A stretch of DNA of 64,000 nucleotides from an uncultured Pseudomonadota bacterium (lineage in GTDB: Bacteria > Myxococcota_A > UBA796 > GCA-2862545), in NCBI GenBank assembly GCA_903861005.1, contig CAIOSP010000043.1:1-64000 (forward strand). Direction: 5' to 3'. A model generated the notes under the pieces. That model did no database searches. It had not been told where the DNA came from and was given only the letters and a program-made list of their open reading frames with translations. Each line of letters starts with the position of its first letter. Position 1 is the first letter of the stretch. Below, one piece after another: positions 1-64,000 of the stretch. The translations under genes were made by a program, and so were the position numbers.

Positions 1-514
1 AGTTGAGGAGCGGGAACATCTCGGCGTGCTGGATGCCGCGACCCGCGGTCAGCCATTGCACATCGCCGCGGCCGTACCGCGCGGCCGATCCGAGCGAGTC
101 CGAGTGATCGAGCAACCCCCGCCGGACGACGGTGACGGTCTCGAAGCCGCGGTGTGGGTGCGCGGGAAAACCGGGGACGACGTCTCCGTGGTACATCCGC
201 CAACCGTCCTTGCCGGCGAAGTCCTGGCCGAGGTCACGGCCTTCGAGTGAAGCGTCGGGACCGAAGCTCGTGTTGCCGCGCGGGTAGGCGTCGTCGTGGT
301 GCACGCAGAACAGGAACGGGTCGCGCGTCGGCCAGGGCGTCGGGGAGACACCGAGCGGCACGACGCCCTGCACCAGGGGCTCAGGTGGAGTCGCTGCGGG
401 TGCGGGGGCCACGATCGGCGCGCTGGCAGGCGGAGGCGTGCAACCCACCAAGGCCGCGGCGGCGGCGCCCGCGACAAGCTGGAGCGCATCGCGGCGGGTC
501 GGGTCGATCTTCAT
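1..514 (-). CDS. Pirin family protein, lipid-anchored (3' end outside window)
   Basis: Cupin-fold pirin, running off the left edge; 171 residues are visible. The start ATG is at 514-512. The N-terminus has a twin arginine (R7-R8) followed by a hydrophobic stretch and lipobox LVGC with Cys25, so it is probably a Tat-exported lipoprotein. A Pro/Ala-rich linker (about 26-45) precedes the cupin domain. Pirin metal ligands are present: HPHRGFET (119-126) and GIQHAE (160-165), with the typical [12 protein letters not shown] stretch between them. Pirins are normally cytosolic regulators or quercetinases, so the export signal is unusual. The 169-bp gap to the divergent gene at 684 should hold both promoters. 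Family assignment is firm; substrate unknown. Confidence 0.9.
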
Positions 515-683
515 GGGGTCTCCGGACCGCAGCGCGGCGGTGCACCGCTCCTACCCGCACGGCCGAGGCGGCGTCGCGGACGCGAGCCTCGGTCGGGACA
601 GGTTGCGACGAGGCCGCGGCCTGACGTCGACTTCGCGTGCGCACCCGGGGCCACGCGCTATCCACCCACGCTGGGAGGTCCGA

Positions 684-1256
684 GTGCTCACCCTCGCCTT
701 CGCCGCCTTGGCGCTCGCCACCCCCCCACCCGACCTGGGCCAAGAGCCCGACCGGGTCATGTCGCTCGGACTGTCGCTCAGTCCGTTGATGGGCACCGAC
801 GTGAGCGGTGGCGGCTTGGGTCAGGCGACCATCCAGGTGCACCTGCCGCCCATCACGCTTGAGATCCTGGGCGCCGAGGGCGCGATGTCCGGCCCGACGC
901 GTACGATCGGCTTCATCGCCGTCGGGCTGCGCAAACACATCGCCTACGGCACCTGGGCGCGCGTGCTGTTCGCGCACCACCACGAGACGCTCTGGGCGGA
1001 CTTCATCGACCACCCCGGCGCGTCGCTCGCGGGCGTCGACTCGCAGATCACGCACCGGTCCGGAGTGGACGTCGGGTTCGGCTGGGAGCGACCCATCGGC
1101 GGCAAGCTCGTGGGCGATCGGCTGGTCGTCGACCTGGGCGCGTTCGTGCGCGTGTTCCCCGGCAAGGTCGACCCGCCGGTCTACGTCGGCCTGCAGATCG
1201 GCGTGAGCGGACGTGTGGGCCCAGAGTGGAAGCGAAAGCACGCGCAAGAGCGCTAA
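684..1256 (+). CDS. Putative exported outer-membrane beta-barrel-like protein
   Basis: A 190-residue protein of no family I can name. The GTG start at 684 is chosen because GGGAGG lies five bases upstream and the following residues (VLTLAFAALALATPPP) form a short signal peptide. The mature part alternates hydrophobic and polar residues with recurrent glycines (IGFIAVGLRKHIAYG, VDVGFGWERPIGG, VVDLGAFVRVFPG, VYVGLQIGVSG), as expected of amphipathic strands of a small outer-membrane barrel or a DUF3575-like porin fold. It is divergent from the pirin gene and 128 bp before the cytochrome/DUF1501 operon. Function unknown. Confidence 0.7.
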   Translation: MLTLAFAALALATPPPDLGQEPDRVMSLGLSLSPLMGTDVSGGGLGQATIQVHLPPITLEILGAEGAMSGPTRTIGFIAVGLRKHIAYGTWARVLFAHHHETLWADFIDHPGASLAGVDSQITHRSGVDVGFGWERPIGGKLVGDRLVVDLGAFVRVFPGKVDPPVYVGLQIGVSGRVGPEWKRKHAQER

Positions 1257-1384
1257 CGAGCGCGTCTGCGCCTGCTTCGCCGAGTGGACAGAAAAAAACG
1301 TCGCACCGAAAACCACTTGCAACGCCATCAACACGACGCTTCGGCTTTACCGCAACGCAACTCGCGTAAAATCCGTAGGGTGGT

Positions 1385-3646
1385 GTGCCGATTCAAGCGG
1401 CGAGCGGGTGGACCGTGCGAGCAAACGCAACGATCGTGGGCGTCGTCGCCCTGTTGGCTTCTTGTGGCAAGGCGGACGTGCCTGCGCCGGTCGACGGGGC
1501 GTGCGTCGATGACGCGACCCTCTGGCGGGAGCAGGTCTACCCCCAGGTGATCCAGTCGGTGTGTATGGGATGCCACACGGCGGACGGCGCGGCGCGCGAG
1601 AGCGGGCTGGTGTTCGTTGGCACCGGCTACCCGGACCACGAGGCGCGTAATCGCGCGACCTTCGCGAACGTCGCGGGCTTGGAGCGCGCGGGCGACTCGA
1701 TCGTGCTGCTCAAGCCAATCGGACTTGAGGGTCACGGCGGCGGCAAGATCCTCTCAGAGGACGACGCCAGCTACGCGCTGCTCCAGGAATTCGTCGACCG
1801 GCTCGACCACCCGGTCGCCTGCGCCGGCTCCAACACCACCGTGGACGGCGACGCGGGCCTGACGCTCGACTCGCCTGTCCAGACGCTCCGCAAGGCGGCC
1901 GTGACGCTGGTCGGGCGGCTCCCGACGCCAGACGAGGAAGACGCCGTGCGCGCGGGCGGCGAGTCCGCGCTGGGCGACGCGGTGTGGGCGTTGATGGATG
2001 AGCCCGCGTTCGCGAACGTGTTCATGGAGAAGCTCAACGACGTGCTGCTGACCGACCGCTATCTGCGGAGCAACGACGCGCTGGGCATCATGGACGAGGA
2101 TCGCTTCCCCGGTCGCTACTGGTTTGAGGACGCGAAGAACGAGGACACGCTGCGCGATCGAACCAACGACGCCGTGGCGCGCGAGCCGCTGGAGATCGCC
2201 GCGCACGTGATGCGCGAGGACCGGCCGTGGACCGAGATCCTGACCGCCGACTACACGATGGTGAACGGCTACTCCGCGATGGCCTACGGCGTGGACGGCG
2301 CGGAGCCGCCCGACATCCGAGACCCCGCCGCGTTTGAGTTCGTCGAGGCGACGCTGCCGGACTGGTCGCACGCCGGACTGCTCACCACGCCGGCGTTCCT
2401 GAACCGCTACCCGACGACCGAGACCAACCGGAACCGCCACCGTGCGTGGGCCTTCTACAAGACCTTCCTGGCGACGGACATCCTGACGTTCGGAAAGCGC
2501 CCTATCGATCCCACGATCAGCGACGTGCACAACCCGACGCTGAACGATCCGCAGTGCACCGTGTGTCACGCGACGATGGACCCTGTCGCGGGCGCGTTCC
2601 AGTCGTGGGACGACCAGGGCCGCCTCGCGCCGCGCGAAGAGGGCTGGTATCCCGAGATGGCGCCGCCCGGCTTTGAGGGCGAGCCTGTGCCTCCGGCCAG
2701 CGGCAACGGTCAGCTCACCTGGCTCGCCGAGCAGTCGGTCGCCGACCCGCGCTTCGCGATCGCCACGGTCCGGATGATGCTCGGCGTGTTCACGGGTCTG
2801 GACGTGCAGTCCGAATCCGACGTGGGCGGCGACCCCAACAAGGCCGAGGCGCTCGCCCTGCAGGACCTGTGGGTCGCAGACGTCGCCACCGAGCTGGTCG
2901 ACCGGCAGTGGGACGTGAAGGTCGCGATCCAGCGCGTGGTCACGTCGCGCTACTTCCGCGCGAGCGCGGCGACGGGCGCCACGCCTGGCCAGCTGCTGCA
3001 GGCGGGCACGGCGCACCTCCTGACGCCGGAAGAGCTCGACCGCAAGATCACGGCGACCACCGGCATCCCCTGGCGCGCGAGCTCCGGCAGCACCAACCTG
3101 CTGCTCGATCGCTACGCCCTGCTGTACGGCGGCATCGACTCGCTCGGCATCACCGAGCGCCTGCGCGACCCGAATGGCGTGATGGCGAACATCGCCCGGC
3201 GCATGTCCAACGAGGTCGCTTGCGGCTCCGTCGCGCGCGACTTCCTGCTCGACCCCACGCAGCGCCGTCTCTTCCCGTTGGTGGAGATGAGCTACGTGCC
3301 GGAGACCGACGACGGGTTCGCGATCCCGGGCGCCGAGGACGCGATCCGCGAGAACATCCGCTGGCTGCACTCCCGACTGCTCGGCGAGGAGCTTGCCGTC
3401 GACGACCCTGAGATCGAGGCCACCTACGCGCTTTGGGTGGACGCTTGGAAGGCCGGGCGCGCGGGCCTCGCCGACGAGACGATCAAGGTCGATCTCGACT
3501 ACCGCTGCATGGCCCTGTTCGACCCGTTCACCGGAGATCAGCTCCGCGACGACCACCGCATCGTCTACGATCCCGACTTCACGGTCCGCGCGTGGATGAC
3601 GGTCACCGCGTACCTGCTCTCCGACTACCGTTTCCTGTACGAGTGA
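1385..3646 (+). CDS. Cytochrome c-type lipoprotein (DUF1549/DUF1588-like), partner of DUF1501
   Basis: A 753-residue exported protein with lipobox LLASC (Cys27) and two CxxCH haem c motifs, CMGCH (60-64) and CTVCH (391-395). The second sits in the context HATMDPVAGAFQSWDDQG, typical of the C..CH..MDP..G motif of planctomycete/myxobacterial DUF1588-type proteins. The stretch LRKAAVTLVGRLPTPDEE resembles DUF1549. These proteins are regularly paired with a DUF1501 protein, as here (4-bp gap). A role in extracellular redox or polymer breakdown is assumed for the family but unproven. GTG at 1385 gives a 26-residue signal; GTG at 1415 is an equally possible start with a shorter one. Confidence 0.8.
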   Translation: MPIQAASGWTVRANATIVGVVALLASCGKADVPAPVDGACVDDATLWREQVYPQVIQSVCMGCHTADGAARESGLVFVGTGYPDHEARNRATFANVAGLERAGDSIVLLKPIGLEGHGGGKILSEDDASYALLQEFVDRLDHPVACAGSNTTVDGDAGLTLDSPVQTLRKAAVTLVGRLPTPDEEDAVRAGGESALGDAVWALMDEPAFANVFMEKLNDVLLTDRYLRSNDALGIMDEDRFPGRYWFEDAKNEDTLRDRTNDAVAREPLEIAAHVMREDRPWTEILTADYTMVNGYSAMAYGVDGAEPPDIRDPAAFEFVEATLPDWSHAGLLTTPAFLNRYPTTETNRNRHRAWAFYKTFLATDILTFGKRPIDPTISDVHNPTLNDPQCTVCHATMDPVAGAFQSWDDQGRLAPREEGWYPEMAPPGFEGEPVPPASGNGQLTWLAEQSVADPRFAIATVRMMLGVFTGLDVQSESDVGGDPNKAEALALQDLWVADVATELVDRQWDVKVAIQRVVTSRYFRASAATGATPGQLLQAGTAHLLTPEELDRKITATTGIPWRASSGSTNLLLDRYALLYGGIDSLGITERLRDPNGVMANIARRMSNEVACGSVARDFLLDPTQRRLFPLVEMSYVPETDDGFAIPGAEDAIRENIRWLHSRLLGEELAVDDPEIEATYALWVDAWKAGRAGLADETIKVDLDYRCMALFDPFTGDQLRDDHRIVYDPDFTVRAWMTVTAYLLSDYRFLYE

Positions 3647-3650
3647 ACCG

Positions 3651-4913
3651 ATGAACCTCAACCGTCGATCGTTTCTCTCTTGGTTGGCCGCGGGCGGCGC
3701 CGCCGCAGCGGTGGGTCCGCGCCTCTACGGCCGCGCGAACGCGGACGAGCCCGTCGTGGGGCCGTTCTTCTTGTTCGTGAACGCGTCCGGCGGGTGGGAC
3801 CCGACCATGCTCTGCGATCCGAAGGGTCGCGCGAGCGAGGCCGAAGTCGACCCGATCAACAACTACAACACCTCCGACATCGAGCAGGTGGGCGCGTTCA
3901 AGGTGGCCCCGATCGACGGGCACGTCGCGTTCTTCGAGCGCTTCAAGTCCGACCTGCTGGTCATCAACGGCGTCGACACGCAGACGAACAGCCACGAGAT
4001 CGGCTCGCGCTTCATGTGGTCCGGTTCGATCAAGCCGGGCTTCCCCTCCGAGGCAGCGTTGGTCGCGGCCGCACGCGAGCCCCGGCCCGCGCTCGCGTTC
4101 CTGTCGAACGGCGGCTACGACGTCACCGACGGGCTCGTCGCGCCCACGCGCATCCCCGACACGTCGGCGATCTTGGAGATCGCGTACCCGGATCGGCTGG
4201 ACAAGGCCGACGACAAGACCGGCGTGCTGCCGCTCGACATCCTGACTCGGCTCGATCAGGCGCGCACTGAGCGCCTGCGTCGCCAGCTCGACGCGGCCAC
4301 GCTGCCGCGCCTGCGCCACGCGATGGCGTCGCTGCAGATCGCGCGCGTCGGCAACAACGATCTCGCTCGGCTGTCGGCCAAGCTCCCGTCCGCCCTCGAC
4401 ACGTCGGGCAACCCGCTGAAGCGGCAGGCGCAGGTGGCGATGGCTTGCTTCGCGGCAGGCGTGTCGGCGTCCGCGACGATGGAGATCGGGAACTTCGACA
4501 CGCACGGGGATCACGATCGCGTCCACACGCAGAGCATGAAGGACATCGTCGCGGGCATCGCGTTCGCGATGGACGAGGCCGAGCGCCAGGGCATCGCCGA
4601 CAAGGTGGTGGTGATCGTCGGTTCAGACTTTGGTCGCACCCCCTACTACAACGACACGATGGGCAAGGATCACTGGCCGATCACCAGCATGCTGCTGATG
4701 GGGCCGGGCATTCGCGGCGGACGCGTCCTCGGCGGCACCGACGGATCGTTCGCGCCGACGCTGGTCGACCCGACCACCCTCACGCCGTCCAGCACCGGCA
4801 TCCGCATCACGCCTGCGCACGTGCACGCCTCGCTGCGCGCGCTATCCGGCGTGGCCACCTGGGAGGGCGCGGCGCCGTACGGTGTCGGTGACGCGCTGCC
4901 GCTGTTCACATGA
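3651..4913 (+). CDS. DUF1501 family protein, Tat-exported
   Basis: A 420-residue member of the DUF1501 family, related to the alkaline phosphatase/sulfatase fold. The N-terminus carries a Tat signal (NRRSFLSWLAAGGAAAA). Family hallmarks are visible: FFLFVNASGGWDPTML near residue 42, NGVDTQTNSHEIGSR, and GSDFGRTPYYNDTMGKDHWP near residue 325. It lies 4 bp after the di-haem-motif lipoprotein and overlaps the next gene by 4 bp (ATGA), so the three are one transcription unit. Pairing of DUF1501 with a cytochrome c/DUF1549 protein is widespread in Planctomycetes and Myxococcota; the enzymatic reaction is not established. Confidence 0.9.
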   Translation: MNLNRRSFLSWLAAGGAAAAVGPRLYGRANADEPVVGPFFLFVNASGGWDPTMLCDPKGRASEAEVDPINNYNTSDIEQVGAFKVAPIDGHVAFFERFKSDLLVINGVDTQTNSHEIGSRFMWSGSIKPGFPSEAALVAAAREPRPALAFLSNGGYDVTDGLVAPTRIPDTSAILEIAYPDRLDKADDKTGVLPLDILTRLDQARTERLRRQLDAATLPRLRHAMASLQIARVGNNDLARLSAKLPSALDTSGNPLKRQAQVAMACFAAGVSASATMEIGNFDTHGDHDRVHTQSMKDIVAGIAFAMDEAERQGIADKVVVIVGSDFGRTPYYNDTMGKDHWPITSMLLMGPGIRGGRVLGGTDGSFAPTLVDPTTLTPSSTGIRITPAHVHASLRALSGVATWEGAAPYGVGDALPLFT

Positions 4914-6334
4914 GGACGCTCAGCCTGATCCTGGTCAGCGCGCTGGTCGCGTGCGGCAAGCCCGACGAGACCCTGTCTGACACGGACACGGACGTCGCGC
5001 TCACCGGCTGTGGTGACGGCGCGGTCGACGAGACCGAGGCCTGCGACAACGGCGAAGCGAACAGTGACGAGGCGGCGGACGCCTGCCGCACCGACTGTCG
5101 TCTGGCGTGGTGCGGCGATGGAGTGGCCGACGCGGGCGAGGACTGCGACGACGGAAACGCCTTCGGCGGCGACGGCTGCGATCCGTCCTGCCACGTCGAG
5201 AACGGCGCGCTCGAGGCTGAGCCGAACGATGTTCCCTTCCAGGGCACGCCGATCGTGCCCGGCAACGCGGTCGCGGGCGGCCTGCGCGAAGGTGACGTCG
5301 ACTGCTACGCGGTGGACGTCGGCGAGAACGGCTTCCTGTCCGCGCGGGTGAGCGGTCCGGACGGCGCGTGTCCGCCCGACATGGTGGTGCGACTGTACGG
5401 CCTCGACGACAAGTCGCTGACCGACGCCTACCCCGGACCCGACGGCGAGTGCGCCGCGATCGACCCGACGTCGGACGACCACGCCCGCTACCTGCACGCG
5501 GGTACGTACGCGGTGTGCGTCGAGGGGCTGTTCCGCTCGGCGATCCCCGCCTACCGCGTGTCGGTCGAGGTGGGTGACGACTCCTGCCTGTCCGGCGGCA
5601 CGACGAGCAACCCCAAGGACGATCTGGACGGCGACGGTCTGGCGAACCCCTGCGATGGCGACGACGACGGCGACGGCGTGGCCGATCTGGCCGACAACTG
5701 TCCGAACATGTCCAACGGCGGATCGTCCGCGGGCTTCAGCACGGCGCGCGACGGGTGGATTCGGCAGTGGCTGATCGCCGGCGCGTTCACCGGCAATCCG
5801 GTTGGGCCGGGCGGCAGCTGTGACCCGAGCGTCGCGTCGCTGATCGGCGACGACGACGCGACGACCGTGCCTGCGCTCGGCGCGGCCGCAGGCGCGCAGA
5901 CTTGGCGTGCCTGGATCGCCGCCGCAGACGCGATCGACTTCAGCACCGTGTTCAGCGCGTCGGCGGACCGCGAGTCCTACGCGGCCGTATGGGTCTATGC
6001 GCCGACCGCCCGCGACGGCGTGCTCGCGTACGGCGCAGACGACGGCAGCGCGGCTTGGCTGGACGGCGCTTCGCTCGGCGTCGACCCCACGTGCCACGGC
6101 GTGGTCACCGACGATCTGGAGCTCCCCGTCAGCCTAGCGCAAGGCTGGCACCGGGTGCTGTTCAAGGTGCGCGACCACGGCGGCAGCTGGGGCCTCAAGG
6201 CCCGCTTCAAGTCCACCGCCGGAGCGCCGATGACCGACCTGGAAGTGTCACTCACCGCCGACGCGACCTGGTACGACGACCAGAACGACGGCGACGGCGA
6301 CGGCGTGGGCGACGTCTGCGACCCGACGCCCTGA
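4910..6334 (+). CDS. Cysteine-rich calcium-repeat lipoprotein (DUF4215 and TSP3-like)
   Basis: A 474-residue lipoprotein, third gene of the DUF1501 operon (4-bp overlap). Lipobox LVAC is at Cys15, followed by a short DTDTD linker. Residues about 32-100 carry two DUF4215-type Myxococcus cysteine-rich repeats (CGDGAVDETEACDNG; CGDGVADAGEDCDDGN). A pre-peptidase-like beta domain follows (EGDVDCYAVDVGENGFLSARV). Calcium-binding TSP3-like Asp runs occur near 240-265 and again at the very C-terminus (DGDGDGVGDVCDPTP), flanking a domain that resembles a PA14/jelly-roll module (GWHRVLFKVRDHGGSWGLKA). Probably a surface accessory of the DUF1501/cytochrome pair; exact role unknown. Confidence 0.8.
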   Translation: MRTLSLILVSALVACGKPDETLSDTDTDVALTGCGDGAVDETEACDNGEANSDEAADACRTDCRLAWCGDGVADAGEDCDDGNAFGGDGCDPSCHVENGALEAEPNDVPFQGTPIVPGNAVAGGLREGDVDCYAVDVGENGFLSARVSGPDGACPPDMVVRLYGLDDKSLTDAYPGPDGECAAIDPTSDDHARYLHAGTYAVCVEGLFRSAIPAYRVSVEVGDDSCLSGGTTSNPKDDLDGDGLANPCDGDDDGDGVADLADNCPNMSNGGSSAGFSTARDGWIRQWLIAGAFTGNPVGPGGSCDPSVASLIGDDDATTVPALGAAAGAQTWRAWIAAADAIDFSTVFSASADRESYAAVWVYAPTARDGVLAYGADDGSAAWLDGASLGVDPTCHGVVTDDLELPVSLAQGWHRVLFKVRDHGGSWGLKARFKSTAGAPMTDLEVSLTADATWYDDQNDGDGDGVGDVCDPTP

Positions 6335-6335
6335 T

Positions 6336-6398
6336 CGCTCACGCGGCGGGGCGCGCGGAGATCCGCTGACCGCTCACGCGGCGGGGCGCGCGGAGATC
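6336..6398. repeat. Perfect 28-bp direct repeat duplicating the 3' end of the hydrolase gene
   Basis: The 28 bases at 6336-6363 recur exactly at 6371-6398, a 35-bp step. The right-hand copy contains the last codons and stop of the minus-strand hydrolase (ISARPAA-stop); the left-hand copy places the same codons and stop just beyond it in another frame. It looks like a local tandem duplication across the stop codon. Confidence 0.9.
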
Positions 6399-7393
6399 GG
6401 GTGGGCCGTCATCCACGCGAGAAGCTCGGGGAATACCTCCGTGTCTGAGCGGCGGCCGCACAGCAGGTCGAAGTGGCCGTAGGGCTGCGCGTCGCCGTGC
6501 GCGAGGCCGAACTTGCGCAGCGCGTGGGGCGGCGTGCCAACCTGGTGGAAGGTGCGCTCGACCACCTCGGGCGCGCACTGCACGTCGCGATCCCCCACGC
6601 CGAACAGGATGGGCGTCGTGATGTGCTCCAGGCGATCCGCGTAGCGTACGCGACCGTCGAGGCTGGTCAGTCCGCCCTTGGCGAACAGCGACGCGAGCTG
6701 GAACAAAATCTCGCCGGACACGTCGTGATGAGCTTCGCGGATCAGCGCGCGCGCGGCCTCGCCCGCCAGGTTGGGCGAGTGGTAGAACGACGCCTCCAGC
6801 GGCGTGTGGAAGCGACCCGCGAGCGGCGCAAAGACACGCGCCGCGGACCCGGATGGCACGCGCATCACCAAGCGGCCGAGGCGTTTGAGCGGGCGGATCA
6901 GATCGTAGGCCGACGACGCGCCCGAGTAGTCGAGCGAGCCCGCGAGCACCGTCCCCGAGCGGATCTGACTCGACCCGTGCCGCGCACACCACGCGAGCAG
7001 GAGGATGCCGCCCATGCTGTGGCCGATCCAGTGCACGTGCTCGTGGCCGGTCCGCGCGAGCACGAAGCGCAGGATCTCCGGCATGTCGAGGTCGAGGTGA
7101 TCGTCGAAGCTCCAGTCCCAGCGCCCGCGGATCGACGCGCCAGGGCTCGCGCTGCCTCCGACGCCTCGGAGGTCGGGCACCCACACGTCGTAGCCCCTGG
7201 AGGCCAGCCAACGCGCGAGCGAGGGCGCGCGGACGCCGCGCGGCACCGGCAGGTCGAACTGCTGCGAGCAGGCGCCTAGCCCGTGCTGCAGGATCACCGG
7301 CTCTCGATGAGGGTTGGCGCCCTCGGCCGGGTAGCGGCGAAGCATCAACGGCCAGCCGTCTGCCGCGGTGGTCAGGTGGGTCGATGGTGTCAT
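6374..7393 (-). CDS. Alpha/beta-fold hydrolase
   Basis: A 339-residue serine hydrolase of the alpha/beta fold. The oxyanion-hole HGLG is at 37-40, the nucleophile elbow GHSMGG at 124-129 (Ser126), the acid lies in GVGDRDVQCAP near 274 and the catalytic His in YGHFDLL near 310. A helical cap lies between about 155 and 245. There is no signal peptide, so it should be cytosolic. HGLGACSQQFD and the RGVGGSASPG loop recall the AB_hydrolase_1 lipase/esterase group in which bulky lipid esters are substrates, but the substrate is not predictable. A 28-bp repeat duplicates its 3' end. Confidence 0.88.
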   Translation of the reverse strand: MTPSTHLTTAADGWPLMLRRYPAEGANPHREPVILQHGLGACSQQFDLPVPRGVRAPSLARWLASRGYDVWVPDLRGVGGSASPGASIRGRWDWSFDDHLDLDMPEILRFVLARTGHEHVHWIGHSMGGILLLAWCARHGSSQIRSGTVLAGSLDYSGASSAYDLIRPLKRLGRLVMRVPSGSAARVFAPLAGRFHTPLEASFYHSPNLAGEAARALIREAHHDVSGEILFQLASLFAKGGLTSLDGRVRYADRLEHITTPILFGVGDRDVQCAPEVVERTFHQVGTPPHALRKFGLAHGDAQPYGHFDLLCGRRSDTEVFPELLAWMTAHPISARPAA

Positions 7394-7483
7394 GCGGCAC
7401 CTCCCGAGGGGGGCGCGGACTAGCCTGTCCCGCTGCCGTCCTCACTCAATGTGCGCACCGGTGCGAAGGCGACCACCGCGCGC

Positions 7484-7933
7484 TCAATGGTAGTCGTGCC
7501 CGTCCCAGCTGAGCGTCCCGGCGCCGAGGTCGTACGTGCCCGTGTAGTTGGACAAGCCGCTTCCGGAGACGACGCCGTCGGCGCAGGTCCACGTGCCGGA
7601 CTCGCCGTAGTCGGAGTGCTGCCAGGTCCACGAGCCGTCCGCGCTCAGCGTCAGATGCCAGTGGCAGAGCGCGACGCCGTTGGGGCCTAGTCCGCACTCC
7701 AGCTCCTCGACCGACGCGAACGTGCGACCCGAGATCGCCGAGCACGCGTCGACGTCCGTGTCCACGGCGTCCGTGTCGCCGACGTCGGTATCCGGCGAGT
7801 CCGTGTCCAGCGTGTCCGTGTCGGCGGCGTCCGTGTCCGTCTGATCGGTGTCGTCGTTCGGATCCGAGCGCGGGCAGCCCGCAGTCCACACCGCGATGGT
7901 CGCGAACGCGAGCCCAAGTGTCCATCCGCGCAT
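7484..7933 (-). CDS. Small lipoprotein with long Asp-Thr-Asp linker
   Basis: A 149-residue lipoprotein: signal peptide with lipobox TAGC (Cys20), then a roughly 36-residue tract made almost only of D and T with V/A spacers (residues 27-62, nt 7748-7855), then a compact domain of about 85 residues. That domain has four Cys (C64, C80, C91, C117) and alternating aromatic strands (WHLTLSADGSWTWQHSDYG, GTYDLGAGTLSWDGHDYH) suggesting a small beta-barrel or lipocalin-like fold. I do not recognise the family. The linker probably keeps the domain away from the membrane; see the finding on D/T linkers. Confidence 0.78.
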   Translation of the reverse strand: MRGWTLGLAFATIAVWTAGCPRSDPNDDTDQTDTDAADTDTLDTDSPDTDVGDTDAVDTDVDACSAISGRTFASVEELECGLGPNGVALCHWHLTLSADGSWTWQHSDYGESGTWTCADGVVSGSGLSNYTGTYDLGAGTLSWDGHDYH

Positions 7934-7993
7934 TCAAGCCTCCTCGCCCGCACCCACACGCAATGTAGCGTCGGGATCGACGGACCGCGACGC

Positions 7994-9181
7994 CTACGCG
8001 CCGCGCGGTGGCAGGATGCACCGGACGCCGTCGCGCTCCATCTCGGCGACGCACACGTTGCAGTGGTCGCAGCGCGTCTCGAACGCCTCACCGGCGGCGA
8101 CGCGCGCGATCAGGTCGGGATCGGCGAGCAGCGCGCGGCCCATCGCCACGAACTCGAAGCCGTCATCCATCGCGGTCTTCATGGCGGCGGCGCTGTCGAC
8201 GCCGCCGAGCAGGATCGTGGGCGCGGAGATCGCGGCTCGGACGCGCTGGGCGTCGTCGCGGAGGAACATCGACGTGTAGGGGTAGGTCTGGATCCAGACC
8301 GGCGCGAACACGTGCAGCGCCCACTTCATCAGCGTGCTGTGCTCGACCTGGGCCATCTCCCGCACCGGGGTGCGGCCACGCAGCAGGTAGAACGGCGTCT
8401 TGAACACCAGGCCGCCGCTCGGCTCCACCGCGTCCGCGCCCGCGTCGACGACCGCGCGCGCCACGGCCACCGCCTCGTCGACTTCCAGGCCGCCGCGCAC
8501 GTCGTCGCGCAGGTTCAGCTTCACCAGCACCGCGTGATCCGGTCCGACCGCCGCCCGCACCGCGCGCACCACCTCGATCGGCAGGCGCATTCGCCCAGTC
8601 GCGTCCCCTCCCCACCCGTCGCGTCGGCGGTTCACCGCGGGCGAGAGGAACTGAGACAGGAGGTACCCGTGGCCCAGGTGCACCTCGACCGCGTCGAACC
8701 CCTCCTCCACCACCAGCTTGGCGGCGGCGGCGAACGCGTTGATGATGCCCTGGATGTCGTCCTCGTCGAGGGCGCGCACGCGCGGCACGCCCACCGCGAT
8801 CCCGTACGCGTTGAGCGCCGCGCTCGGCCCACCGGGCGCCCCCTTCGACACCTGCGTGTTGCGGGAGAAGCCCCCGCAGTGCGCGAGCTGCATGCTCACC
8901 AAGCCGCCGTGGGCGTGCACGGCGTCCGCGAGCGCGCGCAGGCCAGGGCGCGAGGCGTCGTCGAGCTTGAGCTGGGCCTCGAAGGTCCGCCCGTCCGCAG
9001 ACACCGCCCCGTAGGCGACCGTCGTGAGGGCGACCCCGTTGCGCGCCATGGACGCGTGGTGCTCGATCAGCTGCGCCGTCGGCACGCCTTGAGGGGTCAT
9101 GCCCTCGAAGGTCGCGGTCTTGATGACGCGGTTGCGCAGGGTGAGCGGGCCGAGCTGGCCTGGCCGAAGGATCGGGTGCAT
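7994..9181 (-). CDS. NADH:flavin oxidoreductase, old yellow enzyme family
   Basis: A 395-residue FMN-dependent ene-reductase-type TIM barrel. It starts with the usual LRPGQLGPLTLRNRVIKTAT, has the substrate His region QLAHCGGFS and the diagnostic EVHLGHGYLLSQFLSP and NRRRDGWGG motifs. The C-terminus carries CDHCNVC and a further Cys (VRC), the spacing of the 4Fe-4S-binding cysteines of the 2,4-dienoyl-CoA reductase/TMADH branch, although the NAD-binding domain is absent. Its ATG overlaps the stop of the upstream SDR gene (TGATG), so the two are translationally coupled and may act on the same substrate. Substrate unknown. Confidence 0.92.
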   Translation of the reverse strand: MHPILRPGQLGPLTLRNRVIKTATFEGMTPQGVPTAQLIEHHASMARNGVALTTVAYGAVSADGRTFEAQLKLDDASRPGLRALADAVHAHGGLVSMQLAHCGGFSRNTQVSKGAPGGPSAALNAYGIAVGVPRVRALDEDDIQGIINAFAAAAKLVVEEGFDAVEVHLGHGYLLSQFLSPAVNRRRDGWGGDATGRMRLPIEVVRAVRAAVGPDHAVLVKLNLRDDVRGGLEVDEAVAVARAVVDAGADAVEPSGGLVFKTPFYLLRGRTPVREMAQVEHSTLMKWALHVFAPVWIQTYPYTSMFLRDDAQRVRAAISAPTILLGGVDSAAAMKTAMDDGFEFVAMGRALLADPDLIARVAAGEAFETRCDHCNVCVAEMERDGVRCILPPRGA

Positions 9182-10005
9182 CAGGTTGTCTTCCCTTGGA
9201 ACCGGCGGCGGTACGGGCCCCAGATCAGGCCGAAGCCGACGCGAACCAGCCACGGCGCCCAACGGAACGCGAGGATGCCCAGGCGCGCGTCCCAGCCCAC
9301 GACCACCTCGGCGCGGTTCCAGCGAATGGCCGACCGCACCGCCCGCGCGACCGCGTGGGGCGAGGCACCGTAGGTCACCATCAGGTGGTGGAGTGAGCCC
9401 GCCAGGCCTGCCTCGTGCGCCTGCCCGCGGCCCATGAGGTTGGTGGCGATGGTGCCCGGGAAGATGGCGTGCACCCGCACGCCGCGATCGGCGAGCTCGA
9501 TGCGGAGCGCCGCCGACAGGCCACGGACGCCATGCTTGGCCGCGCTGTAGGTGGTCTGGAGCGGAAACGGCACCACGCCCGCAAAGCTCGACAGGTTCAC
9601 GATGTGCGAGGGCGCGCTGGCGATGAGCGTGGGCGTGAACGCCCGACAGAGCTGCGCCACCGCGACCAGGTCCACGATGAGCACCCGCTCGACGTCCTCG
9701 CGCGTCTGCACCTCCAGCGGGCCGAGCACCGTCAGGCCCGCGTTGTTGATCAGCAGGTGCACCGCCGGGTGCGCCGCCGTCACCTCCGCGAGCAAGCGCT
9801 CAGGTGCGTCGCGGTCGAGGAGGTCCACGACGTGGGTGGTGACGACGACGCCCTTGGCGCGAAGCTCGTCCGCGACCGACGCGAGGCCAGCCACGTCACG
9901 GTCGGCCAGGGCGAGGGTGTAGCGCTGGTCCGCGAGGTCGTGCGCGAGCGCGCGGCCGATGCCGGCGGCCGCGCCGGTGATCAGGGCGACTTGGGGGGTG
10001 GTCAT
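9181..10005 (-). CDS. Short-chain dehydrogenase/reductase
   Basis: A 274-residue classical SDR. The ATG at 10005 is preferred over an upstream in-frame codon because it places the NAD(P) motif TGAAAGIG at residues 10-17. The NNAG motif (LLINNAG), catalytic Ser region (IVNLSSFAG) and YSAAKHG are all present. The C-terminal segment is hydrophobic and ends in a basic tail (WGPYRRRFQGK), which may associate with membrane. It is first in a two-gene operon with the old yellow enzyme (TGATG overlap). An oxidoreductase on a lipid, steroid or other small carbonyl is likely; the substrate cannot be told. Confidence 0.92.
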   Translation of the reverse strand: MTTPQVALITGAAAGIGRALAHDLADQRYTLALADRDVAGLASVADELRAKGVVVTTHVVDLLDRDAPERLLAEVTAAHPAVHLLINNAGLTVLGPLEVQTREDVERVLIVDLVAVAQLCRAFTPTLIASAPSHIVNLSSFAGVVPFPLQTTYSAAKHGVRGLSAALRIELADRGVRVHAIFPGTIATNLMGRGQAHEAGLAGSLHHLMVTYGASPHAVARAVRSAIRWNRAEVVVGWDARLGILAFRWAPWLVRVGFGLIWGPYRRRFQGKTT

Positions 10006-10106
10006 GGTCAGCCCGTACGATGAATCGGCCCAGGGTGCACGTCGTCGGGTCAAGCGACCGGGTCCGGTTGGCTGCGCCGCCCGCGTCACCCGCGATAGGG
10101 CGCCAT

Positions 10107-10952
10107 ATGCCGCTCTCCTTCGACCCCGTGCCGCACACCCACCTCCTCGTCCTGTCCGGCAGCCGCGCCTATGGCCTGGAGCGCCCGGGATCCGATGTGG
10201 ACGTGCGGGGCGTGATCGTGCCGCCCAAGCGCTTCCTGTACGGCCTCGACACGTTTGAACAGACCGACGATCCCGTGGACACCGCGCCGTTCCTGGACGA
10301 CCTGCGGCCGGCCGAGCGCCAGATCGCCGAGCAGGTGCACTTTGAGGGCGTGCTCACCGACCTGCGCAAGATCGTCCGGCTGGCGACCGACGGGAACCCC
10401 GCGATCCTCGACGCGCTGTTCGGCCGAGACGACGAAGTTCGCCGCATCACCCCCGTCGGCGAGGGGCTCCGCGCCATGCGCGGCCTGATGCTGACCCGCG
10501 CGCTCGCCCGACCGTACACGCGCTACGCCGCGGGGCAGCTCGACCGCCTCCGAACCCACCGGCGCTGGCTTGCGCTCCCCGCAGACCACCCCGACCGCGC
10601 GCGCCACCCGGCGTGGACCCGGCCCCGCGATCCCGCGCGCGCCGCGCTGGAGGCCAAGGTCGGGTACGACACCAAGGCGGCGATGCATTTGGTGCGGCTG
10701 CTCCGGACCGCCCAGGAGACCCTCGCCACCGGCCACGTGCGGGTGTGGCGGGGCGACCACGACGCCGACGAGCTCGGCCAGATCCGCGACGGGGCCTGGT
10801 CATGGGACACCCTGGAGGCCTGGGCCACCGACGCGGGACGCGCCGTCGAGGACGCGGTGGCGACGTCACCCCTGCCGTCCGCGCCTGACCTGCGGGAGAT
10901 CGAGCGCGCGACCCTGGCGCTGCTCGACCTGGCGATCACCACCCAGAATTGA
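10107..10952 (+). CDS. Nucleotidyltransferase, RlaP-like (DNA polymerase beta superfamily)
   Basis: A 281-residue minimal nucleotidyltransferase. GSRAYGLERPGSDVDVRG near residue 17 is the pol-beta-fold G-S...D-x-D catalytic motif in the form used by the COG3541/RlaP family, followed by a helical C-terminal part with KVGYDTKAAMHLVRLL. The ATG at 10107 was chosen by the family-like N-terminus and AGGG seven bases upstream. RlaP proteins are linked by context to RNA repair ligases; no ligase or RtcB lies nearby here, so it stands alone. Divergent from the SDR operon across 101 bp. Confidence 0.82.
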   Translation: MPLSFDPVPHTHLLVLSGSRAYGLERPGSDVDVRGVIVPPKRFLYGLDTFEQTDDPVDTAPFLDDLRPAERQIAEQVHFEGVLTDLRKIVRLATDGNPAILDALFGRDDEVRRITPVGEGLRAMRGLMLTRALARPYTRYAAGQLDRLRTHRRWLALPADHPDRARHPAWTRPRDPARAALEAKVGYDTKAAMHLVRLLRTAQETLATGHVRVWRGDHDADELGQIRDGAWSWDTLEAWATDAGRAVEDAVATSPLPSAPDLREIERATLALLDLAITTQN

Positions 10953-10955
10953 AAA

Positions 10956-10987
10956 GGCCCCGGGGTGCCTTGCAGCGCCCCGGGGCC
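10956..10987 (-). terminator. Hairpin between convergent genes, terminator for the minus-strand gene
   Basis: Perfect 10-bp inverted repeat, GGCCCCGGGG at 10956-10965 and CCCCGGGGCC at 10978-10987, loop 12 nt. Read on the minus strand the stem is followed by TTTTC, so it fits a rho-independent terminator of the lipoprotein gene ending at 11004; on the plus strand there is no T-run. Confidence 0.75.
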
Positions 10988-11003
10988 CGCTCACATCCAG
11001 CGA

Positions 11004-11864
11004 CTACTGGAAGGTGACGCCGTACAGCGAGAAGATGCGAACGAGGCCGGCGTTGGGGCCGTCCGCGCCGAAGGCGTCGGCGCCGTCGAGGAGGACGAGG
11101 TTGCCCGCGCCGTCATCCTGGACTTCCATCAAGTCGTTCACTTCGCCGACGAGGCCAGCGGCCTCGAGCTCGCGGGTGCCGTCGCTGAAGAAGGCGGCCG
11201 GGAGGCGCAGGTAGCCGCCGATGGCCTTGGCCTCGTCGAAGTCGGCGCCGAAGAAGCCGGCGATGCCGCCGTTGGCGTCGAGGACGGTCTGGACGCCGTC
11301 GGGGATGCTCGCGGCCCAGCCCATCTCCCACGCTTCGCCGAGGAAGGCGGCGTGGGGGTCTTCGGTCCACTGGTCGGCGGCGGGATCCAGGGTGCAGCCC
11401 TGCGAGATCAGGCCCGTGTAGAGGCCAGCGGCGATGACTTCGCCGGCGACCAGACCCTGCGAGTCGAGCCAGCCGGTGTAGTCGTTGGCGGGGGCGTCGG
11501 CCGCGGCGGCGTAGGCGTTGAACGCGTCGATGTCGAGCTGGTAGAACAGGACGCAGGTGTTCTGCGCCGCGTCGGTGAACGTGACGGACAGGCCGGGGAA
11601 GGCCTCCGTGCCGCCGACCGAGTAGGACGAGAGCTGGTGGTCCGCGTTGTAGGCGAGCTCGAAGGACAGGCTGGCCGAGGCCGGATGGAAGAAGCCGTCG
11701 TTCGGCACGCTCGAGTCACCGGTCTCGGTGGTGGCGGTGGTGTCGCCGTCGGTGTCCGTGCCGTCGGTGGTGCCGTCGGTGGCGGGCTTGGTGCCGCACG
11801 CGGTGAGGGCCAGGGCAACCATCGCCATCGGCATGAAGCCGCGAACCAGGAACATGTTGGTCAT
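11004..11864 (-). CDS. Lipoprotein of unknown function with Thr/Asp linker
   Basis: A 286-residue lipoprotein. It has a signal peptide with lipobox LTAC (Cys23), a Thr/Asp/Gly linker to about residue 52, then an all-in-one domain. GGAG lies 6 nt before the ATG. The domain contains two well-spaced Cys (in QNTCVLFYQL and SQGCTLDP) and a long central helical stretch (AFNAYAAAADAPANDYTGWLD). I recognise no family or catalytic motif. It is monocistronic by context: terminator hairpin downstream and a 127-bp gap upstream with no clear promoter. Confidence 0.75.
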   Translation of the reverse strand: MTNMFLVRGFMPMAMVALALTACGTKPATDGTTDGTDTDGDTTATTETGDSSVPNDGFFHPASASLSFELAYNADHQLSSYSVGGTEAFPGLSVTFTDAAQNTCVLFYQLDIDAFNAYAAAADAPANDYTGWLDSQGLVAGEVIAAGLYTGLISQGCTLDPAADQWTEDPHAAFLGEAWEMGWAASIPDGVQTVLDANGGIAGFFGADFDEAKAIGGYLRLPAAFFSDGTRELEAAGLVGEVNDLMEVQDDGAGNLVLLDGADAFGADGPNAGLVRIFSLYGVTFQ

Positions 11865-11991
11865 CGTATCTCCAATTTGGGGGGCTGGCGGCTCGTTTTA
11901 CCCGATGAGTTGCACCACCGCAATCCCACAATGGTGAAAGGCGTCACCGAAAAGCGGCCATTTCGTTTCGGCCCCCCTCGGAACGGGCGCC

Positions 11992-12489
11992 TCAGTGGTG
12001 GTGGTGGCCGTCGGGGCCGTGCGCGTGACCGTGGGCGAGCTCGTTCTCGTTCGCCTCGCGGATCTCGGCGATTCGAACGGAGAAGTGCAGGGTCTTGCCC
12101 GCGAGCGGGTGGTTGAGCGTGATGGTGACGCGGGCGCCCTCGATCTTCTCGACCCACAGCATCAGCGGCTGGCCGTCCGGACCTTCGGCGCGCACCGGCA
12201 TGCCGACCTGCAGCTCCATGTCCTTGGGGAAGGCGGAGCGGTGCACGGACTCGGTGACGTCGCCGCGAGCCACGCCATAGGCCTCCTCGGGGGCCACGGT
12301 AGCGACCAGCTCGTCGCCAACCTTGAGGCCGACCATCTGGCGCTCCAGGCCAGGCACGATGTTGCCCTGGCCGTGGAGGTACGCGAGCGGCTCCTCCTGG
12401 CTGGCGTCGATCACGACGCCGGCGTCATCCTTGAGCACGTAGTGGAAGAGGATGACGCGGCCATCGGCCACGGTGAGAAGCTCGGACAT
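11992..12489 (-). CDS. slyD: FKBP-type peptidyl-prolyl isomerase SlyD
   Basis: A 165-residue SlyD. The FKBP domain (FHYVLKDDAGVVIDASQEEP) is interrupted by the insert-in-flap domain (about 70-125), with the family sequence LHGQGNIVPGLERQMVGLKVGD and the EEAYG motif, and then NHPLAGKTLHFSVRI. The C-terminal tail is His-rich (HGHAHGPDGHHHH), the metal-binding tail that in E. coli SlyD delivers nickel. Cytosolic chaperone and prolyl isomerase. No hydrogenase or urease genes are nearby, so the nickel role is not supported by context. Confidence 0.95.
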   Translation of the reverse strand: MSELLTVADGRVILFHYVLKDDAGVVIDASQEEPLAYLHGQGNIVPGLERQMVGLKVGDELVATVAPEEAYGVARGDVTESVHRSAFPKDMELQVGMPVRAEGPDGQPLMLWVEKIEGARVTITLNHPLAGKTLHFSVRIAEIREANENELAHGHAHGPDGHHHH

Positions 12490-12542
12490 GGGACCCTCCG
12501 GGGCGACCGACGGGTCGCAAGCCGCGCCCCGTACCCCGCCCG

Positions 12543-13856
12543 CTAGGGAGAGGCACCTGCAGGGGCCGACTCGACCGGCGCACCGCCCACCGGCGAGGCG
12601 TCGGCGCGCGCCCAGGACAGATCCAACGACGCCGGGAGGCGCTGCACCTCGAAGAGCACGGCGATCCGGTCACCCTGATCGCCGGCTCGGTGCGGGTTGT
12701 AGAATTCCCACACCGTCTCGCGGGTGTCCCGAGTCACCTCAAACGCGCGTCCCGCCTCGGACTCCGTGATCAGGACGTCGCCGTTCGGGAGCAGCTGAAC
12801 GTCGCCGTAGTCCTCGCTGCGGAGGGGCTGCTTGCGGGTGCCCGCCCAGGTCCAGGTTGGCTGCCCCGTGCTCGGGTCGAGGATCACGACTCGGCTGGTC
12901 CGCGAGTCCCCGCCGGATCCATCGAACACGGCGAGCTCGCCCGACGGGCCCACCGTGGCCCCGCCTTGGGAGCGGAAGCCGCCGACATGCGACCATGTGA
13001 TTCGGTCCGTCGTCAGATCCATCAGGGCGACGGCCGACGCCTGCTGCAGGGACACCAGGGCCAGACCGGGGCGGAATGTCGTCGACGGGACAACACCATA
13101 CGCGCCGAGGATCTGGACCGAGTTGGCGCGGAGGATGTCCTCGGACGCGCCGCGCGGGACGGAGGCGAGCGCCGGGTCGGCGCTCGCCGAGAACGCATCG
13201 AGGACACTGTGACGCTGCTTGAGCTCGCCGGTGGCGGCGTCTCGGACCTCGACGACGTCCTCCACGATCGGCTTGGACCGGGAGTACCGAGCGTCGATGC
13301 GGTGATCGCGCGCGAGCACGACCAGCCGACTGGCGTCGACGATCTGCAGGTCGTCGTGCGCCTCGCAGACCTTGGCCCACAGGACGTGGCTGTCCTTGTC
13401 GAGCTTCACCACGCCCAGGCCATCCCAGACCGCGTAGAGCGCCCCGTCCGCGTCCAGGCGCACCCGACGCCAAGGGCGATCGCCCTCGCCCGACGCCCCG
13501 AGCACGTCGTCGGCGCGCGCGCGCCACGTGTGCAGCACCCTCCCGTCCATATCGACCAGGTAGGCGGCGGCCGCATGGCCAGAGTTGTACAGGTTATAAC
13601 CTTGGAACGCACGCGCAGCGTCGTGCACCGTGACCGTGCTGAACCCCGTGGACGCGCCGTCGGCGTCCCGGCCGGCGTCGCCGACCACCGGAGCGTCGGG
13701 CCGGACCTTGCGCCACTCCCCGGCAGGGCCGATGGCGGTCGCCGGGGGGGATTCGACCGGCGCCACCTCGTCGGGCGCGCGCCCAGAGTTCGCCGCCTGC
13801 GGCACGGGCACCCCGCAGCCGCACAGCGCGATCGCCATCGCGAGACCCCAACGCAC
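12543..13856 (-). CDS. Arylsulfotransferase (ASST)-like lipoprotein
   Basis: A 437-residue lipoprotein (lipobox LCGC near Cys14) with GTG start; GGAGG lies eight bases upstream. After a Pro/Ala linker, a beta-propeller of the ASST type begins with FQGYNLYNSGHAAAAYLVD and DGRVLHTW, typical of the family. Propeller-blade repeats follow, including LDADGALYAVWDGLGVVKLD, LPNGDVLITES and WEFYNPHRAGDQG. Periplasmic ASST transfers sulfate between phenols, but many homologues lack demonstrated activity, and I did not establish the catalytic His. Same strand as slyD but separated by 53 bp. Confidence 0.8.
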   Translation of the reverse strand: MRWGLAMAIALCGCGVPVPQAANSGRAPDEVAPVESPPATAIGPAGEWRKVRPDAPVVGDAGRDADGASTGFSTVTVHDAARAFQGYNLYNSGHAAAAYLVDMDGRVLHTWRARADDVLGASGEGDRPWRRVRLDADGALYAVWDGLGVVKLDKDSHVLWAKVCEAHDDLQIVDASRLVVLARDHRIDARYSRSKPIVEDVVEVRDAATGELKQRHSVLDAFSASADPALASVPRGASEDILRANSVQILGAYGVVPSTTFRPGLALVSLQQASAVALMDLTTDRITWSHVGGFRSQGGATVGPSGELAVFDGSGGDSRTSRVVILDPSTGQPTWTWAGTRKQPLRSEDYGDVQLLPNGDVLITESEAGRAFEVTRDTRETVWEFYNPHRAGDQGDRIAVLFEVQRLPASLDLSWARADASPVGGAPVESAPAGASP

Positions 13857-13959
13857 CTAACGCCCTCCCCAGCACCGACGTCCGGCCTGCACCCTGCATC
13901 TGGCGTGCCGCCGTCGAACCGCGCCGCGTGGCGGTGTAGGGTGTCGCTGTGGAGGGTGG

Positions 13960-15039
13960 ATGACGGGTGCGCGCTCGCGCTTGGCGACCCTCGTGTGGGC
14001 GGCCGCGTGCGGTGGCACGTCCGGCGCGCCCGACGCCGACTCAGACGGCGTCCCCGACTACGAGGACTGCGCACCCAAGGACGCGAGCCGCTTCCCCGGG
14101 AACGTCGAGGTCTGCGACGGCGTGGACAATGACTGCGACCGCGCCGTGGACGACGGCCTGACCCAGACCTGGTTTGTCGACGTCGACGGCGACGGCCACG
14201 GCGACCCCGGCCGCCACACCGACACCTGCAGCGCGTCGCCGGGCCTGGTCACCGTGGGTGACGACTGCGACGACGTCCAGGCCGACGTCTTCCCCGGCGC
14301 GGTCGAGCTGTGCGATGACAAGGACAACGACTGCGCCAACGGGGTGGATGACGTCCGCTGGGCGACCGACTTCAGCGATGGGTGGCCCCAGACGACGGTG
14401 ACGACCACCGGGGACGCCGCCGTCCTGACCGACCCATCCGACGGGAACGCCTACCTGCGGATGGTGCGCGCGCAGCCTGATCTGCAAGGCGGCATCTGGT
14501 TCTTGCCGAGGGTGCCAGGCGAGCGCTGGCGCCTGCGCTTCCGCCTGCGGCTCTCGGGCGCGGGTGGCCTGTCTGGCGAGGGCCTCGCGTTCTCGTTCGT
14601 CTCTTCGGACGTGGGCCCGGTGACCGGGGGCGGAGGCGAACAGCTCGGGATCTACGGCGCCGACGTAGACGGCTGGTCGCTCGAATTCGACGTGGGGAGC
14701 AACGGCCCCGACGACGCGCCCTCTGGCGCGCCACACCTGGCCTTCCAGCGCATCCGGGACGGCGCGCTCGTCGCCGAACGCCCGAACCCTCCGAACATGG
14801 AGGAGGGCGTCTGGCACCAGGTCGAGTACCTCCAGGACGGCCCCGCCTTCACTGTGCGAGTCGACCGGACCAGCGCGTGGGAAGGCACGGTCGCCCTGGA
14901 CCCGGGCGCGTTCGTGACCATGGGATTCACGGCGGCCACGTCGCGGTCACGCCGGATGCAGTTCGCGCTCGATGACATCGAGCTCGCCTGCCCCGACACC
15001 CCGGCCAGCGTCGGTCCCAAAGACTCCGCGACACCCTGA
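13960..15039 (+). CDS. MopE-type, L-lectin-like lipoprotein
   Basis: A 359-residue lipoprotein. The lipobox is AAAC at Cys17; GGAGGG lies just before the ATG. Two MopE-type putative metal-binding motifs follow (CAPKDASRFPGNVEVCDGVDNDCD and the equivalent near residues 108-127), calcium/copper-related modules frequent in myxobacteria. From about residue 140 to 345 there is a jelly-roll domain resembling legume-type (L-type) lectins: FSDGWPQTTV, GLAFSFVSSD, LGIYGADVDGWSLEFDVG, VWHQVEYLQDG and VTMGFTAATS. It may bind surface glycans; ligand unknown. Confidence 0.82.
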   Translation: MTGARSRLATLVWAAACGGTSGAPDADSDGVPDYEDCAPKDASRFPGNVEVCDGVDNDCDRAVDDGLTQTWFVDVDGDGHGDPGRHTDTCSASPGLVTVGDDCDDVQADVFPGAVELCDDKDNDCANGVDDVRWATDFSDGWPQTTVTTTGDAAVLTDPSDGNAYLRMVRAQPDLQGGIWFLPRVPGERWRLRFRLRLSGAGGLSGEGLAFSFVSSDVGPVTGGGGEQLGIYGADVDGWSLEFDVGSNGPDDAPSGAPHLAFQRIRDGALVAERPNPPNMEEGVWHQVEYLQDGPAFTVRVDRTSAWEGTVALDPGAFVTMGFTAATSRSRRMQFALDDIELACPDTPASVGPKDSATP

Positions 15040-15096
15040 GCGCCGACCTCTCAGCCCGGCAAGGTGACGATCTGCACCGGATCTGGGAATCACCGC

Positions 15097-15126
15097 TTGA
15101 CTAAACGTGTCATGGGGACCAATTCT
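15097..15126 (+). promoter_or_regulatory. Possible sigma-70-type promoter before the peroxidase gene
   Basis: TTGACT at 15097-15102 followed 18 nt later by AATTCT (15121-15126), 35 nt upstream of the start codon. The -35 box is good and the -10 box poor. Confidence 0.3.
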
Positions 15127-15161
15127 TCGTGCTTGGGCCGAGGTGTCGGCCGGGGTGACCC

Positions 15162-15722
15162 ATGCGCGCATTCCTGTTCTCCGTGATGATGGCGATCCTG
15201 TGCTCCGTGAGCAGCGTCGCGCACGCGGCCCCTGCGGACTGGAGCGCCATGCGCCTGACGTCCATCGACGGCGCGGCGGTCGACTCCGCGGCGCTCAAGG
15301 GCCACGTCGTGCTGTTCGTGAACGTCGCCAGCTTCTGCGGCTACACCGTGCAGTACTCGGACCTGGAGGCGCTCTACAAGCAGTACCAGCCGCAGGGCCT
15401 GGTGGTGGTGGGCGTGCCCTGCAACCAGTTCGGCTCGCAGGAGCCTGGGTCGGACAAGGAGATCAAGAACTTCTGCTCCACCCGATACGGCGTCACCTTC
15501 CCCCTGCTGAGCAAGCAGGAGGTCAACGGGTCGACTCGCAGCCCGCTCTACACCTGGCTGGTCGGCAGCAAGGCCGGCGCGGCGCGCGACATCGGCTGGA
15601 ACTTCGAGAAGTTCCTGGTCGGCCGCAACGGCGAGGTCGTCGCCCGCTTCCCCAGCCACGTCGTCCCGAACGATCCGTCCTTGCGCGCGGCCATCGAGTA
15701 CGCGCTGGCCGCGGGGGCCTGA
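15162..15722 (+). CDS. Glutathione peroxidase-family thiol peroxidase, exported
   Basis: A 186-residue GPx-fold peroxidase with a cleavable signal peptide (about 1-22, VAHA-A), so it acts in the periplasm. Peroxidatic Cys59 is in NVASFCGYT and encoded by TGC, not UGA. The family motifs VGVPCNQFGSQEP (84-96) and WNFEKFLV (146-153) supply Gln93 and Trp146. Cys87 or Cys105 could resolve the disulfide, as in thioredoxin-dependent bacterial GPx. It detoxifies hydroperoxides. The next gene begins 4 bp after its stop, so it is co-transcribed with the deacetylase-like gene. Confidence 0.93.
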   Translation: MRAFLFSVMMAILCSVSSVAHAAPADWSAMRLTSIDGAAVDSAALKGHVVLFVNVASFCGYTVQYSDLEALYKQYQPQGLVVVGVPCNQFGSQEPGSDKEIKNFCSTRYGVTFPLLSKQEVNGSTRSPLYTWLVGSKAGAARDIGWNFEKFLVGRNGEVVARFPSHVVPNDPSLRAAIEYALAAGA

Positions 15723-15726
15723 CGCG

Positions 15727-17556
15727 GTGACCCAAGCCCCCCCGTCGCGCGGGGCCGAGCTGGCCCGCTGGGTCGACCGCGCGCGACGGCGGCTGTGGGG
15801 AGGCAGGCCCTTGCCGGTCTGGTACCACCCGCTCTACCGGTTCCCAATCCACGATCTGCGTGAGACGACGGGCATCGAGCCGCGCCGAGCGGACTTTGCG
15901 CTCTGGTCGCTGATCGGCGCGCACAACCGCCATCGGATCGACGTCCACGAACCGACGCGGGCCCCGTACGAGCTGATGTCGCGGGTTCACACGCCGGCGT
16001 ACCTGGAGTCGCTGACCCGACCTCGCACGCTCTCGGCCGTCTTCGGGCTGGACCGCGACCGCTTCCCCGTGGACGCCGTGCTCGACACCCTGCGGCTGGC
16101 GGTCGGCGGCACGCTGGAGGCGGCGCGCCACGCCCTGGACGACGGCGGCCCCACGCTCAACCTGCTCGGGGGATTTCATCACGCCATGCCGGATCGCGGG
16201 CATGGCTTCTGCGCGATCAACGACATCGCGATCGCCATCTCCGTGCTTCGGTTGAAGGGCTTCAAGGGGCGCGTGGTGGTGATCGACCTCGACGCGCACC
16301 CGTCCGACGGCACCGCCGCCTGCTTGGCCCACGATCCGAGCGCCTGGATCGGCTCGATCTCCGGGTCGGACTGGGGGCCGCTCCCCACCGTGGACGAGAC
16401 CTGCATCCCGGGCGCCGACGACACCCAGTACCTGGCCGCGCTGGACGCCCTGCTCTCCCGTGCGCCCAAGCCCGACCTGACCTTTGTCATCGCCGGCGGC
16501 GACGTGATGCGCGGTGACCGCCTCGGCCTGCTCTCGCTCACGGCCAAGGGGGTGGGCGACCGCGACCAACGCGTCGCGACCTGGCTTCGCGGGTCGCCGT
16601 CCGTCTGGCTGCCGGGCGGCGGCTACCAGGACGACGCGTGGCGGCTGCTCGCGTCGACCGCGTGCGTGCTGATCGGACCCGGGGCGCGGCCCGTGCCGGC
16701 CACGTTGGACCCCGTGCAGGTGCGCTTCGAGTGGGTGTCGCGCGGCCTGAACCCCGAGGCGCTGACCGGGCGTGACGAAGACACGTTCATCACGCCCGAC
16801 GAGATGGACGCGATGTTCGGCGGTGATCATGGGCCGCCGCGCCTGCTCGGCTACTACAACGCCCAGGGGATCGAGGTCGCGCTCGAGTCCTACGGCATCC
16901 TCGGGCACCTCCGGCGCTTGGGCTACGATCGGTTCGAGATCGACCTGGACCACAGCGCGGCCGGCGACCGGGCCCGCTTGACCGGCGAGGCTCAGGGGCG
17001 TCGGCACCTGCTCTGGGAGCTGGTGCTGGCCTTTGAGCGGCTGGAGTCCGAGAACGTCCTGGCCCTGCAGTGGATGACGCTGCGACACCCGATCGCCGCG
17101 TTCCCGCCGGACCGGCTGCCGCTCCCCGGCCAGGACGTGCCGGGCCTGGGAATGGGCGAGGAGGCGCTCCACTTGGTGCTGCGCATCGCCGAGCGGCTGG
17201 ACCTGGCGGGCGTGCTGTACCGGCCGGCGTGGCTGCACACGGCGGCCTTCGCGCGTCGGTCGTTCCGCTTCGTGGACCCAGCCGAGCAGGGGCGCTTCGA
17301 CGCGCTCATGCGCGACATCGGCGGGATGGGCCTGCTGGAAGCCTCCCGTGCGGTGGCCGCGGGCCGAGTTCGGCGCGACGGCGCCCCGTGGGCGTGGCCC
17401 GCGGCGGCGATGATCTTGTGGCGGTCACCCCACCCGGAGACCGAGCAGGACGAGGCCATCCGTCACGCGACCATGACCGAGACCCACTTCACAGTGGACC
17501 CGGAAGCCACACCCGGGCCCGTCGCCCCGCCGTTGACCGTTCCCCGTCCAACCTGA
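15727..17556 (+). CDS. Histone deacetylase-like protein with large extra C-terminal domain
   Basis: A 609-residue protein. Residues about 25-330 are an arginase/HDAC-fold deacetylase: tandem His151-His152 in GGFHHAMP, GFCAINDIAIAI, zinc ligands in DLDAHPSDGT (Asp189, His191), AGGDVMRGDRLG (Asp259) and the catalytic-Tyr motif GGGY (297-300). Known bacterial members deacetylate acetylpolyamines, acetoin-pathway proteins or small molecules. Residues about 370-570 form a second domain I cannot name, with YNAQGIEVALESYGILGHL, FEIDLDHSAAGDRARLTG and HLLWELVLAFERL. GTG start 4 bp after the peroxidase stop. No signal peptide. Confidence 0.85.
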   Translation: MTQAPPSRGAELARWVDRARRRLWGGRPLPVWYHPLYRFPIHDLRETTGIEPRRADFALWSLIGAHNRHRIDVHEPTRAPYELMSRVHTPAYLESLTRPRTLSAVFGLDRDRFPVDAVLDTLRLAVGGTLEAARHALDDGGPTLNLLGGFHHAMPDRGHGFCAINDIAIAISVLRLKGFKGRVVVIDLDAHPSDGTAACLAHDPSAWIGSISGSDWGPLPTVDETCIPGADDTQYLAALDALLSRAPKPDLTFVIAGGDVMRGDRLGLLSLTAKGVGDRDQRVATWLRGSPSVWLPGGGYQDDAWRLLASTACVLIGPGARPVPATLDPVQVRFEWVSRGLNPEALTGRDEDTFITPDEMDAMFGGDHGPPRLLGYYNAQGIEVALESYGILGHLRRLGYDRFEIDLDHSAAGDRARLTGEAQGRRHLLWELVLAFERLESENVLALQWMTLRHPIAAFPPDRLPLPGQDVPGLGMGEEALHLVLRIAERLDLAGVLYRPAWLHTAAFARRSFRFVDPAEQGRFDALMRDIGGMGLLEASRAVAAGRVRRDGAPWAWPAAAMILWRSPHPETEQDEAIRHATMTETHFTVDPEATPGPVAPPLTVPRPT

Positions 17557-17563
17557 CGGCAGA

Positions 17564-18025
17564 CTACTCGTCGCCGTCGTCCTCTTCCTCGTGGTCGTCG
17601 CCCTCGCGGTCGCGGTCACGGTGCTCGTCGCGGATCGCGCGCAGCTTGGTGCGCTGATCGGGCGTGAGGAGCGCGTCGACGTCGGCCTCGGCGTGCAGAC
17701 GGACCACCGCCACGTCGGCCCGCAGGTCGGCGAGCTGCCGGATGAGCTTCTCCATCTTCTTCAGATCGGGGTGCTCGGTGTCGTGCTCGGCCTTGAGGTC
17801 ACGACCAGCCTGGCGGGCGTCCGACAAGATGCCCTTGGCCTTGGCTTCGGCGCCGTCGATGATCGCCTCGACCTTGCCGCGCGTCGCGTCGTCCAGACCC
17901 AGTTCCTGCGCGATGTGCGCCGCCATCGCGCCGCCGTCGTGCGGGCCATGGTGACCTTCTCCGGCCACCGCCGACCCCGACATGCCCAGCACCAACACCA
18001 CGCCTGCCAACCACTTCGACGTCAT
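17564..18025 (-). CDS. Spy/CpxP-like periplasmic protein with acidic tail
   Basis: A 153-residue exported helical protein: signal peptide to about Ala21, a His-rich mature N-terminus (GEGHHGPHDGG), then long amphipathic helices with LTPDQRTKLRAI, the LTxxQ motif of the Spy/CpxP heavy-metal-resistance family, and a very acidic C-terminus (DDHEEEDDGDE). GGAG precedes the ATG. Members are periplasmic chaperones or metal-stress sensors. The charged ends suggest metal binding. It is convergent with the deacetylase-like gene, with 7 bp between stops, and no sensor kinase is near. Confidence 0.75.
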   Translation of the reverse strand: MTSKWLAGVVLVLGMSGSAVAGEGHHGPHDGGAMAAHIAQELGLDDATRGKVEAIIDGAEAKAKGILSDARQAGRDLKAEHDTEHPDLKKMEKLIRQLADLRADVAVVRLHAEADVDALLTPDQRTKLRAIRDEHRDRDREGDDHEEEDDGDE

Positions 18026-18108
18026 GGGGACTCCGTGTCCAGCGCCCGGATGGGCTGCACCAAGCCTAATTCACCGCGCGCGCCGCGGGCCGCCCCCGAA
18101 CAAATCGT

Positions 18109-19893
18109 TCAGGCCGCAGACACCACGCGACGGAGCGCCGCCAGCAGCCCGGAGCGCCGGACCGCACGTCGGGGCAGCGAGGCCTCGACCGCGCCCGGCG
18201 GCGCGACGATCCGAACGCCCTTCCGGGCGCGGGTGATCGCCGTGTAGAGCAGCTCGCGCGTGACCAACGGGTGTCCGACGTCGGGCAGCACGATCAGGAC
18301 GCGGTCGAACTCGCTGCCCTGGCTCTTGTGCACCGTGGTGGCCCACGCGGTCTCATGCGCGGGAAGCCGGGCGGGCGCCAGCATTCGCACGCCCGCCGCC
18401 CCGCCGTCCTTGCCCGCCTCGGGGAAGAACACGCGACGCGCGCCGTCCTCGTCCAGCCCGACGATGCCAACGTCGCCGTTAAACAGGCGCGCGCCGTAGT
18501 CGTTCTCGGTGACCAGGATGGGTCGACCCACGTAGAACACGTCGTCGAGGCGGAGCAGCCCCGCGCGCTCCAGCGCGTGCTCGATCGCCGAGTTCATGGC
18601 GACCACTCCGCCGGGGCCCGCGCGCAGCGCGCACAGCACCCGGTAGCGGTCGAACGCGTCCAGACGCGCGGCGACCTCGGACTCGGCCAGGTAGCCGGCG
18701 TAGCCTTCGACCGCGCGCGCCAGCACTGCGGCGTCACGGTCAGGCCGAGCCGGCGCGGCGATCCACGCGGCGTCGGGGTCTGCGCCCAGCTGCAGCGCGT
18801 CCACGTCGCCCGCGTGCACCGCCTTGGCCAACCGACCGACCGCCGAGTCCTCGCCGTAGCGACGCGACCCGACGAGGTGCACGACGCCGTCGAGGATGGC
18901 CCCCGGTAGATCCGACGACGTGAGGTCCGACAGCACCGCGCCCGCGCCCACCGCGGCCAGCTGGTCCGGGTCACCCAAGAGCACCAGCCGCGCGCCCGGC
19001 TTCACCGCGTCCAGCACCCGCGCCATCAAGGGAAGGTCGACCATGGACACCTCATCCAGCACGACCACGTCCGCCGCCCAGGGGCGCTCGGCGTCGTGCT
19101 GCGGGCGCGTCAGCCAGCGGCCCGACCGCCCCAGCGCCCGGTGCACGGTGGACGCGACGGTGGGAAGCGACGCGCGGACGTCCGCCTCTCGCGTGGGCGC
19201 GAGCGCGACGGCGCTCACCTGCTTGCGCATGGCGTCCGCCAGTCGCGCGGCCGCCTTGCCGGTGGGCGCCAACAGCAGCACCCGCGGCGGATCTCCGCCC
19301 GCGGCCACCGCTTGCTCGGCGAGCACCGCCAGCAGGCGCACCACGGTGGTGGTCTTGCCGGTGCCAGGGCCGCCCGCGAGCACGGTCAGCGCCCGCGCCG
19401 ACGCGGAGCGCACCGCAGCCTCCTGCCGATCGTTCGCCCACCCGCCCGCGAACAGCCGCTCGACCGACGCGTCGAGCACGCCTTGATCGACCGGACGGAC
19501 GGACGCCGACGCCACCCGCACCAGCGCCTCCGCCAGGCGACGCTCGTGGTGGTCATAGCGCGCCAGCCACACGCGACGGTCGCGCAGCACCAGCGGGGTG
19601 TCGACGCTGCCGTCGGACACCAGCGGCGACGCCTGCAGCGCCGCCACCCACGCGTCGACATCTTGCGCGGGGAGCAAGGCCGGGTCCGCGTCCTGGGGCA
19701 GCAGCGGGCCGTCGAGGTCCAAGCAGGTGTGGCCATCCGACAGCGCGCAGCTCGCGAGCGCCGCCGCCAACGCGACCCACGGCGCGTTCACCGGGTCCAG
19801 GCGGGCGCACATCCGGGCCAGCTCGTGGTCGAGCGGCGACAGCACGTCTGCGGCGTGCAGCGCGTGCACCAGCGTCAGCGAGGTGTCGCTCAT
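18109..19893 (-). CDS. recD: Exodeoxyribonuclease V subunit alpha, RecD
   Basis: A 594-residue SF1B 5'-3' helicase subunit of RecBCD. Walker A GGPGTGKTTT is at 174-183, Walker B VVVLDEVSMVDL follows, then LLGDPDQL, and the C-terminal motif ATTVHKSQGSEFD with LLYTAITRARKGV. The N-terminal RecB-binding region is present, so the length is normal. The ATG at 19893 is fixed by the 4-bp ATGA overlap with recB; an open frame extends further upstream only as an artefact of reading across recB. Third gene of the recC-recB-recD operon. Confidence 0.95.
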   Translation of the reverse strand: MSDTSLTLVHALHAADVLSPLDHELARMCARLDPVNAPWVALAAALASCALSDGHTCLDLDGPLLPQDADPALLPAQDVDAWVAALQASPLVSDGSVDTPLVLRDRRVWLARYDHHERRLAEALVRVASASVRPVDQGVLDASVERLFAGGWANDRQEAAVRSASARALTVLAGGPGTGKTTTVVRLLAVLAEQAVAAGGDPPRVLLLAPTGKAAARLADAMRKQVSAVALAPTREADVRASLPTVASTVHRALGRSGRWLTRPQHDAERPWAADVVVLDEVSMVDLPLMARVLDAVKPGARLVLLGDPDQLAAVGAGAVLSDLTSSDLPGAILDGVVHLVGSRRYGEDSAVGRLAKAVHAGDVDALQLGADPDAAWIAAPARPDRDAAVLARAVEGYAGYLAESEVAARLDAFDRYRVLCALRAGPGGVVAMNSAIEHALERAGLLRLDDVFYVGRPILVTENDYGARLFNGDVGIVGLDEDGARRVFFPEAGKDGGAAGVRMLAPARLPAHETAWATTVHKSQGSEFDRVLIVLPDVGHPLVTRELLYTAITRARKGVRIVAPPGAVEASLPRRAVRRSGLLAALRRVVSAA

Positions 19894-22800
19894 GAGTCCA
19901 TCCCCAGGAGCGCGGCGTCGAGCGCGCGGATCATCTCGCTCGATGGCCGGTCGGCGAACACACCACGCGTCGCCCCCGTCTCCGGCGTGCAGCCGCGCAC
20001 GAACAGGTAGCGGACGCCACCGAACTGCGTGTCCCAGTCGAAGCCGCGCACGCGCGTGCGGAGGAAGCGCGCCAGCGCCACCGCGTACAGGTGGTACTGC
20101 AGCACGTAGTCGCCGCCGATCATCGCGCGGTCGACCGACGCCGGGCCGTAGTCGTCCAGGGCGTCGCCCAGATGGTTGGTCTTGTAGTCGACCAGCCACC
20201 AGCGGCCGTCGTGACGGAAGGCCAGGTCGACGAAGCCCTTGAGCGCACCGTAAAGCGGGTGGAAGGCCAGCGCGCGCATCCGCTGCGAGACCGGACCCGC
20301 GAGGTGCGGCGGCAGGTGCCGCTCGAACACGTCGGCCAGGCGACCGGCGGTGAACGGCGACAAGGCCACGCCCGCCGGCAGCGTGAAGTCCAGCTCGTCC
20401 AGGCGCTCGTGCCGCGCGACGTCCGCCAGGCGCGGCGCGCCGTCGCCCAGCGGCGTGCCGCACAGCTCGGTCACGGACCGGAGGACGGCGGCGTGGTGCT
20501 CTGCCTCGGTGAAGCCATGCTCCGTCAGCACCGACACCACCTGCGCGCGGGCCTCGTCGGTGTCCGTCGCGCCAAAGTCCAGGTGCTCCAGGACCGCGTG
20601 GTAGGCCGTGCCGGAGCGCGCGCCCTTGGGGAACGGCGCCAACGCCAGCGTGGACGGCCCGATGCGCGGCACGACCACCGCGACGGCGTCAACGTCGTGC
20701 GGGGTGTCGTGCGACGCGCCCTGCGTGAGGCTGCTGAACGACGCGATGCGCACGTCCGGCGCGAAGCGACGCGTCACCACCAGCGGATCCGTGGGCGTGG
20801 GCGCCTGCCCGCGAGGCACATGAAGGCGGTCGTCGGGCTCCTCCGCCCAGGTGGCGTCGATGGCGCCGCCGGTGGCCACGCCCAGCTCCACGAGGTGTCC
20901 GAACATCTGTCGGTCGTTGAGCTTCGCCACCACCTCGGACTCCGCACCGGGCGGGCCGGGCAGCGGGTGGAGCAAGCGCGCGAGCGGGCTCTCCCCCACC
21001 TTCCAGAACGGACCCCACATCACCACGCAAAGGTGCTTGGCGCGCGTGAGCGCGACGTAGGCCAGACGGAGCCGATCCGCGCGCGCCTCGGCGTGCCACA
21101 GCGCCTCGTGCTGCGGGTGCGACTCAGGGTGGAGCTGCATCGACAGCTTGCCGTCGTCCGGAGCGTGGAAGAGCGGAAAGCCGGTGTTGTACTCCTTGGA
21201 CCACAGGTACGGAAGGTAGACGACCGGGTACTCCAGCCCCTTGCTGGCGTGCATGGTGATGATCTGCACGGCGCGCGCGTCCGACTCCAGGCGCACCAGA
21301 TCGGGCGCGTCCTCACCGCGGCGACGGGTGCGCTGACGGCGCAGCCACGCCACACACGCGAGCGGCTGCAGGCCGTCTCGACGCGACGCCGCGTGCACCA
21401 GCTCCGCCAGGTGGCGCAGGTTGGTCATCACGCGCTCACCGCCGGGGCGCACGATCACACGCGACAGCGCCTCCACCTCGACCACGACCGTCTGGAACAT
21501 GCGCATGAAGCCACGCGCCTCCCAGATGTCGCGCCAGCGGCGGAACTGCGCGAGGCGGTCTTGCAGCGCGGCCTCGTCGTCCTCCAGGTGGGCGATGTCC
21601 TGCGCGGACGCGCCCAGCAGCGGCGTGACGAGCGCGGCGCGCACGCGACCCAGATCCGTGGGCTCGGCCACGCCCTCCAGCAGCGCGATCAGGTCGTTCG
21701 CCTCGGTCGACTCGTAGACGCTGGCCTGACCGTAGCGCACGGCGGGGACGCGACGGCGGACGAGCGCCGCCTGCACCGCCGCGGCGCGCGCGTGCGTGTC
21801 GACCAGCACGGCGATGTCGCCCGGCTCGACCGGCTTGCCGGAGATCAGCGTGTCGCTCGCGAGCAGGCGCACGATGTCGCTCGCGACGATCTCGGGGATG
21901 TCCCCGCTGTCGGCCTGGTAGGCGTTCCACGCGTCTCCGCCACGCGAGCGGTGCACCTGGAAGCGCAGCGGCGCCACGGGTTGCCCGTCTACCGTGAGGC
22001 GGGGCGCGGCGTGGCGCGCGTTCACCGGCGTGTAGGTGATGCGGCGCTCGCCGAACGGGTCCGGCCCCAGCTGGAAGACGTGGTTGACCGCGCCCACCAG
22101 CGCGCCGTCAGAGCGGTGATTGGTGTCCAGGTTCCACTGCGCGGCCGCCGGGACCTCGTCGCGCGCGTCGAGGTACGCGTGCAGGTCTGCGCCGCGGAAC
22201 GCGTAGATCGCCTGCTTGGGGTCGCCGATCAGGTAGAGCCGCGGCACGGGCGCGTGCTCGTACATGCGATGGAAGACCACGTACTGCGCCGGATCGGTGT
22301 CCTGGAATTCGTCGACCAGCGCGGCCGGGAACCGGTCCCGCAGCGCGGTGGCCAGCGCCTCGCCGTGCGGCGACGTCAGCGTGCGGACCAGATCGCCGAT
22401 CAGGTCGTCGAAGAAGCGCGCGTTGCGGTTGGACGCGAGCAGCGCGTGGAGCGCCGGACGCGCGTCGCGCACCAGCGCCAGGCACAGGCGAACCCGCTCC
22501 AGCTCGAACGCGTTTTGGGCGGCGCTCCACGCGTCCGCGAGGTGGCCGAGCGCGTCGAGGACCGGGTGCGAGGGCGCGCCGCCGCCCGCGTCGATCGCCG
22601 ACTTCTTGACGCGCGTGACCAGCGTGGCAGGCGCGCAGAACGTGAGCGCCTCTGGGAAGCCCTTCACGCCAAACGGCACGCCCGGCGACTCAAAGCCGCT
22701 GCGCAGCGCGCGCTCGTGCTTGTCCACCGAGCGCGAGCCGTAGGAGCCCTTGTCGAGGTGCGGCGAGGTGCGGATCGCGGTCATGGCGCCCGCGCCGCCC

Positions 22801-23465
22801 GCGCGCCACGCCCGCTGGGCCGCGAGGTAGGCCGTGCGGAGCACCTCACCCTCGTCGGAGAGCGCAGATTCGACCGACAGCGGCAGGAAGGTGACCGGCG
22901 ACGCGCGCAGCGACGTGCTGACCAGCCGGGTCACGTCGTCGAGCGAGAGCTGCTCCGACAGCCAGGCGAGGAAGGTGCGGTCCGCCTGCCAGGTGGAATT
23001 GGTCCAAAGGTCCTGCGCCACGCGGCGGTGGTACGGGCCGGCGTCCTCGACCAGCTCCAGGTCAAAGCCCGACGCGCTCTCGAACGCGCTGTCACGCAGC
23101 GCGCGCTGACAGAAGCCGTGGATGGTGGAGATGGCGGCCAGATCGAAGTCTTCGATCGCGGCGCGCAAGCGGTCGCGGGCTTCATCCGCAGGCCAGGAGC
23201 GCGCGAGCGCGTCCATCACCGGGTCCACCTCGACGCCGTCGACCGCCTTGATCGCCTCTTGCAGTCGCAAGCGGATCCGATCGCGAAGCTCGGCCGTGGC
23301 GGCGCGGGTAAACGTGACGACCAGGATGCCGTCCACGCGCAGCGCGGCCTCGACCACCAGCCGCACAAAGAGCGTGGTGATGGTCCACGTCTTGCCGGTG
23401 CCGGCGCTGGCCTCGATGAGGTGACGCCCGACGAGCGGGACGTGCGCGGGATCAAGCGACCTCAC
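19890..23465 (-). CDS. recB: Exodeoxyribonuclease V subunit beta, RecB
   Basis: A 1191-residue helicase-nuclease. Walker A ASAGTGKTWTIT is at about 19-30, VVTFTRAATAELRDRI follows, then VDEFQDTDPAQY, IGDPKQAIYAFRGAD, TMHASKGLEYPVVYLP and YVALTRAKHLCVV, the ordered UvrD/SF1A motifs. The RecB-family nuclease motif LVDYKTN lies at about residue 1090, so the nuclease is expected to be active. The GTG start overlaps the recC stop (GTGA) and the stop overlaps recD (ATGA), giving tight stoichiometric coupling. Initiates homologous repair of double-strand breaks and degrades linear DNA. Confidence 0.96.
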   Translation of the reverse strand: MRSLDPAHVPLVGRHLIEASAGTGKTWTITTLFVRLVVEAALRVDGILVVTFTRAATAELRDRIRLRLQEAIKAVDGVEVDPVMDALARSWPADEARDRLRAAIEDFDLAAISTIHGFCQRALRDSAFESASGFDLELVEDAGPYHRRVAQDLWTNSTWQADRTFLAWLSEQLSLDDVTRLVSTSLRASPVTFLPLSVESALSDEGEVLRTAYLAAQRAWRAGGAGAMTAIRTSPHLDKGSYGSRSVDKHERALRSGFESPGVPFGVKGFPEALTFCAPATLVTRVKKSAIDAGGGAPSHPVLDALGHLADAWSAAQNAFELERVRLCLALVRDARPALHALLASNRNARFFDDLIGDLVRTLTSPHGEALATALRDRFPAALVDEFQDTDPAQYVVFHRMYEHAPVPRLYLIGDPKQAIYAFRGADLHAYLDARDEVPAAAQWNLDTNHRSDGALVGAVNHVFQLGPDPFGERRITYTPVNARHAAPRLTVDGQPVAPLRFQVHRSRGGDAWNAYQADSGDIPEIVASDIVRLLASDTLISGKPVEPGDIAVLVDTHARAAAVQAALVRRRVPAVRYGQASVYESTEANDLIALLEGVAEPTDLGRVRAALVTPLLGASAQDIAHLEDDEAALQDRLAQFRRWRDIWEARGFMRMFQTVVVEVEALSRVIVRPGGERVMTNLRHLAELVHAASRRDGLQPLACVAWLRRQRTRRRGEDAPDLVRLESDARAVQIITMHASKGLEYPVVYLPYLWSKEYNTGFPLFHAPDDGKLSMQLHPESHPQHEALWHAEARADRLRLAYVALTRAKHLCVVMWGPFWKVGESPLARLLHPLPGPPGAESEVVAKLNDRQMFGHLVELGVATGGAIDATWAEEPDDRLHVPRGQAPTPTDPLVVTRRFAPDVRIASFSSLTQGASHDTPHDVDAVAVVVPRIGPSTLALAPFPKGARSGTAYHAVLEHLDFGATDTDEARAQVVSVLTEHGFTEAEHHAAVLRSVTELCGTPLGDGAPRLADVARHERLDELDFTLPAGVALSPFTAGRLADVFERHLPPHLAGPVSQRMRALAFHPLYGALKGFVDLAFRHDGRWWLVDYKTNHLGDALDDYGPASVDRAMIGGDYVLQYHLYAVALARFLRTRVRGFDWDTQFGGVRYLFVRGCTPETGATRGVFADRPSSEMIRALDAALLGMDS

Positions 23466-26400
23466 GCGCCCTCCAGGTTGTACAGGCCCGCGAACACACG
23501 CTCGGAGATCTCCTCGAACGCGCCGACCACATCTCGACGCGACCAGGGGTCTTCGCCGTAGACGCGCACCCAGCGCGCGGCGGACTCGGTGTCGTACTTC
23601 CAGGTGTCGTCGGCGGCCTTGCGGGCGACCTTCTGCGCGACGCCCGGACCCTTGTCGGCGATCACCGACTGCCAGGCCCAGCCCGCGTCCGGCAGGAAGG
23701 GCGCGGGGCGCGTCTGCCCGGCGATGTAGCGCTCCACCAGCGCCGAGAGGTGCTGGTGCGCGACGGCCGGGTCCAACGGAGGCAGCGCCAGCTGAAGGGC
23801 GGACTCGTCACCGCTGCGGCCGTAGACCTCAGTGACGCGAGGGTCTCCGGGGCCCGCGCAGATCTGGAGCGCGAGGTGTCGGATCCACGCGCGAAGGCGA
23901 AGGCGCCCTTGGCCGCGCGCGACGTTGGAGTACTGCATGCTCACGCACGCGCCCGCTCGGACTTGGTCCAGGCGACCGACCACGCGCACGCCGCCGACTT
24001 GGATGTCGACCGGGATGGGCGCACGACGGGGCTCGGCCAGGCGAGGGTCTGCCGCGTCCACGATGCCCTTCACGCGCCGCGCGACGCGCGCGAGCACCGG
24101 CCGCGCGAGCTGGCCGAGCGGCAGGCGAGACTCGCCGCGCAGGATCAGCTCCGCGCGGGTCCAGTCACGGTGCTCGATCCACAGCGCCATCATGCGGTCG
24201 CCCAGACCGTGCTCGGCGAGCTCGTCGAGCTCGAACGGCTCGGCGTCTTCGAGCGACGCGTCGTCCTCCGCCGCGCGAATGCCCAGGCGGCGCGTCAGGA
24301 ACCAGCGGACCGGATCGGCCAAGAAGCGCTCCAGGGCGCGCAGGTCGATGTCGGTGACCGGGTCCTTGGGCGGCATGGGGCCCTCGAGCCAGGGCGGCGG
24401 CGACACCAGCCCCGCCGCCAACGCGTGCGCGCCCATGGACGCGGCGTGGTCCCAGGTGCGCAGGCGCTCGTCGCCGTGGGACACGTAGACCACGCTGAAC
24501 GGCTGCAGCGGGTGGTGCACGATCACCGCGTCCCGCGCGAGCTTGTGGCCCTCAGGCGGGAGGAACGTGGCGTCGAGCGCGTCGAGCACGTCGGCCAACA
24601 CGACGCTCGGCGGCAGCGCGCGGTTGTCCGACACGCCGCGCGAGATGAAGCTGAACAGCAGCGCGTCGCGCGCGGAGAGCAGCGCCTCCAACACCAGATA
24701 GCGATCGTCGTAGCGCTTGCTGCGGTCACCCAGGCGAGGCTCATGCTGCATGCGGTCGAAGCCGCTGCGCGCGTCCGCCCGCGGGAACACGCCGTCGGAC
24801 ATACCGACCAGGGCGATCACGCGGAACGGCACCGCGCGCATGGGCAGCATCTCGCAGAAGGTGACGCCGCCACGCAGGAACCCGCCCACCCGACGCTCCT
24901 CACGGAGCTGGTCTTCCAGCAGGGAGAAGATCACGTCGCCGGGGACGTCACCGTCCCAGCCCGCCGCCGCGGCGGAGGCCGCCATGGCGTTGAGGCGCTC
25001 ACGCACGCGCTGCGCGTCTTCGGCGGACGCCTCGTCATCGAACCAGTCGTCGATCCACGCGCGCAGGTCTTGGGTCCAGCGGGCCACCGGGCGCGGCGCG
25101 TCCAGCGAGTCCAGGCGGGAGAAGAGCGACTCGACGAACGCCGCGAGCCGACCGACGCGGTCCGCGACCTCGCCCTCGACGTCCACACACGCGACGCGGC
25201 CGAGGAAGGGCGTGTCGACGTCCATGGCGTGGCCCAAGAGCAGGCGGTCCAGGCCCAGGCGCCACGTGAAGTCCTCGACCGGAGGCTGGCCAACCGCGGC
25301 GCGGTGCGCGAGGTCACGGCCCCAGCGGATGCCGGCGTCGGTCACCAGCGCGGCGACGTCGGCCAACTCGGACTCGGCCAGTCCAAAGCGCGTGCGGATG
25401 GGCGCGTGCGCCAGCAGATCGACCACGTCCGGGGCGGTCATGCGCGAGCGAGCGCGCTCCAGCACCGCGAGCAGCGCGCCCGCCACCAGGTTGCCGTCCG
25501 TCAGGCGGCGGTCGGCCATGTGGAACGGCAGGTAGAGCGGGTGCTTGGGGTCGACCCCGAACACCGCCTCGATCAGCGGGCCGTGCTCGCGGATGTCCGG
25601 CACGAGGACGGCGATGTCGCGGGGGGTGAGCGACGGATCGGCGTGGAGCAGATCCCACAGGCGGTCACGCAGGACTTCGATCTCACGCGCGGCGGAGTGA
25701 CAGCCGATCACCTGGAAGGAGCGATCCGACGCGGGCAGCGCGAGGCGCGGGGCCTCTTCGTCTGCGTCCGACCGCACGCGCAGCGCGAGGATGTCGGACT
25801 GGAGCGTGTGGAGGACGCCGGCCTGGCCGGGGTCCTCGTCCCGGTCGACGTCGTCGTCCTGGTAGTCGAGGTGCTTCTCGATCATCAACTGGAAGTCGCG
25901 GCCGACGCGGCCCAGGCTGGCCAGAAGCGGATGTCCGACGTCGAAGTGAAGCCCACGGGCTGCTTCTTCCGCCGGGGTGATGCCGCTGCGCAGCGCGGCG
26001 CGCAGGATCTCGCGGCGGGTGCGGATGTCGGCCCAGTACTCGCGCGACGGGGCGAGCTGGAACAGGTGGACGTCGACGTGGGGCGCCACGGCGGAGAGCA
26101 CGTCCAGGTAGAGCGGCGGCAGCGTGGTCAGACCGAACGCGCACAGCCGGGCTGGGAGCGCCGCGGCGGGCGCGCTGCCCTCCAGCACCTTGGCGCGAGC
26201 CGCCACGTGGCCCTTGCCCAGCTTGGCCTCCAGCAGGCGCCAGAGCACGGGCTCCCAGCCGTCTCCGCCGCCTGCCGACCAGACCAGGACCTCATCCGGC
26301 CGGTAGACCGCGTACTGGTCGAACGTGTAGGCCACGCGCTGGGCGAGCTCCCACACCCGGGCGACGTCCGCGTCGAGGATCCACGCGGACAGGGCGGACA

Positions 26401-26722
26401 GCGCGGGGTCTGCCCTGTGCTCGACCAAGATGGCGAGGAGCGACCACGACAGCGTGTCGCGATCCCACGCGGCGGGCTGCGGCCCCGGGGGCGCGTAGGC
26501 CACGAGCAGCGCGTCGACCGCCTCACGCGGGGTCCAGAACGCCAGGTGCGCGGCCACGCCAAGCTCTTCGGCCAACGCCAGCGACACCCACTGGGCCATA
26601 CCGCGGGACGGCACGATCAGGCGCTCGGGGACGAACGGATCGTCGAGCGGGACCTCAAGCACCTCCGCCAAGGCGGTGGCCAGGTTCTCCGTTCGATGGC
26701 TCCGGTGCAGATGCACTGACAA
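23462..26722 (-). CDS. recC: Exodeoxyribonuclease V subunit gamma, RecC
   Basis: A 1086-residue RecC. The start is set at a TTG (26722), because it yields the family N-terminus (SVHLHRSHRTENLATAL) and GGGGGA lies seven bases upstream; an open frame extends about 180 nt further but has no RecC similarity, and GTG at 26716 is a nearby alternative. Family features: VPSRGMAQWVSLALA, VFGLTT-like FGLTTLPPLYLD, FQVIGCHSAAREIEVLRDRL, and the C-terminal inactive nuclease-like domain. RecC recognises Chi and holds the complex together. First gene of the operon; the 217-bp gap to the divergent T2SF gene should contain its promoter, though I see no clear boxes. Confidence 0.93.
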   Translation of the reverse strand: MSVHLHRSHRTENLATALAEVLEVPLDDPFVPERLIVPSRGMAQWVSLALAEELGVAAHLAFWTPREAVDALLVAYAPPGPQPAAWDRDTLSWSLLAILVEHRADPALSALSAWILDADVARVWELAQRVAYTFDQYAVYRPDEVLVWSAGGGDGWEPVLWRLLEAKLGKGHVAARAKVLEGSAPAAALPARLCAFGLTTLPPLYLDVLSAVAPHVDVHLFQLAPSREYWADIRTRREILRAALRSGITPAEEAARGLHFDVGHPLLASLGRVGRDFQLMIEKHLDYQDDDVDRDEDPGQAGVLHTLQSDILALRVRSDADEEAPRLALPASDRSFQVIGCHSAAREIEVLRDRLWDLLHADPSLTPRDIAVLVPDIREHGPLIEAVFGVDPKHPLYLPFHMADRRLTDGNLVAGALLAVLERARSRMTAPDVVDLLAHAPIRTRFGLAESELADVAALVTDAGIRWGRDLAHRAAVGQPPVEDFTWRLGLDRLLLGHAMDVDTPFLGRVACVDVEGEVADRVGRLAAFVESLFSRLDSLDAPRPVARWTQDLRAWIDDWFDDEASAEDAQRVRERLNAMAASAAAAGWDGDVPGDVIFSLLEDQLREERRVGGFLRGGVTFCEMLPMRAVPFRVIALVGMSDGVFPRADARSGFDRMQHEPRLGDRSKRYDDRYLVLEALLSARDALLFSFISRGVSDNRALPPSVVLADVLDALDATFLPPEGHKLARDAVIVHHPLQPFSVVYVSHGDERLRTWDHAASMGAHALAAGLVSPPPWLEGPMPPKDPVTDIDLRALERFLADPVRWFLTRRLGIRAAEDDASLEDAEPFELDELAEHGLGDRMMALWIEHRDWTRAELILRGESRLPLGQLARPVLARVARRVKGIVDAADPRLAEPRRAPIPVDIQVGGVRVVGRLDQVRAGACVSMQYSNVARGQGRLRLRAWIRHLALQICAGPGDPRVTEVYGRSGDESALQLALPPLDPAVAHQHLSALVERYIAGQTRPAPFLPDAGWAWQSVIADKGPGVAQKVARKAADDTWKYDTESAARWVRVYGEDPWSRRDVVGAFEEISERVFAGLYNLEGA

Positions 26723-26939
26723 CGTGAGATCCCCCGCCGACCTTGGTCCGGCGCACCCTATCGCGCGACGCGGCCAGAATCCGTCCGCTTTGGCTTTTCC
26801 ATTCGGTACCGGATCGGGATGCGCATTCGTGCACCCGGGAAGACCGTAGCCTGCTACAAGGGCGAAAGTCGCCTTCAGGTTGGCGCGACCGTGCCGATGC
26901 ACTCTGGTATCCTACGCCCAACCTACGGACTGGACAACG

Positions 26940-27482
26940 ATGGCTACCAACTCAGACAATGCCGAGCTTGAGCTCCTGCGTGCGGTGGCCCATGCCCGCA
27001 TGTACGTGACCTCAGGTCGAGGCCTGGAGTCCATCGCCGCCGCGCTCCAGAGCTCGGATCTGGGCATCGTCAGCAAGCTGCTGACCCCCACGGTGGAGAT
27101 GATGTCGGACGGAATGGGCGCCGAACAGGCGATCCGCATCACCATGGAGAAGGAGGACAACACTCACCTCCGCGCGTTCCTCGCGTCGATCATGTCGACC
27201 GGCAAGTCGGCCACGTCACGCCTGGACGAGCTGTCCGAGCAGTTGCACACCGAACGCTCCGCCACCGCTGAGATCCAGTCGCAGCGGCTCGTGGGCGTCG
27301 TGCAGGGCGCCGCCACCATCTTCGTCGCGGCCTTCGTGCCCACCTTCGCGTCGGTGCTCGGCGAGATCCCGGACAACCCCATGCTTCCCACGTTCAACAT
27401 CCCGACGTGGTTCGCGAGCGTGTGGTTCGGTCTGCTCTCGGTCGGCCTGACCATCGCGATGGCGTTCGGGAGGCAGAAGTGA
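26940..27482 (+). CDS. T2SF-type membrane protein, N-terminal half of a filament-assembly platform
   Basis: A 180-residue protein. Residues about 8-120 are a helical type II secretion F (T2SF/GspF) cytoplasmic domain (LLRAVAHARMYVTSGRGL, AEQAIRITMEKEDNTHLRAF, TSRLDELSEQLHTER), followed by two membrane helices (about 127-150 and 156-176) and a short basic tail. The ATG at 26940 is used because nothing upstream is conserved-looking. Its GTGA overlap with the next gene implies coupled synthesis. Together the two polypeptides make the T2SF-TM-TM-TM-TM-T2SF-TM layout of Tad B/C or archaeal ArlJ-type platforms. Confidence 0.8.
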   Translation: MATNSDNAELELLRAVAHARMYVTSGRGLESIAAALQSSDLGIVSKLLTPTVEMMSDGMGAEQAIRITMEKEDNTHLRAFLASIMSTGKSATSRLDELSEQLHTERSATAEIQSQRLVGVVQGAATIFVAAFVPTFASVLGEIPDNPMLPTFNIPTWFASVWFGLLSVGLTIAMAFGRQK

Positions 27483-28303
27483 AGGCCAAGACTGCCGATA
27501 GTGGTATCTCCACCGAGGCCTTCTTCCGGGCCGCGCAGTGGATGATCGGCCTGCCGATCATCTGGTCGTTCAGCGTGCGTCTGATCGGCCTTGGCGCGCT
27601 CGACCCGATCGACCCGTTACTCACGGGCCTCGTCGGGGCGACCATCGCCAAGTACGGCATGTTGGGCATGGCGTTCGCGCTGGAGGTCACCGACCGCATG
27701 CTCCTGCAGCATGAGGAGGAGTACCAGAACCGCCTGCACGAGATCATCAAGGACGTGGGTGATCGTCTTCGCGCCGGCAAGGCCGTCGAGACCTCGGTGG
27801 CCGAGGCGGCCGCCCGAGGTGGCGGCCCGTCCAAGGTGTTCCGGGAGGCCATCCGCCTGTCGGACGAGCTGCCGTTTGAGGGCGCGCTGCGCGTCGCCGG
27901 CGACCGCTCTGGCAAGCCCTACCTCCGCGAGGTCATGTACCTGATGGCCGAGGCCGTCAGCTCCGGCGGTGACACCGGCTCGGCGCTGCGTCGCCTGGGC
28001 ATGGAGCTTGAGCGCAACCGGCAGTACCAGATCTCCGTCGCCGCCAAGCTGTCCAGCCCCATCGCGCTGATGCGCTCCGTGGGCTTGGTGCTGGTGCCGC
28101 CGCTGTACGCCGCGCTGCGCTGGTCGTTCGCGGGCTTCGTTGGCATCCCGGCGGGCCCTGAGGCCGGCGCGCAGGTGTTCTTCCTGTACGGTGCGTTCGC
28201 CATCACCGTCTTCGACGGCCTGATCTTCGGCCAGTGGGACCGACTGGGCGCTCGCCTGCCGCTGGCGGCCGCCGCGGTCTACTGCGGATTGAATTGGATC
28301 TGA
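27479..28303 (+). CDS. T2SF-type membrane protein, second half of a filament-assembly platform
   Basis: A 274-residue integral membrane protein starting at GTG 27479 (overlap GTGA with the preceding gene). Two N-terminal helices (AAQWMIGLPIIWSFSV and LLTGLVGATIAKYGMLG), then a T2SF domain (YQNRLHEIIKDVGDRLRAG, AVSSGGDTGSALRRLGMELE), then three more hydrophobic segments to the C-terminus. The T2SF domain has the family Gly-rich and RLG features. Homology lies with Tad/ArlJ-like inner-membrane platform proteins; whether it is closer to bacterial TadB/C or to the archaeal type cannot be settled by eye. Confidence 0.8.
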   Translation: MKAKTADSGISTEAFFRAAQWMIGLPIIWSFSVRLIGLGALDPIDPLLTGLVGATIAKYGMLGMAFALEVTDRMLLQHEEEYQNRLHEIIKDVGDRLRAGKAVETSVAEAAARGGGPSKVFREAIRLSDELPFEGALRVAGDRSGKPYLREVMYLMAEAVSSGGDTGSALRRLGMELERNRQYQISVAAKLSSPIALMRSVGLVLVPPLYAALRWSFAGFVGIPAGPEAGAQVFFLYGAFAITVFDGLIFGQWDRLGARLPLAAAAVYCGLNWI

Positions 28304-28355
28304 AGTTCAGCCAGACGGGACCGATTTCGTATTCGCCAAGCACTCGGAGTTTACC

Positions 28356-29600
28356 ATGGGATTGTTGGACTGGCTGACGAAGAAGCCCTCTGCGAACACC
28401 GCAGCTGCCACTGAGGCCGTCGCCGGCGGCGTGCGTGTCCGCACCAGCCACGGTGGCCCGGGCATCTACGAGGTGCCGCGCGAGGTGATCGCCCAGGGCG
28501 GTCGCGCCGTGCTCAACTTCCTGCTGGAAGACGATCACCTGGAAGAGGTGATGCACAACGGCTCGAACGAGCCGATCCTCGTGTTCCACCACGAGTACGG
28601 CATGTGCCGCGTGAACTACTCGCTGGACCACGTGTCCTGTCAGGTGTTCATCCACGAGATCGTGCGCGCGCACAACGCCCGTCTGGACGAAGAGCACCCC
28701 CTGTTCGACGGCTCGCTCGCCGACGGCAGCCGCGTGAACATCGCCATCCCGCCCGTCACGCGCAGCGGCCCGTCGATCACGGTCCGTAAGTTCCGCAAGC
28801 GCGCCATCACCGTGCCCGAGCTGGTCCGCAGCGGCTCGCTCTCCGCGGACGCGGCCGCGTTCCTCTGGCTCACCATCGAGGGCATGGGCGCCAAGGCCGC
28901 CAACATGCTCGTCGTCGGCGGCACCGGCTCTGGCAAGACCACCCTGCTCAACGCGCTGTCGTGGTTCATCCCCAGCCGCGACCGCGTGGTCATCATCGAG
29001 GACACGCAGGAGCTGGTCGTCCCGCAGCCCAACGTCGTTCGTATGCTGACCGCAGACGGCACCACGATGGACCGCCTGCTGGTCAACTCGCTGCGTATGC
29101 GCCCTGACCGAATCATCGTCGGTGAGGTCCGCGGACCGGAGGCTCGTACGCTGTTCGGCGCCATGAACACCGGCCATGACGGTTGCATGGGCACCCTGCA
29201 CGCCAACAGCGCGCGTGAGTCGCTCCACCGCGCCATGAACGCGCCCATGAGCGTGCCGCTGTCGCAGCTGGTCGGCCTGGACTTGGTGATCGTCACCGAG
29301 CTGCGCAAGACCGGCGACGGCGCCCAGCGTCAGGTCGTCGAGATCGCCGAGGTGTCGGGCATCGGCGAGGACACCGCGCGCATCAACCAGCTCTTCGTGC
29401 GCGACCACGCGGCGAACGTGCTGGAGAACACGGGCATCCCGTCGCGCCTCCGCAGCGAGATCTGCCGCGCGGCCGGCGTGCGCTCCGAGGACTTCGCCGG
29501 CATGCTCAAGAAGCGCGCCCGCGCGATCGAGCGCATCGCCGCCCAGCGCGGGGATCTGGACACCGCGTTCCTGCGCCTGCTGGTCGACCCGCCGACCTAG
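28356..29600 (+). CDS. Secretion/filament-assembly ATPase, TadA/ArlI-like
   Basis: A 414-residue hexameric secretion ATPase of the GspE/VirB11 superfamily. N-terminal domain to about 150; Walker A GGTGSGKTT at 188-196; Asp box IIEDTQEL at 213-220; Walker B RIIVGEVRG at 252-260; His box TGHDGCMGTLHANS at 272-285. The FIPSRDRVVIIEDTQEL stretch and NAPMSVPLSQLVGLDLVIVTEL look more like archaeal ATPases (ArlI/GspE2) than like typical CpaF/TadA. It follows the two T2SF genes by 52 bp. It would power assembly of a pilus-like filament or a pseudopilus, but no pilin, prepilin peptidase or secretin gene is adjacent. Confidence 0.88.
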   Translation: MGLLDWLTKKPSANTAAATEAVAGGVRVRTSHGGPGIYEVPREVIAQGGRAVLNFLLEDDHLEEVMHNGSNEPILVFHHEYGMCRVNYSLDHVSCQVFIHEIVRAHNARLDEEHPLFDGSLADGSRVNIAIPPVTRSGPSITVRKFRKRAITVPELVRSGSLSADAAAFLWLTIEGMGAKAANMLVVGGTGSGKTTLLNALSWFIPSRDRVVIIEDTQELVVPQPNVVRMLTADGTTMDRLLVNSLRMRPDRIIVGEVRGPEARTLFGAMNTGHDGCMGTLHANSARESLHRAMNAPMSVPLSQLVGLDLVIVTELRKTGDGAQRQVVEIAEVSGIGEDTARINQLFVRDHAANVLENTGIPSRLRSEICRAAGVRSEDFAGMLKKRARAIERIAAQRGDLDTAFLRLLVDPPT

Positions 29601-29749
29601 TCAGCCCGTCGATGACGCCGATCTAGCGTCCGCGAGTGGCGCAACGGTCGGCGGCCCTGCGGTCCTCCGGAGGGCTCGACGCACCACGACACACCGCGAC
29701 GCACGCGCCGCGGCGCGCGTGCGAGGATGCCGGTCGACCAGGGGAACCC

Positions 29750-30139
29750 ATGGACACGATCGAAGTCTCTGCCTCCTTGCCCGGCACGCCGGAGCGCCTG
29801 TTCGCCGCGTGGATCGACGCGGACCAGCACGCCGAGATGACCGAGGCGCCTGCGACCTCCGCGCCGGTCGTCGGCGGTGCGTTCACCGCGTGGGATGGCT
29901 ACATCTCCGGCACCCACCTGGAGCTCGAGTCGCCGCGCAGGCTGGTACAGTCCTGGCGCGCGTCCGACTTCCCGGAGGGCGCGCCGGACAGTCGACTTGA
30001 GGTTCGGTTCGCCGCCGTGCACGGCGGGACCGTCGTGACGGTCGTCCACAGCGGCCTGCCGCCGGGCACGGGCCCAAACTACGCCCGCGGTTGGGAGGAG
30101 TACTACTTCGAGCCGATGCGGAGCTGGCTGCGCGGGTAG
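29750..30139 (+). CDS. SRPBCC (AHSA1-like) domain protein
   Basis: A 129-residue START-like/SRPBCC protein of the AHSA1 group. IEVSASLPGTPERLFAAWID is the standard opening, with VGGAFTAWDGYISG and RLVQSWRASDFP in the middle and a C-terminal helix (GWEEYYFEPMRSWL). ATG at 29750 is preceded by GGGGAA; a longer frame upstream is of non-coding composition. Such proteins bind hydrophobic ligands or act as stress-related accessory factors. It is separated by 149 bp from the ATPase gene and unlikely to belong to its operon; a GC-rich 8-bp hairpin (29701-29722) lies between them. Confidence 0.85.
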   Translation: MDTIEVSASLPGTPERLFAAWIDADQHAEMTEAPATSAPVVGGAFTAWDGYISGTHLELESPRRLVQSWRASDFPEGAPDSRLEVRFAAVHGGTVVTVVHSGLPPGTGPNYARGWEEYYFEPMRSWLRG

Positions 30140-30144
30140 CCTGG

Positions 30145-30183
30145 GCGCGAGTCGGTGCGGGCCTCGTGCCGACGCGCTCGCGC
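30145..30183. terminator. Possible bidirectional terminator hairpin
   Basis: GCGCGAG at 30145-30151 pairs with CTCGCGC at 30177-30183, and the next four bases TCGG (30152-30155) with CCGA (30169-30172), leaving a small bulge. It sits between convergent genes; there is no T-run. Confidence 0.4.
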
Positions 30184-30212
30184 AGGCGCGTGGACGCGGC
30201 CGTCGGACGCGA

Positions 30213-31637
30213 TCAGGGCGCCTGATGCGCCTCGGCCGCGCGCTCGACCGTGAGCGCGGCGATCCGCCGAAGGCGCTCACGCGCGTCGGTCAGGTTTGGC
30301 TCGCGGTCGAGCGCGTGGATGTAGGCCGCGCTCGCCTCAGCGAGGCGGCCCTCCAGCTCCAACGACACGCCCAGGTTGTAGTAGGCCCGGGGGTTGTCCG
30401 GCGACACGGCCGTGGTCTGGTGCCACAGCGCCACCGCGCTCCGGTAGTCGTGGTTGCGCGACGCGGTCGCGAGCCCGAGGGCAAGCGCCGTGACCGCGGC
30501 GGCCACGCGCAGCCGCGCTGCCGACCACGTCTCCACCGACGGCGCGAGCCACGCGCCCATCGCCAGAAAGAGTCCGACGTCGGCCAGGTAGAGGTGGCGC
30601 TCGTTGAGCACGTCGACGCGGGGCAGCAGCAGGTACGGGAAGAAGGCCTGAAGCAAGAACCAGCCGATCCCGAACCCGACCAGCGGGAGCCGGGTGCGCC
30701 ACGCGATCGCGGCGAGGCCGACCACGATCGCCGCGCCCACCGTGACCGCCGCCGCGGACGGCGGTCGAAAGCCCAAGCCGGGATCGATCGACAGGTGGTC
30801 CACGCGCACCAGCCCCGACATCACCCACGCGAGCCCGTCGAGCTGCCGCTGCAGCGCGTCGCCGAGCGGCACCGACCCGACCACGTCGCGCAGCAGGCGG
30901 AACGTGGGGTCGTAGCCCACCGCCACCACCGCGAGGACCGCGAGCAGCGCCCACGCCCACGCGGTGCGCTTCAGCGCGGCGGTCCAGCCCAGCCCGCCGA
31001 CCGTCACCTGCCACAGCAACAAGCCCGCAGGCAGCGTCGCCGCCGTCTCCTTCACCGACACCGCGACGAGCATGGCGACCGCTGCACCGACCGCGCGCAG
31101 CACGCCGCCGCCGCCCGCGCCGAGCAGAAGCGCAGCCAGGCACGCGGTGGTCGCCAACGACACCGACCGACCGCTCAGGTACGTGACCGCCTCGCTGTGG
31201 ATCGGGTGGAGCGCGAACAGCAGCGCCGCCACCACCGCGGTCGTGTCCGGCGGCTCCGATGCGCGCGCCCCAGGCCGCGTCGCGCGCGCGCTCAGGCGCA
31301 GCACCAGCTCGACGTTCAGCAGGTGCACGCCGATGTTGAACAGGTGGAACGCGAGCGGGCCGAGCCCAGTCTGCCAGCACGCGGCGTAGGACACGCGCAG
31401 CAGCGGTCGCAGGCCGGGGTGGGTCAGCGCGGTCATCACGTCGTGCGCCGCCGCGTCGCGCACGATCACGCCGTCGTCGTCGAATTGGAACGGGCCCATC
31501 ACACCTGTCGACCACGCGAGCGCGGCCGCCAGGAAGATCAGCGCCCGCGCGCGCGGACAGGCGACCGGCGCGTCGGCGCCTACGGGATCACGCTGTGGAT
31601 GAGCTGTCCGATGAGCACCGTCGCGCGGCCGGTCCAC
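30213..31637 (-). CDS. GT-C-like multi-pass membrane protein with C-terminal TPR (TMTC-like)
   Basis: A roughly 474-residue integral membrane protein. FQFDDDGVIVRD after the first helix is the acidic loop typical of GT-C glycosyltransferases of the TMTC/PMT style; around ten hydrophobic helices follow (HLFNIGVHLLNVELVLRL, LLFALHPIHSEAVTYLSGR), with LPRVDVLNERHLYLAD before the last helices. The C-terminus has TPRs (NPRAYYNLGVSLELEGRL). TMTC proteins are protein O-mannosyltransferases in animals; bacterial homologues are uncharacterised. Start uncertain: the GTG at 31637 overlaps the preceding gene by 58 nt, and no better in-frame start keeps the first helix. Confidence 0.75.
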   Translation of the reverse strand: MDRPRDGAHRTAHPQRDPVGADAPVACPRARALIFLAAALAWSTGVMGPFQFDDDGVIVRDAAAHDVMTALTHPGLRPLLRVSYAACWQTGLGPLAFHLFNIGVHLLNVELVLRLSARATRPGARASEPPDTTAVVAALLFALHPIHSEAVTYLSGRSVSLATTACLAALLLGAGGGGVLRAVGAAVAMLVAVSVKETAATLPAGLLLWQVTVGGLGWTAALKRTAWAWALLAVLAVVAVGYDPTFRLLRDVVGSVPLGDALQRQLDGLAWVMSGLVRVDHLSIDPGLGFRPPSAAAVTVGAAIVVGLAAIAWRTRLPLVGFGIGWFLLQAFFPYLLLPRVDVLNERHLYLADVGLFLAMGAWLAPSVETWSAARLRVAAAVTALALGLATASRNHDYRSAVALWHQTTAVSPDNPRAYYNLGVSLELEGRLAEASAAYIHALDREPNLTDARERLRRIAALTVERAAEAHQAP

Positions 31638-32344
31638 GTGGTCGGGAGCGGCTCATCCGAGAACGCCGCGGCGGCGGTGAGCGTGTTCCAGGTGCACTTC
31701 AGCTTGGGGTCGTTCGGATCCGGCAGCCTGCGCATGCGCTGAAGCGACGCGCTCAGCATATCCATGCCCGCCTGGTGCGAGAGCAGCTCGGAGTCCGCCA
31801 GCGTGAGCGGGCCGATCGCGTCGCACATCGCCTGCGGGACAAAGCCCAGCTTGCAGCCGATCAGCGCGTCTCCCTTGGACAGGACGCCCGCGATGATCGT
31901 CGGGACGTGCATGCGCTCATGCGCGATGGTCGCCTGCACCACGTCCGCGCAGAACTGCTTGCAGAAGCAAGGGTCCATGCGCGCCTCGCCGAACGGCGAC
32001 ACGCCCGCGATCTTGGAGAGCGAGTTCACCGACGCGTCGTACTCGTCGCAGGCCGTGAACTGGTCGCTGACCCGTGTGTCGCCGGCGAAGCGGCTCTGGA
32101 ACAGGGCGACCGCGGCCTGATTGGTCTTGGGACCGCTGCCCTGGAGCACGTCGTCCTTCACGGACTGCCACGCGGACTTGGCGTCGCCCTGAGTCTTGAG
32201 GATGAGCTCCGTCATCGGCGCATCCTCGCAGGTGCACGGCCGCGGGTTGCACTCGGACTCGGGCACGAAGAAGTCGGGCACCGCCGCGCCGGCGAACGCG
32301 GCGCCGGTCGGCAGCAGGACACAAAGCCAAAGTGCGCGCGTCAT
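31580..32344 (-). CDS. Exported Cys-rich protein with HExxH motif
   Basis: A 254-residue secreted protein of no family I can name. Signal peptide to about Ala20. Cysteines cluster at 32-39 (CNPRPCTC), 126-132 (CFCKQFC), 164, 174 and 217. HERMH at 142-146, embedded in QATIAHERMHVPTI, is a classic zincin HExxH helix; Glu186 or His190 (DSELLSHQ) could be the third ligand, giving a gluzincin-like arrangement. So it may be a disulfide-stabilised metallopeptidase, but a fortuitous motif is possible. ATGA overlap with the upstream lipoprotein gene; the GT-C/TPR gene overlaps its 3' end. Confidence 0.7.
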   Translation of the reverse strand: MTRALWLCVLLPTGAAFAGAAVPDFFVPESECNPRPCTCEDAPMTELILKTQGDAKSAWQSVKDDVLQGSGPKTNQAAVALFQSRFAGDTRVSDQFTACDEYDASVNSLSKIAGVSPFGEARMDPCFCKQFCADVVQATIAHERMHVPTIIAGVLSKGDALIGCKLGFVPQAMCDAIGPLTLADSELLSHQAGMDMLSASLQRMRRLPDPNDPKLKCTWNTLTAAAAFSDEPLPTTWTGRATVLIGQLIHSVIP

Positions 32345-32898
32345 GGCTGCACCTCCGTCAGATCGGCATCCAAGACCTGGGTTGGCCACGCGGACGGAGG
32401 GAAGTCTCCCTGATGCGCGCCGTAGGTGATCTGCGACAGCACCATCGCGTCGCCGACCGCGTCTTGCGCGACCTCGAACAGGTGGCCGTCCGACATCGAG
32501 AACGAGCGCGAGCCCTGCGTCCCGGCGGCCCACAAGTAGGTCTCGGAGTCCAGCGCGAGGAGCGGCTCATGGATGCGGTGGTAGACAGGCTCGCCCTGCT
32601 GCCAGACGTGCGACACGAGTTGGTCGTTCACGATCTGGATGAACACCTCGAGCGGCGCGCCGTCCTCGGGCCATGGCACGTCCTGCGCGCCGTCGACCGT
32701 CTTCATCTCGTACCCGCCGGTAGCACCGTCGATGACGGTCAGCGTGGTCGTCGCGCGCTCCCAAAGGTCGCCGAAGGTGCCGGTGGCGCCGAGGTCGACC
32801 GACGCGTCGTCACTCCCATCGGGGTTGCCATGCCCGAGAAACGGCAGGCAGCCACCCACCCACAACAGCGGCGCCCATCGCAACACCGTGGTCCTCAT
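32341..32898 (-). CDS. Lipoprotein of unknown function
   Basis: A 185-residue lipoprotein starting at ATG 32898, lipobox VGGC (Cys17), followed by an Asp/Gly-rich linker. The mature domain has alternating strands (LEVFIQIVNDQLVSHVWQQG, LLALDSETYLWAAGTQG, SFSMSDGHLFEVAQD) that suggest a small beta structure. No recognised motif. Coupled by a 4-bp overlap to the HExxH gene, which suggests a joint role. The longer open frame upstream has no signal-like start and is ignored. Confidence 0.7.
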   Translation of the reverse strand: MRTTVLRWAPLLWVGGCLPFLGHGNPDGSDDASVDLGATGTFGDLWERATTTLTVIDGATGGYEMKTVDGAQDVPWPEDGAPLEVFIQIVNDQLVSHVWQQGEPVYHRIHEPLLALDSETYLWAAGTQGSRSFSMSDGHLFEVAQDAVGDAMVLSQITYGAHQGDFPPSAWPTQVLDADLTEVQP

Positions 32899-33028
32899 GA
32901 AAGCTCCCCTCGACTCGGACGCGTAACGCGGCTCCACGATGCGCGGGGCGGGCGACAAACCCGCGCAACCGACAGGCACAGCTCGGGCGCGTAGCCGCGT
33001 CACCAAGCCGGCGCTGCGCTCTGCGGGG

Positions 33029-33685
33029 CTACTTCTTCTTGTTGCCCAGCGACGTCAGCAGCGGCAGGAACTCGCGCACCGCGGTGACGGCGGGCTGCAC
33101 CGCGCCCTGCGCTGACGCAGACAAGCCGGTGGGGATCCCCGCCTCCAGCCGCGCGGCCAAACCCAGCAGCTTGGAGGCCTTGTCGGTGTCCGAGTCGCTC
33201 GACTCGAGGATGACGGGCACCTTGTCGCTCACGCCGGTGACCACGTCGGAGAACGACGCGATCAGCGACTTGTCCTTCTTGTTGAGCTTGCAGGTGTGGG
33301 CCAGGCTGCAGATCGACGGCAGGAGCTGCAGGCCCTTGCCCGCGACGCCCAGCGTGGTCGACGCGGCGGTGAGCGCAGAGCGGTTGATCGTGGGGTGATC
33401 GCCCGCCTCCGCGACGTCGCCGGGGGCGCGCTCAGGGTTGCCGACGAACGTGATGCCCACGGTGGCGTAGTGCGCGACGCGGCAGGTGCGCCGCGGCGCG
33501 TTGGCGGGGTCCTCGCAGACGGCCTCCACCGTCTTGAAGTCGGCCGGGTAGCTCGCCTGGATGCAGTCGAGCTGCTCCGCGCCGATCTTGCCGTCGCAGA
33601 GGTCCTTGGGCGCGTCCGCGGCCAGCGCGAGCGTGGTGAACCAGGACAGGGCAAGCATCCACATGGCGAGGACTCCGTTCCGCAC
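33029..33685 (-). CDS. Exported protein of unknown function
   Basis: A 218-residue secreted protein. The GTG at 33685 gives the charged n-region MRNG; ATG at 33664 has a better Shine-Dalgarno (GGAG, eight bases) but no basic residue, so the start is open. Cleavage is likely after ALAA near residue 23. Mature Cys are at C30, C41, C57, C68 and in SICSLAHTCK, probably disulfides. The C-terminal half is low-complexity helical (GLAARLEAGIPTGLSASAQG) and ends in a Lys tail. No family recognised. It lies in a run of minus-strand secreted genes. Confidence 0.65.
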   Translation of the reverse strand: MRNGVLAMWMLALSWFTTLALAADAPKDLCDGKIGAEQLDCIQASYPADFKTVEAVCEDPANAPRRTCRVAHYATVGITFVGNPERAPGDVAEAGDHPTINRSALTAASTTLGVAGKGLQLLPSICSLAHTCKLNKKDKSLIASFSDVVTGVSDKVPVILESSDSDTDKASKLLGLAARLEAGIPTGLSASAQGAVQPAVTAVREFLPLLTSLGNKKK

Positions 33686-33793
33686 GAGCGTATCGTGCGT
33701 GTTTGCAGCCGGGTAACCGGCGGGGATGGGGCGTGGGTTGGTGTGTCACGGGCGCGACAGTCAGACGGACCATCAGACGCTCGGGCATCGCCG

Positions 33794-34363
33794 TTATTCG
33801 TGCGCCCAGCCGCCGAGCGCCTCCTGATCCAGCGCGTCGTAGAGCGGACCCAACGGCCCCATCGTCACGGAAGCGCCCGGATCGGCCTGCACCCGCACCG
33901 TCACCGCCTCGCCATCGCGTCGCGCCGAGAACACGAGCGAGACGGCCTTGGCCGGTCGACCCGTGCTGGCCAGGCGCACGTCGACCGCGGGCATCGTGCC
34001 CTTGACCTCGGCGGGCAACGCGAAGAAGCCCACCGAGTCCAGCGCGCGGCCAAGACGCACGAGCCCGGTCGCCGACACCACCTGCGCGCCGGTCTCGGTC
34101 TTGGACATGGGCACGGTGACCGCCTCCAACCCAGCGGGGGCCGTCACCAGGAAGCGTCCGTCCTGCGCGATCCGGTACAGCTCTCCGGACTCGGGGAGCC
34201 AGAGCTGGAGGAGGACGTCGGCGGGGATCGGAGGGGTGGCAGGCATGGAGGGCTCCACGGGGGGCGCTTCGGGCGCGGAGATCGCGGGGACGGGCGGAGG
34301 CACGGGCGCCGCCGCGCACGCGATCGACTCAGAGGCACACAGGAGCAGGAGCCACGCGCGCAT
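33794..34363 (-). CDS. Small lipoprotein, coupled to OmpA-metzincin gene
   Basis: A 189-residue lipoprotein: signal with lipobox SIAC (Cys16), a Pro-rich spacer (about 18-48), then a beta-rich domain of about 130 residues (LQLWLPESGELYRIAQDGRF, VDVRLASTGRPAKAVSLVF, AVTVRVQADPG). No family recognised. Its ATG shares one base with the stop of the upstream metzincin gene (TGATG), so it is translated from the same message. A role as a partner, inhibitor or anchor of that protease is an inference from coupling alone. Confidence 0.7.
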   Translation of the reverse strand: MRAWLLLLCASESIACAAAPVPPPVPAISAPEAPPVEPSMPATPPIPADVLLQLWLPESGELYRIAQDGRFLVTAPAGLEAVTVPMSKTETGAQVVSATGLVRLGRALDSVGFFALPAEVKGTMPAVDVRLASTGRPAKAVSLVFSARRDGEAVTVRVQADPGASVTMGPLGPLYDALDQEALGGWAHE

Positions 34364-35799
34364 CAGATCCCCCAGCTTTGGTCACTCGAGATGACGCGGA
34401 GCGCTTCAAGGAAGCTGCTGTAGTGCCACGGACGCACGGTCGAGCCCACGCCCATCGCGCTCTCGTCGCGGCCGCGCGCGAGCACCTCGCCGGTGGTCGC
34501 GGTGATCATGGACTGGTAGCCGGCCTCGACGGGCGTGCCGACGCCCGCACCCGTCACCGCGTACTCGTCGCCAAGCCCGAGCATGTGGCCGGTCTCGTGG
34601 AGTGCTGGATCCTGCATCTCGTGGTCGCCGACCTGCACATCCACCCGGCGCCACTCTGCCCCCGCGTCCGCCGCGTCCTCGCCCTGGTTGCGGACGAGGA
34701 CGCGATCGGCGGTGATGCCTGCTGCGATCAGCGCGCTGCGCACGGCGGCCGCTCGGGCGCGCGCCAAGTCCATGTTCTCGACGGCCCGGTCCGCCGCGGG
34801 CGCCCCGCGGCGGTGGTCCGTGCTGGAGCGGCCCGTGAGCTCCACATGGGCGGTCGGGGCCGCTTGCAGCTGCGCGATGACCGGCTGGAGGAGCGCCGCG
34901 CCCGCCGTGCTCAGCGCGGCGCCGCCCTGGGCGAAGGAAACGGCGACCGTGGCGTTTCCCCAGTCCAGCTTCTGCTCGGGGCGCATGTCGTTGGAGTCGA
35001 ACGAGCCTGTGCCGTGCCCTGGCACCGAGCCGTCGGCGGCCGGGGCGTTCACCGAGCAGAGGTCGCCGGTGGCGTCGTGGTGTCTCCCCGGATCACACAC
35101 TGAGCTCTGCGCCATGCCGGCGTCATTCGGGTACTTCGCGACCGTGAGCCGAAAATGCGGATGGGACGCGTCCTGCACCACCCGCACCGTCGTGTTGACG
35201 AGCATCGCGGTCCAAAACGGCTTGGTGCTGTGAAACACGTGTCGGCTGGACCACTGGGCGCTCACGTCGGCCTCGTACCGCGTGGACCACGCAGTCTGCT
35301 CAGCGGGCGTCCACTGGAACTCCTCAGGTCGGAAGCCGGGCGACACGGCGGCCGGCGAGCCGTTCACGAAGTCGTAGGCCACCTTCAACGTCACGACCAT
35401 GGCCCCGGTGGCCGCGTCGAACGTCACGTCAAACTGCCCGAAGCCGCTGGACGGGTGGTGGTCGGTCAGCGGCGTGAAGGTGCGGCGCCGGAACGCGGCG
35501 AGCTCCTCCTGCGCGTCGAGCCTGTCTTCACCGGAGCGCATGTCCAGCGCGTCCCCCATCGCGTTCATCGCGTCGTCCACCCAACTGAAGGTGCCGCCAT
35601 CGCGGCCCGCCGTCCCTTCGCCGAGCACTTCCGGCGCGCCGACAGTGGCGAGCTCGGCCGCGGGGCTCGCTCCGCCGTCACCACCCGCCACCGCCTCGGC
35701 GGCGGCCGCGTTCCCCGCCCCGCCAGACTCCACGCTCTCTGGAGACCGCGCTCCTGAGGCATCCGAAGTGGTCCGTATGGGGTGCCGACGAAGCGACAA
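34363..35799 (-). CDS. OmpA-like domain fused to a metzincin-type metalloprotease, no signal peptide
   Basis: A 478-residue protein with TTG start (AGGGTG upstream). Residues 1-70 are disordered and Gly/Ala/Glu-rich, without a signal peptide. Residues about 105-235 form a beta domain I do not recognise. Residues about 283-390 are an OmpA-like peptidoglycan-binding domain (VAVSFAQGGAALSTAGAALL, AHVELTGRSSTDHRRG, LARARAAAVRSALIAAGI). The end contains HETGHMLGLGDEY (401-413): zincin His401, Glu402, His405 with Gly408 and Asp411, the HExxHxxGxxD variant of metzincins, plus a possible Met-turn (SAMGVG, Met449). Export route unclear. Confidence 0.8.
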   Translation of the reverse strand: MSLRRHPIRTTSDASGARSPESVESGGAGNAAAAEAVAGGDGGASPAAELATVGAPEVLGEGTAGRDGGTFSWVDDAMNAMGDALDMRSGEDRLDAQEELAAFRRRTFTPLTDHHPSSGFGQFDVTFDAATGAMVVTLKVAYDFVNGSPAAVSPGFRPEEFQWTPAEQTAWSTRYEADVSAQWSSRHVFHSTKPFWTAMLVNTTVRVVQDASHPHFRLTVAKYPNDAGMAQSSVCDPGRHHDATGDLCSVNAPAADGSVPGHGTGSFDSNDMRPEQKLDWGNATVAVSFAQGGAALSTAGAALLQPVIAQLQAAPTAHVELTGRSSTDHRRGAPAADRAVENMDLARARAAAVRSALIAAGITADRVLVRNQGEDAADAGAEWRRVDVQVGDHEMQDPALHETGHMLGLGDEYAVTGAGVGTPVEAGYQSMITATTGEVLARGRDESAMGVGSTVRPWHYSSFLEALRVISSDQSWGI

Positions 35800-35900
35800 C
35801 GTTCACCCTAGGCGACAGGAGCACAGCTCAGCCGCTCGTGGTGTGGGTACCCCGAAGCGCCGGGGAGCGACGCGAGGACGGCTCGCAATTTCCAGTCTGT

Positions 35901-36584
35901 TCAGTCCCGCCCAGCCAGCGACCGCTCCAGCCCATCCAGCAGCAGCTCGAGCCCAAACGACAGCTCGTGCAGCCCGTTGTGCCGCCCCTCGGCGACCTCC
36001 TCGGTCATCCGACGCATGTGCGGGTGGGTCGCGGCGGGCAGCATCGGCAGGTAGGCGGTGGCCATCGCGCGGTACTGGTCAGCCTCGATCGGGAAGTTCA
36101 GCGACTGCATCGTGAACCCGTAGATGTAGCTGTCGAGCGCGTTCCACGCGTGATCGGCCTGCGCGTAGCTGAAGCCGGCGTCCACCAGGCAGCCCACGGT
36201 CCAGTCGACGTAGCGGAGCATGGCGGGGCCGATGTTCATGCGCCCCATGACCAGCGGGCACGACCAGGGGTGTCGCATCAGGACCGCGTGCGCCGCCTGC
36301 GCGCGGTGACGCATGGCCGCCTTCCAGGGCGTGCCGGGCGGCGGCAGGTCGATCTCGGCGATGACGCGGTCGACCATGCCGTCCAGCACGGCGTCCTTGT
36401 CGGCGACGTGGCGGTACAGCGACATGGCCTGCACGCCCAGCGCCTGGCCGAGGTTGCGCATGCTCAGGGCGTCCAGGCCCTGGGTGTCCGCGAGCACCAT
36501 GGCCTCGGCGAGCACGCGCTCGCGCGACAGCGGCGTCCTCTTGCCCTCGCGCAACGACATCCCGACCTCCGCGGCCTTTGTCAC
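35901..36584 (-). CDS. TetR family transcriptional regulator (TetR_C-type)
   Basis: A 227-residue repressor. The TetR N-terminal HTH occupies about 18-65 (LSRERVLAEAMVLADTQGL, SMRNLGQALGVQAMSLYRHV), followed by KDAVLDGMVDRVIAEIDLP and a ligand domain of the TetR_C_1 type (HAWNALDSYIYGFTMQSLN). The GTG start overlaps the stop of the upstream oxidoreductase (GTGA), so it is the second gene of a two-gene operon. It probably represses this operon through the palindrome at 37605-37628. Effector unknown. Confidence 0.9.
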   Translation of the reverse strand: MTKAAEVGMSLREGKRTPLSRERVLAEAMVLADTQGLDALSMRNLGQALGVQAMSLYRHVADKDAVLDGMVDRVIAEIDLPPPGTPWKAAMRHRAQAAHAVLMRHPWSCPLVMGRMNIGPAMLRYVDWTVGCLVDAGFSYAQADHAWNALDSYIYGFTMQSLNFPIEADQYRAMATAYLPMLPAATHPHMRRMTEEVAEGRHNGLHELSFGLELLLDGLERSLAGRD

Positions 36585-37585
36585 ACCGCCACGACGATGC
36601 GGCCACGCGCGTGACCGGCGGCCTGCGCGCGGTACGCGTCCGGGACGGCGTCAAAGGCGAACCGCTTGTCGATCACCGGGCGGAGGGTTCCCGCGTCGAC
36701 CAGGACACGGAGCGCGTCCAGATCAGCCGCCGTCGCGCGCGCCGCCAGGGGCACCAGGCGGTGGCTGGCTCCGATCGAGCGCAGCATCATGCCGAACACG
36801 CGCGGCATGGGGCCAAACCAGTCTCCGCCCTTGCCTGCGCCGCTGATGTAGGTGCCGCCTGGCGTCAGCGCGCGGCGGCACTCGGGGATGGTCCGGTCAC
36901 CGATCATGTCGAGGATCACGTCATAGCGCTCTTCGGCCTGCGTGAAGTCGGTCTTGGCGTAGTCGACCACGTGCTGCGCGCCGAGGCCCCGGAGCCAGTC
37001 CGCGTTGGACGCGCTGCACACCGCGGTGACCACCGCGCCCATCGACGCCGCGATCTGCACGGCTAGGCAGCCCACCCCGCCGGACGCGCCGACGATCAGG
37101 ACCTTCTGCCCCGCCTGGACCTTGCCCGCGTCGCGCAGGCCCTGGAGCGCGGTGCAGCCGGCGACCGGCAGCGCCGCCGCCTCCGCGAAGTCGAGCGACG
37201 CCGGCTTGAGCGCCAGTCGATCCGCAGACGCGGCGACCAGCTCGGCGGTCGCGCCGCGGCCCAGCGCCTCGCCGTAGACCTCGTCGCCGACCTTGAAGCG
37301 GGTCACGCGCGCGCCCACCGCCTCGACCACGCCGGACACGTCGGTGCCGACGATGCCCACGCGGGGCCGACGCAGGCCGAACGCCAGGCGCACCAGGTAC
37401 GGCCGGCCCAGCAGGATGATGCCGTCGCCCGCGGCGACCGAGGTGGCGCGGACGCGGAGCAGCACGTCGTCTTCGCCCATGACCGGGCGCGGCACCTGCG
37501 CAAATTCCAGCACGTCGGGCGTGCCGTAGCCACGCGCCACCCAGGCGTTCATCGGGGTGAGGGGCTGCAGTTGAGTCGAGGTCAT
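36581..37585 (-). CDS. NAD(P)-dependent alcohol dehydrogenase / quinone oxidoreductase (zinc-free MDR)
   Basis: A 334-residue medium-chain dehydrogenase/reductase of the quinone-oxidoreductase type. The GroES-like domain is N-terminal (VLLRVRATSVAAGDGIILLG, GIVGTDVSGVVEAVG, FKVGDEVYGEA), the NAD(P) motif is VLIVGASGGVGCLAVQIA and the Rossmann domain follows (AQHVVDYAKTDF). The structural-zinc cysteines are missing. It reduces quinones or enals, typically as a detoxifying enzyme. It is followed directly by its presumed TetR repressor and preceded by a 24-bp palindrome 20 bp upstream of the ATG. Confidence 0.9.
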   Translation of the reverse strand: MTSTQLQPLTPMNAWVARGYGTPDVLEFAQVPRPVMGEDDVLLRVRATSVAAGDGIILLGRPYLVRLAFGLRRPRVGIVGTDVSGVVEAVGARVTRFKVGDEVYGEALGRGATAELVAASADRLALKPASLDFAEAAALPVAGCTALQGLRDAGKVQAGQKVLIVGASGGVGCLAVQIAASMGAVVTAVCSASNADWLRGLGAQHVVDYAKTDFTQAEERYDVILDMIGDRTIPECRRALTPGGTYISGAGKGGDWFGPMPRVFGMMLRSIGASHRLVPLAARATAADLDALRVLVDAGTLRPVIDKRFAFDAVPDAYRAQAAGHARGRIVVAV

Positions 37586-37604
37586 GTTCGCTCCAGGGAT
37601 CTGT

Positions 37605-37628
37605 TTACGCTGTACGCTTACACTGTAA
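37605..37628. promoter_or_regulatory. Palindromic operator, probable TetR-family binding site
   Basis: The 24 bases fit TTAC-N2-TGTA-N-GC-N-TACA-N2-GTAA, 18 of 24 symmetric, in an AT-rich patch 20 bp upstream of the oxidoreductase ATG. Size, symmetry and placement match TetR-family operators, and the downstream operon encodes one such regulator. Confidence 0.7.
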
Positions 37629-37795
37629 TCATGGCCCGGCGCGCCGTCAAGGATCGATCGCGTCCGACGAACCCCGGGCCGGAATGCGCCTCCTGGACGG
37701 GGGTGAGGTCGAGGCCGTCAACCCGGTCGCGGCGGACGTCGGCTCGGCGCACGGGGAGGGGTTGGGGTAGACCCTCAGCATAGGGAGCTACCGAC

Positions 37796-38917
37796 GTGAA
37801 CCCCGCCTGTGTTCGAACGCGGTCGCGTGCTCCGCGGCTTCTGTGGCTGTCCGCGGTCGCGCTCCTGCCTGGGTGTGTGGGGGTCGGCGTCCTCGTCGTG
37901 CCTGGCGAGTCGACGGACGCGGACGACTCAGATCGGACGGACGACACCGACGCGGGCCGCACGGACTCCGACAGCCCACCCGTGGCGAGGGTCTGCGCGC
38001 CACGCGAGCTCGCCTGGCGCGCCGCCAACGCGCCGGCGATCGGACTGCTGGCCGGGGGCGGGATCGCGTGGCACCCCACGACCGGGCTGCGGACGTGGGG
38101 AGGCGTGGAGCTGCTCCCGCCCGTCAACGCGGGACCGCCCGAGTGGGCGATCGGTTTTGGAGCGCTCCCTTGGGCCATCCCGGCCGAGCGATGGAGGAGC
38201 CTGTTCAAAACTGAGTGGTCACCCTGCATGGTGCACCGGGACGGACGCGTCGACTGCCGCGACGACCGCGGTGGTCCCCTGCCCGAGTTGGTGTCGGTCC
38301 TCGGATCGGTGGGCAACAAGCTCTGCTGGATGGACCCAACCGGACACGCGGGCTGCCTCCGGGCCGACGTGGAGACCGCGTGGCCATCGGCGTCGAGCCT
38401 CAGCGCAGACCTCGTGTCGCTGGCCCACGGGTTCAAGGCCAGCGGCGGCGATCCGATCCCGTTCGTGTGCGCGCTCGACTCGCGCGGCCTCGCCACGTGC
38501 GACGGGCCCAGCGACCTCGTCGGACCGTTCGACCACCCCGACCGGTGCTGGGTGGAGCTGGTCGGAGCGGCTTACGGGCTCTGCGGCATCGACGACGAAG
38601 GCCTCACGACCTGCCGGACCCGCTCAATCTTGAACGCCGACTTCGCGGACGACACCCCCACCCGCCGAGACCTGTCCCACCTGACCGTGTCGATCGAGGG
38701 CGCGTGCGCGCTGGACCCGGAGGGCCATGTGGTGTGCTGGGGCCCCATCGCCGGCGTGCCCAACACAGCCAACAACGCCCCTCCGCAGGAGGCCGGCTTT
38801 GTGGACCTGGTGGTCAGCTCCGGCGCGGCGTGCGCGCTGTCGGACGTTGGAAAGGTGGTGTGCTGGGGGGACGAGCGCGATCCGCTGGTGTTCGACCAGC
38901 CGGATCGCGCCCCCTAG
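37796..38917 (+). CDS. RCC1-like repeat lipoprotein with Asp/Thr linker
   Basis: A 373-residue lipoprotein starting at GTG 37796 (AGGGAG eight bases upstream). Lipobox LPGC (Cys27), then an Asp/Thr/Ser linker (about 39-60). The remainder contains irregular repeats in which Cys-containing strands alternate (SPCMVHRDGRVDCRD, KLCWMDPTGHAGCL, FVCALDSRGLATC, GLCGIDDEGLTTCR, GACALDPEGHVVCWG, AACALSDVGKVVCWGDE). These are the C-x-L-x-x-x-G-x-V-x-C-W-G units of RCC1-like beta-propellers of myxobacteria, with a disulfide per blade. Surface exposed; partner unknown. About 210 bp upstream hold only the operator and no other recognisable element. Confidence 0.85.
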   Translation: MNPACVRTRSRAPRLLWLSAVALLPGCVGVGVLVVPGESTDADDSDRTDDTDAGRTDSDSPPVARVCAPRELAWRAANAPAIGLLAGGGIAWHPTTGLRTWGGVELLPPVNAGPPEWAIGFGALPWAIPAERWRSLFKTEWSPCMVHRDGRVDCRDDRGGPLPELVSVLGSVGNKLCWMDPTGHAGCLRADVETAWPSASSLSADLVSLAHGFKASGGDPIPFVCALDSRGLATCDGPSDLVGPFDHPDRCWVELVGAAYGLCGIDDEGLTTCRTRSILNADFADDTPTRRDLSHLTVSIEGACALDPEGHVVCWGPIAGVPNTANNAPPQEAGFVDLVVSSGAACALSDVGKVVCWGDERDPLVFDQPDRAP

Positions 38918-38927
38918 GTGCTCTCGG

Positions 38928-39947
38928 TTACGCCGGGGTCGGGACGCGCCGCGTGGCGAACAGGCTCGCGGCGATCGAGGCGCCGATCGCGAAGCCAATG
39001 AACCCGAGCGACCACACGATCGGGAACTTGCCGCCGAACGCGTGGTTGAGCCAGACCATCTTGAAGCCGACGAAGATGAGCACCGCGCCCAGGCCGTACT
39101 TCAGGTAGACGAAGCGGTCGGCGACGTTGGCGAGCAGGAAGTACATCGAGCGCAGGCCGAGCAACGCGAACACGTTGGACGTGAAGACGATGAACGGCTC
39201 GTGCGTGATTGCAAAGATGGCGGGCACGGAGTCGACCGCGAAGATGATGTCGGACAGCTCGATGAACGCGAGCGCCATGAACAGCGGCGTGACGGCCCAG
39301 CCGCCGGCCTGACGGACGAAGAAGGCGTTGCCCTGCAGCGAGTCGGTCACCGGCAGCACCCGGCGCATCGCCTTGAGCATCCGGTTGTCCTCGAGGTCCG
39401 TGTGCTTCTCCTCGGCGAACACGATCTTGAGGCCGGTGAAGACGAGGAGCGCGCCGAACACGATCACCACGGTGTGGAACTGCATCAGCCACGCGCCCAG
39501 GCCGACGAAGATCGCGCGGAACACGAGCGCGCCCAAGATGCCGAGCGCGAGCACGCGGTGCTGAAGGCGCGCCGGGATCGAGAACGTGGAGAACACCAAC
39601 AGGAACACGAACAGGTTGTCGATGGCGAGGGCCTTCTCGACGATCAGGCCGGTCAGGTAGGCCACACCCAGCTCGTGCGCGGCGGCGGATGGGTCAAAGC
39701 CCGGCACGGCCAGCAGGCGCGCGTTCGTGGCGAAGCTGTGGTCCATCCACAGCCACATGCCGCCACCGAACAACAGCGCGAGCGAGAACCAAAAGGTGCT
39801 CCAGCCCGCCGCCTCCGTCATGGACAGCGCGTGGTCCTCGCGGTGAAACAGGCCCAGATCGACGGCGAGCATGAACAAGACGAACAGCACAAAGCCAAGA
39901 TAGAACGGCCATACTTCATAGAACGGAAGGAGCGTCGTGGCGAGCAT
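38928..39947 (-). CDS. TerC family membrane protein (Alx-like)
   Basis: A 339-residue, nine-helix TerC/Alx protein. Family marks are EKALAIDNLFVFLLVFSTF, TGLKIVFAEE, FIELSDIIFAVDSVPAIFAIT and SNVFALLGLRSMYFLL. The two acidic helices (LAIDNLFVF and IFAVDSVPA) carry the conserved aspartates. Members export manganese and protect against metal loading of secreted enzymes. The 202-bp region between this start and the lipoprotein gene at 40150 has an AT-rich stretch but no recognisable yybP-ykoY riboswitch. Confidence 0.93.
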   Translation of the reverse strand: MLATTLLPFYEVWPFYLGFVLFVLFMLAVDLGLFHREDHALSMTEAAGWSTFWFSLALLFGGGMWLWMDHSFATNARLLAVPGFDPSAAAHELGVAYLTGLIVEKALAIDNLFVFLLVFSTFSIPARLQHRVLALGILGALVFRAIFVGLGAWLMQFHTVVIVFGALLVFTGLKIVFAEEKHTDLEDNRMLKAMRRVLPVTDSLQGNAFFVRQAGGWAVTPLFMALAFIELSDIIFAVDSVPAIFAITHEPFIVFTSNVFALLGLRSMYFLLANVADRFVYLKYGLGAVLIFVGFKMVWLNHAFGGKFPIVWSLGFIGFAIGASIAASLFATRRVPTPA

Positions 39948-40149
39948 CGCGGGGCACCTAGGGAGGTGGGTTGCCTAAATCAGATATAAAGGCGTACGAT
40001 TTTGGTCCGGTATTTGATCGTCATCCGTTGCTGACAGGCGGAGACACGTCCGCACGCCAGTGGCCCCTACGGTCACGCGAACCGCCTGCGCGGACACGCC
40101 CCTTCCCGCCGCGTGCTACTCCCCACCTTGGCCACCCCCCGGAGCGGCG

Positions 40150-41223
40150 ATGACCCAAGACATCCTCCCGATCACGGCGCTCGCGGCGCTGTTCGCGAGC
40201 GCCTGCACCGGCGCGACCACACCGTCCTCGACCGACACCGACGTGCCACCGCCCGCCACCGCGGACTGGATGGGCGACGTGTTCGCCGACCACCAGGACG
40301 CTCAGGTCGGCCACATCCTGCTCCCAGGCGCGTTCAACTCCACGTCGTACGCGTGCGCCGCGCCCAACGGCATCTCGCCGCACGCGCCGCCGCTGATCTC
40401 GTCGCTGTGGGGCACGTCCGACACCGGCACCGACGACCTGACGCGGCAGCGCGTGGTCGCGTGGGCGCGGACGCAGGACGTGCCGATCGGCGCGCAGCTG
40501 GACCTGGGCGCGCGCTTCATCGAGATGAACCTCACCCTCAAGGACGACGCGCTCGTCACCTGGCACAGCATCTACGGCGTGCGCGCCGACGACGTCCTGG
40601 ACCCGCTGGTCGCGTTCGCCGTGCGTCACCCGGCCGAGGTGGTCCTCCTGCAGCTCGGCCTGGACATGGACAGCACCGCATGGCCCAAGGTCGCGGACGC
40701 GTTCACCAAGAAGCGCGCGGGCGGCAAGTCGGTGTGCGACCTGATCTACGACGGCGCGGACAACGCCGCGGTCGCCTCGCTGGCCGACATCCGCGCGCGT
40801 GGTCGCAACGTGATCTGGGGCCCAGACGGAGAGCTTCGCGCCTTCTTCGACGCGCGCGGAGACTGCCCGATGTCGACGCTCACCGTCGATCGGCGCTGGT
40901 CGATCACCGCGACCACCGAAGGCGTGGCGGCGGCGCTCGCGGACTCGGTCGACAGCCGGGACCCGACGCACGTGCTGGTCAACGACTTCGCGTTCTCGCT
41001 CGACGGCGCGCCGTCGGTTGGGGATCAGGCCGGCTTTGTGCTCCGCTACGGCTCCGTGAAGGAGGCGAGCACGGCGCTTGGCTTCTCCGGCGACTTCGCG
41101 GGCCGCATGATCACGCAGTTCGACGTGAACGCGAACATGAACGTGTTCGCCGGCGCGATGATCGAGGACACCAACCTCGTGGAGGCGGCGATCGCGCGCA
41201 ACCGGGAGCGCTTGGCGCCGTGA
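40150..41223 (+). CDS. PI-PLC-like lipoprotein lacking catalytic residues
   Basis: A 357-residue lipoprotein (ATG at 40150, GGAG five bases upstream; lipobox ASAC, Cys19; Thr/Asp linker 24-36). The core resembles the phosphatidylinositol-specific phospholipase C X domain: GHILLPGAFNSTSYAC (54-69), QLDLGARFIEMNLTLKDDAL, TWHSIYGVRADDVLDPLVAF and EVVLLQLG. In PI-PLC the first motif is PGTHxS with catalytic His; here it is PGAFNS (Phe62), and the D-x-R of the next strand is E-M-N. Only His139 of the second strand remains. It is probably a catalytically dead or altered member. Confidence 0.75.
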   Translation: MTQDILPITALAALFASACTGATTPSSTDTDVPPPATADWMGDVFADHQDAQVGHILLPGAFNSTSYACAAPNGISPHAPPLISSLWGTSDTGTDDLTRQRVVAWARTQDVPIGAQLDLGARFIEMNLTLKDDALVTWHSIYGVRADDVLDPLVAFAVRHPAEVVLLQLGLDMDSTAWPKVADAFTKKRAGGKSVCDLIYDGADNAAVASLADIRARGRNVIWGPDGELRAFFDARGDCPMSTLTVDRRWSITATTEGVAAALADSVDSRDPTHVLVNDFAFSLDGAPSVGDQAGFVLRYGSVKEASTALGFSGDFAGRMITQFDVNANMNVFAGAMIEDTNLVEAAIARNRERLAP

Positions 41224-41228
41224 GCGGC

Positions 41229-41245
41229 TCGTCCGCAGAGGACGA
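41229..41245. terminator. Small hairpin between convergent genes
   Basis: TCGTCC at 41229-41234 pairs with GGACGA at 41240-41245 around a 5-nt loop. No T-run follows. Confidence 0.3.
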
Positions 41246-41263
41246 ACGCGACCCGATCGCGCT

Positions 41264-41623
41264 CTAGTTCGCCGTCACCGTCGACTCGACCGGCACGATC
41301 CTCGGGACCTTGCAGCCCGAGTACACGTCGGCGCAGATCTGCGGGATCTCAGGGTCGACGCCCGCGCAGCCCGAGGACTTCAGGCCCTCGATGCAGGCTT
41401 CAGCGGCCTTGCGGTCGTACCGGCAGTCGGGCGGGTTGGGGTACTCCTGCGTCGACAGGTACTGCAGGCACTCGCGCTCCCCGACGGTGCGGAGCATCTC
41501 GTCCGACGCGCACAGAGCGTAGCCCTCGCAGAACAGGGGCTCGTACTCCTCGATGAAGTCCTTCTCCGGGATGCCCTTGCAGGCTCCAGACAGGACGACC
41601 AGGAACATGAGGGATCGACGCAT
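41264..41623 (-). CDS. Small Cys-rich lipoprotein
   Basis: A 119-residue lipoprotein starting at ATG 41623; lipobox SGAC (Cys15). The short mature part holds eight Cys, including FCEGYALC, RECLQYL, DCRYDRKAAEAC and ICADVYSGC, spaced as in helical disulfide hairpins (C-x9-C). Similar short Cys lipoproteins are frequent in Myxococcota genomes and usually unannotated. No function can be assigned. It is convergent with the PI-PLC-like gene and 67 bp from the divergently oriented methylase stop. Confidence 0.72.
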   Translation of the reverse strand: MRRSLMFLVVLSGACKGIPEKDFIEEYEPLFCEGYALCASDEMLRTVGERECLQYLSTQEYPNPPDCRYDRKAAEACIEGLKSSGCAGVDPEIPQICADVYSGCKVPRIVPVESTVTAN

Positions 41624-41690
41624 CACGGCGCTCCGGGCGGGAGGAGGCCTCCCCGCAGGCTCCCCTTCATGCTCCATTGGCCGCGCGGGA

Positions 41691-42770
41691 TCAAGCCGGA
41701 ACGGTCGCTCCGGTGGCGTCGGACACGCCCAGGCGCTCTCGCAGGGCCTGGGTGGGGGCCTCCGGCGTGACCAGGAACAGGTGCTCGCGGTTGGTCAGCG
41801 CACCCACCGTACCCACCTTGCGGCCGCTCGGGTCGAAGATGCCGATCCTGGCGCCGACGTAGCGGGGATGGGCCTGAGACAGGACGGTGACGTGCCCGCG
41901 GGCGCCCAGCAGGGTCACCAGCGCGTCGTGGCCCAGGAAGCCCTCATCGCTGAACGACACCAGCAGCACGGGCGCCTGAACCCGCGCCACCAGGTCCGCG
42001 AGCGCGGGGCCGATCTGGTGCTTGCGGTTGTAGGGGCTCTGCGAGGTCCGGACGTCCTGTCGCTTGCACGCCACGCCGTAGGTGTCGGGGGCGTCCCAGC
42101 GGACCAGGGTCTCCCAGATGTGGTAGTTCCCCGTGTACTTGTGCTGGTTGTAAGGCGGGTCCAGGTAGGCGACGTCGCCGGTGAGGCGGTCGGCGGCCTG
42201 CGCCGCGTCCAGGCGGTGGGCGCTCCCCTTCCCCGCCCGCGCCTGCGCCAGGACGGTCGGCATGCGCAGCTGCAGGTCGTGCAGCGCGCGCGGCGCCCAA
42301 GCCTTCAAGTAGGCCATCTGCACGCCCACCGTCGAGTCCACCCGATCCGCCGCCTCCATCAGCGACGTCAGCACCACCGCCTCCAGCTCGGGCGGCAGGG
42401 CCTTGGCGGCGATCACGTCGCGGATGGCGTCGATCCGCTCGCCGTTCTTGGGGTGGAAGAAGCGGCTGCGGGTGCAGAAAGTGTCGGTGACGTACCCTGG
42501 GCGACCGGGCAGGCGCCCCAGCTCGTCGAGCAGGCGCTCGGCGTCAGCCCACACATCGTCGCGGTCGGCGGCCACGTAGCAGCGGGCGAGCACCTCGCCG
42601 TAGGCGCTCAGGTCATTCGCGTGGACCCGGTGCCCGGCGGCCTTGAGCGCGTGCCCGACGCGCGACGTCCCCGAGAACAGGTCGAGCACCGTGCGCTCCG
42701 CGCCCAGGGCCTCGATGACCTCGACGATGCGCGGGACCAACAGGCGCTTGGACCCCAGGTACTTGATCAA
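41691..42770 (-). CDS. D12-class DNA adenine methyltransferase (orphan)
   Basis: A 359-residue N6-adenine methylase of the D12/Dam-like (alpha) group. TTG start (42770, AGGGG upstream) yields the family N-terminus IKYLGSKR, followed by the SAM motif DLFSGTSRVG (30-39) and catalytic DPPY in AYLDPPYNQHKY (DPPY at 204-207). HPRYVGARIGIFDPSGRKVG closes the fold. No restriction endonuclease or specificity gene is next to it, so it is an orphan or regulatory methylase; recognition sequence cannot be read out. A 7-bp inverted repeat lies in its upstream region. Confidence 0.92.
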   Translation of the reverse strand: MIKYLGSKRLLVPRIVEVIEALGAERTVLDLFSGTSRVGHALKAAGHRVHANDLSAYGEVLARCYVAADRDDVWADAERLLDELGRLPGRPGYVTDTFCTRSRFFHPKNGERIDAIRDVIAAKALPPELEAVVLTSLMEAADRVDSTVGVQMAYLKAWAPRALHDLQLRMPTVLAQARAGKGSAHRLDAAQAADRLTGDVAYLDPPYNQHKYTGNYHIWETLVRWDAPDTYGVACKRQDVRTSQSPYNRKHQIGPALADLVARVQAPVLLVSFSDEGFLGHDALVTLLGARGHVTVLSQAHPRYVGARIGIFDPSGRKVGTVGALTNREHLFLVTPEAPTQALRERLGVSDATGATVPA

Positions 42771-42788
42771 CGGCGCCCCTCAGTACGT

Positions 42789-42807
42789 GCGGACACGGTC
42801 TGTCCGC
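42789..42807. promoter_or_regulatory. Inverted repeat between divergent genes
   Basis: GCGGACA at 42789-42795 and TGTCCGC at 42801-42807 are exact inverted repeats around 5 nt, 19 bp upstream of the methylase TTG and about 44 bp upstream of the DUF962 start. A regulator site or a simple stem-loop. Confidence 0.45.
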
Positions 42808-42850
42808 CACCCATGCTACGACTGCGGTATGACACGAACGGGGAGGCCGT

Positions 42851-43333
42851 GTGCGCTATCAGTCCTTCACTGAGTTCTGGCCCTACTACATCCGGGAGCA
42901 CTCCGTCCCGAGCAATCGGCACGTGCACTTCCTCGGCACGTCGTCGTTCCTGGGCATCCTGGGCTGGTGCCTGGTGCAGTCGCCCACCACGCTCGGGCCC
43001 ACGCTCCTGATCTCGCTCTCGCTGATCTGGGCGGCCTTCTCCATGGAGGCCCGGCGCAACGCGTCGCCGGTGCTCTTCCTGGTGATCGCCCTGTGCGCCT
43101 GGGCCAACCCGTGGATCCTGCTCGGCCCGGTGGTCGCCTACGGCTGCGCCTGGTTCGGCCACTTCCGCATCGAGCACAACCGCCCGGCCACCTTCACGTA
43201 CACGCTGTGGTCCCTCGCGGGCGACTTCCGCATGTACGGGAACATGCTGCGCGGCCGCCTGTGGACCGGTGACGGGTCCGACGTGGTGGGCCCGGTGCTC
43301 GAGCCCGGCGACCTGCTGCCCAAGACGGAGTGA
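42851..43333 (+). CDS. DUF962 (Mpo1-like) membrane protein
   Basis: A 160-residue membrane protein. GTG start with GGGAGG just upstream. The N-terminus carries FWPYYIREHSVPSNRHVHFLGTS, which is the DUF962/Mpo1 pattern with the HxxG-type His; several hydrophobic helices follow (LGILGWCLVQSP, LLISLSLIWAAFSM, VLFLVIALCAWANPWILLGP) and then FGHFRIEHNRPATF, the second conserved His. Yeast Mpo1 is an iron-dependent fatty-acid alpha-oxidation dioxygenase; bacterial members are likely lipid-active. Divergent from the methylase. Confidence 0.88.
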   Translation: MRYQSFTEFWPYYIREHSVPSNRHVHFLGTSSFLGILGWCLVQSPTTLGPTLLISLSLIWAAFSMEARRNASPVLFLVIALCAWANPWILLGPVVAYGCAWFGHFRIEHNRPATFTYTLWSLAGDFRMYGNMLRGRLWTGDGSDVVGPVLEPGDLLPKTE

Positions 43334-43369
43334 GCGGGCAGCGGTCGCGACGCAGGCGCGCAGACCGAC

Positions 43370-43759
43370 CTAGAACTTCCCTTCCCACAGCCGCGTCGCG
43401 ACCTTGCCGACGAACAGCGGGTCGAGGCGCAGGTTGCTGAGCATGGCCTCGAGCTCGCCCGAATCAAGCCAGACGCCGTGGTCCTTGCACCAGTCGAGCG
43501 CGACGCCGTGCAGGTCCTCGATGCCCATGGGGCCGTGGCAGACCGGGCAGCGCAGGTGCCGCTCGCGGTTCACCGGAGGGTTGACCTCGCGGCGGAACAG
43601 GTCACCCCAGGCAAAGCCGGGCTGCTTGTGGCGCTCGGCCTCGGTGAGAAGCAAGAGCTCGCCCTTGTCGAGCCAGACGCCGTGGAAGCCAACGTCGATG
43701 TCGACGCCGTGGCGGTTCTCACGTAGCAGGGGCGTGCCGTCGATCGGGCTCTTGCGCAT
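43370..43759 (-). CDS. zf-TFIIB domain protein with one intact and one decayed finger
   Basis: A 129-residue protein of the zf-TFIIB group. The intact copy is CPVCHGPM...LDWCKDHGVWLDSGELEAML near residues 71-108. The first copy (SPIDGTPLLRENRHGVDIDVGFHGVWLDKGEL) has the same spacing and the GVWLD-GEL tail but Ser/Asp and Val/Phe in place of the zinc Cys. Small proteins like this are found as accessory zinc-ribbon factors without known partners. Upstream gene is sodB on the same strand, separated by 60 bp. Confidence 0.85.
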   Translation of the reverse strand: MRKSPIDGTPLLRENRHGVDIDVGFHGVWLDKGELLLLTEAERHKQPGFAWGDLFRREVNPPVNRERHLRCPVCHGPMGIEDLHGVALDWCKDHGVWLDSGELEAMLSNLRLDPLFVGKVATRLWEGKF

Positions 43760-43819
43760 GCAGTCTCCGGGGTCGAGAGGTAACGCGCCGCGCGACGAGC
43801 GCGCGACGCGCAGGCCGAC

Positions 43820-44404
<585 letters not shown>

Positions 44405-44497
44405 TTGAGTCCTCGGGGTCGGTGGGTCGGGGGAAAGGGTTTGCCTCTAATCACGGGGCGTGGACCGGCCACACTGTCGTGACAGAACGAGGAGAAC

Positions 44498-45541
44498 CTA
44501 CGGGGTGCGGGTCTTCTTCTGGACTGTCGACTTCAGCTGGCCGCAGCCGGCGTCGATGTCGATCCCGCGTCGCACGCGGATGGTGCCGGGGATGCCATGC
44601 CGGGCGAGCACGTCGATGAAGCGGGCGACACGATCGGGGTCGCTGGGGCCGCCGTCGTAGCCTCCCGTCGGGTTGAGCGGGATGAGGTTCACGTGGCAGG
44701 GCAGCCCGGACAGCACGCGCGCCAAGCGCTCCGCCGTGGCCTCGTCGTCGTTGCGCCCGCGGATCAGCGCCCACTCGAACGTGATGCGGCGGCCGGTCTT
44801 TTGCGCGTACTCGCGGCAGGCGTCGATCAGCTCGTCGATCGGGTAGCGCTTGTTGACCGGCATCAGCGCGTCGCGCGCCTCGTCGGACGACGCGTGCAGG
44901 CTGACGGCGAGCCCGACCTGCAGGCCCTCGTCGGCGAACTGCCGGATGCGCGGGGCCAGGCCCACCGTGCTGACCGTGATGTGCCGCGCGCCGATGCCCA
45001 GGTCCGACATCAGCCGGCGCAGGGCGATCAAGGTCTGGTCATAGTTGTGGAAGGGCTCGCCCATGCCCATCAGCACCACGTTCGACAGGCGCTCACCCTT
45101 CTGGCGCAGCTCGGCCGACCAGCGCGCCGCCTGCTCGACGATCTCGTCCGCCGTCAGGTGGCGCGCGAAGCCCATCTGCCCGGTCGCGCAGAACACGCAG
45201 CCCATGGCGCATCCAGCCTGGGTGGAGATGCACGCCGTCCGCCGGAGCGTCTGGTAGGGCATCAGCACGCTCTCGACGAGCTGACCGTCGTGGAGCTTGT
45301 ACAGGCGCTTGATGGTGCCGTCGCGGGAGACCTGCTCGGTGTCGACGTCCATCGAGCCCACGCGCGTCTCAGCGGCCAGCCGCTCACGCAGGGCCTTGGG
45401 CAGGTCGGTCATCTCGTCGGGCGTGGTGGCGCCGCGATCGTAGAGCCACGCGCGCACCTGACCAGCGCGGAAGGGCTTGTGGCCCCACTCGGCGAGGCGG
45501 GCCTTGAGATCGGCCTCGGTCATGGCGTACAGGTCGAGCAC
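44498..45541 (-). CDS. rlmN: 23S rRNA/tRNA (adenine-C2)-methyltransferase RlmN
   Basis: A 347-residue radical-SAM methyltransferase. CxxxCxxC in QAGCAMGCVFCATGQMGFAR (C111, C115, C118) binds the 4Fe-4S cluster; VVLMGMGEPFHNYD and HITVSTVGLAPRI are family motifs; the C-terminal catalytic Cys is in GIDIDAGCGQL. It methylates A2503 of 23S rRNA and A37 of some tRNAs. The GTG at 45541 gives the family-length N-terminus; ATG at 45523 is possible. Confidence 0.96.
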   Translation of the reverse strand: MLDLYAMTEADLKARLAEWGHKPFRAGQVRAWLYDRGATTPDEMTDLPKALRERLAAETRVGSMDVDTEQVSRDGTIKRLYKLHDGQLVESVLMPYQTLRRTACISTQAGCAMGCVFCATGQMGFARHLTADEIVEQAARWSAELRQKGERLSNVVLMGMGEPFHNYDQTLIALRRLMSDLGIGARHITVSTVGLAPRIRQFADEGLQVGLAVSLHASSDEARDALMPVNKRYPIDELIDACREYAQKTGRRITFEWALIRGRNDDEATAERLARVLSGLPCHVNLIPLNPTGGYDGGPSDPDRVARFIDVLARHGIPGTIRVRRGIDIDAGCGQLKSTVQKKTRTP

Positions 45542-45636
45542 ACGGACTCCAAGCCGCGTGTCATAGCGCCCGGTCGGCGCGCGGCAAGCGCGGTCAGGCG
45601 GGGCCGATCAGGCTACTCTGCGCAGGGGAGGTCGAC

Positions 45637-45855
45637 ATGACGCTCGTGACCCTGGTGTGGTGGGGGCTCTGGCTCGGGGCATCCTTCCAGGCCTTTCGCG
45701 CGTGGGGGCCCAAGGGCGGCCTGACCTCCGCGGTGCTGCTGCTGCTGGTCGGCTGGGTCCCGTGGATCGGCGGGCTGGTGTCGGCGGTGGGGGCCGTGCT
45801 CGTCGGCTACCGCGCCGAGAACGCGATCGACGCTCGCTTGCAGATCCGGGGCTGA
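45637..45855 (+). CDS. Small membrane protein
   Basis: A 72-residue hydrophobic protein with two predicted helices (VWWGLWLGASFQAF and LTSAVLLLLVGWVPWIGGLVSAVGAVLVGY) and a short polar C-terminus (RAENAIDARLQIRG). It lies 3 bp before the glycosyltransferase gene and in the same direction, so it is probably translated from the same message. GGGGAGG precedes the ATG. Function unknown; possibly a membrane partner of the glycosyltransferases. Confidence 0.65.
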   Translation: MTLVTLVWWGLWLGASFQAFRAWGPKGGLTSAVLLLLVGWVPWIGGLVSAVGAVLVGYRAENAIDARLQIRG

Positions 45856-45858
45856 TCG

Positions 45859-46560
45859 GTGGACGAGTTTCCGTTTGTGTCCGTGCTCTGCCCTACCCGC
45901 GACCGCCGCGCGTTCCTGCCGCGGCTGATCGCCATGTTCCAGCGCCAGGACTGGCCCAAGGACCGCCTGGAGTTGATCGTGGTCGATGACGGCCGCGACC
46001 GCGTGCGCGATCTCATCCCCACCGACGATCCGCGCGTCCGCTACGAGGCGCTCGACCAGCGCGTGCCGCTCGGCAACAAGCGCAACCGCCTGTGTCAGCT
46101 GGCCGAAGGCGAGATCCTGGTCCACATGGACGACGACGACTGGTTCCCCGACACCCGCGTCACCCGCGCGGTGGAGGGCCTGCGCACCAGCGGCGCCGAG
46201 GTCGTGGGCACGTCCGACCTGGCGTTCTGGGACTATCGCTCGCGGGCCATCCACCTGGTGCCGCGCATCGGCCCCAAGCACGTGTGCGCGGGCACGATGG
46301 CCTACCCCAAGACCTACTGGGAGAAGGCCAAGTGGGCGCCCGATCCGCACACCGAGGAGCGCCAGTTCCTGCAGAACTTCGCGGCCAAGGTGGCGCACCT
46401 GCCCGGAAACCCCTGGGACACCGTGCTCTGCATCAGCCACGGTGAGAACATCCTGCCCAAGAACACCAACCTGCCCCGCGCCAAGGTCACGCTCGCGGAC
46501 GTGGTGACCGACCCGGCGGACCGCGCGTTCTACGAGTCGATCGACCCGGACGCCTGGTAG
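45859..46560 (+). CDS. Family 2-type glycosyltransferase
   Basis: A 233-residue GT-A fold glycosyltransferase. Residues about 6-12 (VSVLCPTRDRR) and LELIVVDDGRDRVRDLI form the nucleotide-sugar half; VHMDDDDWFPDTRV supplies the DxD metal site; the acceptor half contains the conserved pattern GTMAYPKTYWEKAKW and ERQFLQNFAAKVAHLP. GTG start; 3 bp after the small membrane gene and one base shared with the next gene (TAGTG). It likely transfers a sugar to a surface glycan; donor and acceptor unknown. Confidence 0.85.
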   Translation: MDEFPFVSVLCPTRDRRAFLPRLIAMFQRQDWPKDRLELIVVDDGRDRVRDLIPTDDPRVRYEALDQRVPLGNKRNRLCQLAEGEILVHMDDDDWFPDTRVTRAVEGLRTSGAEVVGTSDLAFWDYRSRAIHLVPRIGPKHVCAGTMAYPKTYWEKAKWAPDPHTEERQFLQNFAAKVAHLPGNPWDTVLCISHGENILPKNTNLPRAKVTLADVVTDPADRAFYESIDPDAW

Positions 46561-47738
46561 TGGCCGCGCCGCGCGTCGTCGTGCTGTCTCCCTGGCAGCC
46601 CGATCAGATCCTCACCCTCTCCACCCTGCCCGCCCTCACCCGCGCGCTGGTGGCGCAGGGCGCGGACGCGCGGCTGCACGGGCGCTGGGACTTTGACTGG
46701 CAAGAGGGCGACCTGTCGGCGCCGAGGCCGCTGACGCGCGCGCAGAGGCTGTGGCGCACGCTCGTCCGTCTGCTCCCGGGCACGACCGACCCCTACGGCA
46801 CCTACGCGCCGCCCGACGGCCTGTACGGCCACCCGCTGCGCTGGTCAGAGCCGGAGTCGCGCCGCGCGCAGCTCGACGAGGCGTTCTGGTCCTCGCTCGA
46901 CCTGTCGACGACCGATGTGGTGGTGGCGCCGGGCTGGACGACCGCGCGCCGCGCGCTGGAGCACCCCACGCGCCGCGCCGGGTGCCGCGTGATCGCCGCC
47001 GACTTCCACATGCTCGAGGGCTGCGTGCCGTGGGCGCGCGAGCGCGCGGGCGACGGTGTGCGTATCTCCACCGGCGCGTGGTGGCCGGGGGATGACCTCG
47101 TGGTGCACGCCTGCTTCCCGTCCTTCGCCAAGCTCTACGAGAACGCGGGCGTGCCGCTCGGGTCCGTTCGCTGGATGCCCTACCCGCTGTACGTGCCGCA
47201 TCACGCGGGCGCGCGCGACGTCTCGTCCGCGACGTTCGCGTTCGCGGGCGGGCGGCACGATCGCGACTGGTCGACGCTGACGGCGGCGGGCGATCGGCTG
47301 ACGGAGCTGTCGCGCCCGATCCGCGTGCACGCGCCGCGCGAAGCCGTCCCCGCGCGCGCGCCCTTTGATCCGCGCGGTGAGGTCAACGTCGCCGACTTCT
47401 CCGACGCGATCCGCCACAGCCGCTTCGTGATCGTCCCGCTGCACGGCGACGACGCGACGCGCGCCGCGGGGATCAGCGTCGCGGCGCTGGCGATCGCCGC
47501 CGGTCGCCCGGTGATCGCCACCGACACCCCGGCCATGCGCGACACCGTGACGGACGGCGTGGACGCGGTGCTGGTGCCTGCGAGAGATCCGCGCGCGCTC
47601 GCCGACGCGATCCACGCGCTGGACACGGACCCGGCGCGCCTCGCTGCGCTCGCGAAGGGCGCGGTCCACGCCGCGCACCAGATGGACACGACGGCGTGGG
47701 CGACACGCGTGATCGCCGAGGCCCGCGCCGGGGGCTAA
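46560..47738 (+). CDS. GT4-type glycosyltransferase
   Basis: A 392-residue GT-B type protein. The C-terminal half has the GT4 donor-site pattern (FVIVPLHGDDATRAAGISVAALAIAAGRPVIATD and NADTPAMRD-like TPAMRDTVTDGVDAVLVPARDPRALADAI). The N-terminal half carries the acceptor Rossmann domain (VVVLSPWQPDQILTLSTLP). GTG start overlaps the preceding TAG by one base, so it is translationally coupled. The two transferases probably act in one surface-polysaccharide step. Confidence 0.8.
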   Translation: MAAPRVVVLSPWQPDQILTLSTLPALTRALVAQGADARLHGRWDFDWQEGDLSAPRPLTRAQRLWRTLVRLLPGTTDPYGTYAPPDGLYGHPLRWSEPESRRAQLDEAFWSSLDLSTTDVVVAPGWTTARRALEHPTRRAGCRVIAADFHMLEGCVPWARERAGDGVRISTGAWWPGDDLVVHACFPSFAKLYENAGVPLGSVRWMPYPLYVPHHAGARDVSSATFAFAGGRHDRDWSTLTAAGDRLTELSRPIRVHAPREAVPARAPFDPRGEVNVADFSDAIRHSRFVIVPLHGDDATRAAGISVAALAIAAGRPVIATDTPAMRDTVTDGVDAVLVPARDPRALADAIHALDTDPARLAALAKGAVHAAHQMDTTAWATRVIAEARAGG

Positions 47739-47846
47739 CGTCCGCGACGCCGCCCACGGCACGTCACGCTGCGCTCGAGTCTGACGCCCGTCAATCATCC
47801 GACCCGCGCGAGGCGGATGGGGTCCGAATTCGGCCCCCCGTCGCGA

Positions 47847-49112
47847 TCAGCTGTTGACGAAGAAGTTGACGAAGAAGGCGGCGAGGGCGATCAAGAAGAA
47901 GACCGCGCCGATGAGGCCTCCGACCAGCCCCCCCGCCTGCTGACCCGACCGCGCGCTGCGCATCTCGTTCCCCGCCGCCACGCCCGGCTCGGACCGCGTC
48001 ATCGGGTCCTCCAGCTCACCGCGCTCCACGATCACCGCCTGCACCGGCAACAGCGGCGTGTGCGGGGCGATGCCGTCCACGCGCTTCACCGCGGTGCCGA
48101 CCGCCACCATCTCGATCAGGCCCGGCATCAGCTCGCGCAGCGTCAGGCGGTTGCCGATCACCCGATCGGCGCCTACGCGCGCGGCGTCCTGGCGCAGCAG
48201 GTCCAGGCAGCGTTCGCGCGCCTCGTAGATCAAGCTGGTGAGCTCGGGCAGCTCGCCGCGCGACAGGCTCTGCAGCAGCGTGCCCAGGCCCGCCGCCACG
48301 CCCAGCGAGACCACCGACGTGGCCATCACAAACTCGACCGGCGCGTAGCCGAGCGCGGCCAGGTTCCAGAGCTCCTCGCCGGTCAGCTCGCTGGTGGTGA
48401 TCTGGCCGTCCGCGCGCGGCACGGGCCCGCGCGACGCCGTGCCCGTGAGCAGCAGCTCCACCGCCGATGGCCCCCAAGGCAGGATCTGCACGCGCACGTC
48501 GACGACCGCGTCGGCGCCCAGGCCCGCGGCTTCGGCCTGGAGGCGAGTGAGCGCCGTGTGCCGGATGTCGTTGTACATCTTGCTGAACTCGTGGACCTCG
48601 CCGCGGCCGAGCGTGCGGAAGCTGCCCATCAGGCCGCGCCCCAGGCCGAGCGCGTAGGCCACGTTGCCCATCGCGAACCGGACCGGCTCATAGCCGCAGT
48701 CCAGGTGGCAGTAGGTCTCCATGCCGCTGGCGGCGGTGGAGAAGACGTGCTCGCCGCCGCGCCCGTGCACGCCGGTGCCCTGGCTCAGGAACTCGGTGTA
48801 GCCGGCGAGGTGTCGCAGCTCGCTGGTCACGCCCGTCACGCCGACGGCCCCGTGCTTGAGCGCCTCCTGCTCCATCCTCAGAATCGCCGCGTGGCGGCCC
48901 TCGCTGATCAGCGCGGTCACGTTGCCGACCTCACCGCCGGCGATCCCGCGCAGCTGCGCGCCGATCCCGCCCGCGAGGCCGAGCGAGCACACGCTGTTGC
49001 CGACCACAAGCTCGCCGGGCGTGTAGCCCTTCTGGGCGAGGCACCAGATCTCGTTGCCGGACATGCCGCTCACGGGGAGCGTGACGCCGAGGTTGTGTCG
49101 CGGAGCGGGCAT
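47847..49112 (-). CDS. Protein with three YbjQ-like (heavy-metal-binding) repeats and a C-terminal membrane helix
   Basis: A 421-residue protein. I see three YbjQ/UPF0145-like units of about 100 residues: about 15-115 (YTPGELVVGNSVCSLG...GEVGNVTALISEGRHAA...GAVGVTGV), about 140-235 (YEPVRFAMGNVAYALG...GEVHEFSKMYNDIRHTAL...GADAVVDV) and about 245-345 (YAPVEFVMATSVVSLG...GELPELTSLIYEARERC...GADRVIGN). Each has a helix with an acid-rich head, as in single-domain pentameric YbjQ. The C-terminus is a hydrophobic helix (GGLIGAVFFLIALAAFFVNFF). ATG at 49112. Function unknown. Confidence 0.75.
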   Translation of the reverse strand: MPAPRHNLGVTLPVSGMSGNEIWCLAQKGYTPGELVVGNSVCSLGLAGGIGAQLRGIAGGEVGNVTALISEGRHAAILRMEQEALKHGAVGVTGVTSELRHLAGYTEFLSQGTGVHGRGGEHVFSTAASGMETYCHLDCGYEPVRFAMGNVAYALGLGRGLMGSFRTLGRGEVHEFSKMYNDIRHTALTRLQAEAAGLGADAVVDVRVQILPWGPSAVELLLTGTASRGPVPRADGQITTSELTGEELWNLAALGYAPVEFVMATSVVSLGVAAGLGTLLQSLSRGELPELTSLIYEARERCLDLLRQDAARVGADRVIGNRLTLRELMPGLIEMVAVGTAVKRVDGIAPHTPLLPVQAVIVERGELEDPMTRSEPGVAAGNEMRSARSGQQAGGLVGGLIGAVFFLIALAAFFVNFFVNS

Positions 49113-49286
49113 GGGCAGCCTCCGGGGTGATCCCCACGCAGCGGTATCCCCCGCCGGGGGCGGCCGCGCACGAGGCATGCGGAAATCAACGGACGTCTAT
49201 GGCGAGGCGCTTCGATATTTCGGCATGAAAGGGCTCTGTCAGCGGACTGTGGTGTTCACCGATGTAGGTTGTGGGTGGAGGTCCTC

Positions 49287-50057
49287 ATGCGCACCACCGT
49301 TCTGACCCTGTCGCTCTTCGCCACCGCCTGCGGGCTTGGCTCCACCGAGTCCTACGACGCCCCGGAGCTGGACAACGTCGCCCAGCAGAGCCGCTCGCTG
49401 GCGGATGTGTACGCCAGGACCTCCCGCCTTCACGCCGACATCGTGCGGATCCAAGGTGAGCTCGCGAGCCTGACCGCGGAGACCGCCGCGCTCTCCTCGT
49501 CGCTCGACGGCCACGTCACCGTGCTCAAGGCCGCCATCCAGGACGTACACGAGGAGGTCGGCGCGCTATCGACCGTGGTCGACGGCCACGTCACCGTGCT
49601 CAAGGCCGCCATCACGGACGTGCAGGAGGACGTGGGCGCGGCGTCGCTGGCCATGGACGGTCACGTCACCGTCCTGAAGTCCGCGGCCATCGACCTCACG
49701 GAGGGCACCTGCGCGGTCAACCGCGAGCGCGGCTCGGGGATGGCGACCGGTCGCCGCACCTACCAGCCGCTCGGCATCCATCACTCCAGCCACGTCCACG
49801 GAGACCCGCACGTCGACTCGCGCGACGGCGTGATGTTCTCGTCGAGCCCGTACGTCGTGGTCGTCGACGAGGATCACGACGGGCAGCCTGAGTACGTCGC
49901 CTTGGAGGTTGACCTGGACGGCGACGGTGTCTCCGAGCAGCTCGAGCTTGGCGGCGACCGCGACCGCGACGGCGATCTCGACGACGACGCCTACGAGGCC
50001 TCGCTGGCCGAGGACAAGGCCACCACTCAGCTGTGCGGCGCCACGTCGCACTTCTGA
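49287..50057 (+). CDS. Lipoprotein with 25-residue repeats and calcium-type tail
   Basis: A 256-residue lipoprotein from ATG 49287 (GGAGG nearby); lipobox ATAC (Cys15). A helical region (about 28-140) contains three near-identical 25-residue repeats beginning DGHVTVLKAAI at residues 74, 99 and 124. The middle part (about 140-200) is Gly/His-rich with SSHVHGDPHVDSRDG. The C-terminal part has Asp-rich calcium-loop motifs (DEDHDGQPEYVALEVDLDGD; RDRDGDLDDDAYEAS) as in EF-hand/dockerin-like units. Function unknown. Confidence 0.75.
   Translation: MRTTVLTLSLFATACGLGSTESYDAPELDNVAQQSRSLADVYARTSRLHADIVRIQGELASLTAETAALSSSLDGHVTVLKAAIQDVHEEVGALSTVVDGHVTVLKAAITDVQEDVGAASLAMDGHVTVLKSAAIDLTEGTCAVNRERGSGMATGRRTYQPLGIHHSSHVHGDPHVDSRDGVMFSSSPYVVVVDEDHDGQPEYVALEVDLDGDGVSEQLELGGDRDRDGDLDDDAYEASLAEDKATTQLCGATSHF
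49506..49685 (+). repeat. Three 75-bp tandem repeat units inside a lipoprotein gene
   Basis: Units begin at 49506, 49581 and 49656; the first 30 bases of units 1 and 2 (coding DGHVTVLKAA) are identical and the third differs at a few positions. The period is 25 residues. Confidence 0.85.
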
Positions 50058-50094
50058 TCGGGGACGCGCTCAAGCGCCGTGCGGCTCTGGGGGT

Positions 50095-50730
50095 TCACGG
50101 CGTGCGCTTGTCGGAGACCGCGCCCGCCTTGGTCGTCGTCGCGCTCCCGTCCGGCCCGTGCAGCTCGCGCACCTGCTTGATCGTGTCGACCTTGGACAAC
50201 CTGCCGGCTCGCCGCCACGAAGGGGTCCGCGACGCTATCCACCTCGAGTAGCGGTTGGACTTGGACAGCGTCGCGAACAGCGCGGCCGCCGCGGGGTTGT
50301 CGGCCAGCGCGGCCTCCAGCTCCGGCGGCGTGGTCAGGCCTGAGACCGAGTCGTACGCCGCGTCCCACCGCCCGTCCGCCTGCGCGAGCTCGACCTGCGC
50401 GAAGCCGGGAGAGCGCATGCGTCCGTCCGCGATCAGGCGCGCCACCTTGTCGCGGTTGACCTTGGACCAGATGCTCTTGGCCCGACGGGGCGTGAGACGC
50501 TGGAGGAAGGAGACCTCGTCGTAGCTGCGGCGCTGGCCGTCGATCCAGCCCCAGCACAGCGACACGTCGACGATGCCCTCCCAGGTGATCGACGCGAACG
50601 CGCTCTTGGCCCGCGCCACCTGCACCCAGCAGCCGGGCGCCGTGAGGTGCTCGGCGAGCCAGCGCTCGTACGCGGCCTCGTCCTCGAACTGGAGAACAGG
50701 GAGGTGGTCGGGGGCGGCCGCAAGCTCCAT
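50095..50730 (-). CDS. YdeI/OmpD-associated family protein
   Basis: A 211-residue protein of the YdeI/OmpD-associated group. LQFEDEAAYERWLAEH, WVQVARAKSAFASITWEGIVDVSLCWGWIDGQRRSYDE and FLQRLTPRRAKSIWSKVNRDKV are the family signature, with LEAALADNPAAAALFATLSKSNRY at the end. It starts at ATG 50730. Members are small soluble proteins linked to bacteriocin/stress regulation, with no established reaction. It is convergent with the lipoprotein at 49287-50057 and divergent from the next gene. Confidence 0.88.
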   Translation of the reverse strand: MELAAAPDHLPVLQFEDEAAYERWLAEHLTAPGCWVQVARAKSAFASITWEGIVDVSLCWGWIDGQRRSYDEVSFLQRLTPRRAKSIWSKVNRDKVARLIADGRMRSPGFAQVELAQADGRWDAAYDSVSGLTTPPELEAALADNPAAAALFATLSKSNRYSRWIASRTPSWRRAGRLSKVDTIKQVRELHGPDGSATTTKAGAVSDKRTP

Positions 50731-50844
50731 AGAAGCCCGCGTATCCTGGGGAGTGCTCGGTCGGTGGGGTGACAGGACCCGAAACGTGGGTCCACCCTCG
50801 CGCACCCTTCAAGCTTCGGTGTATGTTCTCGACGGGGAGGCCCG

Positions 50845-52092
50845 ATGGGCAACGCGCGCATCGCTCAGCGACGCCCGATGGGCGGTGGCAGCGGAGACCC
50901 GAGCACGCCCAGCCCGCGGCGCGACGTCGGCAACGGCATGCGCTCCCAGTCGATCGGCCGCTCCGAGAGCGCCAACCTCTCCGGGATCGAGGAGTCGATC
51001 GTCGACGAGATCGTGGCCGCCCTCAAGGCGCTGATCCCCGACATCCCCGACCTGGGCGATCTGCCTGACCTGGGCGATCTGCCTGACCTGGGCGACCTCC
51101 CCGGCTTGGGCGACCTGCCCGGGCTGGACGACCTGCCTGATCTGCCCGACGTGTGGGGCCCGCTCACCGCCTGGGGTGAGGACGAGGACGAGGACAACGA
51201 GGACGGAGACAGCGACGGCGGCGGCGGCGGCGGCTCCGACTACGGCGACAACGAGAACAGCTACGGCTACGCGGCCAGCGGCGGCGACAACGAGCGCGGC
51301 GCCGAGGAGCTGCCCAGCGAGGACGAGGTCGCCGAGGCGATGGAGGCCGCCGTCCAGCGCGGCATCGACAACGCGCCCGACATCGAGCCCGAGGACGACG
51401 ACTCGGGCTTCGCGGCCGTGGTCGGCATGAAGTTCGACCAGTCCGCGTTCATCCAGTACGGCGGCCTCGGCTACATCGACGTGGGCGGTCGAAGCGCCAT
51501 GTCCCCGCCGCCCATCCTGTGGGACGTCAGCCACAACTTCTTCGGCGGCTACACGGTCAAGCCCACCGCCTACGCCACGCCGGCGGATCTGGTCTACCCG
51601 TCGAACGCGGCGCCGCCCGGAAACTACGTCCGCGCCGCCAAGATCGAGGAGCAGGACCTCGACATCCTGGGCAGGGTGATCACGATCACCTACCTGGTCG
51701 ACGGCGCGACCTCGGCCGCCGTGAAGCAGGCCGAGGAGGAGCACGCGCAGGACACCGTCGACGCGTACAACCTGTCGATCGGCGCGTGGGGCCGGGCCGT
51801 GAACGCCGCGACGGGCACGGAGTTCCAGGGTGCCACCGCGTCCGACGCCAAGAGCAAGGCCATGCAGGCCATGGCGGTCAACGCGGGCATCCCCTGGGGC
51901 AAGTGGGGCGAGAAGCCCGAGGACTGGTCGCAGGCGTACCAGGACCTCACCAAGCAGACCATCCCCAAGCGCGACGGATCCGGCAGCCACACGTGGAAGC
52001 CTGAGGTGTCGTACGTGATCCCGAAGAACCTGGAGGCGGTGTGTACGCTGACCACGCCCAAGCTGCTGGGGCCGGGTCAGATCACGTGGTGA
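50845..52092 (+). CDS. Signal-less protein with hexapeptide repeats and acidic/Gly linker
   Basis: A 415-residue protein with no signal peptide (MGNARIAQRRPMGGG). GGGGAGG precedes the ATG. After a basic N-terminus, residues 69-98 are five near-perfect hexapeptides (DLGDLP three times, GLGDLP, GLDDLP); 111-160 is a Glu/Asp and poly-Gly linker. From about 170 to 415 there is one domain: VGMKFDQSAFIQYGGLGYIDVGG, FFGGYTVKPTAYATP, ITITYLVDG, VKQAEEEHAQDTVDAYNLSIGAWGRAV and WGKWGEKPEDWSQAYQDL. I know no family. Function unknown; see findings. Confidence 0.72.
   Translation: MGNARIAQRRPMGGGSGDPSTPSPRRDVGNGMRSQSIGRSESANLSGIEESIVDEIVAALKALIPDIPDLGDLPDLGDLPDLGDLPGLGDLPGLDDLPDLPDVWGPLTAWGEDEDEDNEDGDSDGGGGGGSDYGDNENSYGYAASGGDNERGAEELPSEDEVAEAMEAAVQRGIDNAPDIEPEDDDSGFAAVVGMKFDQSAFIQYGGLGYIDVGGRSAMSPPPILWDVSHNFFGGYTVKPTAYATPADLVYPSNAAPPGNYVRAAKIEEQDLDILGRVITITYLVDGATSAAVKQAEEEHAQDTVDAYNLSIGAWGRAVNAATGTEFQGATASDAKSKAMQAMAVNAGIPWGKWGEKPEDWSQAYQDLTKQTIPKRDGSGSHTWKPEVSYVIPKNLEAVCTLTTPKLLGPGQITW
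51049..51138 (+). repeat. 18-bp in-frame tandem repeats (DLGDLP)
   Basis: Five consecutive 18-bp units encoding (D/G)L(G/D)DLP; the first two differ only slightly at the DNA level (CTGGGCGATCTGCCTGAC recurs), later copies drift. Consistent with recent slipped-strand expansion. Confidence 0.85.
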
Positions 52093-52158
52093 CCGCGCGA
52101 GAATAGTCGTAGCGGCGCACGGTCTTCGCAGACATACTCTGCGCGATCTGGAGTGCGC

Positions 52159-53136
52159 GTGCGCCACACTTTGTTCGTGCTGCTGGCGGTCGCGTCGGCC
52201 TGCAATGGCCCCGCGTCGACCGCGGACACCGACCTGCTCCTCGGTCGGGACACGGCAGACACCGACGCCGACGACTCGGACGTGGTCGACTCCGACGTGG
52301 TCGACACCGACGCCGACGACTCGGACGTGGTCGACTCCCACATCGCCGACACCGACGCCGCTGACACCGACGAGATCGACACGGACATCGCCGACACCGA
52401 CGGCGACACGGCGCGCCCGCTCCACCGAGGCTGGTGCTTCGAAGGCGCTGGCGAGGACACCACCGACACCGCGCACGACTCCGCGCCCACCTGGTTCGAC
52501 ACCGGCACGTGGGCCCATCTGTTGGCGAACGGCGCGGTCGGGGACTGGATGGGGCGCCTGCGCACGTCGGCCGACCAGCGCGCGGTGTTCTCCACGCTGG
52601 GATGGCAGTCCCGCAACCTGATCGTGGGCCTGCGAGACCCCGACCTGACCCCGGGTCGCGCCGATCTGGCGGTGGTCGCCTACCTGGGCGATTCGTCCTC
52701 CACGGGGACCCAGGGCCTGCCCGGCGTCACACGCACCGCCACCCTCGCCGTCCCCGCCACCTGGGCCGTCCGCTGGACCACCGACAACAGCGCGCTCGAG
52801 CTGTGGGCGTGGCGCGCGGGCGCGTGGCACCTGGAGCCTCTCCCGGCCCACATGCGCGCCGTGCCAACCACCGACGCGCCTGGCGTGGAGCTGCAGATCC
52901 CGTTCACGCTGCTCGGCTGTGACCCGGCGTCCACCGCGACGTGGATGCTGGTCGACCAGACCACCGGCGCCACGACCTCCGCCAGCCCCTCCGAGTCGAT
53001 CGTGGAGGGTGCGGACCCTGACGTCGGCTGTGCGTTCACGTTCGATCCGCGCCTGGGCCACGCGCTGACCTACTTGCTGGGCCAGTGTGGGCAGACACGG
53101 CGGCCAGGCATGTATTTGGACACGTCGACGCCCTGA
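52159..53136 (+). CDS. Lipoprotein with long D/T linker and CBM-like domain
   Basis: A 325-residue lipoprotein; GTG at 52159 is preferred because CTGGAG lies five bases before it, although GTG at 52153 is in frame. Lipobox ASAC (Cys15). Residues 31-84 are a D/T/V/A/S tract with a 15-residue internal repeat. The rest (about 95-300) has strands typical of a beta-sandwich: DWMGRLRTSADQRAVFSTLG, SRNLIVGLRDPDL, DLAVVAYLGD, ALELWAWRAGAWHLE, VELQIPFTLLGCDPAST. This recalls the CBM9/DOMON-like fold; Cys92/Cys254 may form a disulfide. Role unknown. Confidence 0.72.
   Translation: MRHTLFVLLAVASACNGPASTADTDLLLGRDTADTDADDSDVVDSDVVDTDADDSDVVDSHIADTDAADTDEIDTDIADTDGDTARPLHRGWCFEGAGEDTTDTAHDSAPTWFDTGTWAHLLANGAVGDWMGRLRTSADQRAVFSTLGWQSRNLIVGLRDPDLTPGRADLAVVAYLGDSSSTGTQGLPGVTRTATLAVPATWAVRWTTDNSALELWAWRAGAWHLEPLPAHMRAVPTTDAPGVELQIPFTLLGCDPASTATWMLVDQTTGATTSASPSESIVEGADPDVGCAFTFDPRLGHALTYLLGQCGQTRRPGMYLDTSTP
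52258..52338 (+). repeat. 45-bp period internal repeat in a D/T-linker lipoprotein gene
   Basis: A 36-bp stretch at 52258-52293 recurs exactly at 52303-52338 (period 45 bp, 15 residues). It encodes DTDADDSDVVDS twice in the linker. Confidence 0.9.
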
Positions 53137-53231
53137 CGGTTGGATCGCCGCGCACGCTGGCGATCCCCCCCCGTTGCGATTACTCCCGGGCCCCCTATTT
53201 CCCGGGCGTATCGCCCCACCAGGAGCCGGTC

Positions 53232-55925
<2,694 letters not shown>

Positions 55926-55932
55926 TCCGGCT

Positions 55933-55966
55933 GGCGGCGCGCCCACGCTGTGTGGGGCGCGCCGCC
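55933..55966. terminator. Strong hairpin after acnA
   Basis: Perfect 12-bp stem GGCGGCGCGCCC (55933-55944) and its complement (55955-55966), 10-nt loop, 7 nt after the acnA stop. The next gene is convergent. No T-run, so intrinsic termination is uncertain. Confidence 0.6.
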
Positions 55967-56049
55967 GCCCTCGCCCGCTCCTCTCGAGCGGACCGACGCC
56001 CGCGCCCAACGCCGCTGCGTCGTCGTTCGGGTCGCCTGCGGTGTCCGCG

Positions 56050-58287
56050 CTAGGGGCAGACCCCGTTCGCGCGGCCGGGCGTGCCCTTGTCGCCGCTGGT
56101 GCCGATCGCGTCCGTCGCGTCACACCAGGTGGTGAGGTCCACGTCGTCGAGCTCGAGCGACACGCCAGGGGAGGACATCGCGCCCGTGTAGGTGAACGCG
56201 TCCAGCTCGCGGTTGTTGCGGTCCGTGAGGTGCACCGTGTCGCCGCCCGAGTTGTTCAGGTTCACCGTGGTGTACGGCAGGCCGGACAGGCTGTAGCAGC
56301 TCGACCCGGTCGTGCCCTGGTACAGCGTCACGCGCGCGCCGGGGGCCAGCGTCTGGCTGGTGTTGAAGCCCGCGATGGTGCCGCCGTCGTCCACCAGCCG
56401 CAGGCCGTCGAGCGCCACGGTGGTCGCGGTGGTGTTGAGCACCTCGACGTACTCGCCCGACGGGTCCATGCAGTGGTCCGGATTGGACATGACCTCGACC
56501 ACGCGCAGGCCCAGGCGCGGGACCGAGGTCAGCGCGACCGGCGTGGTGGGCACGTCGGTGTCGCCGCCGGTGTCCGTCGCGCCGCACAGGGTGTTGGCCG
56601 CGCCGGGCGTGCCGTAGTCGGTGCCGCCGAGCAGCGTGACCGACGCGCACCACGTGTCGGTTGCGTCGCGCTGCCACGCGTCGCCCGCGGAGATGCTGAA
56701 CGGGTCGTAGTCGACGCTGTCGAGCATGCGACCCGTGCCGTCCTCGATGCGGATCAGGTCGCCGCCGCCGCCGTTGTTCAGCGACACGCCCGAGTAGCCC
56801 AGGCCCGTCAGGCCAAAGCAGTTGGGCGACACGGCGTTGGAGAACAGCACCACCCGCTGCCCGGTGGTCAGCACCTTGGACGTGTTGAACGTCACGGACG
56901 TGGCGCTGCGATCGGTGAGCACCAGGCCGCGCAGGTTGACGGGGTTGGTGCCGTGGTAGCGCAGCTCGACCCACTCACCGTCCGGCTCGCTGCAGTTCAG
57001 CGGGTCGGACATGAACTCGTCGATGGTCAGCTGGCCCGCCGAGAGGTCGCGCACGCCGATCGTCGTCGTCGTGTCGGTGTCGACCACGACGTCCGTGTCG
57101 ACCACGACGTCCGTGTCGGCCACGGTGTCGGTGTCCGCCGTGCCGGTGTCGGTGTCGGTGGGCGCCGCCGCGCACGCTCCGTTCGCCAGACCCGGCGATC
57201 CCAGGTCCGACGTGATGCCGATGGCCTTGTCCGCGTCGCACCAGACGGCGGGCTTGGTGTCGTCGCGCTCCCACGCGACGCCGGGCGTGACGGTCCATGC
57301 GGTGTAGTCGACCGAGTCGATCGTCGTCGTGGCGTTGGCGACCGTGATCACGTCGCCGCCGCCGTTGTTCAGCGTGATGCCGCTCGCGGCGGCCGCCGTC
57401 ACGCCGTAGGTCGTCTTCATGCCCGCCACGTTTCGGGCGAGCACGACGCGCGCGCCCGCACGGACGATCAGGGTGCCGGTGAGCGTGTTCGACGACGTGG
57501 AGTCCGACACCTTGAGCCCGCCCAGGTCGACGTCGTCGGAGCGCGTGTTGAGCACCTCGACATACTCAGCCACCGTCTCGTCGCCGGCGTTCGGGTCGGC
57601 GAGGAACTCGGTGATGCGCAGGTCCCCCGCGCCGAGCTGGTCCACCGTGACGGTGCCGCTGGACGGCAGGTCCGTGTCGTCGTTCACGCCGCAGCCGCCG
57701 TTCGCGAGGCCGGGGCTGCCTAGGTCGGCCGTGCTGCCGATCGCGCTGTCCGCGAGGCACCACGCGCTGACGTCGTCGTCGGCCTGCTCCCAGGCGACGC
57801 CCGGGGTCACGGCAAAGTCGGCGAGGTCGATCTGGTCGAGGATCTTCACGCCGCCGTCCGACAGCGTGATCGTGCCGCCGGTGTTGGGGAGCGCCAAGCC
57901 AGACCCGACCTCAGCCGTCGCGCCGTAGCAGCTCGACAGGCCCGACACGCTGCGCGCGATCAGCAGCCGGTCGCCGGGCGAGAGGACGCGCCGACCCGTG
58001 ACCGTGAAGCTGGCGTCCGCGTTCGCGATCACCAGCCCGTCGATGTCGGCCGCGAGCGCGCCCGCGTAGCGGATCTCGACGTACTCGCCGTCGTCGTCCA
58101 CGCATGCGTCCGGATCGGCCATGAACTCCACGACGCGCAGATCACCGGGCCGCAGCTCGGACAGCGTGATGGTGGCCGCGCCCGTGTCGTCCAGGTCGGT
58201 GTCGGACGAGCCGTCCTTGATGGGCGGTCCGGAGGTGCAACTCGCGAGGGCGAGGAGCGTCAACGCACCGAGGCGGCGTGGTGGCAT
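56050..58287 (-). CDS. Lipoprotein with four lamin-tail (LTD) domains
   Basis: A 745-residue lipoprotein (lipobox LASC, Cys17). Four LTD repeats of about 150 residues each: (1) GDLRVVEFMADPDACVDDDG with EYVEIRYAG; (2) GDLRITEFLADPNAGDETVA with EYVEVLNTR; (3) GQLTIDEFMSDPLNCSEPDG with EWVELRYHG; (4) GLRVVEVMSNPDHCMDPSG with EYVEVLNTT. Each ends in a W-C-x2-D..G(T/S)PG-ANG/N..C pattern. Between 2 and 3 is a long D/T/V linker. LTDs occur in secreted nucleases and surface proteins; here they likely act as binding modules. No catalytic domain. Confidence 0.88.
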   Translation of the reverse strand: MPPRRLGALTLLALASCTSGPPIKDGSSDTDLDDTGAATITLSELRPGDLRVVEFMADPDACVDDDGEYVEIRYAGALAADIDGLVIANADASFTVTGRRVLSPGDRLLIARSVSGLSSCYGATAEVGSGLALPNTGGTITLSDGGVKILDQIDLADFAVTPGVAWEQADDDVSAWCLADSAIGSTADLGSPGLANGGCGVNDDTDLPSSGTVTVDQLGAGDLRITEFLADPNAGDETVAEYVEVLNTRSDDVDLGGLKVSDSTSSNTLTGTLIVRAGARVVLARNVAGMKTTYGVTAAAASGITLNNGGGDVITVANATTTIDSVDYTAWTVTPGVAWERDDTKPAVWCDADKAIGITSDLGSPGLANGACAAAPTDTDTGTADTDTVADTDVVVDTDVVVDTDTTTTIGVRDLSAGQLTIDEFMSDPLNCSEPDGEWVELRYHGTNPVNLRGLVLTDRSATSVTFNTSKVLTTGQRVVLFSNAVSPNCFGLTGLGYSGVSLNNGGGGDLIRIEDGTGRMLDSVDYDPFSISAGDAWQRDATDTWCASVTLLGGTDYGTPGAANTLCGATDTGGDTDVPTTPVALTSVPRLGLRVVEVMSNPDHCMDPSGEYVEVLNTTATTVALDGLRLVDDGGTIAGFNTSQTLAPGARVTLYQGTTGSSCYSLSGLPYTTVNLNNSGGDTVHLTDRNNRELDAFTYTGAMSSPGVSLELDDVDLTTWCDATDAIGTSGDKGTPGRANGVCP

Positions 58288-58320
58288 GGTGTCCTCACAA
58301 GGCGCCTGCGCGAGCGCCCT

Positions 58321-59208
58321 TCAGGGGGTCCAGACGACAGGGTTGGTGGTGGCTCCCCACCAGGCGCGCGTGGCGTCCTGCGTGAGCAGCGATCCCGCGC
58401 CGGTGCTCGCGTTGATCTCGATCACCTCTCCGCTCGCGGAGAAGCCGTAGAGGCGGCCCTGACCTTGGTCGTAGCCGACGCCGAACAGACGCTCGAAGCC
58501 CACGTCGCCCTTCACGCTCTCGGCCTTGGTGACCGGATCCACGGTGACCAGCACGTCCGACGTGGTGCCGCGGATGGTCCAGTAGAGCAGGCCATCGGGC
58601 AGGCCGACCACGTCGCCGCTGGTGTCCCAGCCGGACTTCTCGAACAGGACCTCCATGTCGCAGCCGCCATCCACGTCGATGGTGGTCAGCGTGCCTGCGC
58701 CTGCCGCGACCAGCAGGCCGGACGAGGTGAAGGTCAGCGCGGTCGGCTCGACGGTGACCGTGCAGATGGGCGTGGACTCCGCGGTGGTCGGGTCGATGCG
58801 GTACAGCGTGTACGGGCCGCCGGACTTGGCGCCGCGGTCGCCACCAAACAGCCGGCCCTGCGCGTCGATCGCGATGTCGACCATGCCGTCGATCGCCTTG
58901 CCGCCGGACGAGAACTTCGCGACCTCGGTCACGGCCCCCGACGACGGATCCACCGTGAACAGGGTGTCGCGGGTCTGCGCGTAGATGGGCGCGGACGCGA
59001 CGGGCACCACGTCGGTGTCCTCAGGGAGCGTGTCCGGCGAGGGCGGGTCGGAGTCGTCGGTGTCCACGGCCGGGTCGCCGTCGGTGTCGATCACGTAGGC
59101 CAGGTCGGTGTCGTCGCCCCCGGTGGGGTCCTTCGTGCCGCTGGTCAGGCCGTAGTCCATGCTGCAGCCTGTGGTCGCGAGCAGCGCAAACTTGGTCCAA
59201 GCACGCAT
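58321..59208 (-). CDS. Lipoprotein with D/T linker and propeller-like domain
   Basis: A 295-residue lipoprotein; ATG at 59208 has GGAGG about six bases upstream, better than the earlier ATG at 59220. Lipobox TTGC (Cys15). A D/T/P linker spans about 30-70. The remaining part has WD/PQQ-type blades (RDTLFTVDPSSGAVTEVAKF, GGPYTLYRIDPTTAESTPIC, LLVAAGAGTLTTIDVDGGC, DVLVTVDPVTKAESVKGDVG, GRLYGFSASGEVIEINASTG), so it is a beta-propeller. Same strand and 33 bp upstream of the four-LTD gene. Function unknown. Confidence 0.78.
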   Translation of the reverse strand: MRAWTKFALLATTGCSMDYGLTSGTKDPTGGDDTDLAYVIDTDGDPAVDTDDSDPPSPDTLPEDTDVVPVASAPIYAQTRDTLFTVDPSSGAVTEVAKFSSGGKAIDGMVDIAIDAQGRLFGGDRGAKSGGPYTLYRIDPTTAESTPICTVTVEPTALTFTSSGLLVAAGAGTLTTIDVDGGCDMEVLFEKSGWDTSGDVVGLPDGLLYWTIRGTTSDVLVTVDPVTKAESVKGDVGFERLFGVGYDQGQGRLYGFSASGEVIEINASTGAGSLLTQDATRAWWGATTNPVVWTP

Positions 59209-59374
59209 ACCGGCCTCCATGGCCCCCGCGGTTAGCCGACCGCGGGGCCTTCCTCAAGTCGATGTTGCAGGAACGAGCGGAATCGTGCGGAGTTGGGGCT
59301 TGCATCGACCGACGGAAGAACGTCACCACCGCCGGCGGAAGTTCCGGTTAGACGGCGGCGCTTGTGAGGGTTCC

Positions 59375-61795
59375 ATGCGCCGATCCGTCGCCTTCGCCTG
59401 CCTCGCTCTGACCGGCTGCAGCACGCTCGTGTTCCGGGACGACGGCGGCACCGAGCCCTACACCCCGGCTGACACCGATGTGGCACAGAGCGACACCGAC
59501 GTGCCTTCCGACGAGCCCGTGGTCACGGTGTGCGCCACGCCCCCCGCGGCCGTCGGCGCGGCAGGCTGTGAGTTGATCCCGGGATCCGGTGACGGCCTGC
59601 TGATCCAGGGCACCGTGCTCGGCGCGGACGAGACGTTCGTGGGCGGCGCGGTGCAGCTCGACGCGTCCGGGCTGATCACCTGCGTCGGCTGCGACTGCGC
59701 GGACTCGGCGCCATCCGACATGCCGGTGGTTCGCTGCACCGGCAGCGTCGTGGCGCCGGGCCTGGTCAACGCGCACGACCACCTCACGTTCGACGACCAG
59801 GCGCCGCTCGCGGCGAGCTCGACGCGCTACAACGGCCGGCACGAGTGGCGCGCGGCGCTCACGACGCCTTCCAACGAGTTTGGCACCGGCGCCACCTCCG
59901 CCGGCACGCGTTGGGTCGAGCTTCGGCAGGCCATGTCGGGCACGGTGTCGATCGCCGGTTCGGGCTTCGCCACCGGCATGCTTCGCAACCCGGACAAGGG
60001 CGACGACGGCGGCGCGGACTTGCCCGACCTGCGCATGCAGACCTTCCCGCTCGGCGACTCCGACCGCAGCACGCAGCCCAACTGCACCTGGGACTACGCC
60101 GACAGCGAGGGCCAGGTCGCCGCGATGCCGAGCTACCACATCCACGTCGCCGAAGGCGTGGATGACCGCTCGCACGAGGAGTTCCGCTGCCAGTCGTCGT
60201 CGCTCGACGGCGCGCAGGACTTCACCGAGCCCAACACGGCGCAGGTGCACGACATCGCGCTGACCGCCGTGGACTACAACGAGGTGGCCCACAGCGACAC
60301 GACGCTGGTCTGGTCGCCTCGCTCCAACGTGTCGCTGTACGGCTTCACCGCCAACGTGCGCCTGCTCGACGTGCTCGGCGGGCGCGTCGCGCTCGGCACG
60401 GACTGGACCTACTCCGGGTCCATGTCCATGGTGCGCGAGCTGCGCTGCGCCGACGCCTGGAACCGCCAGCGGCTCGATGGCTGGTTCTCCGAACGCGATC
60501 TGCTCAACATGGCCACGATCGGCGCGGCGCACGCGCTCGGCGCGGACGCGAGCCTGGGCTCGCTTGAGGTCGGCAAGCTGGGCGACATCGCCGTGTTCAA
60601 CGGCGCCGACGTCACCGACCCCGCGGACGCTGCCCGCGCCGTGCTCGATGCGTCGGCCACCGACGTCCTGCTGGTGCTGCGCGGCGGCGTGCCGCTGTTC
60701 GGTGACGAGGCGGTAGTCACCGGCCTGGATGACTCCTGCGACGCGCTGGACGTGTGTGGCAAGGCTCGCGCAGCCTGCACCCGGACCGAATACGGCGTGC
60801 CGCTCGCGACGCTCACCAGCAGCGTCGCTGGCGCGTACCCGCTGTTCAGCTGCGACGACGCCCCTGCGGGCGAGCCGACCTGCGTCCCGTCGCGCCCCGG
60901 CGAGTTCAGCGGTCAGATCACCGCGGACGACTCGGACGGCGACGGCATCACCAACGCGGCCGACAAGTGCCCGACCGTCTTCGATCCGCCGCGCCCCATG
61001 GACGACGGCGCGCAGCCCGACCTGGACCACGACGGCGTCGGCGACGCGTGCGACCCGACGCCGCTCCCCGCCGACATCGACGGCGACGGCATCGTCAACG
61101 AGGACGACGTGTGCCCCACGATCGCCGACCCCACGCAGGCGGACGCGGACAACGACCAGCGCGGCGACGAGTGCGACGCGTGCCCGGACGACGCCAACCC
61201 GGTCGGCCTGTGCCCCACGCCGCTGGTGACCCTCGTGCAGATCCGCACCACCCTATCGGCGGGCGACTCGGTGACGACCGAGGGCGTGGTCACCGCCGTC
61301 GGCGACTACGGGTTCTGGATGCAGGACCCGACCGTGGCGTCCGGCGCGAACGCCGGCATCCGGGTTGAGCTGGGCAGCGTGCCCACCGTCGCGCTCCACC
61401 ACCGCGTCCGCGTCAGCGGCACGATCGACGACTACTTTGGGGAGCTCCAGCTGAACGCAGGCGGCGCCACCGACCTGGGCGCCACGACGCCCGTCGCGCC
61501 GATCGGCAAGTGGCTCGCCGACGCCACGACCGAGGCGTTCGAAGGCACGCTGGTCACCATCTCTACCGGGACGGTGACGGACACCACCTACGACTGTGCG
61601 GCCGACAACTCGGCGTGTCATGACACGGGCCTGTGGGAGATCGGCGGCGCGGTGGGCGTGGTCGTCTCCGACGATGTCTGGACGGGTGGAGCATGGAGCA
61701 GTCAGGTTGGTGTGACCCCGGTGACCGGCGTGATGCAGTGGCGCTTCGACCGCCGCCGCATCCTGCCGCGCGTCAACGCGGACTTCGGCCCGTGA
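59375..61795 (+). CDS. Amidohydrolase lipoprotein with TSP3 calcium repeats and C-terminal OB-like domain
   Basis: An 806-residue lipoprotein from ATG 59375; lipobox LTGC (Cys15). The amidohydrolase region (about 70-445) has PGLVNAHDHLTFDD (metal HxH), YHIHVAEGVDDRSHEEF, HSDTTLVWSPRSN and RVALGTDWTYSGSM, the pattern of the chlorohydrolase/cytosine-deaminase group. Next come TSP3-like Asp repeats (SDGDGITNAADKCPTVFD, DIDGDGIVNEDDVCPT). The last 180 residues resemble the OB-like domain in ExeM-type extracellular nucleases (GDSVTTEGVVTAVGDYGFWM, HHRVRVSGTIDDYFGELQL). Its stop overlaps the EEP gene (GTGA). Confidence 0.82.
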   Translation: MRRSVAFACLALTGCSTLVFRDDGGTEPYTPADTDVAQSDTDVPSDEPVVTVCATPPAAVGAAGCELIPGSGDGLLIQGTVLGADETFVGGAVQLDASGLITCVGCDCADSAPSDMPVVRCTGSVVAPGLVNAHDHLTFDDQAPLAASSTRYNGRHEWRAALTTPSNEFGTGATSAGTRWVELRQAMSGTVSIAGSGFATGMLRNPDKGDDGGADLPDLRMQTFPLGDSDRSTQPNCTWDYADSEGQVAAMPSYHIHVAEGVDDRSHEEFRCQSSSLDGAQDFTEPNTAQVHDIALTAVDYNEVAHSDTTLVWSPRSNVSLYGFTANVRLLDVLGGRVALGTDWTYSGSMSMVRELRCADAWNRQRLDGWFSERDLLNMATIGAAHALGADASLGSLEVGKLGDIAVFNGADVTDPADAARAVLDASATDVLLVLRGGVPLFGDEAVVTGLDDSCDALDVCGKARAACTRTEYGVPLATLTSSVAGAYPLFSCDDAPAGEPTCVPSRPGEFSGQITADDSDGDGITNAADKCPTVFDPPRPMDDGAQPDLDHDGVGDACDPTPLPADIDGDGIVNEDDVCPTIADPTQADADNDQRGDECDACPDDANPVGLCPTPLVTLVQIRTTLSAGDSVTTEGVVTAVGDYGFWMQDPTVASGANAGIRVELGSVPTVALHHRVRVSGTIDDYFGELQLNAGGATDLGATTPVAPIGKWLADATTEAFEGTLVTISTGTVTDTTYDCAADNSACHDTGLWEIGGAVGVVVSDDVWTGGAWSSQVGVTPVTGVMQWRFDRRRILPRVNADFGP

Positions 61796-62823
61796 CCGCC
61801 CGCCTCCCCGTCGCGCTCGCGATCGTCTCTGCGCTGACTGGCTGCGCCGACATGCGCAGCGAGCTCGGCGACGACTCGACGGCCTGGTCCGGCTGGACCG
61901 ACCCGCAGCCCAAGGAGGTCACCCGCGCCACGGTGCGCGTCGCCACGTGGAACGTGGAGTCGCTCGGCGCCGAGGGCAGCGACGAATGGAACGCGACGCG
62001 GGACGTGCTCGCGCGCCTCGACGCCGACGTCGTCGGCCTCAACGAGGTGTCGGCCTCCGACATGGCCTCGCTCGAAGCGCTGGCCGCAGACCTGGGCTAC
62101 CCGGTCGTGGAGCTGCCGAACTCGCAGCCGTTCGGCGACATCGGCAACGCGGTGCTCACGCGCGTCGCAGAGCCGGACATCGCCTTCCCCACCGCGGGCG
62201 CGCTGTCGGGCGACTCGCAAGCGCAGGACGTCACGCGCCTGCCGGGCGTGGTGTCGTTCGCCATGCCCACGCTCAACCTGCGGGTCAGCGTGGTGTCGGT
62301 CCATCTCAAGAGCGGCGAGCTGCTGTCGGATGGCTTTCGCCGCGTGATCGACGCGCGCCGCGCTGTGCAGGCCGCCAACACCACCGGCGACGACGCGCTG
62401 CTGCTGATGGGCGACATGAACGAGGACGTGCTCGACATCGACCCCACCGAGCCGCGCCAGACGGAGGTGCCGTCCGACCTGCCGTCGAGCTTCCGCCTGG
62501 GCGAGGACATGTCCACGCGGATCGCGGGCGAAGGCCTGGCGCCCAACCCGTTCGGCGAGTTCGAGGCCGCCGGCTTCGGCCCGCTCGACGCCGCCCAGCG
62601 CGACGCCGACCGCGCCACGCGCCCGATCAGCGGCCGCCGCATCGACTACTTCCTGGGCAACGACGTCACCCGCCACGCGGTCGTGCACGCCGAGGTCTAC
62701 GACAGCGCCGACGACGCGCTCGACGGCATCGCCAAGGGCGGCACCGCGCCCGCGTCGGACGCGACGAGCGCCGCGTCGGACCACCTGCCTATGGTCGCGG
62801 ACATCACGCTCTACGGCGAGTAG
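61792..62823 (+). CDS. Endonuclease/exonuclease/phosphatase (EEP) family lipoprotein
   Basis: A 343-residue lipoprotein, GTG start overlapping the amidohydrolase stop. Lipobox LTGC (Cys19). The EEP core is intact: RVATWNVESLG (Asn), DVVGLNEVSASD (Glu), NAVLTRVAEPD, VVSVHLKSGE (His), LLMGDMNEDVLD (Asp/Asn) and SAASDHLPMVADI (terminal SDH). It probably cleaves extracellular DNA/RNA or phosphoesters, anchored to the outer membrane. Coupled with the amidohydrolase-OB gene. Confidence 0.88.
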   Translation: MTARLPVALAIVSALTGCADMRSELGDDSTAWSGWTDPQPKEVTRATVRVATWNVESLGAEGSDEWNATRDVLARLDADVVGLNEVSASDMASLEALAADLGYPVVELPNSQPFGDIGNAVLTRVAEPDIAFPTAGALSGDSQAQDVTRLPGVVSFAMPTLNLRVSVVSVHLKSGELLSDGFRRVIDARRAVQAANTTGDDALLLMGDMNEDVLDIDPTEPRQTEVPSDLPSSFRLGEDMSTRIAGEGLAPNPFGEFEAAGFGPLDAAQRDADRATRPISGRRIDYFLGNDVTRHAVVHAEVYDSADDALDGIAKGGTAPASDATSAASDHLPMVADITLYGE

Positions 62824-62836
62824 AGCCGCGCACGCT

Positions 62837-62867
62837 GCCGCCGGTCGACACCTCGTCGACCGGCGGC
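62837..62867. terminator. Strong hairpin between convergent EEP and PLD genes
   Basis: Perfect 13-bp stem: GCCGCCGGTCGAC at 62837-62849 and its complement at 62855-62867 around a 5-nt loop. It can serve both convergent genes; no T-run is present. Confidence 0.65.
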
Positions 62868-62892
62868 GCGCGTCACGGCTCGCGGCGCGACG

Positions 62893-64000
62893 CTACCGCG
62901 CGCTGTTCGACCCACCCGGCGTCGCGAGCTGCGTGGCCTTGAAGGTGTCGTTCACGTTGGCGCCGCCCTGGTCGGACGTGCACGCGTGCCACGCGTCGGC
63001 CTTGCTGCCGTCGGCGGGCGCGTCGTTGCGCTCCATGCTGCGCGCGATCGTGCTGTCGGTCGCGTCCGGGCCGCCGACAAACGGGGGCCCGCCGTCGCCC
63101 GCGACGTCCATCACCGCGCCGGTCGGATCGACCAGCCGCAGGTCGAGCGCGGTGTCGGACAGGCGCAGGCGCGACTGCCGGTTGTCGTTCCACGCGTTCA
63201 CGACCATGTCGCCGTTTGCGTAGGCGGACGGGTCATCCTGCGGCACGCCGTCGGTGTAGGGCTCGAGGTCGTGGTCGAGGATGGTGAACAGGCCGTGGGG
63301 CGGGATGTAGGAGCCCGGTGGCAAGCCGACGACGAAGTCGCGGGCGGTGCGAAGCTGCCACAGGTCCAGGCGCAGGCCCTTGTCGGTCAGGTTGCGCAGC
63401 TCAACGAACTCGTCGGCGCCGTCCGCGTCCTGCGCGGTCACGCCGTACCACATGAGCTCGTTGATCACCACGTCGCCGGGCGAGAGCGACAGGCCGCCGC
63501 CGATCGGGTCGCCGACCAGGTCCACGCCCATCTCGCGGCCCTCGGACCAGATGCGATCCCACCACGCCTCGTAGGCCTGGGCGACCCGCTTGCCGTGCAT
63601 CACGATCAAGTACTCGTCGTTGCTCTGCGTGGCGGACGCCGACCAGTTGAACGAGCCGGTGAGGACCATCGGGTCTTCGCCGTCCGGATCGACGATCATC
63701 GTCTTGCCGTGGAGGCGCCCGCCGCCCGCCTGGTAGTCGCCAGGCATCACGGAGTTGTCGTTGCCGTCCATGCGCAGCGACACGTCGCCGCCCAGCAGGC
63801 GGTAGACCTCGTGGAACTGACCGTTGCTGTGCAGCTGCGACTGGTCGATCACGCCGGCGACGCCGTGGCGCGCGTGCACGTCCGCCGCGTTGTCCAGACC
63901 CTCGTCCGCGTTCTTGGTCGCGAGCTCCGCCTGCTTGCGGAGGAGCGCGGAGCCCAAGGAGTCCTTGGTGAACGCGAAGATGCCGAACCGGACGCGGTCC
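62893..64000 (-). CDS. Phospholipase D-like protein with C-terminal LTD (5' end outside window)
   Basis: Frame open to the right edge; 368 residues are visible. The first residues (DRVRFGIFAFTKDSLGSALL) are the PLD-fold strand-helix before the second half. HGKTMIVDPDGED with GSFNWSASATQSNDEYLIV is the HxKx4D catalytic motif of the second half; the first HKD lies outside the window. After about residue 180 a lamin-tail domain follows (SPGDVVINELMWYGVTA, DEFVELRNLTDKGL, ending in HACTSDQGGANVNDTF). Architecture PLD-LTD suggests an exported nuclease or phosphodiesterase; an N-terminal signal should lie beyond the window. Confidence 0.85.
   Translation of the reverse strand, partial: DRVRFGIFAFTKDSLGSALLRKQAELATKNADEGLDNAADVHARHGVAGVIDQSQLHSNGQFHEVYRLLGGDVSLRMDGNDNSVMPGDYQAGGGRLHGKTMIVDPDGEDPMVLTGSFNWSASATQSNDEYLIVMHGKRVAQAYEAWWDRIWSEGREMGVDLVGDPIGGGLSLSPGDVVINELMWYGVTAQDADGADEFVELRNLTDKGLRLDLWQLRTARDFVVGLPPGSYIPPHGLFTILDHDLEPYTDGVPQDDPSAYANGDMVVNAWNDNRQSRLRLSDTALDLRLVDPTGAVMDVAGDGGPPFVGGPDATDSTIARSMERNDAPADGSKADAWHACTSDQGGANVNDTFKATQLATPGGSNSAR

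Follow-up and report, generated by a model that had tools for sequence, protein, structure and literature searches.

A three-gene platform and ATPase unit without linked pilins in a Myxococcota_A bacterium: a candidate minimal motor for a type IV-type filament

The unit we call F-F-E encodes two platform proteins, F1 and F2, followed by one secretion ATPase, E, and is present in the genome of an uncultured bacterium (GTDB lineage Bacteria; Myxococcota_A; UBA796; GCA-2862545). Our preferred reading, to which we assign a probability of about 0.6, is that F-F-E is the minimal motor of a type IV-type filament, that its pilins and prepilin peptidase come from elsewhere, and that it belongs to an old, vertically kept lineage outside the TadA clade. 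The window, by which we mean the whole stretch of DNA that was analyzed, comprises 64,000 nucleotides (positions 1 to 64,000 of the forward strand of contig CAIOSP010000043.1, assembly GCA_903861005.1), and all coordinates given below without another source refer to it. The complete contig, designated C43, is 76.7 kb long.

The three genes and the two platform proteins

All three genes of the unit lie on the + strand, with the boundaries given in the initial annotation. F1 (26940..27482) encodes a short platform protein of 180 aa, a T2SF cytoplasmic domain followed by two TM helices; F2 (27479..28303) encodes the second platform protein of 274 aa; and E (28356..29600) encodes a 414 aa secretion ATPase of the TadA/ArlI/VirB11 superfamily. 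The GTG start of F2 sits within the stop of F1, which creates an overlap of 4 bp (GTGA, 27479..27482, + strand), also as annotated, and F1 and F2 are likely to be translationally coupled through it. The orthologous unit found in a second genus (genome G012, JAUHWK010000080.1) has a 4-bp overlap too, but with an ATG start. The three products are intact T2SSF, T2SSF and T2SSE proteins. Two T2SF domains are encoded here together with a T2SSE ATPase whose motifs are intact; this is the platform and ATPase core of the type IV filament superfamily, and F-F-E is most likely a single operon-like unit that carries no filament genes of its own. This agrees with the earlier proposal of a minimal unit without pilins, which is complete in two genera and runs from F1 into F2, as far as the contig end, in a third genome.

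The Pfam T2SSF model gives F2 36.4 bits and F1 24.1 bits, just below the cut-off of 25.2 bits; F1 reaches 25.2 bits when it is run with its frame neighbours. The AlphaFold2 model of F1 is a confident helical bundle (pLDDT about 90 in the cytoplasmic part). A Foldseek search ranked SpoIIIAB highest together with the EpsF, OutF and PilC cytoplasmic domains (T2SS-F/PilC), with probabilities of 0.93-1.00 and weak E-values for the leading matches. The model of F2 is poor (pLDDT 50) and its fold search was kept out of the evidence. Hydropathy and the modelled helices indicate the topology T2SF-TM-TM for F1, which, unlike TadB and TadC, has no N-terminal TM pair, and hydropathy and the helices of the poor model provisionally indicate TM-TM-T2SF-TM-TM-TM for F2. 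Joined, the two proteins would run T2SF-TM-TM / TM-TM-T2SF-TM-TM-TM, the same domain run as in a haloarchaeal fused platform, where it is preceded by an extra N-terminal TM pair. The layout proposed at first, T2SF-TM-TM-TM-TM-T2SF-TM, differs from this at the C-terminal end of F2, where three TM helices appear to follow the T2SF domain. Compared by profile with TadB, TadC and haloarchaeal platforms (or their halves), F1 and F2 both scored weakly, too weakly for a one-to-one assignment. This weak match to known platforms and the unusual shortness of F1 count against the motor reading.

An ATPase between the Tad and archaeal families

E matches Pfam T2SSE with 142.9 bits. Its Walker A motif (GGTGSGKTT, residues 188-196, 28917..28943) and Walker B motif (RIIVGEVRG, residues 252-260, 29109..29135), both located by alignment, its Asp box (VVIIEDTQEL, residues 211-220, 28986..29015) and its His box (NTGHDGCMGTLHAN, residues 271-284, 29166..29207), all on the + strand, are intact in E and in the G012 orthologue. 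The IEDT of the Asp box is an archaeal-type spelling; the spelling of the His box is Tad-type. The archaeal-style stretches that the initial annotation had pointed out are real on alignment. CpaF carries an 8-residue insert immediately ahead of its equivalent of PMSVPLSQLVGLDLVIV, and E has no such insert after the His box; PMSVPLSQLVGLDLVIV itself (residues 297-313, 29244..29294, + strand) aligns without gaps to the archaeal PLKVPRSMLQFLDIALV. Further archaeal-type traits are VPxSxxxxLD, FLWLxIE and the C-terminal tail (residues 360-396, 29433..29543, + strand), which aligns with that of GspE from A. fulgidus.

Scores against family models place E apart from both families. With the TadA model TIGR03819, E obtains 189 bits and the G012 orthologue 186, compared with 142 for a haloarchaeal ATPase and 318-338 for five TadA controls, which themselves score under the cut-off of 373; E lies about 130 bits below true TadAs. 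With the archaellum FlaI model, E obtains 207 bits and the orthologue 223, both short of the equivalog cut-off of 550 bits, while the TadA controls score 187-214 and the haloarchaeal ATPase 402. By these scores, relative to the controls, E is not an ordinary TadA, and it is not an ordinary archaeal ATPase either. In pairwise comparison E scores highest with CpaF (199 bits), its nearest solved structure, followed by archaeal GspE (178.5) and FlaI (140).

The best trees lean to the archaeal side. In trees of 35-38 rows, E groups with five or six archaeal ATPase rows at a support of 99-100/98-99 in three taxon sets, and where six archaeal rows are present E is joined to them at 100/98. Constraining E to a position beside Tad costs 10-12 log units, and the AU test does not reject that position (p 0.068 and 0.139). 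The diagnostic columns in which E and its orthologue agree with one side number 27, with 17 Tad-like and 10 archaeal-like.

This mixture of traits bears on an alternative that we consider possible but somewhat unlikely, namely that F-F-E is a diverged side branch of Tad whose own pilin, secretin and TadZ genes have been lost and which now drives the resident Tad pili as a substitute or additional motor, for instance in retraction or under a different regulator. CpaF as the best pairwise match, the excess of Tad-like diagnostic residues, the Tad-type His box and the AU result are all in line with such an origin, as is the presence of three Tad ATPase-platform loci alongside it in the genome; the best trees, the deficit of E on the TadA model, the reversed gene order and the missing TadB/TadC N-terminal TM pair of F1 argue against it. 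That E forms a deep lineage outside TadA is supported by the best trees and by the low TadA-model score. The earlier description of E as archaeal-like fared less well: trees and aligned stretches favour it, but the pairwise ranking, the diagnostic residues and the AU test do not allow a clean label, and we treat the archaeal affiliation as only a leaning. E may be sister to archaea, sister to Tad, or Epd-like, the trees having been drawn from groups other than the Epd-like clade, the reported sister of Tad (PMC6668835).

Two side observations concern related ATPases. In the tree, two TadA-like ATPases from the same bacterial family (L019, 152-1507, and L024, 1168-2532; genomes G014 and G013) sit on a long branch of their own, apart from the remaining TadAs. 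Two further matches within the phylum to the archaeal ATPase profile turned out not to be archaeal-type and belong to ordinary Tad loci.

Conservation and genomic surroundings

Comparison with a genome of the same genus, G001, gave dN/dS values of 0.087 for F1 and 0.097 for F2, and both genes are under strong purifying selection. The G001 contig ends inside F2; for this reason E was observed in two genomes only, and among the 379 sampled genomes of the phylum F2 was found in 3 and E in 2. The scan of GTDB species genomes looked for exact 8-residue patterns from a single protein, and its reach is limited to close kin. G012 holds the whole of F-F-E with gene order and overlap kept and no pilin neighbours, at identities of 40% for F1, 41% for F2 and 60% for E. 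The window contig and the G012 contig are collinear, with order and orientation kept, for a glutathione-peroxidase-like gene, an HDAC-like gene, F-F-E, a lipoprotein gene and a gene for a small protein (frame coordinates 15162-17556 and 41264-43333 in the window; 3266-5616 and 10545-11432 in the second-genus stretch L041). Genes between the members of this frame turn over, and the immediate neighbours of F-F-E differ between the two genera; in the window they are a divergent RecC-type gene, itself followed by a RecB-like gene, and a gene for an AHSA1 protein.

Because order and overlap are conserved in a second genus and the contigs are collinear, we take F-F-E to be real, old and, to judge from the two genera compared, vertically kept since at least their ancestor. 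The initial annotation had allowed for a transfer. A recent one is rejected: the neighbourhood is collinear, the GC3 of F-F-E is ordinary and the platform genes are under purifying selection. Origins as a mobile module were also considered. Viral contigs contained no relative of E or F2, and phage matches to E are as distant as plasmid ones. In plasmids, F2 matched nothing and all matches to E were below 60% identity; among the matches listed, those with an annotation were named CpaF, TrbB, VirB11 or archaeal-type ATPases. Decay, or an artefact of assembly or annotation, would be in keeping with the weak T2SSF scores and the rare distribution of the unit, yet it is highly improbable and we reject it on account of the F1 and F2 dN/dS of about 0.09, the intact motifs and an E orthologue that is 60% identical at the collinear locus of another genus.

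Whole-genome family searches found no Flp pilin, A24 prepilin peptidase or secretin on C43, and no second ATPase or platform protein of the F-F-E type on that contig. The earlier remark that these filament components are missing beside the unit holds, for pilin, prepilin peptidase and secretin, over the whole contig; for TadZ, no such gene was noticed among the immediate neighbours. Elsewhere in the genome there are three separate Tad ATPase-platform loci (on contigs C45, C1 and C26) and one PilB-type locus (C200), together with two A24 peptidases (C92 and C215), four Flp pilins (C45, C4 and C39) and two secretins, only on C200 and C26. The three Tad loci have the order A-B-C, and the reversed order noted for F-F-E is found here and in G012. 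Two of these Tad loci (L038 on C1 and L037 on C45) have no secretin nearby. In G012, Flp pilins and A24 peptidases likewise lie on contigs other than that of F-F-E. A scan for class III signal peptides (PF04021) returned one sub-cut-off match of 12 residues, within a 305-aa frame of a different contig, with similar noise in unrelated control genomes, and a strict regex scan of low power for prepilin-like N-termini gave no candidate on the window contig or on L041.

A small, old unit with no pilin nearby in either genus might also be a motor for a task that involves no extended filament, such as a short secretion pseudopilus or envelope work. We regard this as improbable: F-F-E has no linked effector or secreted substrate, and in known systems the platform and ATPase work on pilin-like proteins (PMC10191384).

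Comparison with known systems and proposed function

The closest functional parallel may be in archaea, where ATPase/TadC modules without pilins have been described, for which a supply of pilins in trans is proposed (Makarova, Koonin and Albers 2016, PMC4858521). These modules of the PilB-PilC type, in euryarchaeal clade 2 and others, resemble F-F-E in combining an ATPase and a platform without pilins, some of their loci have two TadC-like genes (PMC4858521), and archaeal ATPases share with E the stretch after the His box, FLWLxIE and the C-terminal tail. The modules differ in that the host of F-F-E is bacterial, that its two platform genes precede E whereas the haloarchaeal loci examined have E followed by one fused platform, and that E is distant from archaeal models, as its score on the FlaI model indicates. 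The Tad pilus (TadA/TadB/TadC; CpaF/CpaG/CpaH) has two single-domain platform genes, an ATPase of the same superfamily and the same spelling of the His box, but F-F-E reverses its gene order, lies on a contig that lacks Flp pilin, peptidase and secretin, and combines an E that scores far lower on the TadA model with an F1 without N-terminal TM helices. The Epd-like archaeal pilus (Denise et al. 2019, PMC6668835), reported as the sister group of Tad, also has two neighbouring single-domain platform genes with an ATPase beside them, and the intermediate character of E fits this comparison because of that reported relationship; F-F-E has no adjacent second ATPase, and the likeness is one of gene layout. 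A precedent for archaeal-type filament machinery in bacteria is the archaellum of Chloroflexota (PMC12488501), which is a full cluster, whereas here there is motor and platform only, with E at 207 of the 550 bits of the FlaI cut-off.

The Chlorobium limicola plasmid pCL1 (L084, 14.6 kb) carries a compact set of CpaF, two F-type genes and an A24 peptidase, with no annotated secretin in the stretch seen. The Microcystis phage MaAM05 record MW495066.1 (L049) contains a Tad-like stretch with an annotated secretin, a TadA-like ATPase and, after it, two genes matching TadB and TadC, possibly host DNA in the phage record.

A filament machine has platform and ATPase as its minimal membrane complex (PMC10191384), and we propose that F-F-E would make such an inner-membrane motor for a type IV-type filament. 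F1 and F2 would jointly form one two-domain platform, presumably as a heterodimer, which a hexamer of E would drive, and pilin-like subunits and prepilin peptidase would be supplied in trans from other loci of the genome, in the way proposed for the analogous archaeal modules (PMC4858521). Flp pilins and A24 peptidases are present in the cell, on other contigs, both in this genome (G000) and in G012; the Flp pilins may be dedicated to the resident Tad loci alone. That F-F-E builds a filament at all is likewise our inference. In a more far-reaching version, which we think unlikely, F-F-E would be a survivor from around the divergence of archaeal pili and Tad: its platform would be split, perhaps in the order of an ancestral fused gene, its ATPase would combine archaeal with Tad traits, and bacteria would have retained it separately from the Tad radiation, to drive its own filament, encoded at an unlinked locus.

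Tad has been viewed as the result of a single transfer of an Epd-like system from archaea to bacteria, its two-gene platform having arisen by gene fission (PMC6668835). This history can be tested directly on F-F-E, which is bacterial and has an intermediate ATPase, a split platform and another gene order. As a minimal motor, it would also exemplify, in a bacterium, a module that draws its subunits from other loci, and it would do so beside three resident Tad loci.
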